Below, in pieces: positions 1 through 64,000 of a stretch of DNA of 64,000 bases. The first letter of the stretch is position 1. Each line of letters opens with the position of its first letter. The stretch lies in contig NZ_JAUSYN010000002.1 of the NCBI RefSeq assembly GCF_030816915.1, positions 4,973,501 through 5,037,500 of the forward strand. Direction: 5' to 3'. The notes under the pieces are model-generated. The model saw only the letters and a program-made list of their open reading frames with translations. It had not been told where the DNA came from and did no database searches. This DNA comes from Streptomyces sp. B3I8 (GTDB taxonomy: Bacteria; Actinomycetota; Actinomycetes; Streptomycetales; Streptomycetaceae). A program made the translations under genes and the position numbers.

Positions 1-812
1 TCTCCAACGGGCGGCTGATCTCGACGCGCGACCGTGGCGACTCGACGTACACCCACTGGCGCGAGAGCCGCCCCATGGCCTCCTACCTGGCCACGGCCAC
101 CATCGGGAAGTTCGACGTGCGCACGGGGCGCACCCCGGCCGGCACGCCGATCTACGTCGCCGTCGACCCGGTGCTGAAGAACAGCAACAACGTCGACGTG
201 TACGCCGTCACCGCCGAGGCCACCGACTACTGGTCCCAGGTGTTCGGCCCGTACCCCTTCGAGGAGACGGGTGCGATCGTCGACGACATGCCGCAGGCCG
301 GCTTCTCCCTCGAGGTGCAGTCCAAGCCCGCCTACTCCGCCGTGCGCAACGAGTCGACCATCGTGCACGAGCTGGCCCACCAGTGGTTCGGCGACTCCGT
401 CTCCGTCAAGCACTGGAAGGACATCTGGCTCAACGAGGGCTTCGCCACCTACGCCCAGTGGCTGTGGGCCGAGCACAAGGGCACCCGCTCGGCGCACGAC
501 GCCTTCCTCGCCGACTACGCCTCTCGCCCGGCGGACAGCGGCTTCTGGCAGGTGAAGGTCGCCGACCCGCAGCGCGACACCATGTTCGCCTCCGCTGTCT
601 ACGACCGGGGTGCGATGACCCTCCAGGCGCTGCGCGAGCGCATAGGCGACGACGCCTTCTTCGAGCTGCTGCCCGCCTGGACCCGGGCGCACCGCTACGG
701 CAACGCGCAGACCGCCGACTTCGTCCGCCTCGCCGAGAAGATCTCCGGGCAACGGCTCGGCGACCTCTTCGACACCTGGCTGTACACCACGGGCAGGCCC
801 GAGCTTCTCTGA
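1..812 (+). CDS. M1 family metallopeptidase (aminopeptidase N-like), 3' part only
   Basis: The reading frame is open from the first bases of the window, so the 5' part of the gene lies outside. The visible part carries the zinc-binding motif HELAHQWFG followed about 18 residues later by the third ligand in LNEGFATY, the gluzincin signature of M1 aminopeptidases, which remove N-terminal residues from peptides. The C-terminal part (after DRGAMTLQALR) looks like the helical lid that closes the family's catalytic domain and ends in DTWLYTTGRPEL. No C-terminal ERAP-type domain follows, so this is the short actinobacterial form, usually secreted or lipid-anchored; the signal region cannot be seen here. 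Family assignment is secure; substrate and location are inference. Confidence 0.93.
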   Translation, partial: SNGRLISTRDRGDSTYTHWRESRPMASYLATATIGKFDVRTGRTPAGTPIYVAVDPVLKNSNNVDVYAVTAEATDYWSQVFGPYPFEETGAIVDDMPQAGFSLEVQSKPAYSAVRNESTIVHELAHQWFGDSVSVKHWKDIWLNEGFATYAQWLWAEHKGTRSAHDAFLADYASRPADSGFWQVKVADPQRDTMFASAVYDRGAMTLQALRERIGDDAFFELLPAWTRAHRYGNAQTADFVRLAEKISGQRLGDLFDTWLYTTGRPELL

Positions 813-830
813 GGCCCGGCACGCGGCCGA

Positions 831-860
831 GTGCCACTCGACCGGATCGACGAGCGGCAC
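831..860. terminator. hairpin between two convergent genes
   Basis: The arms GTGCCACTCG and CGAGCGGCAC pair at nine of ten positions around a 10-nt loop. The hairpin lies in the 164-bp space between the convergent aminopeptidase and siderophore-interacting genes, so it may stop transcription from either side. It has no T-run, as is usual for GC-rich actinobacteria. Confidence 0.45.
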
Positions 861-976
861 TGTGCCCTCTGACCCGGTACGACGAACCCGCCGTCCGCCG
901 CGAAGTGACCATGCCGGTCGCAGCCATCGACGAGTGGCTGCGGCCGGCCCGGTTGCGGCAGGTCCCGCGTGCCGCC

Positions 977-1666
977 CTACTCCAGCCCGCGCTTGCCCGG
1001 TGCCCAGAACGGCTTGGTGAGGACCGCCCGTCGGTCCCAGCCGGCCTCCCGCACGAGCACCTGCCGCACGTGCTGCACGGTCCGCGCCTCCCCGGCGACG
1101 TACGCCATCCCGCCCGGCTCGGGGGCGAGGCGTCGCACCGCGTCCGGGAGCGAAGTGCCGCCCCTGGTGACCCAGTCGAGGCGGTCCGCGTACGGCAGGG
1201 CGAGCCGGTCGGCAGCCGTCTCCGTCTCGACGCAGCCGGATATGCGTGCCCCGTCGGGCAGTGCGCCCAGCATCGCGCCGAAGGCGACCGACGCCGTCTC
1301 CTCCCCGACGAACACATGGTGCGTGGCGTCGGGCCGCAGCACGAACGTCCCTTCCGGCTTGCGTATCCGGACCCGGTCGCCGACCGCGGCCGCGCTTGCC
1401 CACCGTGCCCCGGGTCCGGCCCCGGCGTGATCCAGTACGCGCAACTCGACGGCCCCCTCCGGGTCGTAGCGCCAGATCGAGTACGTGCGCAGAGTCAGCC
1501 CGTCGCCGACCATGACCCGCACCTGCTGTCCGGGGCGGACGGTCAGCCCGGACAGGGCCTCGCCCTCGATGCGCAGCCGACGGAAACGGGCGGTGACAGG
1601 TTCGGTCTCGGTGACGGTGCCCTGAAGCGTCAGCAGGTCCAGCAGGGGGGAGAGCAGGGTGGCCAC
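977..1666 (-). CDS. siderophore-interacting protein, FAD-dependent ferric reductase-like
   Basis: A 229-aa protein of the SIP / ViuB type. These flavoproteins reduce ferric iron held in an imported siderophore so that the iron is released in the cytoplasm. The FAD-binding signature is RTYSIWRYDP near residue 65, followed by a GxRxxxRxPEGTF stretch and a C-terminal NAD(P)H-type domain ending in AVLTKPFWAPGKRG. The chosen start is GTG at 1666, preceded by GAGGAG; the open frame continues far upstream but has no protein-like content there. A strong palindrome lies just upstream (1723-1759), so the gene is probably repressor-controlled. No siderophore synthesis or uptake gene is adjacent. Confidence 0.85.
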   Translation of the reverse strand: MATLLSPLLDLLTLQGTVTETEPVTARFRRLRIEGEALSGLTVRPGQQVRVMVGDGLTLRTYSIWRYDPEGAVELRVLDHAGAGPGARWASAAAVGDRVRIRKPEGTFVLRPDATHHVFVGEETASVAFGAMLGALPDGARISGCVETETAADRLALPYADRLDWVTRGGTSLPDAVRRLAPEPGGMAYVAGEARTVQHVRQVLVREAGWDRRAVLTKPFWAPGKRGLE

Positions 1667-1722
1667 GGGACTCCTCGGAAAGTCGTCGATGCGGTGGGGC
1701 GCCGAAAGCGGTCGCCCCTCCG

Positions 1723-1759
1723 AACGCGATACTATCGCGTTCTCCGGAGACGCGATAGT
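1723..1759. promoter_or_regulatory. long palindromic operator with three CGCGATA half-sites
   Basis: ACTATCGCGT (1731-1740) and ACGCGATAGT (1750-1759) form a perfect 10-bp inverted repeat around TCTCCGGAG. A further copy of AACGCGAT (1723-1730) pairs with the first arm as AACGCGATA-C-TATCGCGTT. Three alternating half-sites in 37 bp suggest two dimers of a repressor binding side by side. It sits 57 bp upstream of the siderophore-interacting gene and 124 bp before the TRIC-like gene. It does not resemble a DtxR/IdeR iron box. Confidence 0.7.
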
Positions 1760-1882
1760 GCTTGTTCCGTCCCGAGGTGCGTCCCAGGTGACGCCCGGCC
1801 TTGATGCCCACACTGCAAGACGCTTCCGGTGGTATTCCTTGCTTTGGAAGGCGTGCGGGGAGAAGTGGGTAAGAATGGAAGG

Positions 1883-2590
1883 GTGCTTACGCAACTCTTC
1901 AGCCCCTCCGTCCAGCACACCCTCGATCTCGTCGGCATCTTCGTGTTCGCGATCTCCGGCGCGCTGCTGGCCGTGCGCAAGAACTTCGACGTCTTCGGCA
2001 TCGCCGTGCTCGCCGAGGTCACCGCGCTCGGCGGCGGTCTCTTCCGTGACCTGATCATCGGGGCGGTGCCGCCGGCCGCCTTCACCGACAAGGGGTACTT
2101 CGTCACCCCGCTCTTCGCCGCGCTGCTGGTGTTCTTCCTCCATCCCCAGGTGGAGCGGATCCAGGGCGCGGTCAACGTGTTCGACGCGGCGGGTCTCGGC
2201 CTGTTCTGTGTCGCCGGCACGACGAAGGCGTACGGGCACGGGCTGAACCTCACCGCCTCGGCCGCCCTGGGCCTGGCCACCGCCGTCGGCGGGGGAGTGC
2301 TGCGCGACGTCCTCGCCAACGAGGTGCCCTCGCTGCTGCGCTGGGACCGCGACCTGTACGCGGTGCCCGCGATCGTCGGCGCCTGCATGGTCGCCGTGTT
2401 CCTGCACTACGACGTGCTCACCGCCTTCACCACGGCGTTCGCGGTGACCACCGCCTTCGTGCTGCGACTGGCGGCGCTGCGCTTCCACTGGCGGGCCCCG
2501 CGGGCGTGGAACCGGCGCTCGACCGTGCGGGAGGTGCCGGACGATGCCGTGGCGGGCGGCGCATCGGAGCAAGAGAAAGCTACCGCTTAG
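1883..2590 (+). CDS. TRIC / UPF0126 family membrane protein (YadS-like)
   Basis: An integral membrane protein with two related three-helix halves. The first carries FVFAISGALLAVRKN and GGGLFRDLIIG, and the second repeats this as GLGLFCVAGTTKA and GGGVLRDVLAN. The paired G-G-G-x-x-R-D motifs are diagnostic of the prokaryotic TRIC (trimeric intracellular cation channel) or UPF0126 family, which conducts monovalent cations in the members studied. I chose GTG 1883, which gives the usual family N-terminus (LTQLFSPSVQHTLD) and 235 aa; GTG 1865, after GGGGAG, and GTG 1829 are alternatives. The C-terminal tail is charged and cytosolic-looking. Its physiological role here is unknown. Confidence 0.85.
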   Translation: MLTQLFSPSVQHTLDLVGIFVFAISGALLAVRKNFDVFGIAVLAEVTALGGGLFRDLIIGAVPPAAFTDKGYFVTPLFAALLVFFLHPQVERIQGAVNVFDAAGLGLFCVAGTTKAYGHGLNLTASAALGLATAVGGGVLRDVLANEVPSLLRWDRDLYAVPAIVGACMVAVFLHYDVLTAFTTAFAVTTAFVLRLAALRFHWRAPRAWNRRSTVREVPDDAVAGGASEQEKATA

Positions 2591-2603
2591 TATAGATCCG
2601 TTG

Positions 2604-2609
2604 TACGGT
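2604..2609 (+). promoter_or_regulatory. -10-like hexamer placing transcription start at the ATG
   Basis: TACGGT ends 6 nt before the ATG at 2616, and no Shine-Dalgarno sequence is present. This spacing predicts a leaderless mRNA for the thioesterase gene. Confidence 0.5.
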
Positions 2610-2615
2610 GCTCCC

Positions 2616-3506
2616 ATGGCAGACGCACCCACCGCACCGGCCGTCGCCCCCGGCACCCGGGCCACGACCGGTGACAGCGAGTTCGACCGGGACACCGCGG
2701 TCACCCGACGCGACGCCGGCGCCCCCGGGGTCTACGACATCGACCTCTCCGCCGGCTGGACGATCATGGGCGCCCTCAACGGCGGCTATCTCCTCGCGGT
2801 CCTCGGCCGCGCCCTCGCCGACGCCCTGCCGCACGCCGACCCGTTCAGCGTCTCCGCGCACTACCTCACCGCGTCCCGGCCCGGCCCCGCCGTGATCCGC
2901 ACGGACGTCGTGCGCACCGGCCGCACCCTCTCCACCGGCCAGGCCTCCCTCTTCCAGTACGACGACGAGGGGCGGGAGGTCGAGCGCCTCCGCGTCCTCG
3001 CCTCCTACGGCGACCTGGCCTCCCTCCCCGACGACGTCCGCACCTCCGCCGAACCGCCGGCGATACCGCCGATCGACCAGTGCCCCGGCTCCGAGGACTC
3101 GCCCACTCCCGTGCTCGGCGGCTCGTCGTTCGCCGACCGCATGACGCTCCGGCTGGACCCCGCGACGACGGGCTGGGCGCTGGGCGCCCCGTCCGGCAGG
3201 GGCGAGATGCGGGGCTGGTTCCAACTGGCCGACGGCCGCGACGCCGACCCGTTCGCGCTGCTCCTCGCGGTCGACGCGCTTCCCCCGACCGCCTTCGAGC
3301 TGGGCCTGTCCGGCTGGGTGCCCACCGTCGAACTCACCGCCCACGTCCGCGCCCGCCCGGCCCCGGGCCCGCTGCGGGTGTCGATCACCACGCGCAACCT
3401 GGCCGGCGGCTTCCTGGAGGAGGACGCCGAGATCTGGGACGCCGCCGACCGCCTGGTCGCCCAGTCCCGCCAACTGGCCAGGGTCCGGCTGACCGAGCGG
3501 GTCTGA
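2616..3506 (+). CDS. acyl-CoA thioesterase family protein (double hot-dog fold)
   Basis: A 296-aa protein of the PF13622 (TesB-like, 4HBT_3) type, which hydrolyses acyl-CoA thioesters. Residues about 30-125 match the first hot-dog unit, including GWTIMGALNGGYLLAV, where the glycines close the CoA tunnel, and FSVSAHYLTASRPGPA. Residues about 180-290 form the second unit with AHVRARPAPGPLRVS and a terminal DRLVAQSRQLARV strand. Length and layout are normal. The ATG at 2616 follows a -10-like hexamer rather than a ribosome-binding site. Acyl chain specificity cannot be read from the sequence. Confidence 0.85.
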   Translation: MADAPTAPAVAPGTRATTGDSEFDRDTAVTRRDAGAPGVYDIDLSAGWTIMGALNGGYLLAVLGRALADALPHADPFSVSAHYLTASRPGPAVIRTDVVRTGRTLSTGQASLFQYDDEGREVERLRVLASYGDLASLPDDVRTSAEPPAIPPIDQCPGSEDSPTPVLGGSSFADRMTLRLDPATTGWALGAPSGRGEMRGWFQLADGRDADPFALLLAVDALPPTAFELGLSGWVPTVELTAHVRARPAPGPLRVSITTRNLAGGFLEEDAEIWDAADRLVAQSRQLARVRLTERV

Positions 3507-3706
3507 GAGGCCGTACGGCCCGACCGCCACCATCGTCCCTCTCTCCCCTTCCCCCTCCCTCTCCCTCCCGCCTCCCTGCCCTCCCCGCCGCGAAGCTGAC
3601 GGCGCGGAGGGCGGACCGTCAAGAAACCCTCAGGTTCGCCGTGGGCAGGCCGTCAAGTCCCCTCGGAAGTATCGGAGGCGTCAGACACGACGGATGAGGG
3701 AGAGAC
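3507..3706. promoter_or_regulatory. upstream region of the MMPL locus: pyrimidine tract and direct repeats
   Basis: About 55 nt from 3535 are almost entirely C and T on the plus strand. Further on, CCGTCAAG occurs twice (3616-3623 and 3650-3657) with ACCCTCAGGTT between them. Spaced direct repeats of this kind are typical binding sites of OmpR-type response regulators. A good ribosome-binding site (GAGGGAGAG) precedes the ATG at 3707. Confidence 0.4.
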
Positions 3707-4595
3707 ATGGCTGCGCTTCTGTATCGCCTGGGTGCCCTGGGCGCCCGACGATGGCGAACGATGCTGGTCGGGTGGCTCGTGGCCCTGGGCGCGCTGATCG
3801 GTCTGGGTTTCTCGGCCGCCGGTGACTTCCAGGACAGCGGTTCCATCCCCGGGTCACCGGCCCAGACGGCACTGACCAAGATGGACCGGCACTGGCCCTC
3901 GCCGGACGTCCAGTCCGCCCGGATCGTGTTCCGGGCACCGGCCGGACACAAGCTGACCGAGCCCGGCCTGAAGAAGGCGCTGGCGGCCGGCCTCGCGGGA
4001 ATGCGGGACGTCGACGGAGTGACGGACGTCGGCGACCCGGCCGAGGACGGCACCCTCTCCAAGGACGCGCGCACCGCGGTCGCGGAGGTCGGCTTCACCA
4101 CCAAGGCCGACGAAGACGTCCCCGCGGGCACCTTGAACGCCGTCAAGGCCGCCGGGGAACCGGCCGAGCAGGCAGGCCTGAAGACCATCTACGGCGGTGA
4201 CGCCTACGCGGAGTCGACCGCCCCCATCGGACCCACCGAGCTCATCGGCATGGGCGTGGCCCTGGTCATCCTCATGATCACGTTCGGTTCGCTGTTCGCC
4301 GCGGGACTGCCGCTGCTGACCGCCGCCCTCGGTGTCGTCGGCACGATGGCCGCCATGATGGGCGCGGCCTCGTTCCTCGGTGTGAGCGACAACGCGCCCA
4401 CCCTGGCGATGATGCTGGGGCTCGCCGTCGGCATCGACTACGCCCTGTTCATCGTCTCCCGGCACCGGGCCCAGCTCGCCCAGGGCATGCCCGTGGTGGA
4501 GTCCGTCGCCCGCGCCAACGCGACCGCGGGCAGCGCCGTGGTCTTCGCCGGCGCGACGGTCGTCATCGCCCTGGCCGGACTGTCGGTCGCCGGGG
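3707..4595 (+). pseudogene. MMPL-family transporter, truncated after about 295 codons
   Basis: The N-terminal third of an RND/MMPL exporter: TM1 (MLVGWLVALGALIGLGFS), the first extracytoplasmic domain, then TM2-TM5 with the family's hallmark GLAVGIDYALFIVSRHR. MMPL proteins are normally 700-750 aa with 12 helices. Here recognisable sequence stops at VVIALAGLSVAG (near 4592), exactly where the next helix of repeat one should continue. The following DNA encodes a histidine kinase in a different frame. Translation from 3707 would meet no stop until 6295, giving an 862-aa chimera whose middle is the kinase region in the wrong frame. The simplest reading is a deletion of the remaining two thirds of this gene and whatever followed; an assembly error is possible. 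Confidence 0.8.
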
Positions 4596-5588
4596 CCCAC
4601 CGGCCGGGTCCGTCTCCTCCGGCCGGCCGCGCTCGTGCTGTCCATCGACACCTCGATCGACGACAGCTCGACCGCCGCCCTCATCAAACGCCAACTTGCC
4701 CTGGTCGGCGGCGCGTTGATCGTCCTGCTGGCCCTTGCCGCCCTCGTCCTGCGGCTCGGCATGCGGCCCCTGGTCAGGATGGCCCGCACCGCCGACGCCA
4801 TCGCCGAGGGCCACCTCAGCGAACGGCTGCCCACCCGGCGCGACGGCAGCGAGACCGACCTGCTCGCCGAGGCCGTCAACCGCGCCTTCGACGCCCAGGC
4901 CCGCGCCGAGGCGACCGTGCGCTCCATGGCCGCCGACACCTCGCACGAACTGCGCACCCCGCTCGCCACCATCTCCGGCTGGCTCGACCTGCACCGGCAG
5001 GGCGGGATCTCCGGACCCGGCCTGGAGACCGCGTTCGAGCACATCGAGAACGAGGTGGGGCGGATGCGCCTGCTCGTCGAGGATCTCGCCCTGCTCGCCC
5101 GGCTGGACGCCGGCCGGCCCGTCGAACAGGATCCCGTGGATCTCACCGCGCTGGCCGCCGGCGTCGTCGAGGACGCCCAGATCATCTACCCCGAGCGCCG
5201 CGTCACCATGGCGCCCGCGCCGCCGGCCCACGTCGTCGGCGACGCCGGCCGGCTGCAGCAGGTGGTGCGCAACCTCGTCGGCAACGCCGTGCAGCACACC
5301 CCCGCCCGCACCAGCGTCCTGGTGGAGATCACCCTCGTCGGGAAGGACGTGCGACTGCGCGTCGTCGACGACGGTCCCGGCATCCCCGCCCAGGACCTGC
5401 CCCGGGTCTTCGAACGCTTCTGGCGGGCCGAGGCCAGCCGCAGTCGGGCGTACGGCGGTTCGGGCCTCGGCCTGGCCATCGTCGAAGCCATCGTGCACGC
5501 CCACCACGGTCACGTGAACGTCGAGTCGGAGGTGGGCATCGGGACCACCGTCACCATCCGGCTGCCGCGGGGGGAGGGACGGCCGTGA
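4596..5588 (+). pseudogene. sensor histidine kinase lacking its N-terminal sensor region
   Basis: In the frame starting at GTG 4635 the protein has one membrane helix (ALVGGALIVLLALAALVLRL), a HAMP linker, a HisKA domain with the phospho-histidine in HELRTPLATISGWL, and a HATPase domain with N-box NLVGNAVQHT, G1 DDGPGIP and G2 GSGLGLAIV. The catalytic half is therefore complete. The first membrane helix and extracytoplasmic sensor expected upstream are absent. Kinase-like sequence (RVRLLRPAALVLSIDTSID) can be followed back only to about 4600, where the MMPL fragment ends. The gene overlaps the next one by 4 nt (GTGA). A short product from GTG 4635 is possible but would lack input. Confidence 0.75.
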
Positions 5589-6295
5589 CCACCGCGGCCG
5601 TCGTCGGGGGTCCCGCGCTGGTGCGGGAGGCCGTGGCGCGGGTCGTCGAGGGGAGCCGTCTCGTCGACACGGTGGCACGGGCCGCCGACGAGACCCGCTT
5701 CGGTGAGCTGCTCGGCGCGGGTGTCCGGCCGGACGTCGTCCTGCTCACGCGCACGGTCCGGGACCGGGGCCGGGACGGGGACCCGAGCGGCGGCGTCATC
5801 CGGTTCGCGGAGTCGGTCGCCACCGCCTCCGCGCTCGCCCGGACGATCGTCCTCGGCGTCGCGGACGCCCCGGAGGCCGACACCTGTCTGCGCGCGGGCG
5901 CCACCGGTGTCCTCGCCGCCGACATCACCGCCGTCCAGCTCGTCGCGGCCCTGGAGACGGTGCTGCGCGGGGGTCTGGTCGTCGTACTGGGCACCGCCCC
6001 CGTCGTCGCGGTGCCCGAGCGGCGGCGGACGGCCGGCGCGGAGGTGGTCGGGACGCTGTCCCTGAGGGAGCGCCAGGTCCTCACCCTGCTGGCGAGCGGC
6101 CAGGAGGCGCCCGCCATCGCGGCCGCGTTGCGGATCAGCCCGCTCACCGTGAAGACCCACATCGCCCATCTGCTGTCCAAGCTCGGGGTCAGCCGACGGG
6201 GCCACGCGATCGCCTTCGCCTACGAACACGGCCTCGTGGTGCCGGGTACGCCCCTGAAGGACACGCTGCTGAGCCGGTTCCCCGAGGCGTCCTGA
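5585..6295 (+). CDS. LuxR-family regulator with a receiver-like domain lacking the usual Asp
   Basis: A 236-aa protein. Residues 1-130 resemble a receiver domain, but the strand that normally ends in the phospho-acceptor (VVLLD) reads RPDVVLLTRTVRD, so the aspartate is replaced by threonine. Residues about 155-220 are a clear NarL/LuxR helix-turn-helix: LSLRERQVLTLLASGQ, then SPLTVKTHIAHLLSKLGV. The GTG start overlaps the kinase stop codon, giving tight translational coupling. It is probably a phosphorylation-independent DNA-binding regulator. The kinase's HAMP/HisKA architecture would normally pair with an OmpR-type regulator, so this protein is not an obvious partner. Confidence 0.8.
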   Translation: MTTAAVVGGPALVREAVARVVEGSRLVDTVARAADETRFGELLGAGVRPDVVLLTRTVRDRGRDGDPSGGVIRFAESVATASALARTIVLGVADAPEADTCLRAGATGVLAADITAVQLVAALETVLRGGLVVVLGTAPVVAVPERRRTAGAEVVGTLSLRERQVLTLLASGQEAPAIAAALRISPLTVKTHIAHLLSKLGVSRRGHAIAFAYEHGLVVPGTPLKDTLLSRFPEAS

Positions 6296-6331
6296 GGACG
6301 CCGCGTCGGTTCCGGCGCGCGGGCGGGGCCG

Positions 6332-7033
6332 TCAGCCGTCCAGCCAGTGCCGGCGGCCGATGCTGATGAGCCGCATCTGCCGGGTCGCCACGCGGGCCAC
6401 GTGCTCGCGGGCGCGGGCGCGGACGGCAGGGGCCGGACCGTCCGTGGTCCCGGCCTCTGCCCCTGCCGTCGCCTCCGCCTCCTGAACCTCCTCCGCCTCC
6501 TGGGCCTCCAGGAACAGGGAGGCCGTCATCAGCATCTGGTCGACGTACAGCTCGGCGAGCATCAGCAGGTCGTCGTCGCTCCAGCCCTCGGACTCCGGGT
6601 GCCCGGCGAGTTCGGCGCGCACCTCCTCGGCGAACCCTGCCAGTTCCCGCCGTATCGCCTCGCGCACCGGCGCCACCCCGCCGTGCCGCTCGCGGGCGAC
6701 GAACCGCACGTGCGCGGGATGCGCCTCCACGTGTCGTGAGATCAACTCGACGGCGCGGGTGATGCGTTCCTCGCTGTCCCCGGGTACGGACACCGTCGCG
6801 CCGATCATCGGGTGCAGGGAGCCGAGCGCCTCCTCGACGAGTGCGACGCCGAGGTCGGCGGTCGAGCGGAAGTGCCGGTAGAAGGCGGTCGGGGCGACCC
6901 CCACCGCCCGGGTGACCTCCCGCAGCCCCAGGCTGCTCAGACTCTGCTCCTCCAGCAGCACGAGCGCCGCGTCCAGGAGCGCCCGGCGGGTCTTCTGCTT
7001 CTGTGCCTGGCGGATGCCGGAGGTGTGACTCAT
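6332..7033 (-). CDS. TetR family transcriptional regulator
   Basis: A 233-aa repressor-type protein. The N-terminal TetR helix-turn-helix spans residues about 15-60 (KTRRALLDAAL, then LREVTRAVGVAPTAFYRHF), a form common in fatty-acid-related regulators of the FabR/DesT type. The remainder is the ligand-binding helical domain, with an unusually Glu/Ala-rich stretch near residues 180-200. It is divergent from two tiny membrane-protein genes, and the intergenic region holds two copies of an AACAACTGT motif with dyad symmetry, likely its operators. The ligand is unknown. Confidence 0.88.
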   Translation of the reverse strand: MSHTSGIRQAQKQKTRRALLDAALVLLEEQSLSSLGLREVTRAVGVAPTAFYRHFRSTADLGVALVEEALGSLHPMIGATVSVPGDSEERITRAVELISRHVEAHPAHVRFVARERHGGVAPVREAIRRELAGFAEEVRAELAGHPESEGWSDDDLLMLAELYVDQMLMTASLFLEAQEAEEVQEAEATAGAEAGTTDGPAPAVRARAREHVARVATRQMRLISIGRRHWLDG

Positions 7034-7039
7034 GCCATG

Positions 7040-7115
7040 CAGTTAACAACTGTTCTCCGGGCTTGCAAAGTCATGAGGCCCACTAGACTGGTTAGTCAGT
7101 GAACAACTGTCACTG
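7040..7115. promoter_or_regulatory. paired operator sites between divergent TetR and small membrane genes
   Basis: CAGTT-AAC-AACTG (7040-7052) is a perfect inverted repeat. CAGTGA (7097-7102) and TCACTG (7110-7115) form a second dyad. Both sites share the core AACAACTGT. The first lies against the TetR start codon, the second just before the downstream genes, so one repressor could control both directions. Confidence 0.6.
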
Positions 7116-7144
7116 CAAGGCTTCTCCGAAGGGGGTCCCGTCCC

Positions 7145-7312
7145 ATGCTGCTTCTCGTCGCCGCCCTCCTGCTCCTGGGCACCGTGCTCGGCACCGTGGC
7201 CCACGTACCGCTCCCCGTCACCCTCCTCGCCGCGGGCGCCATCGCGCTCTGGCTGGCGATCTTCGCGGCCCGCGAACGGTACGGGCGCGGCCGCCACACC
7301 TCGGCGCACTGA
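7145..7312 (+). CDS. small membrane protein (55 aa)
   Basis: Begins at ATG 7145 after a GAAGGGGG ribosome-binding site. The product is almost entirely two hydrophobic helices, MLLLVAALLLLGTVLGTVA and LPVTLLAAGAIALWLAIFA, followed by a short basic tail rich in Arg and His. I do not recognise a family. It is the first gene downstream of the TetR operators and is followed 47 nt later by another small membrane protein, so the two probably form a TetR-controlled unit. Confidence 0.7.
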   Translation: MLLLVAALLLLGTVLGTVAHVPLPVTLLAAGAIALWLAIFAARERYGRGRHTSAH

Positions 7313-7359
7313 CATCCGCCCGCCCACCGTCCCTTCGAACTCCGGGAGCTGACCGCACC

Positions 7360-7626
7360 ATGCACCTCACCGCCACCTCGACCCGGCCCACCGGCAAGCG
7401 GGACACCGACGGCATGGCCGTGGCGTCCTTCGTCCTCGGTCTGCTCGGCCTGCTGGTGCTCAACGTCTTCCTCGGCCCCATCGCCATCGTCCTGGCCTCG
7501 CTCTCCCTCTGGCGCGGCACCAGGCGCCCCGGCCGCGCCGCCCTGGGCCTCACCCTCGGCATGGCCGACCTCGTCGTCCTGGCCGCCCTCATGCAGGCCG
7601 ACAACACCGTCTCCTGGAACTTCTGA
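7360..7626 (+). CDS. DUF4190-type small membrane protein
   Basis: An 88-aa protein with a polar N-terminus ([13 protein letters not shown]) and two hydrophobic helices, [20 protein letters not shown] and [18 protein letters not shown]. The order '[16 protein letters not shown] ... [13 protein letters not shown]' is typical of DUF4190 proteins, small actinobacterial membrane proteins of unknown role. It appears co-transcribed with the 55-aa gene upstream. Confidence 0.75.
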
Positions 7627-7900
7627 GACCCCCGAGGGGCACTGGGGGAATATCCGCACTCATGCCCTCGGCCGGCCTTGGAGGGCGGGGCGGAAACTCG
7701 CACTGATGGCCCCCGGCCGCCCCGGCCGACCGAAAAGGGGCGCGGGGAACTGCGCGACCAGCCACATCCCACCCGCACCCGCCAACGCACCGCTCCACCC
7801 TCCCCCTCCGGCGCACCCAGCCGCTCCTCGCACGCACAACCAGGCCCCCGCACCGCCCCTGCCAAGGCGAGCGCGGCGCCCCCGTAGAATTCGCCTCACC
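7627..7900. repeat. intergenic region with a dispersed Streptomyces repeat
   Basis: The segment AGGGGCGCGGGGAACTGCGCG (core 7736-7755) recurs in inverted orientation at 24174-24194 and 33310-33330, each time between genes. The rest of this 274-bp gap is C/A-rich and holds no convincing gene. A -10 hexamer for the next gene lies at its end. Confidence 0.55.
7885..7890 (+). promoter_or_regulatory. -10 hexamer of the cysteine desulfurase gene
   Basis: TAGAAT ends 10 nt before ATG 7901 with no ribosome-binding site between, predicting a leaderless or nearly leaderless transcript. Confidence 0.6.
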
Positions 7901-9070
7901 ATGGCATACCTCGACCACGCCGCGACCACTCCGATGCTCCCCGAGGCGGCGGCCGCGCTGACCGACCGGCTCGGCGTCACCGGCAACGCGTCCTCACTCC
8001 ACGCATCCGGGCGCAGGGCCCGCCGCACGGTCGAGGAGTCCCGCGAGTCCCTCGCCGAGGCACTCGGCGCCCGGCCCAGCGAGATCGTGTTCACCTCCGG
8101 CGGCACCGAGGCCGACAACCTCGCCGTCAAGGGCCTGTACTGGTCCCGTCGCGCCGCCGACCCCCGCCGCACCCGCGTCCTCGCCAGCCCCGTCGAGCAC
8201 CACGCCGTCCTGGACGCCGTCCACTGGCTCGGCGAGCACGAGGGCGCCACCGTCGAGTACCTCCCCGTGGACACGTACGGCAGGGTCCACCCCGAGGCGC
8301 TGCGCGAGGCCCTCGCCCGCGACCCCGAAGGCGTGGCCCTGGTCACGGTCATGTGGGCCAACAACGAGATCGGTACGCTCTTCCCGGTGCCCGAACTGGC
8401 CGCCGTCGCCCGGGAGTTCGATGTGCCGCTGCACGCGGACGCGGTCCAGGCGTTCGGGCAGGTCCCGGTCGACTTCGCCACGTCCGGGCTCGCCGCGATG
8501 ACCGTCTCCGGTCACAAGATCGGCGGGCCCTACGGCATCGGCGCGCTGGTCCTCGGCAGGGACCAGGACCCCGTGCCCGTGCTGCACGGCGGCGGCCAGG
8601 AGCGGCATGTGCGCTCCGGCACGCTCGACGTGCCGGTGATCGCCTCCTTCGCGGTCGCGGGCCGGCTCGCCGCAGAGCGGCGCGAGCGGTTCGCCCGGGA
8701 GGTCGGTGCCCTGCGCGACGAACTCGTCGACGCGGTCCGCCGGGCCGTCCCCGACGCGATCCTCGGCGGCGACCCCTCCCCGGGGGGCCGGCTGCCCGCC
8801 AACGCGCACTTCACCTTCCCCGGCTGCGAGGGCGACTCCCTGCTGCTCCTGCTGGACGCCCAGGGCATCGAGTGCTCCACCGGCTCCGCGTGCACGGCGG
8901 GCGTCGCCCAGCCCAGCCACGTCCTCCTGGCCACCGGCGCCGACCCGGACCTCGCCCGCGGCACGCTCCGCTTCTCCCTCGGCCACACCTCCACCCGGGC
9001 CGACGTGCGGGCGGTCGCCGAGGCGATCGGCCCGGCGGTCGAACGCGCCCGCACCGCGGGCCTGACATAG
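7901..9070 (+). CDS. cysteine desulfurase (IscS/NifS-like), tRNA thiolation sulfur donor
   Basis: A 389-aa PLP enzyme that takes sulfur from L-cysteine as an enzyme persulfide. Landmarks: YLDHAATTP at the N-terminus, [11 protein letters not shown], the external-aldimine His in SPVEHHAV, the PLP lysine in [12 protein letters not shown] (about residue 207), and the catalytic cysteine in [11 protein letters not shown] (about residue 330). The gene lies just before mnmA with only the opposite-strand amidase between, and bacterial mnmA needs such a sulfur donor, so tRNA 2-thiouridine synthesis is the likely job. No Fe-S scaffold gene is adjacent. Confidence 0.93.
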
Positions 9071-9108
9071 CCGACCCGGCCGACGCGGACGTCACGTACA
9101 CCGCGGGC

Positions 9109-9831
9109 TCACGCCACGGCCGTGCGCGCCCTCCGCACCAGCTTCATGTACCGCTCCCAGTCCCAGTACCGCCCGGGATCGGTGTGGTCCGTCCCCGGGA
9201 CCTGCACGTGGCCGATGATGTGCGTGCGGTCGACGGGTATCGCGTACCGCGCGCAGATCGCGGCCGTCAGCCGTGCCGAGGACGCGTACATGGCGTCCGT
9301 GAACGAGGACGCCTTCTCCACGAAGCCCTCGTGCTCTATGCCGACGCTGCGCTCGTTGTACTGCCGGTTGCCCGCGTGGAACGCCACGTCCAGCTCGCGG
9401 ATCATCTGCGCGACGTGGCCGTCCTTGCGTACGACGTAGTGGGCCGCCGCCTGGTGCGAGGGATCCTGGAAGACCTTGACCGCGCTGCGGTAACTGCCCT
9501 GCGTGACATGGATGATCACGCGGTCTATGCGGTAGTCGTCGGGCCGGTCCGCCCGCCGCAGATTGGCGGCGGAGGCGGCTATCCACTGGGCGCCCCGGTA
9601 GTCGACCGCGCCCTCGTCGCGCGGCCGCTCCACGCCCGGCAGCCGCCACCACAGGTGCGACAGCTCCTGGCGGGCCAGGATCACCGTGCCCAGCGCGGCC
9701 GCAGCGCCGCCGACGAGCAGCGCCCGCCGACCGGGACGCCGGTCGCCGTCGCCCACGCCTTCCACGGGTGCCCGGGCGCGCTCCGTGCCCCCCGCACTCC
9801 CCGCCGTCTCCTCCGCGAGTTCTTCCCCCAT
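9109..9831 (-). CDS. N-acetylmuramoyl-L-alanine amidase (PGRP / Amidase_2), membrane-anchored or Tat-exported
   Basis: A 240-aa protein. Residues 30-55 contain [20 protein letters not shown], a twin-arginine-like signal or anchor. The catalytic domain shows the zinc and catalytic residues of the PGRP fold: [37 protein letters not shown], and the [10 protein letters not shown] end motif. It cuts the bond between muramic acid and the stem peptide. The ATG at 9831 is the only good start; upstream sequence in this frame overlaps the divergent mnmA gene. It is transcribed away from mnmA from a 60-bp shared promoter region. Confidence 0.88.
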
Positions 9832-9891
9832 GTACTGGTAAACGGATACTCGCGTGTTCCGGTTCCCACGCCCCCGTACCCTGGAGGGGTT

Positions 9892-11022
9892 ATGACTGAC
9901 GACATCCCGCAGCACCCCCGCCGCCTTCGCGTCCTCGCCGCCATGTCCGGAGGGGTCGACTCCGCCGTCGCCGCCGCCCGCGCCGCGGAAGCGGGCCACG
10001 ACGTCACCGGCGTCCACCTCGCGCTCTCCGCGAACCCGCAGTCGTTCCGTACGGGGGCGCGGGGCTGTTGCACCATCGAGGACTCGCGGGACGCCCGCCG
10101 CGCCGCGGACGTCATCGGCATCCCGTTCTACGTCTGGGACCTCGCCGAGCGCTTCCGCGAGGACGTGGTCGAGGACTTCGTCGCCGAGTACGAGGCCGGC
10201 CGCACCCCCAACCCCTGCCTGCGCTGCAACGAGAAGATCAAGTTCGCCGCGCTGCTCGACAAGGCGCTCGCGCTCGGCTTCGACGCGGTCTGCACCGGCC
10301 ACTACGCCAAGGTGATCCTCCGTGAGGACGGCACCCGCGAGCTGCACCGCGCCTCCGACATGGCCAAGGACCAGTCGTACGTCCTCGGCGTGCTGGACGA
10401 GAGGCAGCTCGCGCACGCGATGTTCCCGCTCGGCGACACGATGACGACGAAGGACGAGATCCGCGCGGAGGCCGAGCGCCGGGGCCTGGCCGTTGCCAAG
10501 AAGCCCGACTCGCACGACATCTGCTTCATCGCCGACGGCGACACCCAGGGCTTCCTCGCGAACCGGCTGGGCCGCGCGGAGGGCGACATCGTCGACGAGT
10601 CCGGCGCCAAGGTCGGCACCCACGAGGGCGCCTTCGGCTTCACCATCGGCCAGCGCAAGGGCCTGCGCATCGGCACCCCGGCCGACGACGGCAAGCCGCG
10701 CTACGTCCTGGACATCTCCCCGGTGACCAACACGGTCACGGTCGGCCCGGCCGCCGCCCTCGACGTCGACGCGCTCACCGCGATCAAGCCCCGCTGGTGC
10801 GGCACGGCCCCCTCCGGCCCCGGCACCTACACCGCCCAACTCCGCGCCCACGGCGACGAGACGGAGGTGACGGCCGAGGTGGTGGACGGCTCCCTGGAGG
10901 TCTCCTTCACCACCCCCGTCCGAGGCATCGCCCCCGGCCAGGCCATCGTCCTGTACGACGGGACGAGGGTGGTCGGCTCGGCCACGATCGCGTCGACGCG
11001 GAGGGCGACGGCGGCGGTCTGA
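9892..11022 (+). CDS. mnmA: tRNA-specific 2-thiouridylase MnmA
   Basis: A 376-aa enzyme that thiolates U34 in the wobble position of Lys, Glu and Gln tRNAs using ATP and persulfide sulfur. The PP-loop [11 protein letters not shown] sits at residues 18-28, the first catalytic cysteine is in [12 protein letters not shown], the second in [12 protein letters not shown], and the central domain has [12 protein letters not shown]-terminal beta-barrel follows. Length is standard. TACCCT (9877-9882) and GGAGGGG immediately precede ATG 9892. The sulfur donor is presumably the cysteine desulfurase at 7901. Confidence 0.97.
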
Positions 11023-11149
11023 TCCCCGTCCGCCGGCCGAGCGTACTTCCAGTGAGCGGGCAAGCAGACCGACGAAGCTGAGGACCGTTCAGCGGGCGGT
11101 CGTCGAGGACATGCTCGTCGCTCGGGTTCGAAGCGACTGAGCGGAGCAG

Positions 11150-11347
11150 TCAACTGCTGAGCCCCGCCTTGACGCTCCGCACCAGCGAACCCAGCGCCGC
11201 CCGGTCCGTGGTCAGTACGCGGGCCGGGCTTTCGCTCTCCCGGAGGGCTATGCCGTCGAGGCTCGGCGCGGCTATCTCGACGCAGTTGTTGCCGCCCTCT
11301 TCGGAGAACGACGACTTGATCCAGCGCAACTCGGGCAAGGGACGCAC
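11150..11347 (-). CDS. DUF397 protein, partner of the upstream HTH regulator
   Basis: A 65-aa protein with the DUF397 signature WIKSSFSEEGGNNCVEIA and a Leu/Arg-rich end. DUF397 proteins occur in Streptomyces in genetic pairs with HTH/DUF5753 proteins (WhiJ and AbaA-type loci) and are thought to modulate them. It starts with GTG three bases after the stop of the HTH gene, so the two are certainly co-translated. Confidence 0.9.
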   Translation of the reverse strand: MRPLPELRWIKSSFSEEGGNNCVEIAAPSLDGIALRESESPARVLTTDRAALGSLVRSVKAGLSS

Positions 11348-11350
11348 CTC

Positions 11351-12202
11351 TTACAGGTCGCGGATGACGGCACGGATCGCGTCCTGGGACGCTCGTGCTC
11401 CCAACGCTATCTTTTCGATGAGATCCAGACGCTTGCGGAAGTTCTCCAGTTGCGTCGGGGAGTCCAGGAAGACGGCGCCGCTGGGGGAGTCCATGTGTGC
11501 CGTGTCCAGGTGAGGGTCTGCCGCCTCTGCGTACATGAGGGACTCACCGGCCATGGGAAACCCGCCCGCAGCGAACGGGATGATGAGAATGGTGACGTTG
11601 TCGCGGTCGCTCGCCTCAAGGAGGTGTTTCAGCTGAGCACGGGCGACCTTGGGGCCTCCGACCTGGATGCGTAGTGCCGCTTCGTGGATGATCCCGACGT
11701 ACGGCACACGGCTGTCACCTGTGACCACGCGCTGGCGCCCGAGGCGGTGGGCAACGCGTAGTTCAACTTCCAGTCGCGGCAGAGCGGGCACGAGAAGGTC
11801 GAAGAGAGCGCGAGCGTGCTCCTCGGTCTGGAACAGGCCGGGCAGGTGCGCGGTCTGCAAAGTGCGTAGCCGGACTGCGTAGTGCTCGATCTCAGAGACA
11901 TCGAGGAAGCCCGGCGGAATCTTGCCCCTGTACTCCTCCCACCAGCCTGTCGTGCGTCCGCCGGTCATGGTCGCCAGTGCATCGATCAGTGCCGGGTTGT
12001 TGCACTCGTAGATGCTTGCGAGGCGGCGGAGCCTCTCCTCGCTGATGCCGAATCGGCCGGCCTCGACATTGGCGATCACCGTGCGGTCCGTAGAGAGCAT
12101 GTCGGCTGCCTGAGGGGCCGTCATGCCCGCTGCCTGCCGCATCCTGCGCAACTCGGCTCCGAAGCGACGCTGTCGGACTGACGGGGTGTGCCTTGGTGCC
12201 AT
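11351..12202 (-). CDS. XRE-family HTH regulator with DUF5753 domain (WhiJ-like)
   Basis: A 283-aa protein. Residues about 15-70 are an XRE helix-turn-helix (LRRMRQAAGMTAPQAADML, then TVIANVEAGRFGIS), and residues about 100-275 are the DUF5753 domain (IEHYAVRLRTLQTAHLPGLFQTEEHARAL at its start). The ATG at 12202 has a clear AGGGAG ribosome-binding site. With DUF397 downstream and a divergent ATP-binding protein it forms the three-part set known from whiJ and abaA loci, which influence sporulation and antibiotic production in S. coelicolor. Which process this copy controls is unknown. Confidence 0.9.
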   Translation of the reverse strand: MAPRHTPSVRQRRFGAELRRMRQAAGMTAPQAADMLSTDRTVIANVEAGRFGISEERLRRLASIYECNNPALIDALATMTGGRTTGWWEEYRGKIPPGFLDVSEIEHYAVRLRTLQTAHLPGLFQTEEHARALFDLLVPALPRLEVELRVAHRLGRQRVVTGDSRVPYVGIIHEAALRIQVGGPKVARAQLKHLLEASDRDNVTILIIPFAAGGFPMAGESLMYAEAADPHLDTAHMDSPSGAVFLDSPTQLENFRKRLDLIEKIALGARASQDAIRAVIRDL

Positions 12203-12507
12203 AAGTGATCTCCCTCTTCGCCCGCGCACAGTGTGCCGATCCCGGCTGCCCGGATCCACCTGAAAACCGAAGTTAATCAGTTCTAGTGAAGCAGGTAGCA
12301 CCGTTATGTGAGGACCTCGTATGGTGAGGCGCAAGCCACCTCCCCGCCCCAGCGGAAGCGCACCGGAACCCCGCCGCCCACCCGGGACGCGGTGAACGTA
12401 CCGGCAGGACACCGCGTCGGCGGACAGGCGGAGGGCACGGCCCGCACGCGTGGACGTACAGCCGCGTGCTCCCCGGCGACAACGACCCGCACCAACGGAG
12501 GTGCCGC
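12203..12507. promoter_or_regulatory. 305-bp divergent control region of the HTH / ATP-binding triad
   Basis: The centre (about 12265-12310) is the most A/T-rich stretch nearby and must carry promoters for both directions. Several short open frames cross the region but none has convincing protein features. GGAGG at 12497-12501 serves the rightward gene. Confidence 0.4.
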
Positions 12508-13035
12508 GTGACCCGACCCCCCGCCGTCCTCACCGCTCAGGCCGACGACGAGCCGGACCCCGTTCCCCACCCCGGTCCGCTCCCCTTCGCCGCACCCTGG
12601 AGTTACGAACTCCACTACCCCTGCGACCCCCGCGCCCCCGGCATCGCCCGCCTCACCCTGCGCGCCGTGCTCGCCGCCCACGGTCTCGCCGAACTGGCCG
12701 ACCGGGCGGAGCTGTTGACGTCCGAGCTCACCACCAACTCGGTACGGCACACCAGGGGACCCGCCTCCGTCCGGCTGCACTGGCTTGACCCCGTGCTGCG
12801 GGTCAGCGTGTGGGACATGAGCCCCGACCTGCCGCCGCTCGGCCCGCGCTCCGCCGTCCCCCCGGACGCCTTCACCGGGAGGGGGCTGCTGATCCTCGAC
12901 GTACTCGCGGACCGCTGGGGCGGCTGCGGCACCGGCGGGGGGCCGTACGGGCCCGCCGGCAAGACCGTCTGGTTCGAGCTGGCCCTTCCGCCGGGCCCGC
13001 CCGCCGGCGGGCCGGCATCCGCCCTCGTCGTCTGA
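12508..13035 (+). CDS. ATP-binding protein, RsbW-like HATPase (anti-sigma type)
   Basis: A 175-aa protein with a GHKL ATPase core: N-box LTSELTTNSVRHT (about residues 71-83), G1-like WDMSPDLPP and G2 FTGRGLLILDVLADRW. Such single-domain ATPases are anti-sigma-factor kinases or relatives that are common in Streptomyces and often sit beside WhiJ-type HTH/DUF397 pairs. GTG 12508 follows GGAGG at the right distance. No matching anti-anti-sigma or sigma gene is nearby, so the partner is unknown. Confidence 0.85.
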   Translation: MTRPPAVLTAQADDEPDPVPHPGPLPFAAPWSYELHYPCDPRAPGIARLTLRAVLAAHGLAELADRAELLTSELTTNSVRHTRGPASVRLHWLDPVLRVSVWDMSPDLPPLGPRSAVPPDAFTGRGLLILDVLADRWGGCGTGGGPYGPAGKTVWFELALPPGPPAGGPASALVV

Positions 13036-13328
13036 CCCGCGACGGTCGCCCGTCCGTCCGTGCCCCATCGAGTCGGCTCCACCCGCAACCCGCAGGAGTG
13101 GTTGGTGATGTCGGCAGCAGACAACGCGGCGGCGGCCTGTGGCGTGGCGCCGCGGCATCGGCGCCGCACTCGTCGCAGGGCGGAGCCCGTCCTCCTGCGA
13201 GAGGGCCTGTAGGAGCCCGACGCGGTGCGGGAACACGCCCGTGGAGGCGACCACCCGCCGGTTCACGGAGCACCTGGTGTGAAGACCGGCCCGCCCGCGC
13301 CCGATGCGCGGGCGGGCGCGCGTCGGGT
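13036..13328. other. intergenic region with a strong hairpin and no convincing gene
   Basis: A 34-codon frame from ATG 13108 (MSAADNAAAACGVAP) is open, but its Arg-rich end looks non-coding. Otherwise only the terminator hairpin at 13289-13317 is notable. Confidence 0.3.
13289..13317. terminator. bidirectional GC-rich terminator hairpin
   Basis: GCCCGCCCGCGC and GCGCGGGCGGGC form a perfect 12-bp stem around the 5-nt loop CCGAT, located 12 bp beyond the stop codon of the minus-strand gene at 13329. Confidence 0.75.
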
Positions 13329-14747
13329 TCAGACGGTGAGTCGGAACGCCTGGATCCACTCGTTGTTGTCGTGGGTTCCGGCGTAGGTGAACGACAGTCC
13401 GGCGTCAGGTGCGTCGCACTCCAGGCCGAGCCAGTCGCCGTCGTGGATGTAGGTGGTCTGGCAGACGTTGCCGGCGCCCTTGTCGACGCTGACGGCGAAC
13501 CCCAGCATGTGCGGGGCGTCCTTCTTGGTGCTGCCCACGTAGGTGTCGATGCCGTCCTCGGCGGTGGACCAGGGGTCGAAGTAGTTGCCCTCGCCGTTGG
13601 TGGAGGCGGGATCGTAGACGTAGGCGCGGGTGTTGACGCCCTTGGCGTCGGCAACGGCGATGTTGACGGACGTGATCGTTCCCTCGCCCGGGGTGCCGGC
13701 CGTCTGGCCGTCGCACACGGCGTCCGTCCAGCCGTCGCCCGCCACGAACGCCCGGTAACAGATGTGCCGCCCGCCCGGATCCTGCGCGGCGAGTTTCTGG
13801 ACGGCTGTCGCCGCGGTCGTCTCCGGAGGCTTGGCCTTCTTGTTCCCGCCGCCTCCGCCGCCTCCGCCGCCCTTCGCGTCGGCAGAGGCCGGACCCGCGG
13901 GGGCGGAGGCCGTCGCGTCGGGGCTCTTGGGCGCTTCGAGGGACGGCGGGGCGGAAGGCGCGAGCGTGCTGGCGCCGGCCCCCTGCATCTTCTCGGTGGC
14001 CGCGGTGCGGACCTGCGGCTTGTAGGCGATCCACAGCATCACGAAGGTGATCGCCAGGGCCATGAAGAGGCCGAGGCAGGTGGCCAGCCAGCGCGGCAGG
14101 AACCCCCGCTGGACATACGTGCCCTCCACCTTCAGCGGCGTCACACCGGACCGCTGCACGGACAGCGCGTACGGCCGGTCCTCCTTCGCGCCGAACCAGA
14201 TGATCCGCCGCGGCTTCAGCACCGCGTTCACGAACGCCGCGCGGCCCGGCTCGATCTGCACGTTGGCCGGACGGATCTCGTACGACAACTGGTCGCCGTT
14301 GTCGCTGCCGCTCACCGAGGCCGTCAGCCTCGTGTTGCCCAGGTTGTCCACGGCCAGCTTCGGGCGTCCGCGCAGGCGGCCCTTCACCGTCACCGGCACC
14401 AGTTCCGCCCGCACCTCCGTGAACGGGGTGACCGTGACGTTGCCCTCCGGGACGGTCGTCGCCTCCGGGTGCTCGGTCGGTGTGACGCGGACCCCGTACG
14501 GATGGGGGCCCGCCGTCGCGTCCGGGGTGCGCGGCGGGGCGATCGTCAGGTCCACCGACCCCGTCGTCCCCGGGTACAGGCGCACCGTCCGCGGCTCCAC
14601 CACGGTCCATGGCGCGAGGGATCCGACCGCTTCGAAGTGGTACTCGTCCACCACGTCACCGGTGTTGCGCAGACGCAGCCGTACGGTCGTCACGCCACCC
14701 GGGTCCACGGTGGCGGAGGCGGGTTCCAGGGAGGTCCAAAGGCTCAC
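13329..14747 (-). CDS. single-pass membrane protein: COG1470-like N-terminus, poly-Gly linker, ChW-like C-terminal repeats
   Basis: A 472-aa protein. Residues 1-205 resemble COG1470 immunoglobulin-like modules (SLEPASATVDPGGVTTVRL, LRNTGDVVDEY) and precede the single membrane helix (ATCLGLFMALAITFVMLWIAY, about 227-247). After an Ala/Pro/Ser linker and a run of nine glycines, residues about 330-472 hold two repeats resembling hydrophobic-W (ChW) modules: RAFVAGDGWTDAVCDGQTAG and YIHDGDWLGLECD ending in NNEWIQAFRLTV. This arrangement puts the repeats outside and the Ig-like part inside. It starts at GTG 14747 about 8 nt after a TTAGCG hexamer. Function is unknown; a role in surface interaction is a guess. 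Confidence 0.7.
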   Translation of the reverse strand: MSLWTSLEPASATVDPGGVTTVRLRLRNTGDVVDEYHFEAVGSLAPWTVVEPRTVRLYPGTTGSVDLTIAPPRTPDATAGPHPYGVRVTPTEHPEATTVPEGNVTVTPFTEVRAELVPVTVKGRLRGRPKLAVDNLGNTRLTASVSGSDNGDQLSYEIRPANVQIEPGRAAFVNAVLKPRRIIWFGAKEDRPYALSVQRSGVTPLKVEGTYVQRGFLPRWLATCLGLFMALAITFVMLWIAYKPQVRTAATEKMQGAGASTLAPSAPPSLEAPKSPDATASAPAGPASADAKGGGGGGGGGNKKAKPPETTAATAVQKLAAQDPGGRHICYRAFVAGDGWTDAVCDGQTAGTPGEGTITSVNIAVADAKGVNTRAYVYDPASTNGEGNYFDPWSTAEDGIDTYVGSTKKDAPHMLGFAVSVDKGAGNVCQTTYIHDGDWLGLECDAPDAGLSFTYAGTHDNNEWIQAFRLTV

Positions 14748-14907
14748 CCCCTGGACGCTAAACGTGACTCCCGTACCACGTCAGGAAGCTCAGGGGCACG
14801 AGGTGTGCCCGAAGAGGCGGGACGCGTTGCCCCGGCCCCGGCCCCTGGCCCTCACTGTCCGGCCCCCGGCCCCCGTGCCGGGCCCGAAGCCCCCGGCCGT
14901 CCGCCGC

Positions 14908-15723
14908 TCAGGACGTGCGGCCGACTCCGCACCACATCGGGAGCGGGCCCGTGGGCGTGGCGGTGCCGGCGTCCGGGTGCCACCGGGGGAGCTCGACGAC
15001 CCCGGGCTCCAGCAGGTCGGTGCCGCGGAAGAAGCGGGTGACCTCGTCGTGCGTGCGCGGGGTGGCGCCCGCGTGCGCGTCGGCCCGCTCGTTGTAGACC
15101 CGCATCGACTTCGCGACCTGCTCGGCGGCGATGTCCGAGGCCGGGTGGGAGACGACGAGGTGGCTGCCGGCGGGCAGCGCGTCGAGGAGGGCCGCGGTGA
15201 TCGCGTACGGGTCGTCGGCGTCCGGGACGTACTGGAGCACGGCGACGAGCATGAGCCCGACCGGCTGCGAGAAGTCCAGCGTCGCGCGGGCCCGTTCCAG
15301 GATGCGGTCCACCTCGCGCAGGTCGGCCTGGATGTAGTCCGTCGCCCCGTCGCGGCTGCTGACCAGGAGCGCCTCGGCGTGGGCCAGGACGACCGGGTCG
15401 TTGTCCACGTAGACGACACGGGCCCCGGGATCGGCCCGCTGCGCCACCTCGTGCGTGTTGTCGGCCGCGGGTATGCCGGTGCCGATGTCGAGGAACTGCC
15501 GGACCCCCGCCCCCTCCACCAGCTCGCGCACGGCACGCCCCAGGAAGGCCCGGTTGGCGCGGACCGCCTCGATGATGTGCGGGTTGGCGGCGGCGGCCAG
15601 TTCGGCCGCCTCCTGGTCGGCGGGGTAGTTGTCCTTGCCGCCCAGCCAGGCGTTGTACACCCGGGCGGGGTGGGCCATGGAGGAGTTGATCGGCACCCTC
15701 GCGCTCGTCGGCCGTTCGCTCAC
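14908..15723 (-). CDS. SAM-dependent methyltransferase, DUF574 / Methyltransf_19 family
   Basis: A 271-aa protein typical of the large actinobacterial DUF574 group: HPARVYNAWLGGKDNYPAD at the N-terminus, FLDIGTGIPAADNTHEVA as the SAM-binding loop, YVDNDPVVLAHAEALL, and VGLMLVAVLQYV. Members are abundant in Streptomyces and their substrates are mostly unknown. GTG 15723 is preceded by AGGGAG at 9 nt; an in-frame ATG lies seven codons upstream. It is the second gene of a minus-strand run but has its own intergenic space on either side. Confidence 0.88.
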   Translation of the reverse strand: MSERPTSARVPINSSMAHPARVYNAWLGGKDNYPADQEAAELAAAANPHIIEAVRANRAFLGRAVRELVEGAGVRQFLDIGTGIPAADNTHEVAQRADPGARVVYVDNDPVVLAHAEALLVSSRDGATDYIQADLREVDRILERARATLDFSQPVGLMLVAVLQYVPDADDPYAITAALLDALPAGSHLVVSHPASDIAAEQVAKSMRVYNERADAHAGATPRTHDEVTRFFRGTDLLEPGVVELPRWHPDAGTATPTGPLPMWCGVGRTS

Positions 15724-15862
15724 AGCGCTGTACTCCCTCGTCATCGGCACCCTCGCAATCCGTACACCCTGGCCCAGGGGCAAGGACACCGGCAACATAC
15801 CGGTCGGTGCGGCCAGTTGGGCACGGGGTGCGGGACGGCGGTGACGGTGGCGACGGCGGCGG

Positions 15863-16390
15863 TCAGGCCTCCGCCGCCCGCCTGATCCCCTCCAGCGTGG
15901 CCTCCATGCCCCTGGCCAGTTCTCCCAGGCGGTACGCGACGATCGCCTCCTCCTGGTCGGGGGCGCGCCCGATGTACGCGCTCAGGCCCGAGGGAGCGGG
16001 GCCGAGGGTGACCGACTGGCGCAGCGCCGTGCCGCCGTCGGGCGCGGGGGTCAGGGCGAAGGACCACGTGGCCATGGGGGCCGTGGCGTCCTTCGCGGGG
16101 TCGCTGTAGACGCCCTCGGTGTCCAGGACGCGCCAGGTGAGCGTGCGGCGCGGGACGCACTCCGTGATCTCCGACGTCGTACACCACTCGCCGATGACGG
16201 GATGACGGTTGTGCCCGAGGTAACGGACGCCCGGGGCCGGTCCGCCGGCGCCGTCCCGCCACTCCACCCGTACCAGCTCCGGGCTCCACCCCGTCATCGC
16301 CTCGACGTCCGTCACGATCTCCCACACCCGTGCCGGATCCGCGTCGATGTGCACCTCGCGCCGGGTTCCCGGCCGGTCGGCGTACCGCAT
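15863..16390 (-). CDS. SRPBCC (START-like) protein
   Basis: A 175-aa protein with the polyketide-cyclase/dehydrase fold: TRREVHIDADPARVWEIVTD at the start, WSPELVRVEW, then a WSFALTPAPDGGTAL strand and a long C-terminal helix. The family binds small hydrophobic ligands. An excellent GGGAGGGA ribosome-binding site precedes ATG 16390. Neighbours give no firm hint of a substrate. Confidence 0.82.
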   Translation of the reverse strand: MRYADRPGTRREVHIDADPARVWEIVTDVEAMTGWSPELVRVEWRDGAGGPAPGVRYLGHNRHPVIGEWCTTSEITECVPRRTLTWRVLDTEGVYSDPAKDATAPMATWSFALTPAPDGGTALRQSVTLGPAPSGLSAYIGRAPDQEEAIVAYRLGELARGMEATLEGIRRAAEA

Positions 16391-16490
16391 GCTGTCCCTC
16401 CCCTGGCGGAACGCGGTCGTGCGCCGCGCCCGCGAGGGGATCCTGGGCAGCCGCCGGGCAGTCAACTCCTCGCGTCAGGTGTTCGGTTGC

Positions 16491-17453
16491 TCACAGCGCT
16501 TTCACCTCGGCCACCAGGCGTGCGGCCGTCGGCACCGCGATCCCGTGCCGCTCGGCCGCGCGGAGCACGGCCCCGCCGATCGCCTCCAGCTCCAGCGGGC
16601 GGCCCGCCTCCGCGTCGCGCTGCATCGACGACCTCATGTCGGCCGGGCACGCGTCGAACATCGCCACGCTGCGGGCCGCGTCGAGCGGGGCGCCCTCCGC
16701 CCGGCCGACGGCGGTGGTCTCGTCGATCAGGGCGAGCAGTTCCTCCCGGTGCTCGGTGCGCACCGGACCGGCGCCTGTGCCGTACCGCGTGGTGAGCAGG
16801 GCGAACGGGGCGAGGAAGGCCAGCTTCGCCCAGAGGATCGCGGTCTCCGACTCCGCGACGCGGGCGCGGAGTCCGGCGGCTTCGAGTACGCCGGCCACCT
16901 CGGCGAGCGGCCGTGCGGTGCGGCCCGCGAGGTCGATGTCGGCGAACGGGCTGCCGTGCTCGATCACACCGGGCGCGACCCGCGTGGACTCGACGCGGAT
17001 GACACCGGCCGCCACCCGGCCGTCGCCGTAGCGGCCGCGCAGCGTTTCGGTGTGCTCGACGCCGTTGAGCAGGGGAAGGACCAGCGCGTCCGGGCCCAGT
17101 ACGTCCGGCGGGAGCCGGGTGAGGGCCTCGTCGAGGCTGGTGTGCTTGACGGCCACCACGCACAGGTCGACCGGTTCGCGCAGCTCGGTGTCGGCCTCCA
17201 CCTCGGCGGTGAAGTCCCCGAACCGCTCGCTGCGCACCCGGATCCCGTTCTCGCGCAGGGTCTTCGCGGTCGTCTCGCCGGCCAGACAGATCACCCGGTG
17301 TCCGGCCCGGGACAGCAACGCGGCGAGCAGCCCGCCGACGCCGCCGGGGCCGAGTACGGCCACGCTCCACGGGTGGTGGGCGTCGGCAGGGTTCTCAGTG
17401 CGGTCCGATACCGATTCCGATGTCGATTCTGATTCCGGTGCGGTGCTGGGCAT
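16491..17453 (-). CDS. ketopantoate reductase family protein (ApbA/PanE-like)
   Basis: A 320-aa NADPH-dependent oxidoreductase. VAVLGPGGVGGLLAALLSRAG is the Rossmann nucleotide site; VDLCVVAVKHTSLDEAL contains the conserved catalytic lysine; LLNGVEH and the C-terminal helices complete the ketopantoate-reductase fold. The first 25 residues are a Ser/Glu-rich extension encoded by small GATTCCG-type repeats. GAAGGA precedes ATG 17453. It could make pantoate for coenzyme A or act on another 2-keto acid; no other pantothenate gene is adjacent. Confidence 0.83.
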   Translation of the reverse strand: MPSTAPESESTSESVSDRTENPADAHHPWSVAVLGPGGVGGLLAALLSRAGHRVICLAGETTAKTLRENGIRVRSERFGDFTAEVEADTELREPVDLCVVAVKHTSLDEALTRLPPDVLGPDALVLPLLNGVEHTETLRGRYGDGRVAAGVIRVESTRVAPGVIEHGSPFADIDLAGRTARPLAEVAGVLEAAGLRARVAESETAILWAKLAFLAPFALLTTRYGTGAGPVRTEHREELLALIDETTAVGRAEGAPLDAARSVAMFDACPADMRSSMQRDAEAGRPLELEAIGGAVLRAAERHGIAVPTAARLVAEVKAL

Positions 17454-17638
17454 GCGGCGGCTGTCCTTCCGGTCGTGGGCCGGCCCGGTGGCCGGAACTG
17501 TCTTCCCGGTGGACGGCAACACGAGGCGGTCCCACCGCATTTCCGGCCACCGCCCGGAACCGTCCACCACCGCCCGGAGCCGTCCGGCCCTGTCCGGTTC
17601 GGCCGGCCATGGCCCGGCACGCCGCGGGTCAGGTGATG

Positions 17639-18421
17639 TCAGGCCCCGAGGAAGTCCACGAGCACCGGCGCGAGGGCGTCCGGGTCGACCATGTGGTTCT
17701 GGTCCTCCAGACAGCGGTACGCGCCGTCGGGCACCGCGTCCGCCACCGCCTCGGCCGCCTCGCGCATCCAGGCGGGGCTCGCGCCGCCGGCCACGGCGAG
17801 CACCGGCACCCCGACCGACGCGAGCCGCTCTCGGGGGACCGACCCGCCGCCCATCACCGCGTCGTCGTACGCCAGGGTCGGCGCGACCGCCTCCATGCCG
17901 GCCCACATGGGGGAGGAACGGGCGCTCGCGATCATCTCCGGGGCGAGACCGGTGAGGGAGAGGAACAGCTCCACCGCGTCACCGTGCGCCCCGCGCCGCA
18001 GCGCCTCCGTCAGCCGCTCGGTGTACCGCAGGCGGGCGCCCGCCTGCTCCTCCGACAGCGTGAACGGAGGCTCGTACACGGCGACCCGGGTCACTCCCGG
18101 CAGCCCGCTCGCCGCGGCCTCCAGGGCGAGCGCGCCGCCCGACGAGACGCCGTACAGGGCGGCGCCCCCGCCCACCTCCCCGATCAGCGCCCCGAGATCC
18201 TCCACCTCGCGGGCGACCGCGTACGGCTGGGTGTCCCCGCTGCCGCCGCGGCCCCGCCGGTCGTAGACGATCACCTCGCAGTGGTCCGCCAGCCGTGCGG
18301 CCAGCGGTGCCGTCGTCGCGCCCGTCGACATCGCCCCGCTCACCAGCACGACAGCCGGGCCCCGTCCGGAGCGTGCGTACGCGAGGGACGTGCCGTCGCG
18401 CGAGATGACCGTCCTGTCCAT
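17639..18421 (-). CDS. alpha/beta hydrolase
   Basis: A 260-aa alpha/beta-hydrolase-fold protein. The nucleophile elbow is YGVSSGGALAL (Ser about residue 94), the oxyanion region is VVLVSGAMSTG, an acidic residue lies in the VPVLAVAGG strand region, and the catalytic histidine is in CLEDQNHMVDPDAL near the end. ATG 18421 gives the usual family N-terminus; ATG 18463, 14 codons upstream, is an alternative. Substrate unknown. Confidence 0.85.
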   Translation of the reverse strand: MDRTVISRDGTSLAYARSGRGPAVVLVSGAMSTGATTAPLAARLADHCEVIVYDRRGRGGSGDTQPYAVAREVEDLGALIGEVGGGAALYGVSSGGALALEAAASGLPGVTRVAVYEPPFTLSEEQAGARLRYTERLTEALRRGAHGDAVELFLSLTGLAPEMIASARSSPMWAGMEAVAPTLAYDDAVMGGGSVPRERLASVGVPVLAVAGGASPAWMREAAEAVADAVPDGAYRCLEDQNHMVDPDALAPVLVDFLGA

Positions 18422-18543
18422 GCCTGCCCCGTCCGCCCTGTCTGCCGTCCCTGTGTCTGCCATGTCTGTGGAGACTGCCACCGGGCGTGGCGATCCCCGC
18501 GTACGACACGGCGGGGCGAGGACGCCGGGAGGCGCGGAGCCGG

Positions 18544-18882
18544 TCAGGTGGCCGTCGTACCGACCACCTCCACCTCGTAGAAGCACAGGTGGTCCTTGAT
18601 CGCGGCCACATCCGGCTTGGGGTCCGGGTATGCCCAGACCAGATCGGCGGCGTCCGGCAGCGACCAGTACGAGGCCGTGCCCTTGAACGGGCAGACCGTG
18701 TGCGTCGCGGACGGCGTCAGCAGGTCCAGCCGGACGTCCTCGGGGGGCAGGTAGAACCGCGGGGGACAACCGGTCTCCCGCAGGACGAGCGGGCGGTCGC
18801 TCTCGGCCAGCACCTGGCCGTCGTGCACCACGCGCACGCGCTCGTCGCTCTGTTCGACAGTGATGACGTGTCCTTTGCTCAT
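18544..18882 (-). CDS. DUF427 protein
   Basis: A 112-aa protein matching DUF427: VRVVHDGQVLAESDRPLVLRE, then FYLPPEDV, a TVCPFKGTASYWS signature and WAYPDPKPDVAAIKDHLCFY. The fold is a small beta-barrel of unknown function. The ATG at 18882 begins the minus-strand run and is divergent from the LOG-like gene, with 93 bp between them. Confidence 0.9.
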   Translation of the reverse strand: MSKGHVITVEQSDERVRVVHDGQVLAESDRPLVLRETGCPPRFYLPPEDVRLDLLTPSATHTVCPFKGTASYWSLPDAADLVWAYPDPKPDVAAIKDHLCFYEVEVVGTTAT

Positions 18883-18962
18883 GCCGGTTCAGCACCCGCG
18901 CGCGCCGTGTTCTTCCCGCGCGTGCCCAGGTTTTTCCCGCCCGGCGGCGGGTTCCTCGCGCG

Positions 18963-18968
18963 TACCGT
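18963..18968 (+). promoter_or_regulatory. -10-like hexamer, leaderless start of the LOG-like gene
   Basis: TACCGT ends 7 nt before ATG 18976 and no ribosome-binding site is present. Confidence 0.5.
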
Positions 18969-18975
18969 GGTCGCC

Positions 18976-19515
18976 ATGCGAATCTGCGTCTTCCTCTCCG
19001 CCGCCGACCTCGACGACCGCTACACCCGCCCCGCCCGCGAGTTCGCGGAACTGCTCGGCAAGGGCGGCCACACCCTGGTGTGGGGCGGCTCGGACGCCGG
19101 CCTGATGAAGGTCGTGGCCGACGGCGTCCAGGAGGCGGGCGGACGGCTGTGCGGGGTCTCCGTCGACTTCCTCTCGCACAAGGTGCGGCCCGGCGTCGAC
19201 GACATGGTGATCGCCAAGGACCTCGCCGAGCGCAAACGGCTGCTGCTGGAGAAGGGCGACGCCGTCGTCATCATGGTGGGCGGCACGGGCACGCTCGACG
19301 AGGCCACCGAGATCCTGGAACAGAAGAAGCACGGCCACACCGACAAGCCGGTCGTCCTGCTCAACACGGCCGGCTTCTACGACGGCCTCAAGCAGCAGTT
19401 CCACCGCATGGAGGCCGAGGGCTTCCTGCCCCGCCCCCTGGCCGAGCTGGTCTTCTTCGCGGAGGAGCCGGTGGGGGCACTGGCGTACCTGGAGGAGAGC
19501 GCGGGGGTGAAGTGA
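18976..19515 (+). CDS. LOG family protein (TIGR00730-like nucleotide phosphoribohydrolase)
   Basis: A 179-aa Rossmann-fold protein. The family motif PGGxGTxxE appears as VGGTGTLDEATE (about residue 100), preceded by LVWGGSDAGLMKVVADGV, which replaces the usual YGGGxxGLMG. LOG proteins remove ribose-5-phosphate from nucleotides such as cytokinin precursors; some are mis-annotated lysine decarboxylases. The Pro-to-Val change in the first motif leaves the substrate open. Compact hairpins at 19524-19562 end the transcript. Confidence 0.85.
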   Translation: MRICVFLSAADLDDRYTRPAREFAELLGKGGHTLVWGGSDAGLMKVVADGVQEAGGRLCGVSVDFLSHKVRPGVDDMVIAKDLAERKRLLLEKGDAVVIMVGGTGTLDEATEILEQKKHGHTDKPVVLLNTAGFYDGLKQQFHRMEAEGFLPRPLAELVFFAEEPVGALAYLEESAGVK

Positions 19516-19523
19516 GGGGTGGC

Positions 19524-19562
19524 GGGGGCTGCGGCCCCCGGCCCTGCGGGGCTGCGCCCCGG
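19524..19562 (+). terminator. two adjacent GC hairpins downstream of the LOG gene
   Basis: GGGGGC-TGCG-GCCCCC (19524-19539) is followed at once by a GGGGC-TGC-GCCCC hairpin (about 19548-19560). The tandem arrangement immediately after the stop codon suggests a terminator. Confidence 0.55.
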
Positions 19563-19810
19563 CGTCTGCGGGGGTGCGGCCCCGGGGCGCGGTGATCAGC
19601 CAATCGTCGAGGGGCGGACCCGGGGACTCCACATCGTCCGCCCCTTCTCTCCGCTCAGTCTTCGCAAGTGTTTTCGCCCTCCAGTCGGCTCGGTCCGGTT
19701 GGTCGGGCCGCTGCGGCGGGGGGCGTTTTTCGGCCGTCCGGGCCGGTGCGTTCCATGATCGCCCTCTTCCTGAAGCGTTCACGTCATGTCTACAGTGGCT
19801 CCGCCGACTC

Positions 19811-19911
19811 GATCTCGAACAAAGGTTCGAGATCGGTGGGCATTCGGCGCCTGATGTCCGGCTTCGGCGTTTGACGTCCGGCTTCGCCGTTCGATGTCCG
19901 GCCTTCGCGTT
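19811..19911 (+). repeat. perfect hairpin followed by three 20-bp tandem repeats in a 5' leader
   Basis: GATCTCGAAC-AAAG-GTTCGAGATC (19811-19834) is a perfect 10-bp stem. From 19852 a 20-bp unit beginning TGATGTCCGGCTTCGG is repeated three times exactly end to end (19852, 19872, 19892) with three to five changes per copy. The array ends 43 bp before the start codon of the SapA-like gene, so it lies in its likely leader. The remainder of the 439-bp gap shows no gene. Confidence 0.7.
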
Positions 19912-19954
19912 CGCCGCTCGACGTACGACATTCGACGAGAGGACCCCACTTCCC

Positions 19955-20494
19955 ATGCCGAAGTTCAAGGCAGGCATCCGCGCCGCTGCCGTAGCCGCCG
20001 CGCTGGCCGCGGTCGCCGTCACGGCACCGCAGGCAGTGGCCGCGCAGGGCCCCGCCCCGGCGGTAGCGGCGAAGGCCGGCGCCCAGGCCGTCTCCGCCAA
20101 GGCCGACGCCACCACCCGGGCCATCGCCAAGAGCGACCCGCAGGCCGTCGCGGCGGCCACGGTGTGCGGCTCCGGCTACACGCTGCTCAAGGCCGTCCCG
20201 CTGCCCCTCGGCACCGACCCGAACCTGCGGCTGGGCACCCTCTTCGCCTACGGGAACGGCGGCAAGGGGTGCGCCATCCTCGACAACAACGTGGGCAAGT
20301 CGCAGTACATGTACCTGCGCGTGTGCAAGGTCGACGGCACGGGCTGCGACACCGACACCGGCAACTTCAGCGAGTACGCGGGCCCCGTGAACGTCTCCAG
20401 CTTCGCCTGCGCACCCATCACCGCCAAGATGGGCAACACCTCCGGCAGCCTCTACATCGACTACAAGTCCGACACCGTGTTCCCCTGCGACTGA
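19955..20494 (+). CDS. secreted protein resembling spore-associated protein A
   Basis: A 179-aa protein with a Sec signal peptide: basic MPKFKAGIR, a hydrophobic Ala/Val core, and a cleavage region around AVAAQG. After an Ala-rich spacer the mature domain begins VCGSGYTLLKAV and contains six cysteines, with strands such as GTLFAYGNGGKGCAIL and YMYLRVCKVDG. VCGSGY followed by short beta strands is the layout of SapA-like secreted proteins of Streptomyces spores; similarity is by eye and moderate. GAGAGGA precedes ATG 19955. Confidence 0.65.
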   Translation: MPKFKAGIRAAAVAAALAAVAVTAPQAVAAQGPAPAVAAKAGAQAVSAKADATTRAIAKSDPQAVAAATVCGSGYTLLKAVPLPLGTDPNLRLGTLFAYGNGGKGCAILDNNVGKSQYMYLRVCKVDGTGCDTDTGNFSEYAGPVNVSSFACAPITAKMGNTSGSLYIDYKSDTVFPCD

Positions 20495-20601
20495 GCCGTC
20501 CCCCGCCCGTACCCCTTTGCCTCGCCCGTCGACGGCTGCCGCCTTGTGGGCCGGCGCCGGACGGCGCCGGCCCACCGTGGTTGAACCGGAAGGAGCACGA
20601 G

Positions 20602-22935
20602 ATGGACGAGAAGGTCCTCGCCGCCCAGAAATGGGTGAACGCCACCTACGGCGGTGTGAGCGGCTACAACCGATGTCCCGAGGACGGCGCCACCGGGTGG
20701 TCGACCATGTACTCGCTCACCCGGGGCCTCCAGGTCGAGCTGGGCATCACCACCCTCTCCGACAGCTTCGGCCCCACCACCCTGTCCAAGCTGGCGGCCC
20801 TCGGGGACATCGGCCCGTCGACGTCGAACAAGAACATCGTCCGCATCGTGCAGAGCGCCCTGTTCTGCAAGGGCTACTGGGGCGGCAACACGGACGGCAC
20901 GTACGACGACGCCACCACCGCCTCCGTCACCCAGCTCAAACGCAACGCCGGCTTCGCCGTCCCCTCCGACGGGAGGGTGCAGCCGAAGATCTTCAAGGCG
21001 CTGCTGACCATGGACGCCTACTCGCTGCTGTCGGGCGGCACCGAGGAGGTGCGCACGATCCAGCAGTGGCTCAACAGCAGCTATCTCAACAAGTCCACCT
21101 TCTTCCTCATCCCCTGCGACGGGCACTACACCCGGGACGTGCAGACCGCCCTGATGAAGGCGCTGCAGTACGAGTTCGGCGTTGCCGAGGACCAGGCGAC
21201 CGGGAACTTCGGCCCCTCGACCCAGGCCGGACTGCGCAGCCACGAGGTGTCCGAGGACGACACCGGCATCTTCGTCAAACTCTTCAGCGCCGCCTGCGTC
21301 TTCAACGGCAGCGTCGGCTCCACCTCCACGGTGTTCAAGACGGCGTTCGACTCGGCCCTCGCCACCTACGTGCGTGCCTTCCAGGAATTCTCCGCGCTGA
21401 CCGTCAACGGCCGCGGTGACTACGAGACATGGGCCCAGCTCCTTGTCTCCATGGGCGATCCCGACCGGCCCGCCGGCGCCTGCGACACGCGCTTCCACAT
21501 CAGCGTCGACCGGGCCAGAGCCCTGGTCTCGGGCGGCTACAAGGTCGTCGGCCGCTATCTGGACGAGGACCCCGACAGCACCCTCGACAAGGAGATCCAG
21601 CCCGGGGAACTGGACGCCCTCTTCGACGGCGGCATGCGGGTCTTCCCCATCTCCCAGTACGGCGCCCGCTCGCTGGCCGACTTCACCTTCCCGCAGGGCT
21701 ACGCCCACGCCCAGAAGGCACACGACCGCGCCGTCGGCTACGGCTTCAACACCGGCACGGTGATCTACTTCGCCGTCGACTACGACGCCACGGACCCGGA
21801 GATCACCAGCAACATCGTCCCCTACTTCACCGGTGTCCAGTCGGGCCTGGCCAGTCGAGGGAAACGCTATGTCGCCGGCGTGTACGGCTCCCGGAACGTC
21901 TGCTCACGGGTGAGCGCGGAGGCGTACGCGCGCTACTCCTTCGTCTCCGGGATGTCCTGGGGCTTCTCCGGGAACCTCGGCTTCCCGATGCCGGAGAACT
22001 GGTCCTTCACCCAGATCAAGGAGTTCCGGTTCAGCGCGAGCCAGACCGACGCCTTCGACCTGGACCGCGACGTCCAGCGGCCGGGCGCCGACCGCGGAGT
22101 GGGGCGCGACGGCATCGGCGGCACCGAGTCCCCGGTCGCCGGATACCTGCAGTACATCGCCGACCTGTACAGCACCGCCGTGCGGTACAACAAGGGCAAC
22201 CCGAGCCTGAGGGTCATGGAGTACCTGCGCTATCCCCGCTACGTCGACCTCTACAGCGGCTGGAAGACCCTGATCGGCGACGTCGACCGCGACTGGATCG
22301 CCTACGCCGACGACAACGGGCCGAAACGGGTCACGAGTTTCACCGACCCGTCGTACGGCGTGACCGTCCACGCCGACCACTTCGGCGCCACCGCCAACGC
22401 CTTCTACCTCAAGGGCAGCGGCTCCGGGACCGGCGCCAACCGGGGCGACTTCGGAGGCTGGGGCGGCGACCTCAGCACCTTCTACGGGGACTGGCGCAAC
22501 AACGCCGACTCCTACGCCTCCGGTTACGCCTTCTGCATGGACCGGCTGGCCAAGCTCAACGTCAGCTCGTCGTTCTCCTTCGGGGACATGGTGGAGGACG
22601 TCGACGGCTACCTCGTCGGTACGGCGGTGAGGAACGGGGCGCGCATCGACGAACAGGTGCAGTCGCTCATCGGCGGCAACGGCCATCTGCACCGGTTCAG
22701 CGACTACTTCGCCCAGCGGCACGGCAGCAGCGTCTCGCACGCGGAGGACACCGCGCGGACCATGCTCGTCGACGTCGGGGACGACGACGTCCTGGACGCC
22801 ATGCGCACCCAGGCGATCCGGCAGGTCTCCGGATGGAACACACTGCTCCCCGGATACCTCACGGACGGAAAACTCGATCCGTACCTCCAGGGCTACGCGG
22901 AGACCCTCCAGAAACTGGCCGACCAGGAAGGCTGA
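20602..22935 (+). CDS. DUF1906 glycoside-hydrolase-like protein with peptidoglycan-binding N-terminus, no signal peptide
   Basis: A 777-aa protein starting MDEKVLAAQKWVNATYGG after an AAGGAG site. Residues 1-285 contain repeated units resembling peptidoglycan-binding modules (LQVELGITTLSDSFGPTTLS, IQQWLNSSYL). Residues about 292-480 are a DUF1906 / Rv2525c-type TIM-barrel domain: GYKVVGRYLDED, FPISQYGA, and TVIYFAVDYDATDP with the acidic pair expected in the active site. Residues 500-777 are unassigned and Tyr/Asp/Gly-rich. There is no Sec or Tat signal and no membrane helix, although the domains fit cell-wall work. Escape by lysis, a non-classical route or loading onto an injection system are all possible. 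Confidence 0.8.
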   Translation: MDEKVLAAQKWVNATYGGVSGYNRCPEDGATGWSTMYSLTRGLQVELGITTLSDSFGPTTLSKLAALGDIGPSTSNKNIVRIVQSALFCKGYWGGNTDGTYDDATTASVTQLKRNAGFAVPSDGRVQPKIFKALLTMDAYSLLSGGTEEVRTIQQWLNSSYLNKSTFFLIPCDGHYTRDVQTALMKALQYEFGVAEDQATGNFGPSTQAGLRSHEVSEDDTGIFVKLFSAACVFNGSVGSTSTVFKTAFDSALATYVRAFQEFSALTVNGRGDYETWAQLLVSMGDPDRPAGACDTRFHISVDRARALVSGGYKVVGRYLDEDPDSTLDKEIQPGELDALFDGGMRVFPISQYGARSLADFTFPQGYAHAQKAHDRAVGYGFNTGTVIYFAVDYDATDPEITSNIVPYFTGVQSGLASRGKRYVAGVYGSRNVCSRVSAEAYARYSFVSGMSWGFSGNLGFPMPENWSFTQIKEFRFSASQTDAFDLDRDVQRPGADRGVGRDGIGGTESPVAGYLQYIADLYSTAVRYNKGNPSLRVMEYLRYPRYVDLYSGWKTLIGDVDRDWIAYADDNGPKRVTSFTDPSYGVTVHADHFGATANAFYLKGSGSGTGANRGDFGGWGGDLSTFYGDWRNNADSYASGYAFCMDRLAKLNVSSSFSFGDMVEDVDGYLVGTAVRNGARIDEQVQSLIGGNGHLHRFSDYFAQRHGSSVSHAEDTARTMLVDVGDDDVLDAMRTQAIRQVSGWNTLLPGYLTDGKLDPYLQGYAETLQKLADQEG

Positions 22936-22998
22936 ACGGCGGCCGGCGACGGGTCGTCCTCGCGGCCGCCGGCCGGAAATCGTGGTGCAGGTGAATAC

Positions 22999-23418
22999 GT
23001 GCTGACCTTCTTCGTCGTCTGTCTGTGGACCGTCCTCGGTGCTCTGCTGACCGGTGCCGTCGTCCGGCTGCTGCCGGCCGGCCCCCCGGTGCGGTGGACC
23101 GCCGCGGCCGCCGGGTTCCTGCTCTGCGCGCTGGCGCTGTACCTGTGGGGCGCCTCGCACATGTTCGCCACGGACATCGAGGAGACCTGCACCCTCCAGC
23201 ACGGGCAGCCACTGGACCCGGCCTACGGTCGGACCTCGCTCGTCCCGCTGCACCGCAGGTGCAACGCGCACTTCGACCTCGTCCCGCCCTATGTGAATCC
23301 CGGCGTCCTCGCCTACCTCGTGGCCTGCGTGTGCTGCCTGGGGGCGGCCGTGCGCGCCCGGTTCGCGGGGCACCGGAGTCCGGCCGGAGGCCGGGAAAGG
23401 AACACTGAGGCACAGTGA
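22999..23418 (+). CDS. membrane protein with three helices
   Basis: A 139-aa protein. Hydrophobic segments are LTFFVVCLWTVLGALLTGAV, AAAAGFLLCALALYLWGASH and GVLAYLVACVCCLGAAV; the loop between the last two holds three cysteines near HGQPLDPAYGRTS. I do not recognise a named family. It overlaps the next gene by 4 nt (GTGA) and lies 63 bp after the DUF1906 gene, so the three are probably one unit acting at the envelope. Confidence 0.75.
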   Translation: MLTFFVVCLWTVLGALLTGAVVRLLPAGPPVRWTAAAAGFLLCALALYLWGASHMFATDIEETCTLQHGQPLDPAYGRTSLVPLHRRCNAHFDLVPPYVNPGVLAYLVACVCCLGAAVRARFAGHRSPAGGRERNTEAQ

Positions 23419-24125
23419 ACGATCACAGCGAGAACCTGGGCCGTCGCGGCTTCCTCACGGCGGTCGGCCTCGTCGGAGCGACCTCCGCCCTCTCCCTCGG
23501 GTTCGCCCCGGCGGTCGGCGCGTCCCCGCGGACCGCGCCCGGTGACGGGGGCGGCCACTGGTCCGCCGGCCGCTCGGCGAACGGATGGCCCGTCAAGGAC
23601 GCCTCCGGTGGGTCCGACGGCATCGCGGTCCACCGCGTCGAGGGCTCGAACGCTTCGGTGGCGCTGCTGGCGGGGGACGTGGCCACCGTCCTGCTGCACG
23701 TCACGCGCCGCTTCCACTACGAGATCCGCACCCTGGGCGCGGGGGACGTGCACGGTCACACGACCGACCGGTCCGTGCGCGCCGACCAGGAGTCCAACCA
23801 CCTGTCCGGGACGGCCGTCGCGATCTGCCCCGACCTCTACCCGGCCGGCGCGCGGGGCGGTCTCTTCCCGCACGAGGTCGCCGTCGTGCGGGACATCCTC
23901 GCCGAGTGCCGGGCGGTGGTGCGGTGGGGCGGCGACGACCCGCACGTGCCGAAGGAGGGCCACTTCCAGATCGACGTGCCCCCCGGCGACGCGGGGCTGC
24001 GGAAGCTGGCGGACACCGTCGAGAGGTGGAACCGGACGCCGGGGGAGGGGGCCGGGGCGGTCGACGCGTTCACGCCGAGCCGGCTGCGTGCCGCCAAGGC
24101 GATGCGGGCACGTCAGCGGGCCTGA
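23415..24125 (+). CDS. Tat-exported peptidase M15-like protein
   Basis: A 236-aa protein with a Tat signal (LGRRGFLTAVGLVGATSAL) cleaved near AVGASP. The mature domain matches M15_4 (VanY/endolysin-like) peptidases that cut peptidoglycan stem peptides: SNHLSGTAVAICPD aligns with the SxHxxGxAxD zinc motif and GHFQIDV provides the last histidine. The aspartate ligand position of the first motif reads Ala (GTAVAI), so zinc binding may differ or activity may be lost. Coupled to the membrane-protein gene upstream. Confidence 0.78.
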   Translation: MNDHSENLGRRGFLTAVGLVGATSALSLGFAPAVGASPRTAPGDGGGHWSAGRSANGWPVKDASGGSDGIAVHRVEGSNASVALLAGDVATVLLHVTRRFHYEIRTLGAGDVHGHTTDRSVRADQESNHLSGTAVAICPDLYPAGARGGLFPHEVAVVRDILAECRAVVRWGGDDPHVPKEGHFQIDVPPGDAGLRKLADTVERWNRTPGEGAGAVDAFTPSRLRAAKAMRARQRA

Positions 24126-24173
24126 CAGCCCGGGGGTGCGGGCGGCCGTGGCGGCGGGTGGTCCGCGGTCGCC

Positions 24174-24194
24174 CGCGCACTTCCCCGCGCCCCT
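24174..24194 (-). repeat. second copy of the dispersed GGGGCGCGGGGAA repeat
   Basis: On the minus strand this reads AGGGGCGCGGGGAAGTGCGCG, differing from the 7736 copy at two of 21 positions. It occupies the gap between the M15-like gene and an SDR gene. Confidence 0.55.
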
Positions 24195-24237
24195 TCCCGA
24201 GGGCGGCGGGAGCGCGCGGGATGGGAACATGAGCCGC

Positions 24238-24927
24238 ATGGCTACACATGTGATCACCGGGGCCGGCTCCGGCATCGGCGCCGCCGTCGCACGGCGGCTC
24301 CACGCCCGCGGCGACGACCTCGTCCTGCACGCCCGCGACGCCGCCCGGGCGAAGCAGCTCGCCGCCGAGTTCCCCGGCGCCCGCACCCTCGTCGGCGACC
24401 TCGCCGACCCCGACCGGCTGTCCTGGGCCTTCTCCCACCAGTCGCTCCCCGACCGCGTCGACTCCCTCCTGCACATCGCCGGCGTCATCGAACTGGGCAC
24501 GGTCGGCGAGCTGACCCCCAAGGCCTGGCGCCACCAGCTCGACGTCAACCTGCTCGCCCCCGCCGAGCTGACCCGCCACCTCCTGCCGCAGCTGCGCGCC
24601 GCCCGAGGCCACGTCGTGTTCGTCAACTCCGGCTCCGGACTGAACGCACACGCCGGCTGGTCCGCGTACGCCGCCTCCAAGCACGCGCTCAAGGCCCTCG
24701 CGGACTCGCTGCGCGAGGAGGAGCACGCGGCCGGTGTCCGGGTCACCTCCGTCTACCCGGGCCGCACCGCCAGCCCCATGCAGGCCAAGGTGCACCGGCA
24801 GGAGGGCAAGAGCTACGACCCGGAGCGCTGGATCGACCCCGAGTCGGTCGCCACCACCGTCCTCATGGCGCTCGACCTGCCCCGCGACGCCGAGGTCAAC
24901 GACCTGACGGTGCGCCCGGGCCGGTGA
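24238..24927 (+). CDS. short-chain dehydrogenase/reductase
   Basis: A 229-aa classical SDR. HVITGAGSGIGAAVARRL is the NAD(P) site, LLHIAGV the structural strand, VFVNSGSGLNAHAGWSAYAASKHALK supplies the catalytic Ser, Tyr and Lys (the YAASK motif is intact), and SVYPGRTASPMQ follows. ATG 24238 is the usual start of close relatives as I recall them; ATG 24229 adds three residues. Its last 32 bp overlap the end of the convergent AraC gene. Substrate unknown. Confidence 0.88.
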   Translation: MATHVITGAGSGIGAAVARRLHARGDDLVLHARDAARAKQLAAEFPGARTLVGDLADPDRLSWAFSHQSLPDRVDSLLHIAGVIELGTVGELTPKAWRHQLDVNLLAPAELTRHLLPQLRAARGHVVFVNSGSGLNAHAGWSAYAASKHALKALADSLREEEHAAGVRVTSVYPGRTASPMQAKVHRQEGKSYDPERWIDPESVATTVLMALDLPRDAEVNDLTVRPGR

Positions 24928-25891
24928 ACCCCGCGGGCCGCTCCGTGCGGTCCCCGACGGCCGCCGCGCCCGCGTCCGCCGCGGCGTACTCGGTGGGCGT
25001 CCGCCCGTAGCGGGCGCGGAAGACGCGGGCGAAGTGGCCGCCGTCGGCGAACTGCCAGCGGGCGGCTATCTCCGAGACGGTCGCGCGCCGGTGCGGGGCG
25101 AGCAGCGCGCGGCGCGCCTCGTCGAGGCGGCGCTCCCTGATGTAGGCGCTCAGCGACCGACCCTCGCGCGCGAAGGCCCGCTGCAGGGTGCGCACGGAGA
25201 CGTTCAGTTCCCGGGCGACCGCCGTGGGGGAGAGCCCGGGGTCGGTGAGCCACCGGTCGGCCACGTCCCGGGCGGCCTGGGCCAGCACCGGCGACAGCCG
25301 GGGCTCCGCGTCGTCGACCCCGCCCCGCACCACGGCCCGGGCCAGCTCGGCCAGGGTCTCGCGGGCGGCGTCGAGCCCGGCCGGTCCGAGTTCGTCCAGC
25401 GTGCCGTGCAGCGCGGCGGCGTGCGCGGTGAGCAGCCGCACCTCGGCGCTGCCGCCCTCGCCGGAGGCCGTCCGGCCCCGCCCGTGCCGGATCTCGGCGG
25501 CCGGCAGCACGAGCATCCGGACGGCGGTGCGCGGTGCCGCCGCGAAGTGGGACAGCTTCCCCGTCTGCACCAGGATCCGGCCGGCCGGAGCCGTGTGCTC
25601 GGCCCCGCCCGGTTCCCCGAACCGCCAGGTCCCCCGGTGCACGATCCACAGGCGTACGTGGTCCTCGGCCCCCACCCCCGGGCCCACCGTCCGTAGGGCC
25701 GCCGTGTTCTCGAAGCGGTTGAACATCGCGTCCCGCAGCCGGAACCCCCGGGAACGCGCCGCGAAGCCGGCGACGCTCTCCTGGCTGAATCGCGCCAGCG
25801 CGAACGTCTCGCCCATCCGGGAGCGCCACTCGTGGGCGAACTCGCCGAAGGCGTCGGCGCCGCTCAGGTGCACCGAGAAAGTGCCGTTCAT
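24896..25891 (-). CDS. AraC family transcriptional regulator
   Basis: A 331-aa regulator. Residues about 20-190 are an AraC_binding_2 (PF14525)-type sensor domain, and residues about 205-305 the double helix-turn-helix: SPTAVARELNVSVRTLQRAFA and ATVSEIAARWQFADGGHFARVFRARYGRTPTEY. It ends inside the convergent SDR gene. It is divergent from a second SDR-like gene across 160 bp containing TTGTCGC direct repeats (25894-25900 and 25917-25923), so it probably controls that gene. Confidence 0.9.
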   Translation of the reverse strand: MNGTFSVHLSGADAFGEFAHEWRSRMGETFALARFSQESVAGFAARSRGFRLRDAMFNRFENTAALRTVGPGVGAEDHVRLWIVHRGTWRFGEPGGAEHTAPAGRILVQTGKLSHFAAAPRTAVRMLVLPAAEIRHGRGRTASGEGGSAEVRLLTAHAAALHGTLDELGPAGLDAARETLAELARAVVRGGVDDAEPRLSPVLAQAARDVADRWLTDPGLSPTAVARELNVSVRTLQRAFAREGRSLSAYIRERRLDEARRALLAPHRRATVSEIAARWQFADGGHFARVFRARYGRTPTEYAAADAGAAAVGDRTERPAGFTGPGAPSGR

Positions 25892-25955
25892 CGTTGTCGC
25901 GCATCTTCCGATCAGGTTGTCGCACCGGTCCGAGCCCTGGTGCCCGAGGCGTTCC

Positions 25956-25961
25956 TAGGGT
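25956..25961 (+). promoter_or_regulatory. candidate -10 for the SDR-like gene downstream
   Basis: TAGGGT stands 90 bp before the TTG start, in the divergent AraC/SDR control region. Confidence 0.35.
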
Positions 25962-26051
25962 TACGGAGCGGGGGACGGACCGCAGGACGACGCAGGACGA
26001 CTGCGTGCACGGAACAACTGCGTGCACGAACAAGACTAACGAGGTGGCCAA

Positions 26052-26777
26052 TTGAGCACGATCGCGATCGTCGGCGCGGGTCCGCAACTGGGCCGCGCGA
26101 TCGGCCGGCGATTCGGTGCCGAGGGGTTCGACGTGGCGCTGCTCGCCCGCAACCGCACGACCCTGGAGGACGTGGCCGAGGACCTGGCCGGCGCGGGCGT
26201 CCGGGCCGAGGTGTTCCCCGCCGACGTCACCGACCGTCCCGCCCTGCACACGGCGCTGACCGCCGCCGAGGAGCGGCTCGGGCCGATCGACGTCCTCGAG
26301 TACTCGCCCGCGCCCACCCCGGCCGACCTGCGCCGGGCGCCGCTCGTCGAGGCCACGAAGGTCACCGTCGATTCGGTCCTGGCCCAGCTCGACCTCTACC
26401 TGCTCGGCGGCGTCGCCGCGATACAGCACGTCCTGCCCGGCATGCTGGAACGCGGCACGGGCACCGTCCTGGTCACCAGCGGCGCGGGGTCCGGTCCGAT
26501 CATCGCCCCGCACGTGGCGAACGTGCAGATCGCCACCGGCGGGATGCGCAACTGGATCCTCAACCTGCACGCCGCGCTCTCCGGCACCGGCGTCCACGCC
26601 GCACACGTGGCGATCGCCGCCTACATCGGCCAGGGCGGCGACGCCTCCCGGCCGGAGACGATCGCCGACGCGTACTGGCGGCTGCACACGGAGCGCAAGG
26701 AGGCCGAGGTGGTCGTCCAGGACCTGCCGGACGACTACCTGGAACGCGGCCTGGCGGACAAGTTCCACGAGTCCTGA
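26052..26777 (+). CDS. SDR-like protein lacking the catalytic tyrosine
   Basis: A 241-aa Rossmann protein. IAIVGAGPQLGRAIGRRFGAEG is the nucleotide-binding turn, VALLARNRTTL the cofactor-selective region and ADVTDRPAL follows. The active-site strand is present (GTVLVTSGAGSG), but the expected YxxxK is replaced by NVQIATGGMRN, with no tyrosine or lysine. It starts with TTG 26052 after GAGGTGG, a rare start that is well supported by spacing. It may bind NAD(P)H without classical catalysis. The divergent AraC gene likely controls it. Confidence 0.82.
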   Translation: MSTIAIVGAGPQLGRAIGRRFGAEGFDVALLARNRTTLEDVAEDLAGAGVRAEVFPADVTDRPALHTALTAAEERLGPIDVLEYSPAPTPADLRRAPLVEATKVTVDSVLAQLDLYLLGGVAAIQHVLPGMLERGTGTVLVTSGAGSGPIIAPHVANVQIATGGMRNWILNLHAALSGTGVHAAHVAIAAYIGQGGDASRPETIADAYWRLHTERKEAEVVVQDLPDDYLERGLADKFHES

Positions 26778-26856
26778 GTCTTCCGTCCGCCCCGTACGGC
26801 GAGTGCGCCGCGGGGCGGACGCCAGGGCCCCGCGCCGCAGGCCATAGGCTTCCCGC

Positions 26857-27864
26857 GTGAGCGACAACAGCCAGTTCAGGTTCGGGCCCGCCACCGGCGT
26901 CGGCTCCATGCCGGGCGGTGACGCGCGGGAGGCCGCGAAGACCGTCACCGGATCCTTCGAGGACTTCCCCTTCCTCGCCGAACTGCCGGCCCGCGGCCCA
27001 GGCGCCGACATGATCGGCCGCACCGCCGGGATGCTCGTCGAGCTCTACGCGCGCGTGGAGCCCAGCGGCTGGCGGATCGGGGACCGCCCCGGACGCGACA
27101 CCAAACGGGCCCGCTCCTGGCTCGGCGAGGACCTCGACGCCCTGGAGGAGTTCACCCAGGGCTACGAAGGCCCTCTGAAGGTGCAGGCCGTGGGCCCCTG
27201 GACGCTCGCCGCGGCCCTGGAGCTGCGCAACGGCGAGGCCGCCCTCTCCGACCCCGGCGCCTGCCGCGACCTGGCCGGCTCGCTCGCCGAGGGGCTGCGG
27301 GAGCATCTCGCCGAGGTGAGCCGCCGGGTGCCCGGCGCGCAAGTCGTGCTCCAGCTCGACGAGCCCTCCCTCACCGCCGTCCTGCGCGGCGAGGTCCGCA
27401 CCGCCAGCGGCTACCGCACCCACCGCGCGTTCGACCGGCAGGTCGTCGAGGCCACGCTGCGCGACGTCGTCGGCGCCCACGGCACCGGACCCGTCCTCGT
27501 GCACTCCTGCGCCCCCGACGTGCCCTTCGCGCTGCTCCGCCGGGCCGGTGCGGCGGCCGTCTCCTTCGACTTCTCCCTGCTCACCGAGCGTGACGACGAC
27601 ACGCTGGGGGAAGCAGTGGAAGCGGGGACCCGGCTGTTCACCGGTGTCGTGCCCGGCACGGACGCCCCGTTGTCAGACCCTGCCGGTAGCGTCATGGGTG
27701 TCAGGACGCTGTGGCGCAGGCTGGGGCTGTCTCCGGAACTTCTCGCGGAGGCGGTCACGGTCACCCCGGCGTGCGGACTCGCGGGCGCGTCCCCCGAGTA
27801 CGCGCGCCGGGCGCTCGCCCACTGCGCCCGGGCGGCGAGGTCCCTCGCGGACGACCCAGAGTAA
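26857..27864 (+). CDS. cobalamin-independent methionine synthase-like protein (MetE C-terminal type)
   Basis: A 335-aa single-domain MetE-like protein, less than half the length of full MetE. FGPATGVGSMPGGD begins the barrel; VLQLDEPSL, VLVHSCAPD and VTPACGLAG carry the acidic residue and the His/Cys/Cys zinc ligands that activate homocysteine or a related thiol. Such short forms lack the N-terminal tetrahydrofolate-binding half, so the methyl donor is uncertain. TAGGCT (26845-26850) ends 6 nt before GTG 26857, suggesting a leaderless message. It lies 15 bp upstream of ligA. Confidence 0.85.
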   Translation: MSDNSQFRFGPATGVGSMPGGDAREAAKTVTGSFEDFPFLAELPARGPGADMIGRTAGMLVELYARVEPSGWRIGDRPGRDTKRARSWLGEDLDALEEFTQGYEGPLKVQAVGPWTLAAALELRNGEAALSDPGACRDLAGSLAEGLREHLAEVSRRVPGAQVVLQLDEPSLTAVLRGEVRTASGYRTHRAFDRQVVEATLRDVVGAHGTGPVLVHSCAPDVPFALLRRAGAAAVSFDFSLLTERDDDTLGEAVEAGTRLFTGVVPGTDAPLSDPAGSVMGVRTLWRRLGLSPELLAEAVTVTPACGLAGASPEYARRALAHCARAARSLADDPE

Positions 27865-30075
<2,211 letters not shown>

Positions 30076-30304
30076 CGGTTGAAGGCCACCCGTTCGGCGC
30101 ATACCAGATGCATACGGGTGGCCGGGTCGCATTCGGGCAACCATCGTCGACCGCTGCCCGTGGAAGCCTTACGCGGCCTACTGTTGAGAGGTGCGCCTGC
30201 CGTGCCCCGCTGCGTGGTGGGTTTTTGGACGTGGTGCCGTCGGCGGTCGTCGCCGGCACCGGGCCGCGAACGCGTGGGCACCGCCGGCTGTGAGAGGGAC
30301 GGGA

Positions 30305-33133
30305 ATGGAACCGAGCGAGAGCGCCGCCCCGGACGCGCGGCTGCGCGTGCGCCGGATATCCGGCGCGTGGCGCCGCGGAGCCTCCCGAACGGCGTCGCGC
30401 TCGCCCGACGCCGGGGCGATACCGCGCGAGGACACGGGAGCGGCGGGAGCCGCCGGAACGGCGGGCGCCGCCAGAGCTACCGGAGCCGCCCCGGGCGCCG
30501 CCGCCGAGGACGCCGCTGCGGGCGCCCTGGGCGGGGCGGGCGGGTCGGGCCTTCCGGCTCTCCCGGGTCGTCCGGGTGCGTCGGGCCGTTCGGGTACGTC
30601 GGGTCTTCCGAACCTCCCGGGCCGTCCGGGTGCCTCGGGGAGGCCGGGTGCCGCGGGGCGGCGGCCGGGGGCCGCGGGTGACTCGGGTGCGTCGGGTGCG
30701 CAGAGCGCTTCTGGCAGGTCCGGTGCCTCGGGTGCCCTGGGTGCGTCTGGTTCTCCGGGTGCTCGGAGTGCTTCGGACACCTCCGGTGCTTTCAGTGCCT
30801 CCGGTGCCTCTGGCGCGTCCAGTGCCTCGGGTGTTCCGGGTGCCACTGGTGCCCCGGGTACGTCAGTTGCCCCGGGCGCGGCCGGTGCCGTGCGTGGGCG
30901 GGGTGCCGCCGGTGCCTCGGGTGTGCCCCGTGGCTCCGGGGCCGGTGCCGTGCCGGGGCAGGGTGGTTCCGGAACCGGAAGCGGGAGGGTGCCGCGCTGG
31001 GTGCCGAGGCCGGGCGGGGCACCGCGACCGGGCGGCACCCGGGCGGCCGATCCCCGGGCGGACGGCGGCGGTCATCCGCTGGAGCGCGGGGAGCGGGGCC
31101 CCTCCTGGCCGTCGCTGCCCGCGGCCGTCGTCGGTGTCGGCGCCGTCGTCCTCGGCGCCGGCTTCTACCGGGCGTTCGACGGTCACCACGCGCTCTTCCC
31201 GTCCGGCACCGTCGGCTGGTCCCTCGCCCTGCTCACCGGCGTCATCGTCGGCCACCTCGTGGCGCTCGGCCGCTCCCGCTGGTCCGGCGGCACCGGCTCC
31301 GGCGCCGCCCTCACCCTCGCCGTCCTGCTGCTCCACGGCTGGGTCGCCGCCGGCATGATCAGCCTCACCACCGTCGTCCTGGTCGGCGTCGCCCGGCCCG
31401 GGCGCTGGCGGCAGGGCGTCCTGCACGGCGCGGTGGACATCCTCGGCATCGGCACCGGCGCCCTGCTGCTGGCCGCGTGCGGCCGCGTCCCGTCCGTCGA
31501 ACACCCCTGGTACCCGAGCACCTGGACGTTCGCCACCGCACCCCAGGTCGCGCTGGTCGCCTGCGCCTACCTCGTCGTCACCCGCGCCCTGCTGTGGTTC
31601 CTGCACGGACCGCGCGGCGGCCACCTGCCCACCGTCGCCCGCACCGCCCTGGTCCGACAGGGACTGCTCGCCGTCGCACTGCTCGGCATCACCCCGCTGA
31701 TCTGCGTCGTCGCCGAGGCCCGGCCGCTGCTGCTGCCCCTGTTCGCCATCCCCCTCATCGCGCTCGACTCCACCCTGTGGATCGCCCGCATCCGCGCCGA
31801 GGAACAACTGCGCGACCCGCTGACCGGACTGCCCAACCGGCAGTGGCTGCTGGAACGCACCTGGAGCGCCCTCGACGACGCCGAACGCATCGGGGCACGG
31901 TCCGCCCTCATGCTGATCGACCTCGACCGCTTCCGCTCCGTCAACGACACCCTCGGCCATCTCGCGGGCGACCGGCTGCTCCTCCAGATCGCCGAACGAC
32001 TGCGGCTGGCGCTGCCCCGAGGGGCCGAGGCCGCACGGCTCGGCGGCGACGAGTTCGCCGTCTTACTGCCGATCGCCGACTCGACCACCTCCGCCTCCCG
32101 CGTCGCCCGCAACCTGGTGGTCGCGCTCAGCTCCCCGCTCGACCTCGACGGGCTCACCCTCGTCCTGGAGGCCAGCGCCGGGCTCGCCGTCTTCCCCGAC
32201 CACTCCACCGACGCCGAGGGACTGCTGCGCCGCGCCGACGTGGCGATGTACCAGGCGAAACGTGACCGCACGGGCGTCGAGGTCTACGAGTCCAAGCGGG
32301 ACTCCAACACCCCCGACCGCCTCGGCCTGCTGGGCGACCTGCGGCGCGCGCTCGACGCGCACGAGGTGCAACTGCACTACCAGCCCAAGGTCCGCTTCGA
32401 CGGAGAGGTCGCCGGGCTCGAAGCACTGGTGCGCTGGGTGCACCCCGAGCGCGGCCGGGTCCCGCCGGACGAGTTCATCGCCATCGCCGAGTCCTCCGGG
32501 CTGATGCCGCACCTGACCGAGTACGTCCTGGAGACCGCGCTCGAACAGGTGGCCGCCTGGCGGAAGAAGGGCTTGTTCGTCCCGGTCGCGGTCAACGTCT
32601 CCCCGCGCGACGTCCACACCCCCGGCTTCGCCGGTTCCGTCGCCGCGCGGCTGGCCCGGCACGGGGTGCCGGCGGGGGCGCTGCAGCTCGAGATCACCGA
32701 GCATGTGCTGCTCGAGGACCCGCAGCGGGCCGCGGACACGCTGGCGGCGCTCGCCGGGCACGGCGTGAAGATGTCGCTGGACGACTTCGGGACGGGGTAC
32801 TCCTCGCTCGTGCACCTGCGGCGGCTGCCGGTGAGCGAGCTGAAGATCGACCGGTCGTTCGTGGCGAGGCTGGCGATCGACACGGAGGACGCGGAGATCG
32901 TGCGCTGCACGATCGATCTCGCGCACTCGCTGGGGTTGATGGTGGTCGCGGAGGGTGTCGAGGACGACGAGACGTGGGAGCGGTTGCGGGATCTGCGGTG
33001 TGACGCGGTGCAGGGGTGGCTGGTGTCGGCGGCGATGCCGCCGGACGAGACGACGGCGTGGTTGCGGGCGCGGGGAGCGCCGCGGCGGGCCTCGGCCGCG
33101 CCCGCGCTGCCGGCGGCGGCCGGGGACGAATAG
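30305..33133 (+). CDS. rmdB: membrane GGDEF-EAL c-di-GMP protein with a collagen-like N-terminus (RmdB-like)
   Basis: A 942-aa protein. Residues about 45-250 are a low-complexity Gly/Ala/Ser/Pro region with collagen-like G-x-y stretches such as GRPGASGRPGAAG. Residues about 265-490 hold several membrane helices. The GGDEF domain starts at DPLTGLPNRQWLL with an intact RLGGDEF (about 580), and the EAL domain has intact GLEALVRW (about 704), DDFGTGYSSL and VVAEGVED. S. coelicolor RmdB, next to ligA, is a c-di-GMP phosphodiesterase needed for normal development. The position after ligA supports the name, and both active sites look intact. ATG 30305 has a GAGAGGGAC site. Confidence 0.85.
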   Translation: MEPSESAAPDARLRVRRISGAWRRGASRTASRSPDAGAIPREDTGAAGAAGTAGAARATGAAPGAAAEDAAAGALGGAGGSGLPALPGRPGASGRSGTSGLPNLPGRPGASGRPGAAGRRPGAAGDSGASGAQSASGRSGASGALGASGSPGARSASDTSGAFSASGASGASSASGVPGATGAPGTSVAPGAAGAVRGRGAAGASGVPRGSGAGAVPGQGGSGTGSGRVPRWVPRPGGAPRPGGTRAADPRADGGGHPLERGERGPSWPSLPAAVVGVGAVVLGAGFYRAFDGHHALFPSGTVGWSLALLTGVIVGHLVALGRSRWSGGTGSGAALTLAVLLLHGWVAAGMISLTTVVLVGVARPGRWRQGVLHGAVDILGIGTGALLLAACGRVPSVEHPWYPSTWTFATAPQVALVACAYLVVTRALLWFLHGPRGGHLPTVARTALVRQGLLAVALLGITPLICVVAEARPLLLPLFAIPLIALDSTLWIARIRAEEQLRDPLTGLPNRQWLLERTWSALDDAERIGARSALMLIDLDRFRSVNDTLGHLAGDRLLLQIAERLRLALPRGAEAARLGGDEFAVLLPIADSTTSASRVARNLVVALSSPLDLDGLTLVLEASAGLAVFPDHSTDAEGLLRRADVAMYQAKRDRTGVEVYESKRDSNTPDRLGLLGDLRRALDAHEVQLHYQPKVRFDGEVAGLEALVRWVHPERGRVPPDEFIAIAESSGLMPHLTEYVLETALEQVAAWRKKGLFVPVAVNVSPRDVHTPGFAGSVAARLARHGVPAGALQLEITEHVLLEDPQRAADTLAALAGHGVKMSLDDFGTGYSSLVHLRRLPVSELKIDRSFVARLAIDTEDAEIVRCTIDLAHSLGLMVVAEGVEDDETWERLRDLRCDAVQGWLVSAAMPPDETTAWLRARGAPRRASAAPALPAAAGDE

Positions 33134-33422
33134 CCTGCGGCTCCCCCGGGGTGGGGGCGTGGTCCCCGCCGGATGGTGGGGGTGCGGTTCCTGCCGGGGG
33201 CGCCCGGGAGGGTTTCCCGCCCCCGCCGCCCTTTCCCGTTCCCAGCCCCCGGGCGGCTCCGCCCCCGGACCTCTCGGTGCGTCGTCGGACGCGGGTGGGC
33301 GGGGCTTCTCGCGCGGTTCCCCGCGCCCCTCACGGGCGCGGCAACGAACCCGTGCGCCTTCACCCCGTCCCGCCCCATAGGATTGGGGCCGAACCGCTCG
33401 CACTCACTCAGAGGAACGCCGC
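33134..33422. repeat. intergenic region with the third copy of the dispersed repeat and the gatC promoter
   Basis: Positions 33310-33330, read on the minus strand, give AGGGGCGCGGGGAACCGCGCG, matching the copies at 7736 and 24174. TAGGAT (33378-33383) is a good -10 about 40 bp before gatC, whose own ribosome-binding site is GAGGAA. No gene is seen in this 289-bp gap. Confidence 0.55.
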
Positions 33423-33719
33423 ATGCCTGGCATCACGCGCGAGGAGGTCGCCCACCTCGCCCGGCTGGCGCGTCTGGAGCTGAAGCCCGAAGAGCTCGAC
33501 CACTTCGCGGGACAGCTGGACGACATCATCGGCGCGGTCGCCCGCGTCGCCGAGGTCGCCGACCAAGACGTACCGCCGACCTCCCACCCGCTGCCGCTGA
33601 CGAACGTCATGCGCGCGGACGAGGTCCGTCCCTCGCTCACCCCCGAGCAGGCGCTCTCCGGCGCCCCGGCCCAGGAGCAGCAGCGTTTCAAGGTGCCGCA
33701 GATCCTGGGGGAGGAGTAA
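33423..33719 (+). CDS. gatC: Asp-tRNA(Asn)/Glu-tRNA(Gln) amidotransferase subunit C
   Basis: A 98-aa subunit of standard length: [22 protein letters not shown] forms the helical N-terminus and the tail [20 protein letters not shown] wraps around GatA. It stabilises the GatAB complex that converts Glu-tRNA(Gln) and Asp-tRNA(Asn) to the amidated forms. First gene of the gatCAB operon, five bases before gatA. Confidence 0.97.
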
Positions 33720-33724
33720 CCGCC

Positions 33725-35214
<1,490 letters not shown>

Positions 35215-35218
<4 letters not shown>

Positions 35219-35457
35219 GCAACGCACTGTCCAAGGCCAAGGGTTTCAAGAAGTCCCGGACCGGTCTGTACGTCTCGATGGCCACGTCGGCGTTCGGCGC
35301 CCTCGGCGCCTACAAGCAGATCAAGAAGGCCCGCGACGACCACGACACGCTGCGACTGATCGACGCCGTCGTGACCGGCGCCGCGGTCGTCACCAACCTC
35401 GCCATCCTCTACCGCGAGCTGAAGCGGCTGGGCGACGACGACGTCCTGCTGGGCTGA
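35215..35457 (+). CDS. small conserved protein inside the gatCAB operon
   Basis: An 80-aa protein starting at GTG 35215, overlapping gatA by 4 nt and ending 15 bp before gatB. It has a basic start ([12 protein letters not shown]), a moderately hydrophobic stretch ([19 protein letters not shown]) and a charged end ([10 protein letters not shown]). I recall a similarly placed small gene in S. coelicolor. Its strict coupling to gatA suggests co-regulation with tRNA amidation, but no function is known. Confidence 0.85.
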
Positions 35458-35472
35458 GAGGGAAGCATCACC

Positions 35473-36987
35473 GTGACCACCACGACCGACCTGGTGTCGT
35501 ACGAGGACGCACTCGCGTCGTACGACCCCGTCATGGGCCTCGAGGTCCATGTCGAACTCGGCACCAAGACGAAGATGTTCTGCGGGTGCTCCACCGAGCT
35601 CGGTGCCGAGCCCAACTCGCAGACCTGCCCCACCTGCCTCGGCATGCCCGGCGCGCTCCCGGTCGTCAACGCGACCGGGGTCGAGTCGGCCATCCGGATC
35701 GGCCTCGCGCTCAACTGCGAGATCGCCGAGTGGTGCCGCTTCGCCCGGAAGAACTACTTCTATCCGGACATGCCGAAGAACTTCCAGACCTCCCAGTACG
35801 ACGAGCCGATCGCCTTCGACGGCTACCTCGACGTACAGCTGGAGGACGGCGAGGTCTTCCGCGTGCAGATCGAGCGCGCCCACATGGAGGAGGACACCGG
35901 CAAGTCGCTGCACGTCGGCGGCGCCACCGGCCGTATCCACGGCGCGTCCCACTCCCTGCTGGACTACAACCGCGCCGGCATCCCGCTCATCGAGATCGTC
36001 ACCAAGCCGATCGAGGGCGCGGGCGAGCGGGCCCCCGAGGTCGCGAAGGCGTACGTCGCCGAGCTGCGCGAGCTCATCAGGGCGCTCGGCGTCTCCGACG
36101 CCCGCATGGAGATGGGCCAGATGCGCTGCGACGTCAACCTGTCGCTGCGCCCCCACGGCCGGGAGAAGTTCGGCACCCGCAGCGAGACGAAGAACGTCAA
36201 CTCGCTGCGCTCCGTCGAGCGCGCGGCCCGCTTCGAGATCCAGCGGCACGCCGCGGTGCTCTCCTCGGGCGGCACGATCATCCAGGAGACCCGGCACTTC
36301 CACGAGGACACGGGGTCCACGACCTCCGGCCGCGTGAAGGAGGAGGCCGAGGACTACCGGTACTTCCCCGAGCCGGACCTGGTGCCGGTCGCCCCGGCCC
36401 GCGAGTGGGTCGAGGAGATCCGCGCCTCCCTGCCCGAGCTGCCGCTGGTGCGCCGCAACCGGCTGCGCGAGGAGTGGGGCATCTCCGGCTTCGACATGCA
36501 GGCGATCCTCAACGCCGGCGCGCTGGAGCCGATCGTCGCCACGATCGACGCGGGCGCGGACGCCGCCTCCGCCCGCAAGTGGTGGATGGGCGAGCTGGCC
36601 CGCAGCGCCAACGAGTCGCAGAAGCCGCTGGACGAGCTGGCGATCACGCCGCAGCAGGTCGCCAGGGTGGCCGAACTGGTGGCCGAGGGCGACCTCAACG
36701 ACAAGCTGGCCCGCCAGGTCATCGAGGGCGTGCTGGCCGGCGAGGGCACGCCGGACGAGGTCGTCGACAAGCGCGGCCTGAAGGTCGTCTCCGACGAGGG
36801 TGCCCTCGGCACCGCCGTCGACGAGGCGATCGCCGGCAACCCGGGCGTCGCGGACAAGATCCGCGGCGGCAAGGTGGCCGCGGCGGGCGCGCTGGTCGGC
36901 GCGGTCATGAAGGCCACGCGCGGCCAGGCCGACGCCGCCCGCGTCAAGGAGCTCATCCTCGAGAAGCTGGGCGTCACCGAGGGCTGA
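35473..36987 (+). CDS. gatB: Asp-tRNA(Asn)/Glu-tRNA(Gln) amidotransferase subunit B
   Basis: A 504-aa subunit that phosphorylates and amidates the mischarged t[23 protein letters not shown] begins the catalytic domain, with further landmarks [60 protein letters not shown] and [16 protein letters not shown]. The C-terminal helical/YqeY-like domain grips tRNA. GTG start. Confidence 0.98.
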
Positions 36988-37028
36988 GCGGGAGCGGAAG
37001 CGAGACGTACACACGCACGTACGTCGTC

Positions 37029-37062
37029 GGAGGGGTGGCGCCGGTCGCGGTGCCACCCCTCC
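37029..37062 (+). terminator. terminator of the gatCAB operon
   Basis: GGAGGGGTGGC and GCCACCCCTCC form a perfect 11-bp stem around a 12-nt loop, 42 bp after the gatB stop. Confidence 0.75.
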
Positions 37063-37077
37063 GGCACGTCCGGCCCC

Positions 37078-37130
37078 GGTGCGCCGGACGTCTCGCCGCG
37101 GGGTTCCGGTGCGCCGGACGTCTCGCCGGG
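37078..37130. repeat. 22-bp direct repeat
   Basis: A 22-bp sequence beginning CGGTGCGCCGGACGTCTC occurs at 37078-37099 and again at 37109-37130. It lies between the gatB terminator and a small membrane gene and is not part of any convincing gene. Confidence 0.6.
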
Positions 37131-37177
37131 CGGCCCCGGCCCACGAGACGCCGCGGCAGGGACTACGCTCGGCGGCC

Positions 37178-37579
37178 ATGAGCGGACGTTCCCCCTCCGA
37201 CGTCGGCGGGCGCGACGCCGCCCACGCCGACCCGTCCGACGCCCCCGGCACCGCCGACGTGCATGCCTTTGTCGAGGACGCCGTAAATGACGAGGACGCC
37301 GTAGCTGACGAGGACGCCGAGGACGGGTTCTCCCCGGACGCCCGGCGGGCCCGCTGGATCGCGACCGGCACCGGCGCCCTGCTGACCGCCGCCGGCCTCG
37401 CCGCGGCGGTGCTGCGCGCCGTGGACGCGGCCCCGCCGCTCGTCCCCCTCGCCTACGCCTCCGGCGCCGCCGGCTGCGCGCTGGCGGCCGTGCTCGGCTC
37501 CCGCGGCCGTACCCGCCGGGCCCTGTGGCTCATGATCGCCGGCACGGCACTGATGGCGGTCGGGGACCAGTTCGACTGA
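37178..37579 (+). CDS. acidic-N-terminus membrane protein (133 aa)
   Basis: The first 50 residues are Asp/Ala-rich, encoded partly by a short tandem DNA repeat (EDAVNDEDAVADEDAED). Then come three hydrophobic segments: TGALLTAAGLAAAVLRAV, LAYASGAAGCALAAVLGS and ALWLMIAGTALMAVGDQ. No family is recognised. TACGCT (37164-37169) ends 8 nt before ATG 37178, suggesting a leaderless mRNA. Confidence 0.72.
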   Translation: MSGRSPSDVGGRDAAHADPSDAPGTADVHAFVEDAVNDEDAVADEDAEDGFSPDARRARWIATGTGALLTAAGLAAAVLRAVDAAPPLVPLAYASGAAGCALAAVLGSRGRTRRALWLMIAGTALMAVGDQFD

Positions 37580-37781
37580 GGCGCCCGGACCGGCGGACGG
37601 ACGGCTCCCGTCGATCCCCTCGCGCATTCCCCGCACCGCTGTGAGTAAGGCCACTATCACCACAAACGATCATTTTCACCTGCAACAGTGAACGAGCAGT
37701 GTTCAAGCGTTCTTTGCGGGCTGATCGCCTTATTCCGTGCCGACTTCGGGCAAAGATCCACACCCCCAAGGGAGCACGTCC
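37580..37781. promoter_or_regulatory. promoter region of the MMPL exporter gene
   Basis: A locally A/T-rich stretch around 37645-37690 contains TGAAC (37689-37693) and GTTCA (37701-37705) as an inverted repeat within CAGTGAAC and CAGTGTTC. AAGGGAG lies just upstream of GTG 37782. No gene is seen. Confidence 0.4.
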
Positions 37782-40040
37782 GTGGCAGCCCTCGCGCGTT
37801 GGTGCATCAGGCGGCGTCTCGCCGCCGTCCTGCTGTGGCTGGCCGTCTTCGCGGGCGTCTTCACGACCGCGACCGTCGTGGGAGCCGCCTACTCCAACGA
37901 CTACACAGTCTCCGGTACCGAAGCCGGCCAGGCCGCCCAACTGCTCCGCGAGGGCTTCCCCGGCGCCGACGGCGACACCGACACCGTCGTCTGGCACACC
38001 ACCGACGGCACCGTGCGCGACGCCGACGTCCAACAGACGATGACCCGCACCCTGGACCGGCTGGCCGACCTCCCCGGCATCGCCTCCGTCGCCGGCCCCT
38101 ACGAGGACGGCGACACCGGGCGGATCAGCCGCGACGGACACACCGCCTACGCCACCGTCACCTTCGACAGCCCCTCACAGCGCGTCACCGAGAGCGAGGC
38201 ACGGGCCGTCGTCGACACCGCGCAGTCCGCCGGGGCCGACGGACTGCGGGTCGAACTCGGTGGCAGCGCCGTCTCCCTCACCCAGTCCGCCGACGGCCAC
38301 CTCGCCGAGATCGTGGGCGTGCTCGTCGCCGCCGCGGTCCTGCTCGTCGCGTTCGGCTCGCCCGTCGCCGCGCTGCTCCCGATCGCCACCGCGCTCGTCG
38401 GCGTCGGCACCGCCTACGCCGGCATCGAACTGCTCGGCCACGCCATGACCGTCGCCGACTTCGCGCCCATGCTCGGCATGCTGATCGGGCTCGGCGTCGG
38501 CATCGACTACGCGCTGTTCATCGTCACCCGGCACCGCAGAGGCCTCAAACGCGGGCTCACGGTGGCCCAGGCGGCCGAGGACGCCGTCACCACCACCGGC
38601 CGTGCGGTGGTCTTCGCGGGCACGACCGTGTGCATCGCGCTGCTCGGCATGCTCATCCTGCGGCTCGACTTCCTCAACGGCGTCGCCGTCGCCGCCGCGC
38701 TCACCGTCGTCCTGACCGTCGCCGCCTCCGTGACCCTGCTGCCCGCCCTGCTGTCGTTCACCGGCACGCGGGTGCTCAGCCGCCGCGAACGCCGCCGCCT
38801 GGCCGAGCACGGGCCCGAACCGGAAGTCGCCACCGGGTTCGTCGCCCGCTGGTCCGGCTTCGTCGAGCGGCACCCCAGACTCCTCGGCGCCCTCGCCCTC
38901 GTCGTCATGGCCGTCCTCGCGCTGCCCACCCTCTCGCTGCGCCTGGGCACCTCCGACGCCGGCACCGACCCGGCGCGGACGACCACCCGGCAGGCGTACG
39001 ACCTCCTCGCCGACGGCTTCGGCCCCGGCGTCAACGGCCCCCTCACCCTCGTCACCCATCTCGACGACGCCGAGGACCGGCTCGTCATGGACAACCTCGC
39101 CGCCACCCTGCGGACCACACCCGACGTCGCCGCCGTCTCACCGGTGACCTACAACTCCGGCGGGAGCACCGCCCACCTCACCGTGATCCCGGAGTCCGCA
39201 CCGCAGTCGGCGCGCACCAGCGACCTCGTCGACCGGCTGCGCACCGAGGTGCTGCCGCGCGCCCGGTCCGGCACCGGGCTCGACGTGAAGGTCGGCGGGG
39301 TCACCGCCGGGTACGACGACTTCGCCGGCGTCATCGTCGGCAAACTCCCGCTCTTCGTCGGCGTGGTGATCGGCCTGGGCTGCGTCCTGCTGCTGCTCGC
39401 CTTCCGCTCCTTCGCCATCCCGCTCAAGGCCGCCGTGATGAACGTCGCCGCCGTGGCCGCCGCGTTCGGCGTCGTCGTCACCGTGTTCCAGTGGGGCTGG
39501 GGCAGCGAACTCCTCGGCCTCGGCCGGGCCGGGCCGATCGAGCCGTTCCTCCCCGTGATCATGGTGTCGGTGCTGTTCGGCCTCTCCATGGACTACCAGG
39601 TCTTCCTGGTCAGCCGGATGTACGAGGAATGGCTGGAGACCGGCGACAACCGGCGCGCGGTACGCGTCGGCCTCGCCGAGACCGGCCGCGTCATCAACTC
39701 CGCCGCGGTCATCATGATCTCCGTCTTCCTCGCCTTCGTCCTCAGCGGCGACCGCACGATCGCCATGTTCGGCATCGCGCTCGCCGCCGCCGTCGCCCTC
39801 GACGCGTTCGTCCTGCGCACGCTCCTCGTCCCCGCCCTGATGCACCTGCTCGGCGACGCCAACTGGTGGCTGCCGCGCGGCCTCGACGCCCGCCTGCCCC
39901 ACCTCGGCATCGAGCCGCCACAGTGCCGTGCGACACTGCCCGGGGCCCCCGGAACGGGCGCGGACGACGCCGCGCTCGCGGAGGCGGTGGACGCACTGGT
40001 GAAGGAGCGGCAGGACGATGTACGCGACATCCCTGGGTGA
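37782..40040 (+). CDS. MMPL / RND family transporter
   Basis: A 752-aa complete transporter with two six-helix repeats. Each repeat has a large extracytoplasmic domain after its first helix. The motif GLGVGIDYALFIVTRHR (about residue 245) and its second-half equivalent VLFGLSMDYQVFLVSRMYEEW (about 600) carry the Asp-Tyr pairs that conduct protons in MmpL3-like exporters, which move lipids, drugs or polyketides out of the cell. GTG 37782 gives a membrane-proximal basic start (CIRRRLAAVLLWL). It overlaps the GNAT gene by 23 nt. Unlike the copy at 3707 it is intact. Confidence 0.93.
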   Translation: MAALARWCIRRRLAAVLLWLAVFAGVFTTATVVGAAYSNDYTVSGTEAGQAAQLLREGFPGADGDTDTVVWHTTDGTVRDADVQQTMTRTLDRLADLPGIASVAGPYEDGDTGRISRDGHTAYATVTFDSPSQRVTESEARAVVDTAQSAGADGLRVELGGSAVSLTQSADGHLAEIVGVLVAAAVLLVAFGSPVAALLPIATALVGVGTAYAGIELLGHAMTVADFAPMLGMLIGLGVGIDYALFIVTRHRRGLKRGLTVAQAAEDAVTTTGRAVVFAGTTVCIALLGMLILRLDFLNGVAVAAALTVVLTVAASVTLLPALLSFTGTRVLSRRERRRLAEHGPEPEVATGFVARWSGFVERHPRLLGALALVVMAVLALPTLSLRLGTSDAGTDPARTTTRQAYDLLADGFGPGVNGPLTLVTHLDDAEDRLVMDNLAATLRTTPDVAAVSPVTYNSGGSTAHLTVIPESAPQSARTSDLVDRLRTEVLPRARSGTGLDVKVGGVTAGYDDFAGVIVGKLPLFVGVVIGLGCVLLLLAFRSFAIPLKAAVMNVAAVAAAFGVVVTVFQWGWGSELLGLGRAGPIEPFLPVIMVSVLFGLSMDYQVFLVSRMYEEWLETGDNRRAVRVGLAETGRVINSAAVIMISVFLAFVLSGDRTIAMFGIALAAAVALDAFVLRTLLVPALMHLLGDANWWLPRGLDARLPHLGIEPPQCRATLPGAPGTGADDAALAEAVDALVKERQDDVRDIPG

Positions 40041-40605
40041 CGACGGGGCCGAACTGCGCCCCCTGGAGCCGTGGCACGCCGAGGAGTTCCTCGCGCACCT
40101 GGACCGGGGGCGCGAGTTCATAGGACAGCACATCCCCTTCGGCACCCGGGAGACGGACGTCGACTCCGCGCGCGGCCTTCTCACCATGTACGCCCACCGG
40201 CGCGCCGACGACGGCGGCAGCCTGCACGGCATCTGGTACCAGGGGCGGCTCGTGGGAGGTGTGCTGTTCCGCACGTTCGACGCGGCGCAGGGCACCGCCG
40301 AGGCCGGCTGCTGGTTGGAACCGGCGGCGGTCGGCCGGGGGCTGGTCACCCGGGCCGTGCGCGTGCTCCTCGGCTGGGCGTTTGACGAGCGAGGCATCCA
40401 CCGTGTGGAGTGGCGGGCGTCGTCCGCCAACACACCCAGCATCAACGTGGCGCGACGGCTGGGCATGCGCCAGGACGGCGTACTGCGCGGGAACAACCTG
40501 TACCGGGGCGTGCGGCAGGACCTCGAAGTGTGGTCCATGCTCGCCCCCGAGTGGCGAGCGGCACGCACGGCTGCCGACGCCGATGACAGTGGGAGCCCTC
40601 GTTAA
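40018..40605 (+). CDS. GNAT acetyltransferase (RimJ/RimL-like)
   Basis: A 195-aa protein: LRPLEPWHAEEFLAHL at the start, CWLEPAAVGRGLVTRAVRVLL as the acetyl-CoA loop, then FDERGIHRVEWRASSANTPS and VARRLGMRQDGVLRGNNLY, as in ribosomal-protein N-acetyltransferases. Translation starts inside the end of the MMPL gene, implying coupling. Substrate unknown. Confidence 0.88.
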   Translation: MYATSLGDDGAELRPLEPWHAEEFLAHLDRGREFIGQHIPFGTRETDVDSARGLLTMYAHRRADDGGSLHGIWYQGRLVGGVLFRTFDAAQGTAEAGCWLEPAAVGRGLVTRAVRVLLGWAFDERGIHRVEWRASSANTPSINVARRLGMRQDGVLRGNNLYRGVRQDLEVWSMLAPEWRAARTAADADDSGSPR

Positions 40606-40627
40606 GAGACCTCTCAGAGAGCGTACG

Positions 40628-40633
40628 TACGGT
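40628..40633 (+). promoter_or_regulatory. -10-like hexamer of the Ala/Glu-rich membrane protein gene
   Basis: TACGGT ends 8 nt before ATG 40642. Confidence 0.45.
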
Positions 40634-40641
40634 GCGGAGTT

Positions 40642-41367
40642 ATGGGATCCAAGACAGTTGACGAGGCCGGGGCGACCGTGACCGGCGCCGAGGCGAAGCC
40701 CGAGTCCGGGGCGGACAACGCCGCCGAGGCGAAGAACGGTGCCGGGGCGGCGGACGGCACGGCCACGGCGAAGGCCGACGCGGTGCCGCCCACCGCACAG
40801 CCGGAGGAGACGGCTGCCGAAAAGCCGGAGAAGCCGGAGGAGCGGGAGAACGCCGACGCCGCGCAGGCCGGGGACGGCGCCGCGCGCAGCCTCCCCGCGG
40901 ACTCGGCGGACCACGCCGAGGACCCGGCGGACCCGGCCGACTCCTCGGACGGCACGGCGCGGGCCGACGGCCCCACCGGGGTCGGCCAGGGCGCCGGGGC
41001 CGTGGTCTCCGCGGCGCTCGGCGTGGTGTCGCTCACCGGGGGCTGGGTCGGCACGGTGGCCTCCGCCCGCGAGACGCTCGTCGGGCAGCTCCACACCTCG
41101 TCGTCGGCGAACGTCGCCACCCAGATCAAGGAGGTCTACGGCGACGCCTGGCACGCCGCCGCGCTGTGGGGCGGCTTCTTCGCGCTGCTCGCGCTGGTCG
41201 TGGGCGTCGTCGTCCTCGCCCGCCCCGCCTTCGGCGCCCCGGGCCGGCCGCAGGCGGCCTGGATCAAGTCCGTCGCCTGGGGCGGCGTCGCACTGGGCGT
41301 CCTCGGACTGCTGCTCGCGGTCGCCAAGTACACCGACATCCTGCTCGGCCTTCCGTCGGCGAGCTGA
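40642..41367 (+). CDS. membrane protein with a long Ala/Glu/Asp-rich N-terminus
   Basis: A 241-aa protein. Residues 1-115 are a disordered acidic Ala/Glu/Pro/Lys region (AEKPEKPEERENAD and similar). The C-terminal half has three hydrophobic segments: AVVSAALGVVSLTGGWVGTV, AALWGGFFALLALVVGVVVLA and VAWGGVALGVLGLLLAVAKY. No family is recognised. A perfect terminator follows at 41374. Confidence 0.7.
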   Translation: MGSKTVDEAGATVTGAEAKPESGADNAAEAKNGAGAADGTATAKADAVPPTAQPEETAAEKPEKPEERENADAAQAGDGAARSLPADSADHAEDPADPADSSDGTARADGPTGVGQGAGAVVSAALGVVSLTGGWVGTVASARETLVGQLHTSSSANVATQIKEVYGDAWHAAALWGGFFALLALVVGVVVLARPAFGAPGRPQAAWIKSVAWGGVALGVLGLLLAVAKYTDILLGLPSAS

Positions 41368-41373
41368 GCGGAG

Positions 41374-41398
41374 GACGGGAGGCCCCGGGCCTCCCGTC
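41374..41398 (+). terminator. perfect terminator hairpin
   Basis: GACGGGAGGCCC and GGGCCTCCCGTC form a perfect 12-bp dyad about a single central base, seven bases after the stop codon at 41367. Confidence 0.7.
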
Positions 41399-41466
41399 GT
41401 CCACGACGGACACGACTGGTGGCTCCGGGCGGGACAATGCGAGGAAGTTCCGAGTTCGGTGGAGTC

Positions 41467-41727
41467 GTGTTGTATCGAATCGAGTACACGGAGCGGGCCG
41501 CGACTCAGCGGGACGCCCTCCCCGAGGAGCGGCGCAAACCCCTTGAGCGAGGACTGCTCAAGCTGGCGGAGGACCCGTTCACACCGGTGTCGCAGGCCGT
41601 GAGCGGCGAGGACATCCGGGTCGTGTCCGTCGCCCCGGGACTGACCGTCGACTACATGGTGCACCGGGCCTTTCTCATCCTGGTGTCCGTGGCGTTCCTC
41701 GGACGGTCCCTGGTGAACGACGCCTGA
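41467..41727 (+). CDS. RelE/ParE-like small protein without a visible antitoxin
   Basis: An 86-aa protein: LYRIEYTERAATQRDALPEER then LLKLAEDPFTPVSQAVSGED and IRVVSVAPGLTVDYMVHRAFLILVSVAFL. The two N-terminal helices followed by an antiparallel sheet resemble RelE/ParE mRNA-interferase or gyrase toxins. The usual adjacent antitoxin is absent: upstream is a membrane protein behind a terminator, downstream a convergent gene. GTG 41467 follows GGTGGAG; an in-frame ATG at 41437 is an alternative. Confidence 0.6.
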   Translation: MLYRIEYTERAATQRDALPEERRKPLERGLLKLAEDPFTPVSQAVSGEDIRVVSVAPGLTVDYMVHRAFLILVSVAFLGRSLVNDA

Positions 41728-41744
41728 CCGTCGAACTGCCGGCC

Positions 41745-42896
41745 CTACCGGACCCGCAGTTCCAGGATGCGGTCGTCGCCCTTCTCGGGGTCGCCGCGGC
41801 CGTCCGTGTTGCTCGTCGTGAGCCAGAGCTTGTCGCCGCCCGCCGCGACCACCGTGCGCAGGCGCCCGTACTCGCCCTTCAGGAAGGGCTGCGGGTCCGC
41901 CGACGCCTTCGTGCCGGCCAGCGGAATGCGCCACAGGCGCTCGCCCCTCAGGCCGGCCATCCAGATCGACCCCTCGGCGTACGCGATGCCGCTGGGGGAG
42001 GCGTCGTCGGTGTGCCACTGGGCGAGCGGGTCGTGGTACTTCGGACCGCCGCCCCTGCCCTCCGCGTCGGGCCAGCCGTAATTCGCGCCGGGCGCGATCG
42101 CGTTCAGCTCGTCCCAGGTGTCCTGGCCGAACTCCGAGGCGAACAGCCGCTGTTCGCCGTCCCAGGCCAGACCCTGGACGTTGCGGTGTCCGTACGTGTA
42201 CACGACCGAGTCGTCGAACGGGTTGCCCGGGGCCGGGTCGCCGTCCGGGGTCATCCGAAGGATCTTGCCGCCGAGCGACTTCCTGTCCTGGGCCGGCTGC
42301 CGCTCGCCGGACTCGCCGGTGCCCGCGTACAGCATCTTGTCGGGGCCGAACGCGATCCGGCCACCGTTGTGGATGGCGCCCTTGGGGATGCCCTTGAACA
42401 CCGTGTCGGGGGCGCCGAGCTGCTCCCCGGCCGGCTTCTTCGGGTCGTACAGCATGCGGGCGACGCGGTTGTCGGAGTCGGTCGTGAAGTAGGCGTACAC
42501 CAGATGGTCGGAGCCGTACGCGGGGGAGAGGGCGATGCCGAGCAGACCGCCCTCGCCCTCGGCGGCGACGCCGGGAACGGAGCCCAGCGTGGTCTTCTTC
42601 CCGGTCTTCTCGTCGACGCGGATGATCGTGCCCTCGTCCCGGGACGAGACGAGGAGCCCGCCGCCCGGCAGCGGGGCCAGACCCCAGGGAGAGTCCAGGC
42701 CCTCGGCCACCGTGCGCAGCACCTTCACCGAGCCCTTGGCGGGGGGTGTGCGCTCCGCCGTCGGGGAAGGGCTGTGCGTGCGGCCGGCGGAGGCGCTCGT
42801 ACCGGTGCCGTCCGGCGAGCCGGAGCCGCCGGAGCAGCCCGCCGCCAGCAGCAGGGCGGCGACCGCCAGCGCGGCCGCGGTGGGTCGAGAGCGCAC
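41745..42896 (-). CDS. PQQ-dependent sugar dehydrogenase-like lipoprotein (GSDH family)
   Basis: A 383-aa exported lipoprotein. The signal ends in the lipobox LLAAGCSGG. After a Ser/Thr/Pro-rich spacer comes a six-bladed beta-propeller of the soluble glucose dehydrogenase type: EGLDSPWGLAPLPGGGLLVS, GGLLGIALSPAY, FGPDKMLYAGTGE, GKILRMTPDGDP, YGHRNVQGLAW and ASEFGQDTWDELN. Family members oxidise aldose sugars on the cell surface with PQQ or a related cofactor. GTG 42896 follows AAGGGA. No PQQ synthesis gene is in the window. Confidence 0.88.
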   Translation of the reverse strand: MRSRPTAAALAVAALLLAAGCSGGSGSPDGTGTSASAGRTHSPSPTAERTPPAKGSVKVLRTVAEGLDSPWGLAPLPGGGLLVSSRDEGTIIRVDEKTGKKTTLGSVPGVAAEGEGGLLGIALSPAYGSDHLVYAYFTTDSDNRVARMLYDPKKPAGEQLGAPDTVFKGIPKGAIHNGGRIAFGPDKMLYAGTGESGERQPAQDRKSLGGKILRMTPDGDPAPGNPFDDSVVYTYGHRNVQGLAWDGEQRLFASEFGQDTWDELNAIAPGANYGWPDAEGRGGGPKYHDPLAQWHTDDASPSGIAYAEGSIWMAGLRGERLWRIPLAGTKASADPQPFLKGEYGRLRTVVAAGGDKLWLTTSNTDGRGDPEKGDDRILELRVR

Positions 42897-43213
42897 GAGG
42901 GAGTCCCTTCGCCGGGGCTTCGCGGCACAGCCGCGCCATGAGGGGAAGCGTACGTCGCCGAGCGGGGCGCCGGCGGTCGGTCGCACCCGTCCGGCGGTGC
43001 GGAACGGACCGCGTACGACGGGCTGTTCGAGGCGGAATCCCCTTGCGGGAAGCCGCTCCAGGGCCGGTCCCTCCCTTCCCGTCTGCCGGGCGGAACCATG
43101 CACGCTCCCCCCGAGCTCGCGTCCTCGCTCGAGCAGGGGGGACCCCCAGAGCACGTACCTGATGCCGCCCGGCCCGCCCTCCGGGCGGACGACGGGAAGG
43201 GAGCGACAGCCCT
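42897..43213. other. intergenic region with a common Streptomyces hairpin
   Basis: CTCCCCCCGAGCTCGCG and CGCTCGAGCAGGGGGGA (43105-43142) form a long imperfect hairpin. The half GCTCGAGCAGGGGGGACCCC resembles a sequence I recall as frequent in Streptomyces intergenic DNA. No gene is seen between the sugar dehydrogenase promoter and the MITE-like element. Confidence 0.4.
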
Positions 43214-43214
43214 T

Positions 43215-43401
43215 AGGGCCTCTCCTTTGAATCATTCCGGCGTCGCGGGGTCCGGTGCGCGCCTGTGCGGCGTTGTCGTCGGTTGCCGGGGCTCCGCCCT
43301 GGCGCCCTCCTCCGCCTCGCAGCCGCACGCACCGGACCCCGCTCGGGTCGGTCGAAGACGCACCGCGCCTCCCAGCCGCCTGATCCAAACGAAAGACCCT
43401 A
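43215..43401. mobile_element. MITE-like element with 22-bp imperfect terminal inverted repeats
   Basis: The left end (from 43214) reads TTAGGGCCTCTCCTTTGAAT and the right end, on the minus strand from 43401, reads CTAGGGTCTTTCGTTTGGAT. They match at 17 of 22 positions without gaps, including TTTG-R-ATCA. The 188-bp interior has no open frame with protein character. The size, ends and lack of a transposase fit a miniature inverted-repeat element mobilised in trans. The right end supplies the stop codon of the aldo/keto reductase gene, so insertion may have trimmed that gene. Confidence 0.65.
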
Positions 43402-44397
43402 GTCCCAGGACTCCAGCGCCGCCGGGAGACCCGCCACCTCCGCCAGGTCCTCCTCCGTCAGGCGCACGTCGGCCGCCGCCGCGTTCTCCGCCGCCCAGCG
43501 GGCCCGCTTCGTGCCCGGCACCGGGACCACGTGCGGCCCCTGGGACAGTGTCCAGGCCAGGGCCACCTGCGCGGCGCTCACGCCGGCCCCGTGCCGGCGC
43601 GCGATCCGCCGCAGGCCGACCACGATCGGCTGGTTGGCCGCCATCATCTCGGCGGTGAAGCGCGGGTGCCGGGCCCGCAGGTCGTCCGGCTCGAACCCCT
43701 CGCCCGGGCGCAGCGTCCCGGTCAGGAACCCGTTGCCCAGCGGCATCGCCGCCAGGAACCCCACCCCGCGCGCCGCGCACCACGGCAGCAGCGTGCGCAG
43801 CGCCTCGGGCGACCACACCGACAGTTCGGCCTGGACCGCGGTGACCGGGAACACCTGCTGCACGCGCTCCAGTTGCCGCACCACCCCGTCGTACAGCCCC
43901 GCCCGCGACCGCCGGCCGCCCCGGACGTCCATCGCGCACAGCCCCAGCGCCCGCACCTTCCCGGCGCGCACCAGGTCCGCCATCGCGCCCCAGGTCTCCT
44001 CGACGGGCACCTCGGGGTCGGCGCGGTGCAGCTGGTACAGGTCGATGACGTCCGTCTGGAGCCGCCGCAGCGACGCGTCGCAGGCCCGCCGGACGTATCC
44101 GGGGCGGCCGTTGGCCACGATGTGCTGCTCACCGGCGAGCAGCCCCACCTTCGTCGACACGAAGGCGTCCGCGCGCCGCTCCTTGAGCACCCGGCCGACC
44201 AGCAGCTCGTTGGTGAACGGCCCGTACATGTCCGCCGTGTCGAGCAGCGTCACCCCGGCGTCCAGCGCCCGGTGGACCGCCCGCACCGACTCCTCGCCCC
44301 GCTGCCGCGACGTGGTGTACGCCCAGCTCATGGGCATGCACCCGAGCCCCACGGCCCCCACCCGCAGTGCCGCCGCGCCCATCGTCCTGCGCTCCAC
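43399..44397 (-). CDS. aldo/keto reductase
   Basis: A 332-aa NADPH-dependent barrel enzyme. The catalytic tetrad is complete: Asp in LLDTADMYGPFTNE, Tyr in the same segment, Lys in FVSTKVGLL and His in LYQLHRADP. The C-terminal cofactor motif is VVPVPGTKRARWAAENAAA. The stop codon TAG lies within the end of the MITE-like element, so the last residues (ALESWD) may not be ancestral. GTG start at 44397, divergent from the hydroxyacid dehydrogenase. Confidence 0.92.
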   Translation of the reverse strand: MERRTMGAAALRVGAVGLGCMPMSWAYTTSRQRGEESVRAVHRALDAGVTLLDTADMYGPFTNELLVGRVLKERRADAFVSTKVGLLAGEQHIVANGRPGYVRRACDASLRRLQTDVIDLYQLHRADPEVPVEETWGAMADLVRAGKVRALGLCAMDVRGGRRSRAGLYDGVVRQLERVQQVFPVTAVQAELSVWSPEALRTLLPWCAARGVGFLAAMPLGNGFLTGTLRPGEGFEPDDLRARHPRFTAEMMAANQPIVVGLRRIARRHGAGVSAAQVALAWTLSQGPHVVPVPGTKRARWAAENAAAADVRLTEEDLAEVAGLPAALESWD

Positions 44398-44459
44398 CTG
44401 GCCGTACCCTCCCTGTCCCGGCCCACCAACCTAACCGTTTCCGCGCACACGGGTTCGCA

Positions 44460-44465
44460 TAGCCT
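44460..44465 (+). promoter_or_regulatory. -10 hexamer of the hydroxyacid dehydrogenase gene
   Basis: TAGCCT ends 6 nt before ATG 44472 and no ribosome-binding site is present; a leaderless message is predicted. Confidence 0.6.
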
Positions 44466-44471
44466 CCTGGC

Positions 44472-45425
44472 ATGACCGACGACGTGTGGCTTCCCATCCC
44501 GCCCGAGGAGATCCCGCAGCTCCCCGAGGGGTTCCGCTACCTCTTCTGGGACGGGGGCGAGGACGGCCGGCAGCCGTTCCCCGGCGATCCCGCCGACTGC
44601 GCGGTGTACGTGGTGCCGTACATGAAGCCGCACCCCGTGCGCGTCCGGCCGCTGGACGCGCTGCGCAACGTCCGCGTCGTACAGACGCTGACCGCAGGCG
44701 TCGACGACGTGGCAGGCCGGCTCTCCGCGCTGCCGCCCGGGGTGGCGCTGTGCAACGCCCGCGGCGTGCACGAGGCGAGCACCGCCGAACTCGCGCTCAC
44801 CCTGATCCTCGCCTCGCTGCGCGGCGTCCCCGGCTTCGTCCGCGCCCAGGACGAGGGCCGCTGGGCGGGCGGCTTCCGCCCCGCGCTCGCCGACCGCTCC
44901 GTACTGATCGTCGGCTACGGGTCCATCGGCAGCGCCGTCGAGGACCGGCTCGTACCGTTCGAGGTGGCGCGGGTCGCACGCGTCGCACGCTCCGCGCGCA
45001 CGACGGCGCGCGGCCCCGTGCACCCGATCGCCGCCCTGCCCGAACTGCTGCCGGAGGCGGACGTGGTGGTGCTGGTGACCCCGCTCACCGAACAGACCAG
45101 GGGACTGGTCGACGCCGACTTCTTGACCCGCATGAAGGACGGCGCGCTGCTGGTCAACGTGGGGCGCGGGCCGGTCGTCGACACCAAGGCGCTGCTCACC
45201 GAGCTGGAGACCGGCCGGATCACCGCCGCACTGGACGTCACCGACCCCGAACCACTGCCCCCGGGCCACCCGTTGTGGTCCGCGCCAGGCCTGCTGATCA
45301 GCCCGCACGTGGGCGGCCCCACCTCGGCCTTCCTGCCCCGCGCCAGGCGGCTCCTGACCGATCAGCTCACCCGGCTGGTGAACCGGCGACCGCTGCGCAA
45401 CGTGGTCCTCACCACCGGTGACTGA
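44472..45425 (+). CDS. D-isomer-specific 2-hydroxyacid dehydrogenase
   Basis: A 317-aa NAD(P)-dependent enzyme interconverting 2-keto acids and D-2-hydroxy acids. VLIVGYGSIGSAVEDRL is the Rossmann turn. Catalytic residues are Arg in LVNVGRGPVVD, Glu in VTDPEPLPPGHPLW and His in LISPHVGGPTSA. SARTTARGPVHP after the third strand suggests NADPH preference. Substrate not defined; distinct from serA at 53328. Confidence 0.92.
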   Translation: MTDDVWLPIPPEEIPQLPEGFRYLFWDGGEDGRQPFPGDPADCAVYVVPYMKPHPVRVRPLDALRNVRVVQTLTAGVDDVAGRLSALPPGVALCNARGVHEASTAELALTLILASLRGVPGFVRAQDEGRWAGGFRPALADRSVLIVGYGSIGSAVEDRLVPFEVARVARVARSARTTARGPVHPIAALPELLPEADVVVLVTPLTEQTRGLVDADFLTRMKDGALLVNVGRGPVVDTKALLTELETGRITAALDVTDPEPLPPGHPLWSAPGLLISPHVGGPTSAFLPRARRLLTDQLTRLVNRRPLRNVVLTTGD

Positions 45426-45433
45426 AACGGGCG

Positions 45434-45451
45434 GGGCGCCCGCGGGCGCCC
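45434..45451 (+). terminator. palindromic terminator
   Basis: GGGCGCCC-GC-GGGCGCCC lies eight bases after the dehydrogenase stop codon. Each arm is itself palindromic, so more than one hairpin can form. Confidence 0.55.
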
Positions 45452-45896
45452 TTCATGAGCGGTCGGCCGACCGGGGCGCACCACCAGCGCATACGACACC
45501 CGCGGCGCGCGCCGACTCCGCTTGGCGCACGCTCCGCAGCCCTCCGGAAGCGTTCCGTGCACGCATCCGCCCAGCTCGTCACGGAGCGTAGAGAGACTAT
45601 GTCCCTGAGTGACCAACCTGGTGTATCGTCCCCGACAGGGGCCAGCGCCGCGCACGTTGGGCGCCGGGGACGAGGGAACGACCAGGAACTGGGACTGCGA
45701 GGGGGGGGCGACGGACGATGCACGGCCTGACCACCATCACCGATCCGACGCGACAGGGCGAACGCCGACGAACGTGGCGCGCGGCGCCACCCGGGCACGC
45801 GCGCGGAGGCCCGCACCACCGAGGGCCCGCCTCCCGCAGGCGCCACGTACACCGGCGGACCCGCGGTGCCGCCCCTGCCCGGGCCGGGTGGGACCG
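45452..45896. promoter_or_regulatory. leader of the cdgE-like gene: promoter, G-run and two small upstream frames
   Basis: TAGAGA (45589-45594) precedes ATG 45599, which opens a 43-codon frame (MSLSDQPGVSSPTG). That frame would fuse into the cdgE frame if the run of eight G at 45702-45709 had one base fewer. A second frame, ATG 45718-45900 (60 codons, His/Arg-rich), has the G-run as a strong ribosome-binding site and its TGA overlaps the cdgE GTG. Neither is convincing as a protein. Confidence 0.4.
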
Positions 45897-48800
45897 GTGA
45901 GCACACCCGGAGCCCTGCCGCTCCGCCGCCGTGCGCCGCGCGGCCGCCCGAGCCCGGTTCCGCAGCTCCTCCTCGCCCTCCTGTGCGGGGGGTACGCCAC
46001 CGGTGCCGCGCTCGGCTGGGGCTCGCAGCGGCTCGCGCTGTTCATGGGCGACTTCGGGCTCAGCATGGCGGCGGGCGCCGCCGCCATCTCCTGCCTGCTG
46101 CGCGCACGCTCCCGCCGCTGCCGCTTTCGACCCGCTTGGCTGCTGTTCGCCCTCTCGTCCACCATGGCCGCTCTCGGCAACGGCGTCTGGGGCTGGTACG
46201 AGGTCGTCCTCGACCGCCCGGTGCCCAGCCCCAGTTGGGCGGACCTGTTCTTCCTGTGCTTCGCGCCGCCCGCCATCGTCGGCCTGCTCGTGCTCGCCAA
46301 ACGGCCCGTGACCAGGGCCGGTTGGGTGTGCCTCGCGCTGGACGCGTGGCTCATCGGCGGCTCGCTGCTCACCCTGTCGTGGAGTCTCGCGCTCGCCCAG
46401 GCCGCCAGGTTCGACGGGCCGAGCGTCGCCCACACCGCGCTCTCGCTCGCCTACCCGCTGCTGGACATCGCCCTGGTGAGCATGGTCCTCGCGCTGCACT
46501 TCCGGCGCTCCGCGGTGAACCGCTCCGCCGTCAACACCGCGATCGGCGCGCTCGGGCTGACCGTCGCGTGCGACGCCCTGTTCACCTCACCACTGCTGCA
46601 CAACGCCTACCACTCCGGCCAACTGCTCGACGCGGGCTGGTTCTCCGGCTCCCTGCTCCTCGCCTACGCCCCCTGGGTCGGCACCCGCACCGGCGAGGGG
46701 TACGGCGAGGCGCACACCCGGGTGGTGCACGCCCATGTGCCGGGCGCCGGCGGGCAGGCCCACGAGCACACCAGGACGGGGCCCTCGCCGGACGGCAGGA
46801 CCGGCTCCGCCCAGGACCGACTCCCGTCCGCACACCGTCGTCCGGCCCCCGGGCCCCCGGTGCCACCCCCGCCCCCGGCCCACCCCGCCGGGCAGGGGCA
46901 CCCGTACCCGCACCCGCACCCGTTCCCGGCGGAGCCGGGGCACGGCCGGTACCCGGTCACCCGCCCCCTCACCGGCTCGCTCGCCGCTCTCACGCCCTAC
47001 CTCGCCGCCGCCGTCTGCACCCTGGGAATCCTCTACAACCTCCTCGACGGCCGCAGCGTCGACCACGTGGTGCTGGTCACCGCCGGGGCCGTCGTGCTCG
47101 CCCTCCTGGTCCGCCAGGGCATCATGCTGCGCGACAACATCACGCTCACCCACGAACTGGCCCAGAAGGAGAACCACTTCCGCTCCCTGGTCCAGGGCTC
47201 CAGCGACGTCATCATGATCGCCGCGCCCAGCGGCATCCTGCGCTACGTCTCCCCGGCCGCCGCGGGGGTCTACGGACGGCCCGCGGAGGAACTGGTCGGC
47301 ACCGAACTCGCCGGGCTCATCCACCCGGAGGACCTCGGCTGCGTGGTCCACGAGGTACGCCGCTTCCTGGCGGCCAGCCCCGTCGAGGAACCCACCACCC
47401 GTATCGAGTGCCGCTTCCGTTCCGGCGGCGGAGGCTGGCTCAACGTCGAGTCGACCGTCAACCGCCACCACGGCGGCCTCATCTTCAACAGCCGGGACGT
47501 CACCGAACGGGTCCGCCTGCAGGCCCAGTTGCAGCACAACGCCGAGCACGACCCGCTCACCGACCTGCCCAACCGCGCCCTGTTCACCCGGCGTGTGCGG
47601 CAGGCACTGTCCGGCCGTCGCGCCGCCGACCGGGGGCCCGCCCTGCGGGGCACGGCGGTGCTGTTCATCGACCTCGACGGCTTCAAGGCCGTCAACGACA
47701 CCATCGGCCACCAGGCGGGGGACGAACTGCTCGTCCAGGCCGCCCGCCGGCTCCAGGACTCCCTGCGGCAGGGCGACACCGCCGCCCGGCTCGGCGGGGA
47801 CGAGTTCGCCGCCCTCATCACCGGTGACGGCACCCGCGACCACGCCGCCAGAGAACGCCACATAGAGGAACTCGCCGACCGTCTCCGCGTGGGCCTCTCG
47901 CAGCCCTACACCATCGACGGCAACGATGTCCGCGTCGCCGCCTCCATCGGCGTCGCCTTCGCCGAGCCCGGCCTGGGCGCGGGCGAGCTGCTGCGCAACG
48001 CCGACCTGGCCATGTACCGGGCCAAGGCGGCCGGCAAGAACCGCGTCGAGCTGTACGCCCCCCAGATGCAGCAGGACGTCGTCCGCAAGGCCGAACTGGC
48101 CGGCCGGCTGCGGGCCGCGCTGCACGACGGCGAGTTCCTGCTGCTCCACCAGCCCGTCGTGGCCCTCGCCGACGGCCGGATCTCCTCGGTCGCCGCCCAG
48201 GCCCGCTGGCGCTCCGCCCAGGGCGTGCTGTTCACCCCCGGCGAGTACCTCGGCGTCTCCGAGACGGGGGAACGGGCCGCCGAGCTGTGCCGGGGGCTGC
48301 TCGAACGGGCCGTCACCCAGGCCGCGGAACGCGCCGCCCAGGGGATCACCGCGCCCGTCACCGTCCGCCTGACCGCCCGCCGGCTCCTCGACCGCACCCT
48401 GCCGCCCGGCTCCGTCGAGGGCCTGCTCACCCGGCATGGACTCGCCTCCGGCGCGCTGATCCTCGAACTGGCCGAGATCGATGCCCGAGTGCCCCTGGAG
48501 GAACTGGAGCGCCGCCTGGGCGCCCTGCGCCGGCTCGGCGTACGGATCGCCCTGGACGGCGTCGGCAGCGGGCAGACGACGATCGCGGCACTGCGCCGGC
48601 TCCCCGTCGACATCCTCCGGCTCGACCGCGGACTGGTCGAGGGGGTCGTCGAGTCGGCCCGGCTACACAAGATCACCAGCGGGCTGCTCCGGATCGCCGC
48701 CGACCTGGGACTGCAGACCGTGGCCGACGGGGTGGATCTGCCCGAGCAGGTCGTCACCCTGCGCGCCATGGGCTGCACCCACGGCCAGGGCCTGGTCTTC

Positions 48801-49118
48801 TCCGGGCCGCTGGACGAGCACCGGCTGCGCCGGGCACTCGCCCGCGGCCACTACCCGGTGCCGCACGGACCGGCCGAGCCCGTCCTCGCGGGCGGCGGCG
48901 CGAGCCTGTACGGGGGCGCCGTCCCGACGGTCCTGCGCGGCACCACCGCGGCCGCCGCTCGGGGCACCACGGCGACCGCCGCCCGGGGCGCCGCCACCCT
49001 CGGCGGGACGACCACCGCGCTCGGCAGCGTGACGGCCGGGCTCGGCGGCGGCACCGCGGTTCTGGGAGGTGGCACCGCCCTTCGACCACATGATGAGACT
49101 CCCGTCCCACCCACTTGA
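45897..49118 (+). CDS. cdgE: membrane PAS-GGDEF protein with degenerate EAL domain (CdgE-like)
   Basis: A 1073-aa protein. Residues about 20-260 hold several membrane helices, then a Pro/His-rich insert ([13 protein letters not shown]), two more helices, a PAS domain (about 425-535), and a GGDEF domain with intact [10 protein letters not shown] (about 632). In the EAL-like domain the hallmark EAL reads [15 protein letters not shown] reads [10 protein letters not shown], and AEGVE reads VADGVD, so phosphodiesterase activity is unlikely. The tail is Gly/Thr/Ala-repetitive. Diguanylate cyclase is the predicted activity. The name follows the S. coelicolor gene upstream of ilvB as I recall it. The start at GTG 45897 is uncertain. 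Confidence 0.78.
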
Positions 49119-49151
49119 CAGTTGGTGCGCCCCGGCGAGAGGGTCAGTTCC

Positions 49152-49193
49152 ATGCGCACCCGAATTCTCGTACTTGGACAGCGCGTCGGCTGA
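49152..49193 (+). CDS. ilvB leader peptide
   Basis: A 13-aa peptide, [13 protein letters not shown], preceded by GAGAGGG. Its core is Ile-Leu-Val-Leu with a later Val, the amino acids made with ilvBNC products. A terminator hairpin with a T-run follows 53 bp later, then ilvB. This is the classical arrangement for transcription attenuation: ribosome stalling when branched-chain amino acids are scarce would prevent the terminator from forming. Confidence 0.88.
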
Positions 49194-49246
49194 AGCTGGG
49201 CCGGACCGGACCACCCGGAACACCCAGCGACCGTACCCGGCGCGCT

Positions 49247-49280
49247 CCCCTCGCTTGCCTCCTGGCACGAGGGGTTTTTT
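49247..49280 (+). terminator. ilvB attenuator: intrinsic terminator with T-run
   Basis: CCCCTCG pairs with CGAGGGG, with an inner TGCC/GGCA stem and a TCCT loop, followed directly by six T. T-runs are rare at Streptomyces terminators, which makes this a strong regulatory signal between the leader peptide and ilvB. Confidence 0.88.
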
Positions 49281-49369
49281 GTTGCACGGGCACCCGTCGC
49301 GCCGCAGGCGCCGCAGTCGCAGTACGTACGAACCTCGCAAAAACCCTCAGCATCGAGAAGAGAATGCCG

Positions 49370-53016
<3,647 letters not shown>

Positions 53017-53028
53017 GCCTTCGGGAGC

Positions 53029-53062
53029 GGCCGGGCCGGGGCACCGACGTCCCGGCCCGGCC
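53029..53062 (+). terminator. ilvC terminator
   Basis: GGCCGGGCCGGG and CCCGGCCCGGCC form a perfect 12-bp stem with a 10-nt loop, 12 bp after ilvC. Confidence 0.78.
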
Positions 53063-53327
53063 GCCCCGGCCGGGGCCCTCCGCGCGGCTCCGGCCCACCC
53101 GTCCTCCCTCGGACGGGTGATCCTCGTGATGAGGCGCATGACGCCCGCGTTGCGCCACTAGACTGCTGCACCAATACGCGTCAGGCCCACAGCGTCGTGC
53201 GTCTTCCACGCGGCCCGGCGACACCGGGGAACTGCGGGCACGCTGCCCTCCCTTCCCCGGCGCCGCTCCCCTCCCACCGCCTGCGGCCGTCGGGACGGCC
53301 GTCCGCACTGGACATGTGAGGACTCAC
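53063..53327. promoter_or_regulatory. serA upstream region
   Basis: CACTAGACTGC near 53157 contains TAGACT as a probable -10, giving a leader of about 160 nt before GTG 53328. No gene or obvious leader peptide is seen in the gap. Confidence 0.4.
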
Positions 53328-54917
53328 GTGAGCTCGAAACCTGTCGTACTCATCGCCGAAGAGCTGTCGCCCGCCACGGTGGACGCGCTGGGCCCGGACT
53401 TCGAGATCCGGCACTGCAACGGAGCGGACCGGGCCGAACTGCTCCCGGCCCTCGCCGACGTCGACGCCATCCTGATCCGCTCCGCGACGAAGGTCGACGC
53501 CGAGGCCGTCGCCGCCGCCCACAAGCTCAAGGTCGTCGCCCGCGCCGGCGTCGGCCTGGACAACGTGGACGTCTCCGCCGCCACCAAGGCCGGCGTGATG
53601 GTCGTCAACGCGCCGACCTCCAACATCGTCACCGCCGCCGAGCTCGCCTGCGGTCTGCTCGTCTCCACCGCCCGCAACATCCCGCAGGCCAACGCCGCGC
53701 TGAAGAACGGCGAGTGGAAGCGCAGCAAGTACACCGGTGTCGAGCTCGCCGAGAAGACCCTCGGCGTCGTCGGCCTCGGCCGCATCGGTGCCCTGGTCGC
53801 GCAGCGCATGTCCGCCTTCGGCATGAAGGTCGTCGCCTACGACCCCTACGTGCAGCCCGCCCGCGCCGCCCAGATGGGCGTGAAGGTCGTGACCCTCGAC
53901 GAGCTGCTCGAGGTCTCCGACTTCATCACCGTCCACCTGCCCAAGACCCCCGAGACGCTCGGCCTCATCGGCGACGAGGCGCTGCGCAAGGTCAAGCCCA
54001 GCGTGCGCATCGTCAACGCCGCGCGCGGCGGCATCGTCGACGAGGAGGCGCTGTACGCGGCGCTGAAGGAGGGCCGCGTCGCCGGTGCCGGCCTCGACGT
54101 GTATGCCAAGGAGCCCTGCACCGACTCCCCGCTGTTCGAGCTCGACCAGGTCGTCTGCACCCCGCACCTGGGCGCCTCCACGGACGAGGCGCAGGAGAAG
54201 GCCGGCATCGCGGTCGCCAAGTCGGTGCGCCTCGCGCTGGCCGGCGAGCTCGTGCCCGACGCGGTCAACGTCCAGGGCGGCGTCATCGCCCAGGACGTCA
54301 AGCCCGGCCTGCCGCTCGCCGAGAAGCTCGGCCGCATCTTCACCGCCCTCGCGGGCGAGGTCGCGGCCCGGCTCGACGTCGAGGTGTACGGCGAGATCAC
54401 TCAGCACGACGTGAAGGTGCTCGAACTCTCCGCGCTCAAGGGCGTGTTCGAGGACGTCGTCGACGAGACGGTGTCCTACGTCAACGCGCCGCTGTTCGCG
54501 CAGGAGCGGGGGGTCGAGGTCCGTCTGACCACGAGCTCCGAGTCGGCCGACCACCGCAACGTGGTCGTGGTGCGCGGCACGCTCACGGACGGCGAGGAGG
54601 TGTCGGTGTCCGGCACGCTCGCCGGGCCGAAGCACCACCAGAAGATCGTGGCGGTCGGGGAGTACGACGTCGACCTCGCGCTCGCCGACCACATGGTCGT
54701 GCTGCGGTACGCCGACCGGCCGGGGGTCGTCGGCACGCTGGGGCGTGTGCTCGGTGAGGCGGGCATCAACATCGCGGGGATGCAGGTCTCGCGGGCGGTG
54801 GCCGGTGGCGAGGCGTTGGCGGTGCTGACGGTGGACGACACGGTTCCGCCGAACGTGGTGGCGGAACTCGGCGAGGAGATCGGCGCGACCTCGGCCCGCT
54901 CCATCAACCTGGCCTGA
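53328..54917 (+). CDS. serA: D-3-phosphoglycerate dehydrogenase
   Basis: A 529-aa long-form enzyme, first step of serine synthesis. GVVGLGRIGALVAQRM is the NAD site; catalytic Arg in VNAARGGIVDEE, Glu in DVYAKEPCTDSPLF and His in CTPHLGASTDEA. Residues about 320-450 are the intervening (ASB) domain and the C-terminal ACT domain (VVLRYADRPGVVGTLGRVL) senses serine. GTG 53328 has AGGA at good spacing; GTG 53316 is possible. Confidence 0.97.
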   Translation: MSSKPVVLIAEELSPATVDALGPDFEIRHCNGADRAELLPALADVDAILIRSATKVDAEAVAAAHKLKVVARAGVGLDNVDVSAATKAGVMVVNAPTSNIVTAAELACGLLVSTARNIPQANAALKNGEWKRSKYTGVELAEKTLGVVGLGRIGALVAQRMSAFGMKVVAYDPYVQPARAAQMGVKVVTLDELLEVSDFITVHLPKTPETLGLIGDEALRKVKPSVRIVNAARGGIVDEEALYAALKEGRVAGAGLDVYAKEPCTDSPLFELDQVVCTPHLGASTDEAQEKAGIAVAKSVRLALAGELVPDAVNVQGGVIAQDVKPGLPLAEKLGRIFTALAGEVAARLDVEVYGEITQHDVKVLELSALKGVFEDVVDETVSYVNAPLFAQERGVEVRLTTSSESADHRNVVVVRGTLTDGEEVSVSGTLAGPKHHQKIVAVGEYDVDLALADHMVVLRYADRPGVVGTLGRVLGEAGINIAGMQVSRAVAGGEALAVLTVDDTVPPNVVAELGEEIGATSARSINLA

Positions 54918-54922
54918 CCGGC

Positions 54923-54956
54923 GCGCCCCGCGCCCCTGCTCCGGGGGCACGGGGCG
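54923..54956. terminator. bidirectional terminator between serA and the MFS gene
   Basis: GCGCCCCGCGC and GCACGGGGCGC pair at ten of eleven positions, in the 52-bp gap between convergent genes. Confidence 0.6.
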
Positions 54957-54969
54957 CCCCTTGGGAGGC

Positions 54970-56598
54970 TCAGGGGGCTTTGTCGGGCGCGAGCGCGTCG
55001 TGGCCGGTCGCGCCGGTCCTCGTGCCCCCGGCGGGGCGCTCCGGGCCGGCGGGCTCGCGCGGCGGAGCCGTGCGCTCCGCGGTGCGCAGGGTGCGCACCG
55101 CCAACGGCGCCGCTGCCAGCAGCAGAAGGGCGCCCGCGACCGCCGCCCCCCGCATTCCGTCCACGAACGCCCCCCGCGCCGCCGCGCGGACCGCCGCCCC
55201 CGCGGCCCCCGGCATCCCGTCCGCCACCGCCAGCGCCCCACCCAGCGTCTGCCGCGCCGCCTCCGGCGCCTCGGGCCCCACCCCGTGCCGGTACAGCGCC
55301 GTGCCGATCGCGCCGAGCATCGCCATGCCGAGCGCGCCCCCGAGTTCCGCGCCCGTCTCCATCAGCGAGGACGCCGTCCCGGCCCGCTCCACCGGGGCCG
55401 CCCCCATCGCCAGGTCGGTCACCTGCGACATCACCGTGACGATCCCCGAGGCGAGCACCCCCGCCCCGGCCAGCACCAGCCACAGCGAGCCGGTCCCGGC
55501 GAGCGCCAGCAGCCCGTAGCCGGCGGCGGCCACCACGAACCCGCCGCTCACCACGTACGCCCTGTCCACCCCGCGCTGCACCAGCCCGGCCGACACCGGC
55601 GCGGCCACCCCGATCAGCACCGACGGCAGCAGTGACCACAGCGCCGCCTCCAGCGCGCTCCTGCCGAGCACGGACTGCAGGTACTGCGTCGTGAAGAACG
55701 CCGAGCCCAGCATCGCGAACGAGGAGATCAGGTTCAGCACCAGCGCGGGCGAGAAACCGCGGGCCCGCAGCAGCGCCGGCGGGATCAGCGGTGAGGCGGC
55801 CGTGCGCTGCCGGTGCACGAACAGCGCCCCGAACAGCAGCCCCACCGTCACCGACACCACGTACCGCACGTTCCAGCCGTCGGTGGGGATCTCCTTGAGG
55901 CCGTAGACCACCGGCAGCACCGCGGCCAGCGACAGCGGCACGCTGAGGAGGTCGAACCGGCCGGGCTCCGGGCTGCGCGACTCCGGCAGCAGCAGCGGGC
56001 CGAGCACCAGCAGCATCGCCATCGCGGGCAGGTTGACCAGGAACACCGAGCCCCACCAGAAGTACTGCACCAGCACCCCGCTCAGTACCGAGCCGAGCGC
56101 GATGCCGCCGGTCATCACCCCGGACCACAGCCCGATCGCCTTCGCCCGCTGCCCGGGGTCGGTGAACATCGTCCGCAGCAGGGCCATCGTCGACGGCATC
56201 AGCGTCGCCCCGCCGAGCCCGAGCACCGCGCGGGCCGCGATCAGGGTCTCCGCGCTGTCGGCGTACGCGGCCACGAGCGAGGCGGCGCCGAACGCCGCCG
56301 CGCCGGCCAGCAGCAGTCGGCGGCGGCCGAACCGGTCGCCGAGGGCGCCCATCGTCATCAGCAGTCCGGCCAGGACGAAGCCGTAGATGTCGAAGATCCA
56401 CAGCTGCTGGGTGCCGCTCGGCTCGAGGTCCGCGCCGATCGACGGGATCGCGAAGTACAGGACGGAGATGTCCATGGAGACCAGCAGCAGCGGAAGCATC
56501 AGGACGCCCATGGCGGTCCACTCGCGGCGGCCGGCCAGGGTGCCGGCGGTGGGGGAGTCCGCCGCCGGGTCGTGGTGGTTCGGGTTCGTCGGTGTCAT
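54970..56598 (-). CDS. MFS drug exporter, DHA2 (14-helix) type
   Basis: A 542-aa proton-driven exporter. Motif A is GALGDRFGRRRLLLAG, motif C-like VLGLGGATLMPSTMALL, with 14 predicted helices and LVSMDISVLYFAIPSI in the first helix as usual for EmrB/QacA relatives. ATG 56598 lies a few bases after a TACAGT hexamer. Its gene is divergent from a TetR repressor across a palindromic region, a standard arrangement for a drug-inducible pump. Confidence 0.93.
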   Translation of the reverse strand: MTPTNPNHHDPAADSPTAGTLAGRREWTAMGVLMLPLLLVSMDISVLYFAIPSIGADLEPSGTQQLWIFDIYGFVLAGLLMTMGALGDRFGRRRLLLAGAAAFGAASLVAAYADSAETLIAARAVLGLGGATLMPSTMALLRTMFTDPGQRAKAIGLWSGVMTGGIALGSVLSGVLVQYFWWGSVFLVNLPAMAMLLVLGPLLLPESRSPEPGRFDLLSVPLSLAAVLPVVYGLKEIPTDGWNVRYVVSVTVGLLFGALFVHRQRTAASPLIPPALLRARGFSPALVLNLISSFAMLGSAFFTTQYLQSVLGRSALEAALWSLLPSVLIGVAAPVSAGLVQRGVDRAYVVSGGFVVAAAGYGLLALAGTGSLWLVLAGAGVLASGIVTVMSQVTDLAMGAAPVERAGTASSLMETGAELGGALGMAMLGAIGTALYRHGVGPEAPEAARQTLGGALAVADGMPGAAGAAVRAAARGAFVDGMRGAAVAGALLLLAAAPLAVRTLRTAERTAPPREPAGPERPAGGTRTGATGHDALAPDKAP

Positions 56599-56636
56599 GG
56601 CGGGGACTGTACGCACGTCTTATACATACGTCTAGT

Positions 56637-56727
56637 ACAAGCGTGTAATACGCTTGTTCAACGGGCCCGTCCGGTGGTGGCCGGCGTGACCTGTCGGTCG
56701 TAGACGGGTGTCATAGACGCTTGTTCA
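56637..56727. promoter_or_regulatory. TetR operator sites between the MFS and TetR genes
   Basis: ACAAGCGT-GTAAT-ACGCTTGT (56637-56657) is a perfect 8-bp inverted repeat. Its right half with TCA (ACGCTTGTTCA, 56650-56660) is repeated at 56717-56727 near the TetR start. TAGGGT (56738-56743) is the -10 of the TetR gene. Confidence 0.75.
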
Positions 56728-56749
56728 GGGGGCGGGCTAGGGTGGGCGC

Positions 56750-57331
56750 ATGGGACACCGTGAGGATCTGCTCGAAGGAGCCAAGCGCTGCCTGACGGCG
56801 AAGGGGTTCGCGGCCACGACGGCACGGGACATCGTCAAGGAGTCGGGCACCAACCTGGCGTCCATCGGCTACCACTACGGCTCCAAGGACGCACTGCTCG
56901 CCCAGGCGTACGTGGCGCTCGTCGGGGAGGTCTCCGACGCCTTCGACGGCAGCGAACGGCTGCTCGCGGACACCGCGCCCGGCTCCCTCGAACGGTTCGA
57001 GGCGGTGTGGTCGAACATCATCGGGACCATGCGGGAGCCCGGTTCGATGTGGCGCCTGAGCATCGAGATCGTGGCGATGGGCGACCGCCTGCCCGAGGTC
57101 CGCGACCACCTCGCGCGCGCCCAGCGGGAGGCGATGCGCGCCCTCGTACCGCTCTTCATGGGCGGACGGGAGGAAGACGTCCCCGAGGAGACCGTCGAGA
57201 CCCTCGGCGGTTTCTACTACGCCCTGATGATGGGGCTGATCACCCACTACAACTTCGACCCCGACAGCGCCCCCGACGCGGACGCCCTCACCGCGGGGCT
57301 GCGCCAGGTCATCGCCGGGACGGGGCGGTGA
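56750..57331 (+). CDS. TetR family repressor of the adjacent MFS exporter
   Basis: A 193-aa TetR protein: REDLLEGAKRCLTAKGFAATTARDIVKESGTNLASIGYHYGSKDALL is the whole DNA-binding region, and the C-terminal part is a ligand domain (TetR_C_33-like by appearance). The ATG follows TAGGGT by 6 nt, suggesting leaderless translation. Expected to bind the palindrome in the shared upstream region and to be released by the pump's substrate. Confidence 0.9.
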   Translation: MGHREDLLEGAKRCLTAKGFAATTARDIVKESGTNLASIGYHYGSKDALLAQAYVALVGEVSDAFDGSERLLADTAPGSLERFEAVWSNIIGTMREPGSMWRLSIEIVAMGDRLPEVRDHLARAQREAMRALVPLFMGGREEDVPEETVETLGGFYYALMMGLITHYNFDPDSAPDADALTAGLRQVIAGTGR

Positions 57332-57337
57332 CCGCCC

Positions 57338-58255
57338 CTACGTGAGCGAGGCGATCAGGTCGTCCACCACCGGGGGCCCGCCCGCGACGCGCAGCGCCTC
57401 GATCCGGTGCGTCAGCTCCGGTGCCGTCACCGGGACGCCGACCAGGTCGCGCCGCCCGGCCGCCACGGAGCGCGGGAGCAGCCCGAGTCCCTGGCCGCCG
57501 GCGAGCAGTTCGGTGTACGTCCGCACGTCGAGGCCGTCGTAGCGCAGGGCCACCCGCAGCTGCGGTCCGTCCCCCACCAGGGCGCGCAGATCCGCCGGCG
57601 GGGCACCCACATCGGGCGCGTCGATCCACCGGGCGTCCACCAGGTCCGCCAGCCGCAGCCCCGTGCGGTGCGCCAGCGGGTGGGTGGACGGCAGGGCCAC
57701 CACCGCCTGCTCCCGGCCCACCGGCACCCCGCGCACCCCGGCCGTCCGGGCCGGGCGCAGCGGATCGTCGGGCAGGGCGAAACCGTCGACCAGGCCGAGG
57801 TCCAGCGTGCCGGTGGCGACGCCCTCCGCGACCGCCCGCCGGGGCAGTGTGCGCACCGTGAACTCGTGGACCCCGGCGCGCCGTGCCACCTCGCCGGTGA
57901 CCCGCAGGGTGTGCGCGGTGGCGGCCAGCGGACAGACGCCGACGGTCAGCCGTCCGGTGGACCCGCTGCCCGCCCGCCGGACCTCCGCGCGGGCCGCGTC
58001 GATGCGCAGCAGGATCGGGGCCACGTGGTCCAGCAGGCGGGCGCCCGCCTCGGTCGGCCCGACCGGCCGCCGGTGGATCAGCTCGGTGCCCAACTCCCCC
58101 TCCAGCGAGGCGATCTGCTGGGAGACCGCCGACTGCGTGTAGCCCAGTTCGCGGGCGGCGGCGGAGAAGGAGCCGAGCGTCAGGACGGTCGAGAACGTCT
58201 GGAGCAGTCGCGGATCCACGGCATCAGCATCGCTTATCAAGGGATCAGAAACCAT
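57338..58255 (-). CDS. LysR family transcriptional regulator
   Basis: A 305-aa regulator. The winged helix is at residues about 15-75 (TLGSFSAAARELGYTQSAVSQQIASLEGELG), and the periplasmic-binding-like effector domain follows (GRLTVGVCPLAATAHTL). It is divergent from the amidotransferase-like/EamA operon across 39 bp, so this regulator very likely controls that operon, and its own gene. Confidence 0.92.
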   Translation of the reverse strand: MVSDPLISDADAVDPRLLQTFSTVLTLGSFSAAARELGYTQSAVSQQIASLEGELGTELIHRRPVGPTEAGARLLDHVAPILLRIDAARAEVRRAGSGSTGRLTVGVCPLAATAHTLRVTGEVARRAGVHEFTVRTLPRRAVAEGVATGTLDLGLVDGFALPDDPLRPARTAGVRGVPVGREQAVVALPSTHPLAHRTGLRLADLVDARWIDAPDVGAPPADLRALVGDGPQLRVALRYDGLDVRTYTELLAGGQGLGLLPRSVAAGRRDLVGVPVTAPELTHRIEALRVAGGPPVVDDLIASLT

Positions 58256-58294
58256 CGTTTGCGCTACTTGGCGCGGCCGCTGGATGATTCCGGC

Positions 58295-59080
58295 GTGCCC
58301 CCGACCACTGCCTCACCCGTACGGCCGGACCCACGGCCCGACGCACGACTCGACGCGCGGCCCGACGCACGCCCCGCCCGGATCGCGCTCGTCGGCGAGC
58401 GGTCCGCGGGCGTGCCCGCGCACACCCGGTACGCGCCGATGCTGGAAGCCCTCTGGCGACGGGAACGGCTGCTGGTGGACGCCTACTGGGTGCCCACCTC
58501 CCGGCTGGAGGATCCGCGCGACCTGGCCGGGTTCGACGGCGTCTGGCTGGTCCCCGGCAGCCCGTACCGCAGCGAGGCCGGAGCGGTGACCGCGGTGCGC
58601 ACCGCCCGCGAACGGAACATCCCCCTGCTCGCCACCTGCGGCGGTTTCCTGCACGCCCTCCTGGAGTTCGCCCGCCATGTCTGCGCGATGCCCGACGCCG
58701 CGCACGCCGAACACGCCCCCGGCAGCCGGCTGCCGCTGATCGTCCCGCTCGCGCGCGACCTCGCGGGCCACGAGGCGGCCGTGCACATCGAACCCGGCTC
58801 CCTGGCCGAGGAGGCGCTCGGCACCCGCACCACGGTGGAGCGCTACCAGTGCACGCACGCCCTCGACCCCCGCCACGCCGGCACCCTGAGCGAGCACGGG
58901 CTGCGCTTCACCGGCCACGACGACGCCGGCCGGCCCCGCATGGCCGAACTGCCGGGCCACCCCTTCTTCCTGTGCACCCTGTTCCAGCCCGAACTGGCCG
59001 ACGACACCTCCCGGCCGCACCCGCTGGTACGCGCCTTCGCCGCCGCGGCGGTGGCGAACGGCTCCCGCCCCGCCGCCTGA
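58295..59080 (+). CDS. CTP-synthase C-terminal-like protein (class I glutamine amidotransferase fold) without the catalytic His
   Basis: A 261-aa protein resembling only the glutaminase half of CTP synthase. After a repetitive Arg/Asp/Pro N-terminus, IALVGERSAGVPAHTRY, VDAYWVPTSRLEDP and GFDGVWLVPGSPYRSEAGAV follow. The nucleophile region is LLATCGGFLHALLEFARHV with the cysteine present. The expected GVQFHPE triad end reads CTLFQPELAD: the histidine is Gln while the glutamate remains. Members of this group are sometimes labelled CTP synthase C-terminal region-related (seleno)proteins. It is transcribed with the EamA exporter. Probably not a normal glutaminase. Confidence 0.75.
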   Translation: MPPTTASPVRPDPRPDARLDARPDARPARIALVGERSAGVPAHTRYAPMLEALWRRERLLVDAYWVPTSRLEDPRDLAGFDGVWLVPGSPYRSEAGAVTAVRTARERNIPLLATCGGFLHALLEFARHVCAMPDAAHAEHAPGSRLPLIVPLARDLAGHEAAVHIEPGSLAEEALGTRTTVERYQCTHALDPRHAGTLSEHGLRFTGHDDAGRPRMAELPGHPFFLCTLFQPELADDTSRPHPLVRAFAAAAVANGSRPAA

Positions 59081-59132
59081 CCGGTACATCCGCACCCGCA
59101 CCGCTGCACGCCCGCAACCGAGAGGAACCCAA

Positions 59133-60146
59133 GTGGCGAATTCCGTGGACGCGTTGTCCGACGTGCCGGCCAAGTCGTGGGTGCCCCACTTCGTCGTCTG
59201 CTCGATGATCTGGGGCTCCGGCTTCGCGCTCATCAAGATCGGTGTCAAGGCCGGCATCGAACCGGGCTGGGTCGCCTTCTGGCGCTGCTTCTTCGGCGCG
59301 CTGGTGCTGTGGTCCCTGGTCCTGTTACGGCGGCTGGAGGTGCCCCGCGACTGGCGGGTGTGGGGGCACGCCCTGGTGGTGGGGACGGTGCTCAACGCCT
59401 TCCCCTTCACCCTGTTCGCCTGGGGCGAGCGGTACATCAGCTCGGTCACGGCGGGCGTGTGGAACTCCACCATCCCGCTGTTCACGCTGGTCTGGGTACT
59501 GATCATGCTGCCGGACGAGAAGCCGACCGCGCGCCGGCTGGCGGGCATCGCCACCGGTCTGTGCGGTGCCCTGGTGGTGCTCGGCGTGTGGTCCGGCGGG
59601 CAGTCCTCGCTGCTCAAGGGCAGCCTGATCTGCCTGGTCGCCACCACCTCGTACGGGCTCGGCTACACCTACACCCGCCGGTTCCTCTCCGCCGGGAACG
59701 TCCCCGCCATCACGCTGACCGCCATCCAGGTCGGCTGGGGCGCCGTCGAACTCGCGCTGTGCGCCCCGCTGACGGGCGGCGCACCGCACTGGGGCGGGCC
59801 GGGGGCGCTGGCCGCCATGGTGGTGCTCGGCGCGCTGGGCACCGGACTCGCCTACATGTGGAACCTGTCGGTGATCCGAGCCGTCGGTTCGACCGTCGCC
59901 TCCACGGTCGCGTATCTGACCCCGCTGTGGGCGGCGATCGTCGGGGTGCTCTTCCTCGACGAGTCGCTGGGGTGGAACACCGCGCTCGGCGCGCTGATGA
60001 TCGTCAGTGGCGTGCTGCTCACCCGTACGTCGCCGCCGAAACCGGCGCCGGCTCCGGCCGGGGAGGTGCCCCGGCCGGCCGAAGGGGCGGAGTCCGTGGA
60101 CGACCAGGCGCAGTCGGCGGAGGAGATGCGGCCGGCGAAGCCGTGA
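59133..60146 (+). CDS. EamA/DMT family transporter
   Basis: A 337-aa ten-helix exporter with two EamA repeats (SMIWGSGFALIKIGVKAGI, LGALGTGLAYMWNLSVIRAVGSTVASTV, then ALMIVSGVLLTRT). Relatives export amino acids and other metabolites. A GTG start with GAGAGGAAC, 52 bp after the amidotransferase-like gene: a two-gene operon under the LysR regulator. The hydrophilic Pro/Ala/Glu tail is cytosolic. Confidence 0.9.
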   Translation: MANSVDALSDVPAKSWVPHFVVCSMIWGSGFALIKIGVKAGIEPGWVAFWRCFFGALVLWSLVLLRRLEVPRDWRVWGHALVVGTVLNAFPFTLFAWGERYISSVTAGVWNSTIPLFTLVWVLIMLPDEKPTARRLAGIATGLCGALVVLGVWSGGQSSLLKGSLICLVATTSYGLGYTYTRRFLSAGNVPAITLTAIQVGWGAVELALCAPLTGGAPHWGGPGALAAMVVLGALGTGLAYMWNLSVIRAVGSTVASTVAYLTPLWAAIVGVLFLDESLGWNTALGALMIVSGVLLTRTSPPKPAPAPAGEVPRPAEGAESVDDQAQSAEEMRPAKP

Positions 60147-60259
60147 CCGCGCCCGCGGGGCCGTGACGCGCCCGGCATCCCGGCCCCGGGTTCGTCCCGC
60201 GCCCCGGCCCCGGTTCCGGGCCCGTCCCGTGCCGGGGTCGTCCGACCCGCGCCGTGGGG

Positions 60260-61372
60260 TCAGGGCGCGGCCGGCGGGCCGTCCGGTCGCAGCACGGTGT
60301 CCAGGCGCGCGAGGCCCTCGGTCACCGTCGCGGGGTCGCGGGCGAAGCCGAGCCGGAATCCCTCGTCGCAGCCCATCGTCTCGCCGGGCGTCAGCAGTAC
60401 GCCCGCCGCCAGCGCGCGGCGGCACAGCGCCAGCGAGGGCTCCCCGGTGCGGAGCCGGACCCAGGCGAAGGGCGTGTCCTGCGGCGGTACCAGCCGCACC
60501 GCGTCGCCGTTGCGGGCCGCCCACTCCTGAACGAGGCGCAGCCCCGGGGCGCACAGCCGGTGGTACTCCCGCGTGAACTCCTCGTGCCGTTCCAGCACGG
60601 AGCAGGCCAGGGCCTCGCACAGCACGGAGTTGGCGATCGAGGTGAGGAACTTCCGCTCCGCGCAGGCCCGTACGAGGCCCGGGGCGCCGTACATCCAGCC
60701 GATGCGCAGCCCCGGCAGGCCGTAGGTCTTGGACAGCCCGGAGACCGAGACCACCCGGTCGCGGCCGACGGCCGCCGAGCGCGAGAGGTCGATCGCGTAC
60801 TCCTCGTCGACCAGCAGAAAGGCGTCCCGTTCCGCGGCCAGCGCGGCGAGGTCGCGCAGCGCGCGCTTCCCGATCCGCCGGCCGGTGGGGTTGCAGGGCG
60901 AGTTCAGCGCGATGAGCCGCAGGTCGTCGCCGGCCGCCGCGGCCACGGCGGCCGCGTCGACGCTGAGGTCCGGCCCGTACGGCAGGACCGTCGTACGGGC
61001 ACCGAGCCGGGACGGCAGGTCCAGCAGCGGCTGCCAGCCGGGGGCGAACGCGATCACCTGGTCGCCGGGCCGCACCAGGACGTCGAACAGCAGGAACAGG
61101 GCCTCCTGCGCGCCGTGCGTGACGGTGACCGACTCGGGTCCTCCGCCGCCGTACAGCCCGGCGATCAGCCGGCGCAGCGCCGCGGTGCCGCGGTCGGTGC
61201 CGTAGTCCAGGGTGAGGGCGGCGGGCACGGTCAGGTCGGACAGCGGGTGGCTCGGTACGTAGCTGTTGCCGAGGTCGATGTCGTAACGGCCCGCGGAGTC
61301 CTCGAACGTCCAGCGGGCGATGGAGTAGTACGACGGTGCGACGGTGCCGGCGCCACCGGCCGCGGGCGTCAC
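60260..61372 (-). CDS. PLP-dependent aminotransferase (class I/II)
   Basis: A 370-aa fold-type I enzyme. Landmarks: TLDYGTDRGTAALRRLIA, NSPCNPTGRRIG (cofactor and substrate loop), VDEEYAIDL, and the PLP lysine in SVSGLSKTYGLPGLRIGW. The C-terminal arginine region is EGFRLGFARDP. It begins with GTG 61372 overlapping the stop codon of the DapF-like gene by 4 nt, so both act in the same pathway. Substrate unknown; an amino acid made by the neighbouring enzymes is likely. Confidence 0.88.
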   Translation of the reverse strand: MTPAAGGAGTVAPSYYSIARWTFEDSAGRYDIDLGNSYVPSHPLSDLTVPAALTLDYGTDRGTAALRRLIAGLYGGGGPESVTVTHGAQEALFLLFDVLVRPGDQVIAFAPGWQPLLDLPSRLGARTTVLPYGPDLSVDAAAVAAAAGDDLRLIALNSPCNPTGRRIGKRALRDLAALAAERDAFLLVDEEYAIDLSRSAAVGRDRVVSVSGLSKTYGLPGLRIGWMYGAPGLVRACAERKFLTSIANSVLCEALACSVLERHEEFTREYHRLCAPGLRLVQEWAARNGDAVRLVPPQDTPFAWVRLRTGEPSLALCRRALAAGVLLTPGETMGCDEGFRLGFARDPATVTEGLARLDTVLRPDGPPAAP

Positions 61373-62241
61373 GCGGCCGCCCCGAGGCGGTCGAGGAACA
61401 TCGGCGCCAGGGTTCCGGCCGCCACCTGCTCCACCACCCCGGCCAGGGTGACCGCGCCCCGCGGGTCGACGGTCGTCCCGACGGCACCGCCGGGCATCCG
61501 CACCCGTACCGCGCGGTCCACCAGCCCCAGGACGTGCGCCGCGCTGACCGCGGCGCAGGCGCCGGCCCCGGAGGCCAGGGTGTAGCCGGCCCCGCGCTCC
61601 CAGATCTCGATCTCCACCGTGCCGCGGTCGAGCACGCGCAGGAACTGCACGTTGGTGCGTTCGGGGAAGGCCGGATGGCCGGCGATGGCCGGGCCCAGCT
61701 CCCGTGCCAGCGCGGCGGACACCTCCGGGAGCGGGACCACGGTGTGGGGGTTGCCGTTGTTCAGGCAGGTCACCCGCAGCCGTCGCCCGGACACCTCCAG
61801 CACCCGGTCGACGACGGGTCCGGGCAGATCCGGGGCGGGGACGTCCGCGGCCTCGAAGGAGGGCTGCCCCATGTCCACCCGGACGAGTCCGGCCGCGGGG
61901 TCGTCGATCCGCACCGCCGTGTCCCCCGCGTGGGTACGCAGGACGACGTCCCGCCCCCCGCCGCGGTGCTGGGACAGATACAGCGCGAAGATGCGCAGCC
62001 CGTTGGCGCTCCGGCCGCACGGGCTGCCGTCGGGGTTGAAGGTGCGCAGGACGACCGGTTCACCGGCCCGCACCGCACCGAGGGGCCCCACCAGCACCCC
62101 GTCGGCACCGATGCCGCGGTGCCGGTCGCACAGCAGGCGCGCGGCCGTCGGCGCGGAGGGCAGGCCCAGCAGGTCGATCCGCAGCGGATCGACGACGAGG
62201 TAGTCGTTGCCCAGTGCCTGGTACTTCACGAAGTCGTGCAT
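61369..62241 (-). CDS. diaminopimelate-epimerase-fold protein with Ser in place of both catalytic Cys
   Basis: A 290-aa DapF homologue. N- and C-terminal halves share the fold: VKYQALGNDYLVVD, FNPDGSPCGRSANGLRIF, NGNPHTVV, and IWERGAGYTLASGAGACAA. In true DapF the catalytic cysteines lie in DGSxxxxCGNG and TxACGTG. Here the aligned residues are Ser78 (SANG) and Ser224 (ASGAG). This is not the housekeeping enzyme for lysine and cell wall; it may epimerise or dehydrate another amino acid, or be inactive. Coupled to the aminotransferase downstream. Confidence 0.85.
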   Translation of the reverse strand: MHDFVKYQALGNDYLVVDPLRIDLLGLPSAPTAARLLCDRHRGIGADGVLVGPLGAVRAGEPVVLRTFNPDGSPCGRSANGLRIFALYLSQHRGGGRDVVLRTHAGDTAVRIDDPAAGLVRVDMGQPSFEAADVPAPDLPGPVVDRVLEVSGRRLRVTCLNNGNPHTVVPLPEVSAALARELGPAIAGHPAFPERTNVQFLRVLDRGTVEIEIWERGAGYTLASGAGACAAVSAAHVLGLVDRAVRVRMPGGAVGTTVDPRGAVTLAGVVEQVAAGTLAPMFLDRLGAAA

Positions 62242-62335
62242 GTGCTGTGCCCCCTGCTTTCGCTGCCTGCTGTCCGCTGCTCGCTGTCCGCCGGCCATCA
62301 GGGGAAGTCCCCGGCGATGTCCGGCCGTTCCGCGC

Positions 62336-62375
62336 GGGCGGGGCCGCACACCACGTGCGGTGTGCGGCCCCGCCC
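62336..62375 (-). terminator. 17-bp perfect terminator hairpin
   Basis: GGGCGGGGCCGCACACC and GGTGTGCGGCCCCGCCC pair perfectly around a 6-nt loop, 23 bp after the stop codon of the dioxygenase gene on the minus strand. It separates that transcript from the DapF-like/aminotransferase unit, whose promoter must lie in 62242-62335. Confidence 0.85.
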
Positions 62376-62398
62376 GGTCGCGCCGAGGGGTGCCGCGG

Positions 62399-63103
62399 CT
62401 ACATCGCCGCCGCCTCCTCGGCGTCGCTGAGGACCGCCTCGTCGTGGTCGTCGCCGTACCACTTCTCGCTCCAGCGGGAGAAGGCGACGATCACGATGTC
62501 GCGGTGCCCGGGGCCGCCGTCGGCGGACAGCACGTCGGTGACGTCGTGGGCGATCGCCCGGTCGTCCAGCAGCACCGCCTGCCCGGCGTCCAGCGTCCCG
62601 TTCCAGAACGGCTCCGTCGCGCCGGGCTCCCACAGCCGGGTCAGGCCGCCGCCGACGTTGTTGCGCCGCAGCACGGCGATCATCACGTACTCGTGCCCGT
62701 CGTGGTGGACGCCCTCAGGGGTCAGCGGGCCGGCCTTCTCACCGGTGGCCCGGGTGCGGTTCTGGTGCACGTTGATCTGCCAGTCGTCCGCGGTGTCCAG
62801 CGGAAAGGCCTCCGCGCCGGCCCGGATGAGGGGCGTGAAGTCCACCTCGATCGGCAGGTACCCCCGGCGCATTCCGCCGCCGACCTTGTTGAACTTCTTG
62901 AACGCGGTGTAATCCCGGTGCGGCAGGAGCTCGAAGGTCCAGCCGGAGCCTTTTTCGTGACTCATCCGGTACTGCGAGAACCGCTTGAACCGTGTTCCGT
63001 TTCCCATGTAGTCGTCGACCGGGCAGTTGTCGTAACTATCCAGTATGTCCTGCTGGATCGCCGGGAGGTCGATGACGGAGAAGTGCTGTTCGGACAGAGG
63101 CAT
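62399..63103 (-). CDS. 2-oxoglutarate/Fe(II) dioxygenase, PF10014 (amino acid hydroxylase type)
   Basis: A 234-aa protein of the family that includes the Bacillus L-isoleucine 4-hydroxylase. QINVHQNRTRATGE, the metal-binding HxD in EGVHHDGHEYVMI, GGGLTRLWEPG, then LDDRAIAHDVTDVL with the distal histidine and HRDIVIVAFSRW with the 2-oxoglutarate arginine region. Such enzymes hydroxylate free aliphatic amino acids. ATG 63103 has a strong GGAAGGAAG site. It is downstream of the diiron oxidase gene. Confidence 0.88.
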   Translation of the reverse strand: MPLSEQHFSVIDLPAIQQDILDSYDNCPVDDYMGNGTRFKRFSQYRMSHEKGSGWTFELLPHRDYTAFKKFNKVGGGMRRGYLPIEVDFTPLIRAGAEAFPLDTADDWQINVHQNRTRATGEKAGPLTPEGVHHDGHEYVMIAVLRRNNVGGGLTRLWEPGATEPFWNGTLDAGQAVLLDDRAIAHDVTDVLSADGGPGHRDIVIVAFSRWSEKWYGDDHDEAVLSDAEEAAAM

Positions 63104-63187
63104 GAAGTGCGGCTTCCTTCCCGAGAGGCATGTTCCACGAAAGCGTCGCTGGTCTTTTCCGAGGGGGCCTTTCCGTGCGGCTGAGGA

Positions 63188-64000
63188 CTAGCCGGAAACC
63201 GGCTGCATGCTTTCTGCGGAGGCGTGGTGCTCCGGCTTTTCGCCGGGCATCCGCCCGGACACCTCGGCGAGTCGTTCGTCGAGATAGCGGGCCGAGGAAT
63301 TGAGCCGCCACAGCGCCCCGCGGGCGATTCCCCGGCGCATGTACTCCGACGGCGCGGACGGTTTCACGATGTTGTGGAACCAGCCGGCCGCGTGCTGGGA
63401 GTCCACGGTGATGTGCAGCCGGTGGTAGACGATTCCCACCTCGGGCAGGCCGAGGCGCTCCCACGCGCTCACCACCTGCACGAACCGGTCCGGCACCAGC
63501 CATTCGGTCATGCCCAGGAAGCCGACGGCCTCCGGATAGCGGTGGCGGTACCGGCTGAGGAGCACCGCGAGGTTCCCGCTCAGCAGGGCGGTGGCGGTCA
63601 GCGACTCCTCCAGCTCCCGCTGGGACACCTCGAACACGTCGAATATCTGGTTGAAGAGATGGGTGTGGACCTCCGCGGGCTTCCCGTTCCCCATCTCGTC
63701 CCAGAAGTTGCCCGCGATCTCCATTTTCGCGGGGCCGGAGGTGCCCACCTGCATCAGGGCCAGCAGGTCGTCGAACCGGCCGTCGACGACCGACTCCTGG
63801 ATCATGTACGTGCGCACATCCGCCGCCGTCGCGTGATGGCGGATGAAATCCATGTAGTACGGGTGCTTGAACACGCGGTGGCGCCGCGCCCGGTCCTTGA
63901 GCCAGGACAGGTACGCGCCGGGCTCGGCGGGCAGATCCTCCAGCAGCGTGCCGTCCAGCTGCCGGTCCTCGCCCTCCAGCGTCGCCCGTTCCAGGAGCCG
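63188..64000 (-). CDS. heme-oxygenase-like diiron oxidase (iron-containing redox enzyme), 5' end outside the window
   Basis: The frame is open to the last base (271 codons seen). The helical protein shows likely iron ligands in MIQESVVDGRFDD, EIAGNFWDEMGNGKPAEVHTHLF and LHITVDSQHAAGWF (HxxxDxxH). HDO-fold enzymes include N-oxygenases and the C-C lyase BesC acting on amino acids. With the PF10014 dioxygenase 84 bp downstream it suggests sequential oxidation of an amino acid. The exact reaction cannot be deduced. Confidence 0.82.
   Translation of the reverse strand, partial: RLLERATLEGEDRQLDGTLLEDLPAEPGAYLSWLKDRARRHRVFKHPYYMDFIRHHATAADVRTYMIQESVVDGRFDDLLALMQVGTSGPAKMEIAGNFWDEMGNGKPAEVHTHLFNQIFDVFEVSQRELEESLTATALLSGNLAVLLSRYRHRYPEAVGFLGMTEWLVPDRFVQVVSAWERLGLPEVGIVYHRLHITVDSQHAAGWFHNIVKPSAPSEYMRRGIARGALWRLNSSARYLDERLAEVSGRMPGEKPEHHASAESMQPVSG

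Follow-up and report, generated by a model that had tools for sequence, protein, structure and literature searches.

Organization of the locus

The window analyzed here is a stretch of 64,000 nucleotides from Streptomyces sp. B3I8, which ends in a group of seven genes (57338..64000) followed by a further regulator gene just outside it:

57338..58255, minus strand: LysR regulator (PF00126 and PF03466), divergent to the CTP-synthase-like gene
58295..59080, plus strand: CTP-synthase C-terminal-region-related protein (PRK06186), class-I GATase-like (NF004836, PF00117)
59133..60146, plus strand: EamA-family exporter, candidate for the amino acid (PF00892, E 4.4e-38)
60260..61372, minus strand: fold-type-I PLP enzyme (AT), class I/II aminotransferase fold (PF00155)
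61369..62241, minus strand: DapF-like protein in the BelM/HrmT position, DAP_epimerase fold (TIGR00652)
62399..63103, minus strand: predicted PF10014 2OG/Fe cyclopropanase of the BelL/HrmJ type (PF10014, E 1.3e-46)
63188..64288, minus strand, past the window end at 64000: HDO (heme-oxygenase-like diiron oxidase) of the HrmI/BelK type (PF14518; 366 aa)
about 64540-66351 (L005:10540-12351), beyond the window and after the HDO gene: divergent AfsR/SARP-type regulator

A Pfam scan placed all families named in a preliminary description of this DNA where that description had located them. The locus runs on past the window, as had been anticipated, with the HDO gene extending to 64288 and the SARP-type regulator gene to about 66351. 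The full block consists of the SARP, HDO, 2OG, DapF-like, AT, EamA, CTP-synthase-like and LysR genes, with SARP and LysR as the candidates for its regulation. We claim no regulator-site motif for the HDO-SARP intergenic region, which was aligned from four loci. The segment L005:2500-12600 contains no sigma-70-type promoter pattern and two terminator-like matches compared to 1.7 expected by chance, and no tRNA is present in L005.

Relationship of the two oxygenases to nitrocyclopropane-forming enzymes

The HDO is related to HrmI (PDB 9n1a, E 2.5e-67), the only solved structure related to it at E < 0.001, with which it shares 118 of 251 aligned residues (47%), and the patterns E-x9-H and H-x3-D-x2-H are present in 40/40 cassette HDOs. 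The PF10014 enzyme matches the PDB entries 9dq0 (E 3.8e-116, 390 bits, 163/229 residues identical, 71%) and 8jms (E 4.6e-116, 390 bits), a 'BsmA domain containing protein' and stand-alone BelL homologue that is probably ScBelL of S. cavourensis, and its assignment to the BelL/HrmJ type is based on these two entries. Its HxD motif and distal histidine are invariant across 17 rows of alignment A1. In the hormaomycin and belactosin pathways, enzymes convert L-lysine to 6-nitronorleucine and this to 3-(2-nitrocyclopropyl)alanine, and both pathways contain the gene trio belK/hrmI, belL/hrmJ and belM/hrmT (described in sections of PMC10764440). By homology, the HDO is predicted to convert L-lysine to L-6-nitronorleucine and the PF10014 enzyme to convert 6-nitronorleucine to 3-(2-nitrocyclopropyl)alanine. 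The preliminary description had assumed generic hydroxylation or oxidation of amino acids, which is not supported since both oxygenases belong with a well-defined enzyme couple that carries out lysine nitration and then nitrocyclopropane formation (PMC10764440, same sections). A 4-hydroxylation of the isoleucine-dioxygenase type was also rejected, as the L-isoleucine-4-hydroxylase 6lnh is matched with an E of 0.0039 compared to 3.8e-116 for 9dq0.

The window block thus carries the components of a belKLM/hrmIJT cassette, namely an HrmI/BelK-type HDO, a PF10014 cyclopropanase and an adjoining DapF homologue. With the Streptomyces hormaomycin genes hrmI, hrmJ and hrmT it shares the HDO, the PF10014 2OG enzyme and the DapF homologue, but the HrmJ-like enzyme of locus L105, a place also recorded as L052, is 45% identical to the window enzyme and has an arginine where the latter has a histidine. 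The same trio is found in belK/belL/belM/belN of belactosin, and the histidine of the window enzyme stands at the BelL-type position according to our reading of the alignment. While hormaomycin is built by NRPSs and the belactosin pathway employs ATP-grasp ligases and reduces the nitro group with a molybdenum reductase (both as given in portions of PMC10764440), none of these lies in the window block. The nearest relative of 9dq0/8jms among the loci read (L042, 96.5%) adjoins NRPS, SHMT and thioesterase genes. The window block differs from the peptide clusters of hormaomycin and belactosin: no NRPS, ATP-grasp or molybdopterin gene was found in it among the L005 proteins scanned and the recurring families. 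The statement that the block is free of NRPS, PKS and RiPP genes was likewise borne out.

Recurrence and genomic setting of the block

The full block is also present in four further Streptomyces records (L037, L061, L062 and L063), of which L037 and L062 are near-identical, giving five full-block (class-A) loci in all. The HDO-2OG-DapF-AT core recurs widely beyond these full-block loci. The recurrence of block and core agrees with the earlier proposal of a compact pathway with its own exporter for a small modified amino acid. The PF10014 gene at an identity of at least 66% occurs in 15/392 genomes of the genus, and a DapF-like gene with serine at both catalytic positions (see below) occurs in the same 15 genomes (Fisher p 2e-27), so that the suspected association is not due to chance. 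Seven other genomes among the 392 contain a DapF match at E <= 1e-22, which in each case is an ordinary two-cysteine DapF. HDO and 2OG genes occur together in 36 of the 46 named loci; 34 of these 36 have the DapF-like gene within the locus and 30 the AT gene, which is absent from the other six. Nine loci have no HDO and a 2OG gene that is more distantly related, and neither the DapF-like nor the AT gene was detected there in the stretch examined. Locus L078 contains HDO and 2OG without a DapF-like gene, and the same strain possesses a second cassette with this gene (L068). In L105, the DapF-like gene is found only about 41 kb away from the HDO and 2OG genes.

In the window genome, the block breaks up a serA-pucR neighbourhood. 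Both flanking genes are located on one contig in 13 of 15 same-genus relatives, where they are 0.4-9.9 kb apart compared to 15.5 kb in the window genome, and a chance proximity within the ordinary core was rejected on this spacing. A single travelling unit of all seven genes is not supported, because the LysR/CTP-synthase-like pair is generic and most relatives with the four core genes lack it. The LysR gene adjoins the CTP-synthase-like gene in the ten best-scoring non-cluster loci examined, and relatives of the latter at E <= 1e-40 occur in 143/392 genomes. Its product reaches 280 bits (cut-off 260) with NF004836, 'CTP synthase C-terminal region-related (seleno)protein', and lies barely above the cut-off of PF00117. 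The gene is kept in class A, yet it is one half of the generic pair, and a function as dedicated ligase was rejected on account of this pairing and the 143/392 genomes. The EamA gene is retained in all five class-A loci and is a candidate exporter of the pathway amino acid by its family assignment; its product scores 85 bits with TIGR00950, under the cut-off of 230.

The DapF-like protein has lost both catalytic cysteines

Compared to diaminopimelate epimerase DapF, the DapF-like protein shares the fold and most recognition residues but lacks the catalytic cysteine pair (Cys73/Cys217 in H. influenzae numbering), which is replaced by Ser78 and Ser224. Serine occupies both positions in 42/42 cassette copies read, comprising 40 aligned copies, L132 from a hormaomycin-type contig and L140 from an Agrobacterium plasmid, while 16/16 other DapFs read have cysteine at both. 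An extra cysteine, Cys75, is located three residues before the first serine in 40/40 cassette copies and in 0/16 ordinary DapFs. The residues N11, N64, H159, N190, E208 and R209 are retained in all 40 aligned copies, and N157 of the recognition site is kept in 29 and replaced in 11. The window copy has all tested positions that recognize either the distal L-amino acid or the carboxylate on the proximal side. In a phylogenetic tree, the cassette copies make up one side of a branch with a support of 100/98. A structure model (pLDDT 92.6) suggests that the fold is intact, with both serines positioned just before helix starts and Cys75 in the loop before the helix and not at its start. With 197.3 bits the protein passes the TIGR00652 cut-off for DAP epimerase (114.65), a profile that is blind to the missing cysteines, and the two annotated records examined both label it diaminopimelate epimerase.

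For C. glutamicum DapF, alanine variants at the two cysteines and at eight binding residues have been described as almost inactive, C83A and C221A having lost nearly all activity (parts of PMC5296763), and Cys-to-Ser variants of a related racemase are strongly reduced in activity (parts of PMC11602996). The epimerization suggested in the preliminary description is not supported, because both catalytic cysteines are replaced by serine. The window genome also encodes a two-cysteine DapF. Such a protein is found in 7/7 genomes searched, five of which carry the HDO and 2OG cassette, and G209, G259, G361, G005 and G062 are among the genomes that have one. Apart from PMC10764440, no paper discussing the DapF-like protein was found in the open-licence literature.

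The PLP enzyme

The start of the AT gene overlaps the stop of the DapF-like gene by 4 bp, an arrangement found in 22/23 loci counted, and AT is probably made by translation coupled to that of the DapF-like protein. Its catalytic lysine, K215, is invariant in 22 rows of alignment A3. In the comparison with GntC, VioD and OrfR, the best-scoring named profiles are GntC (197 bits, cut-off 415) and VioD (191 bits, cut-off 391), and AT stays below both cut-offs. Glu9 and Ser25-Ser26, which mark the PLP arginine cyclase in GntC numbering, are not conserved, since in the profile alignment Glu9 corresponds to Ala19 and only the first serine is kept (Ser37-Tyr38). VioD acts after a hydroxylase. The same holds for GntC, which acts downstream of a hydroxylase (excerpts of PMC10367076). 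AT is not DapL-like, as the LL-diaminopimelate aminotransferase 3asa ranks about fortieth among its matches (E 4.7e-9). A DapL-type lysine supply by DapF-like protein and AT was rejected on this basis and because the former lacks the catalytic cysteines. Since AT is missing from 6/36 HDO and 2OG loci, we place it outside the minimal pathway. For class-D clusters, one might reason that reduction, transamination and imine reduction lead to 4,5-methanoproline, which is reasoning only.

Proposed pathway and alternative functions

We consider it probable that the block forms a self-contained cluster which makes and exports a nitrocyclopropyl amino acid, with the DapF-like protein acting as a nitronate handler. 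The chemistry, including the third step, is what we infer for the pathway as a whole. Judged by homology to tested enzymes, the HDO would start from free L-lysine and oxidize its side-chain amine, which yields L-6-nitronorleucine. The PF10014 enzyme would, again by homology, abstract the C4 hydrogen and join C4 to the nitronate carbon C6, yielding one diastereomer of 3-(2-nitrocyclopropyl)alanine. In a third step, which is new, the DapF-like protein would bind 6-nitronorleucine and generate, retain or pass on the nitronate of this compound, which is the form used by the cyclopropanase. We propose this protein as a nitronate handler, be it a catalyst or an immunity decoy, because 6-nitronorleucine resembles diaminopimelate: the two are isosteric, the nitro group corresponding to the proximal carboxylate and C6 to the epimerized carbon. 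In the weakest step, the PLP enzyme may act on the amino acid either as a transaminase or via VioD/GntC-like alpha/beta chemistry, and the EamA protein would finally export the product. This product is likely a free amino acid or a simple derivative, because the block is devoid of NRPS, ATP-grasp and molybdopterin genes; its free release and export are deduced from the EamA gene together with the lack of assembly genes in the block. Deprotonation at C6 is reported to be critical, and a pH of 9-11 to promote ring closure (parts of PMC10764440). Several observations speak against a nitronate role: serine is less effective as a base than the thiolate of cysteine, cyclopropanases of this family are reported to be active as purified enzymes and BelL itself to accelerate C6 deprotonation (same parts of PMC10764440), so that the DapF-like protein may not be required, L078 has no DapF-like gene, the L105 copy is about 41 kb off and N157 is replaced in 11/40 copies.

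Other functions have to be weighed for the DapF-like protein. It might be a decoy for immunity or buffering, which binds without turnover the nitronate that would otherwise poison the housekeeping DAP epimerase. Arising from the nitro amino acid that the pathway makes, this nitronate would mimic the carbanion formed by the housekeeping enzyme, the ligand pocket is largely retained while the thiols are gone, two-cysteine DapFs exist in the window genome and the five G-numbered genomes named above, and the gene is tied to HDO plus 2OG and not found with 2OG alone. However, a decoy would have to be made in excess, and the 4 bp shared with the PLP enzyme gene are more in keeping with a catalytic partner, so we regard a decoy as unlikely. 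Hormaomycin contains stereoisomers of the nitrocyclopropylalanine residue, which, along with the modelled intact fold and the strict presence of Cys75 in cassette copies, would suit an epimerase that acts through its serines or Cys75 on C2' (the nitro-bearing carbon) or the alpha carbon of nitrocyclopropylalanine. We find this rather unlikely, as the known cyclopropanases themselves set the ring stereochemistry (parts of PMC10764440), the residues recognizing an L-configured distal end are retained, and Cys75 is modelled in the loop and not at the helix start.

The published suggestion that the protein is a diaminopimelate epimerase raising the lysine supply for the HDO (in the sections of PMC10764440 concerned) agrees with the TIGR00652 score and the label in both annotated records. 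This role seems highly improbable to us, given that 42/42 copies have serine at the two catalytic positions and 16/16 other DapFs are Cys/Cys; the mutant data cited above argue against it, as does the two-cysteine DapF already present in the window genome and the 7/7 genomes searched. For the HDO, one may ask if it has diverged, for example to cleave or desaturate an amino acid, in which case lysine would not be nitrated and the product would not be a nitrocyclopropane. An identity of 47% to HrmI leaves room for such a change, and HDOs with similar ligand sets can perform different reactions on near-identical substrates, as HrmI and BesC do (parts of PMC13108848). The partner 2OG enzyme nevertheless shares 71% identity with 9dq0, and both known nitrocyclopropane pathways have the same gene trio, which makes a diverged HDO decidedly unlikely.

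Nitrocyclopropane amino acids and their amines have been described in a review as building blocks within two peptide families. The window cluster and its relatives suggest that bacteria may also produce and export such amino acids as small molecules. Automatic annotation hides the Ser/Ser difference from true DapF, because TIGR00652 and both annotated records label such proteins diaminopimelate epimerase. The conserved loss of both thiols in the third cassette gene points to a new role for an old fold. More tentatively, and with more doubt than confidence, we suggest that a cofactor-free epimerase whose catalytic thiols became serines has been re-tooled as a nitroalkane enzyme or binder, which would take 6-nitronorleucine for diaminopimelate and generate or carry its nitronate for radical cyclopropanation in producers from Streptomyces to Agrobacterium, and that in the sub-class of the window the coupled PLP enzyme works on the free nitrocyclopropyl amino acid, which would be an exported antimetabolite.

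Genomic setting of the block

The locus lies in G000:C2:4973501-5037500 (genome size 7.98 Mb) and was followed to the right in the same genome (L005, where a position equals the window position minus 54000). The preliminary description had listed a set of amino-acid-tailoring, export and regulatory families; Pfam recovered each one at the locus, and the observation as a whole was confirmed. Beyond the HDO gene comes a divergently oriented AfsR/SARP-type regulator that has a BTAD domain (Pfam); a PucR-type regulator (Pfam) and proline/P5C dehydrogenase genes (read from sequence) lie further on. To the left are a TetR gene (Pfam), an MFS-type gene and serA (the last two read from sequence).

Window 54970-57331: MFS-type transporter and TetR genes, divergent, adjoining the block
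Window 58295-59080: CTP-synthase-like protein; Cys at the GATase-like nucleophile position, Gln in the His position (FQPE)
Window 64288, minus strand: start of the HDO gene
L005:13560-16340: large NACHT-like NTPase-like protein (read from sequence), with the SARP gene on one side and the PucR regulator on the other

Class-I amidotransferases usually have His where this protein has the Gln of FQPE. In L037, a class-A locus like the window's, no counterpart of the NTPase-like protein was found, nor were relatives of the MFS-type and TetR genes at the locus ends. Among 15 same-genus relatives, 13 carry serA and a PucR-type gene on one contig, always 0.4-9.9 kb apart, versus 15.5 kb in the window's genome; the other two have no PucR match. 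Since the two genes are not neighbours in six same-order genomes that have matches to both, the arrangement is a feature of the genus, and the block appears to have been inserted there. In the ten best-scoring non-cluster loci, the CTP-synthase-like gene forms a divergent pair with a LysR gene, and 143 of 392 genomes hold relatives of it.

Two oxygenases and a co-occurring DapF-like gene

The trio order in the window is HDO, PF10014 2OG enzyme, DapF-like gene. The only solved relative of the HDO at E < 0.001 is HrmI, a hormaomycin-pathway enzyme (E 2.5e-67; 118/251 residues identical). The patterns E-x9-H and H-x3-D-x2-H, which, going by HDO structures, we take to be metal ligands, occur in all 40 cassette HDOs, the window's among them, and the first-helix pattern was matched in 32 of the 40. 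The PF10014 protein matches 9dq0 (163/229 identical) and 8jms with E about 1e-116; the latter we infer to be the ScBelL structure named in PMC10764440. The window enzyme has His at a position occupied by Arg in the HrmJ-like relative in L105 (same place as L052). L105 is labelled hormaomycin-type because its HDO is 75.5% identical to HrmI.

The 2OG gene is present at ≥66% identity in 15 of 392 genus genomes, 14 of which also hold the DapF-like gene at >200 bits; the fifteenth, G348, gives two separate matches to it, of 129 and 98 bits. For the PLP enzyme (AT), matches at E <= 1e-60 come from 12 of these 15 genomes and from two others (Fisher p 2e-18). The loci of the remaining three (G209, G025 and G289) contain a more distant AT of about 30% identity. 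The named collection yielded 46 loci, of which 36 hold HDO (in two pieces in L087) and 2OG, 34 of these with a DapF-like gene within the locus and 30 with an AT of either kind. The two exceptions without a DapF-like gene in the locus are L078, from a strain that holds another cassette (L068), and L105, where such a gene (L132) lies about 41 kb away on the contig. L106, with a truncated 2OG match, was left out of these counts and of the nine below; it carries DapF and AT. Nine loci with a 2OG enzyme only 41-45% identical (L096-L104) have no HDO, DapF-like gene or AT in the stretch examined, which is short in some; most contain a gene of the ATP-grasp family together with a recurrent family of 440-640 aa (f14), and they probably represent a different pathway.

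The DapF-like protein carries serines in place of both catalytic cysteines

Although it scores above the diaminopimelate epimerase profile cut-off, the DapF-like protein has Ser for both catalytic cysteines and an extra Cys three residues before the first Ser. Each sequence from the 15 2OG-bearing genomes was read and has Ser/Ser, whereas seven other genomes with a DapF match (E <= 1e-22, best 124 bits) retain both cysteines in 7/7. Together with the extra Cys, the Ser/Ser state was found in 42 copies including the window's, namely 40/40 cassette copies, the hormaomycin-type contig and Agrobacterium. By comparison, 16 aligned non-cassette DapFs (the window genome's housekeeping copy, eight from seven genomes and seven from seven others) have both cysteines in 16/16 and the extra Cys in 0/16. 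Cys75, Ser78 and Ser224 are invariant even in copies as little as 44% identical to the window's, which means selection rather than decay. In a 33-row tree, some rows of which are long, the cassette copies make up one side of a branch supported at 100/98. N11, N64, H159, N190, E208 and R209 (H. influenzae numbering) are invariant, and N157 is present in 29/40 cassette copies. According to PMC5296763, alanine substitutions at the two cysteines and at eight binding residues left C. glutamicum DapF with almost no activity. The AlphaFold2 model (pLDDT 92.6) has two central helices beginning at 79 and 225, immediately after Ser78 and Ser224; known structures have their catalytic cysteines at that same place (PMC12039745).

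Nitroalkane C-H bonds are far more acidic than the alpha C-H of amino acids, so that no thiolate pair would be needed for nitronate formation. In L-6-nitronorleucine, the predicted HDO product, the nitro group occupies the position of the second carboxylate of diaminopimelate, and C6 that of the epimerised carbon. As reported in PMC10764440, C6 deprotonation is critical for cyclopropanation, can proceed without enzyme at pH 7.5 and is accelerated by BelL itself, and pH 9-11 promotes cyclisation. We tentatively consider it possible that the DapF-like protein generates the nitronate, or hands it over, at neutral pH; that it soaks up nitronate, thereby shielding the housekeeping DapF, seems unlikely to us. 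Either role, nitronate supply or nitronate soak, would fit the gene's presence pattern.

The PLP enzyme

The best named profiles for the PLP enzyme are GntC and VioD, both with scores below cut-off, and of the Glu and two Ser common to arginine cyclases it retains only one Ser. Judged by predicted gene starts, 22 of 23 loci show a 4-bp overlap between its start and the stop of the DapF-like gene, and in the remaining locus a 4-bp gap separates the two; four further unnamed loci, outside this count, overlap, by coordinates, by 4, 4, 4 and 37 bp. Because two relatives (38-43% identity) adjoin distant PF10014 enzymes with no HDO or DapF nearby, one of them next to AzlC/AzlD exporter genes, the PLP enzyme appears to use what a PF10014 enzyme produces, either by transamination or by elimination chemistry. 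At L138:7835-9558 and L139:8075-10787 a PF10014 oxygenase and this PLP enzyme type form two-gene units, with neither HDO nor DapF nearby; in L139 AzlC/AzlD amino-acid exporter genes follow.

Cluster classes and their putative products

Gene content of the cluster classes
Class A: SARP, HDO, 2OG, DapF, AT; next, on the opposite strand, EamA and CTP-synthase-like; last LysR
Class B: cassette with NRPS, mostly thioesterase, often SHMT
Class C: cassette with PIG-L, mostly ATP-grasp
Class D: cassette with molybdopterin oxidoreductase, aldo/keto reductase, distant AT, ornithine-cyclodeaminase-like protein, own EamA

Class A comprises the window, L037 and the near-identical L062 (Streptomyces sp. NBC_01306), L061 (S. 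daqingensis) and L063 (S. albidus), the SARP match being shorter in L061 and L063. Class-D loci include L079:7667-16732, its relatives L078, L080-L082, L087 and L091, and plasmid NZ_CP108679 (L141). In Lentzea and Nocardia-labelled loci the molybdopterin enzyme is present but no AT, and L092 mixes ATP-grasp and molybdopterin genes. Plasmid pRvVAT039a of Agrobacterium vitis (L140:6928-12864) carries HDO, 2OG and DapF together with a molybdopterin enzyme and an aldo/keto reductase, and an EamA gene lies some 4 kb upstream of them; its host is a plant-associated alphaproteobacterium, and its Ser/Ser DapF is annotated as diaminopimelate epimerase. For class D, we reason that a route through nitro reduction, transamination and ring closure, ending in imine reduction, could lead to 4,5-methanoproline.

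Class A is the sole class in which neither assembly genes nor a molybdopterin enzyme were seen within the block, and its product is therefore likely to be the nitrocyclopropyl amino acid in free form or some simple derivative of it. The pathway for a small modified amino acid proposed in the preliminary description was correct in outline and can be put more precisely; the most interesting point of the locus is the gene that had seemed most ordinary.
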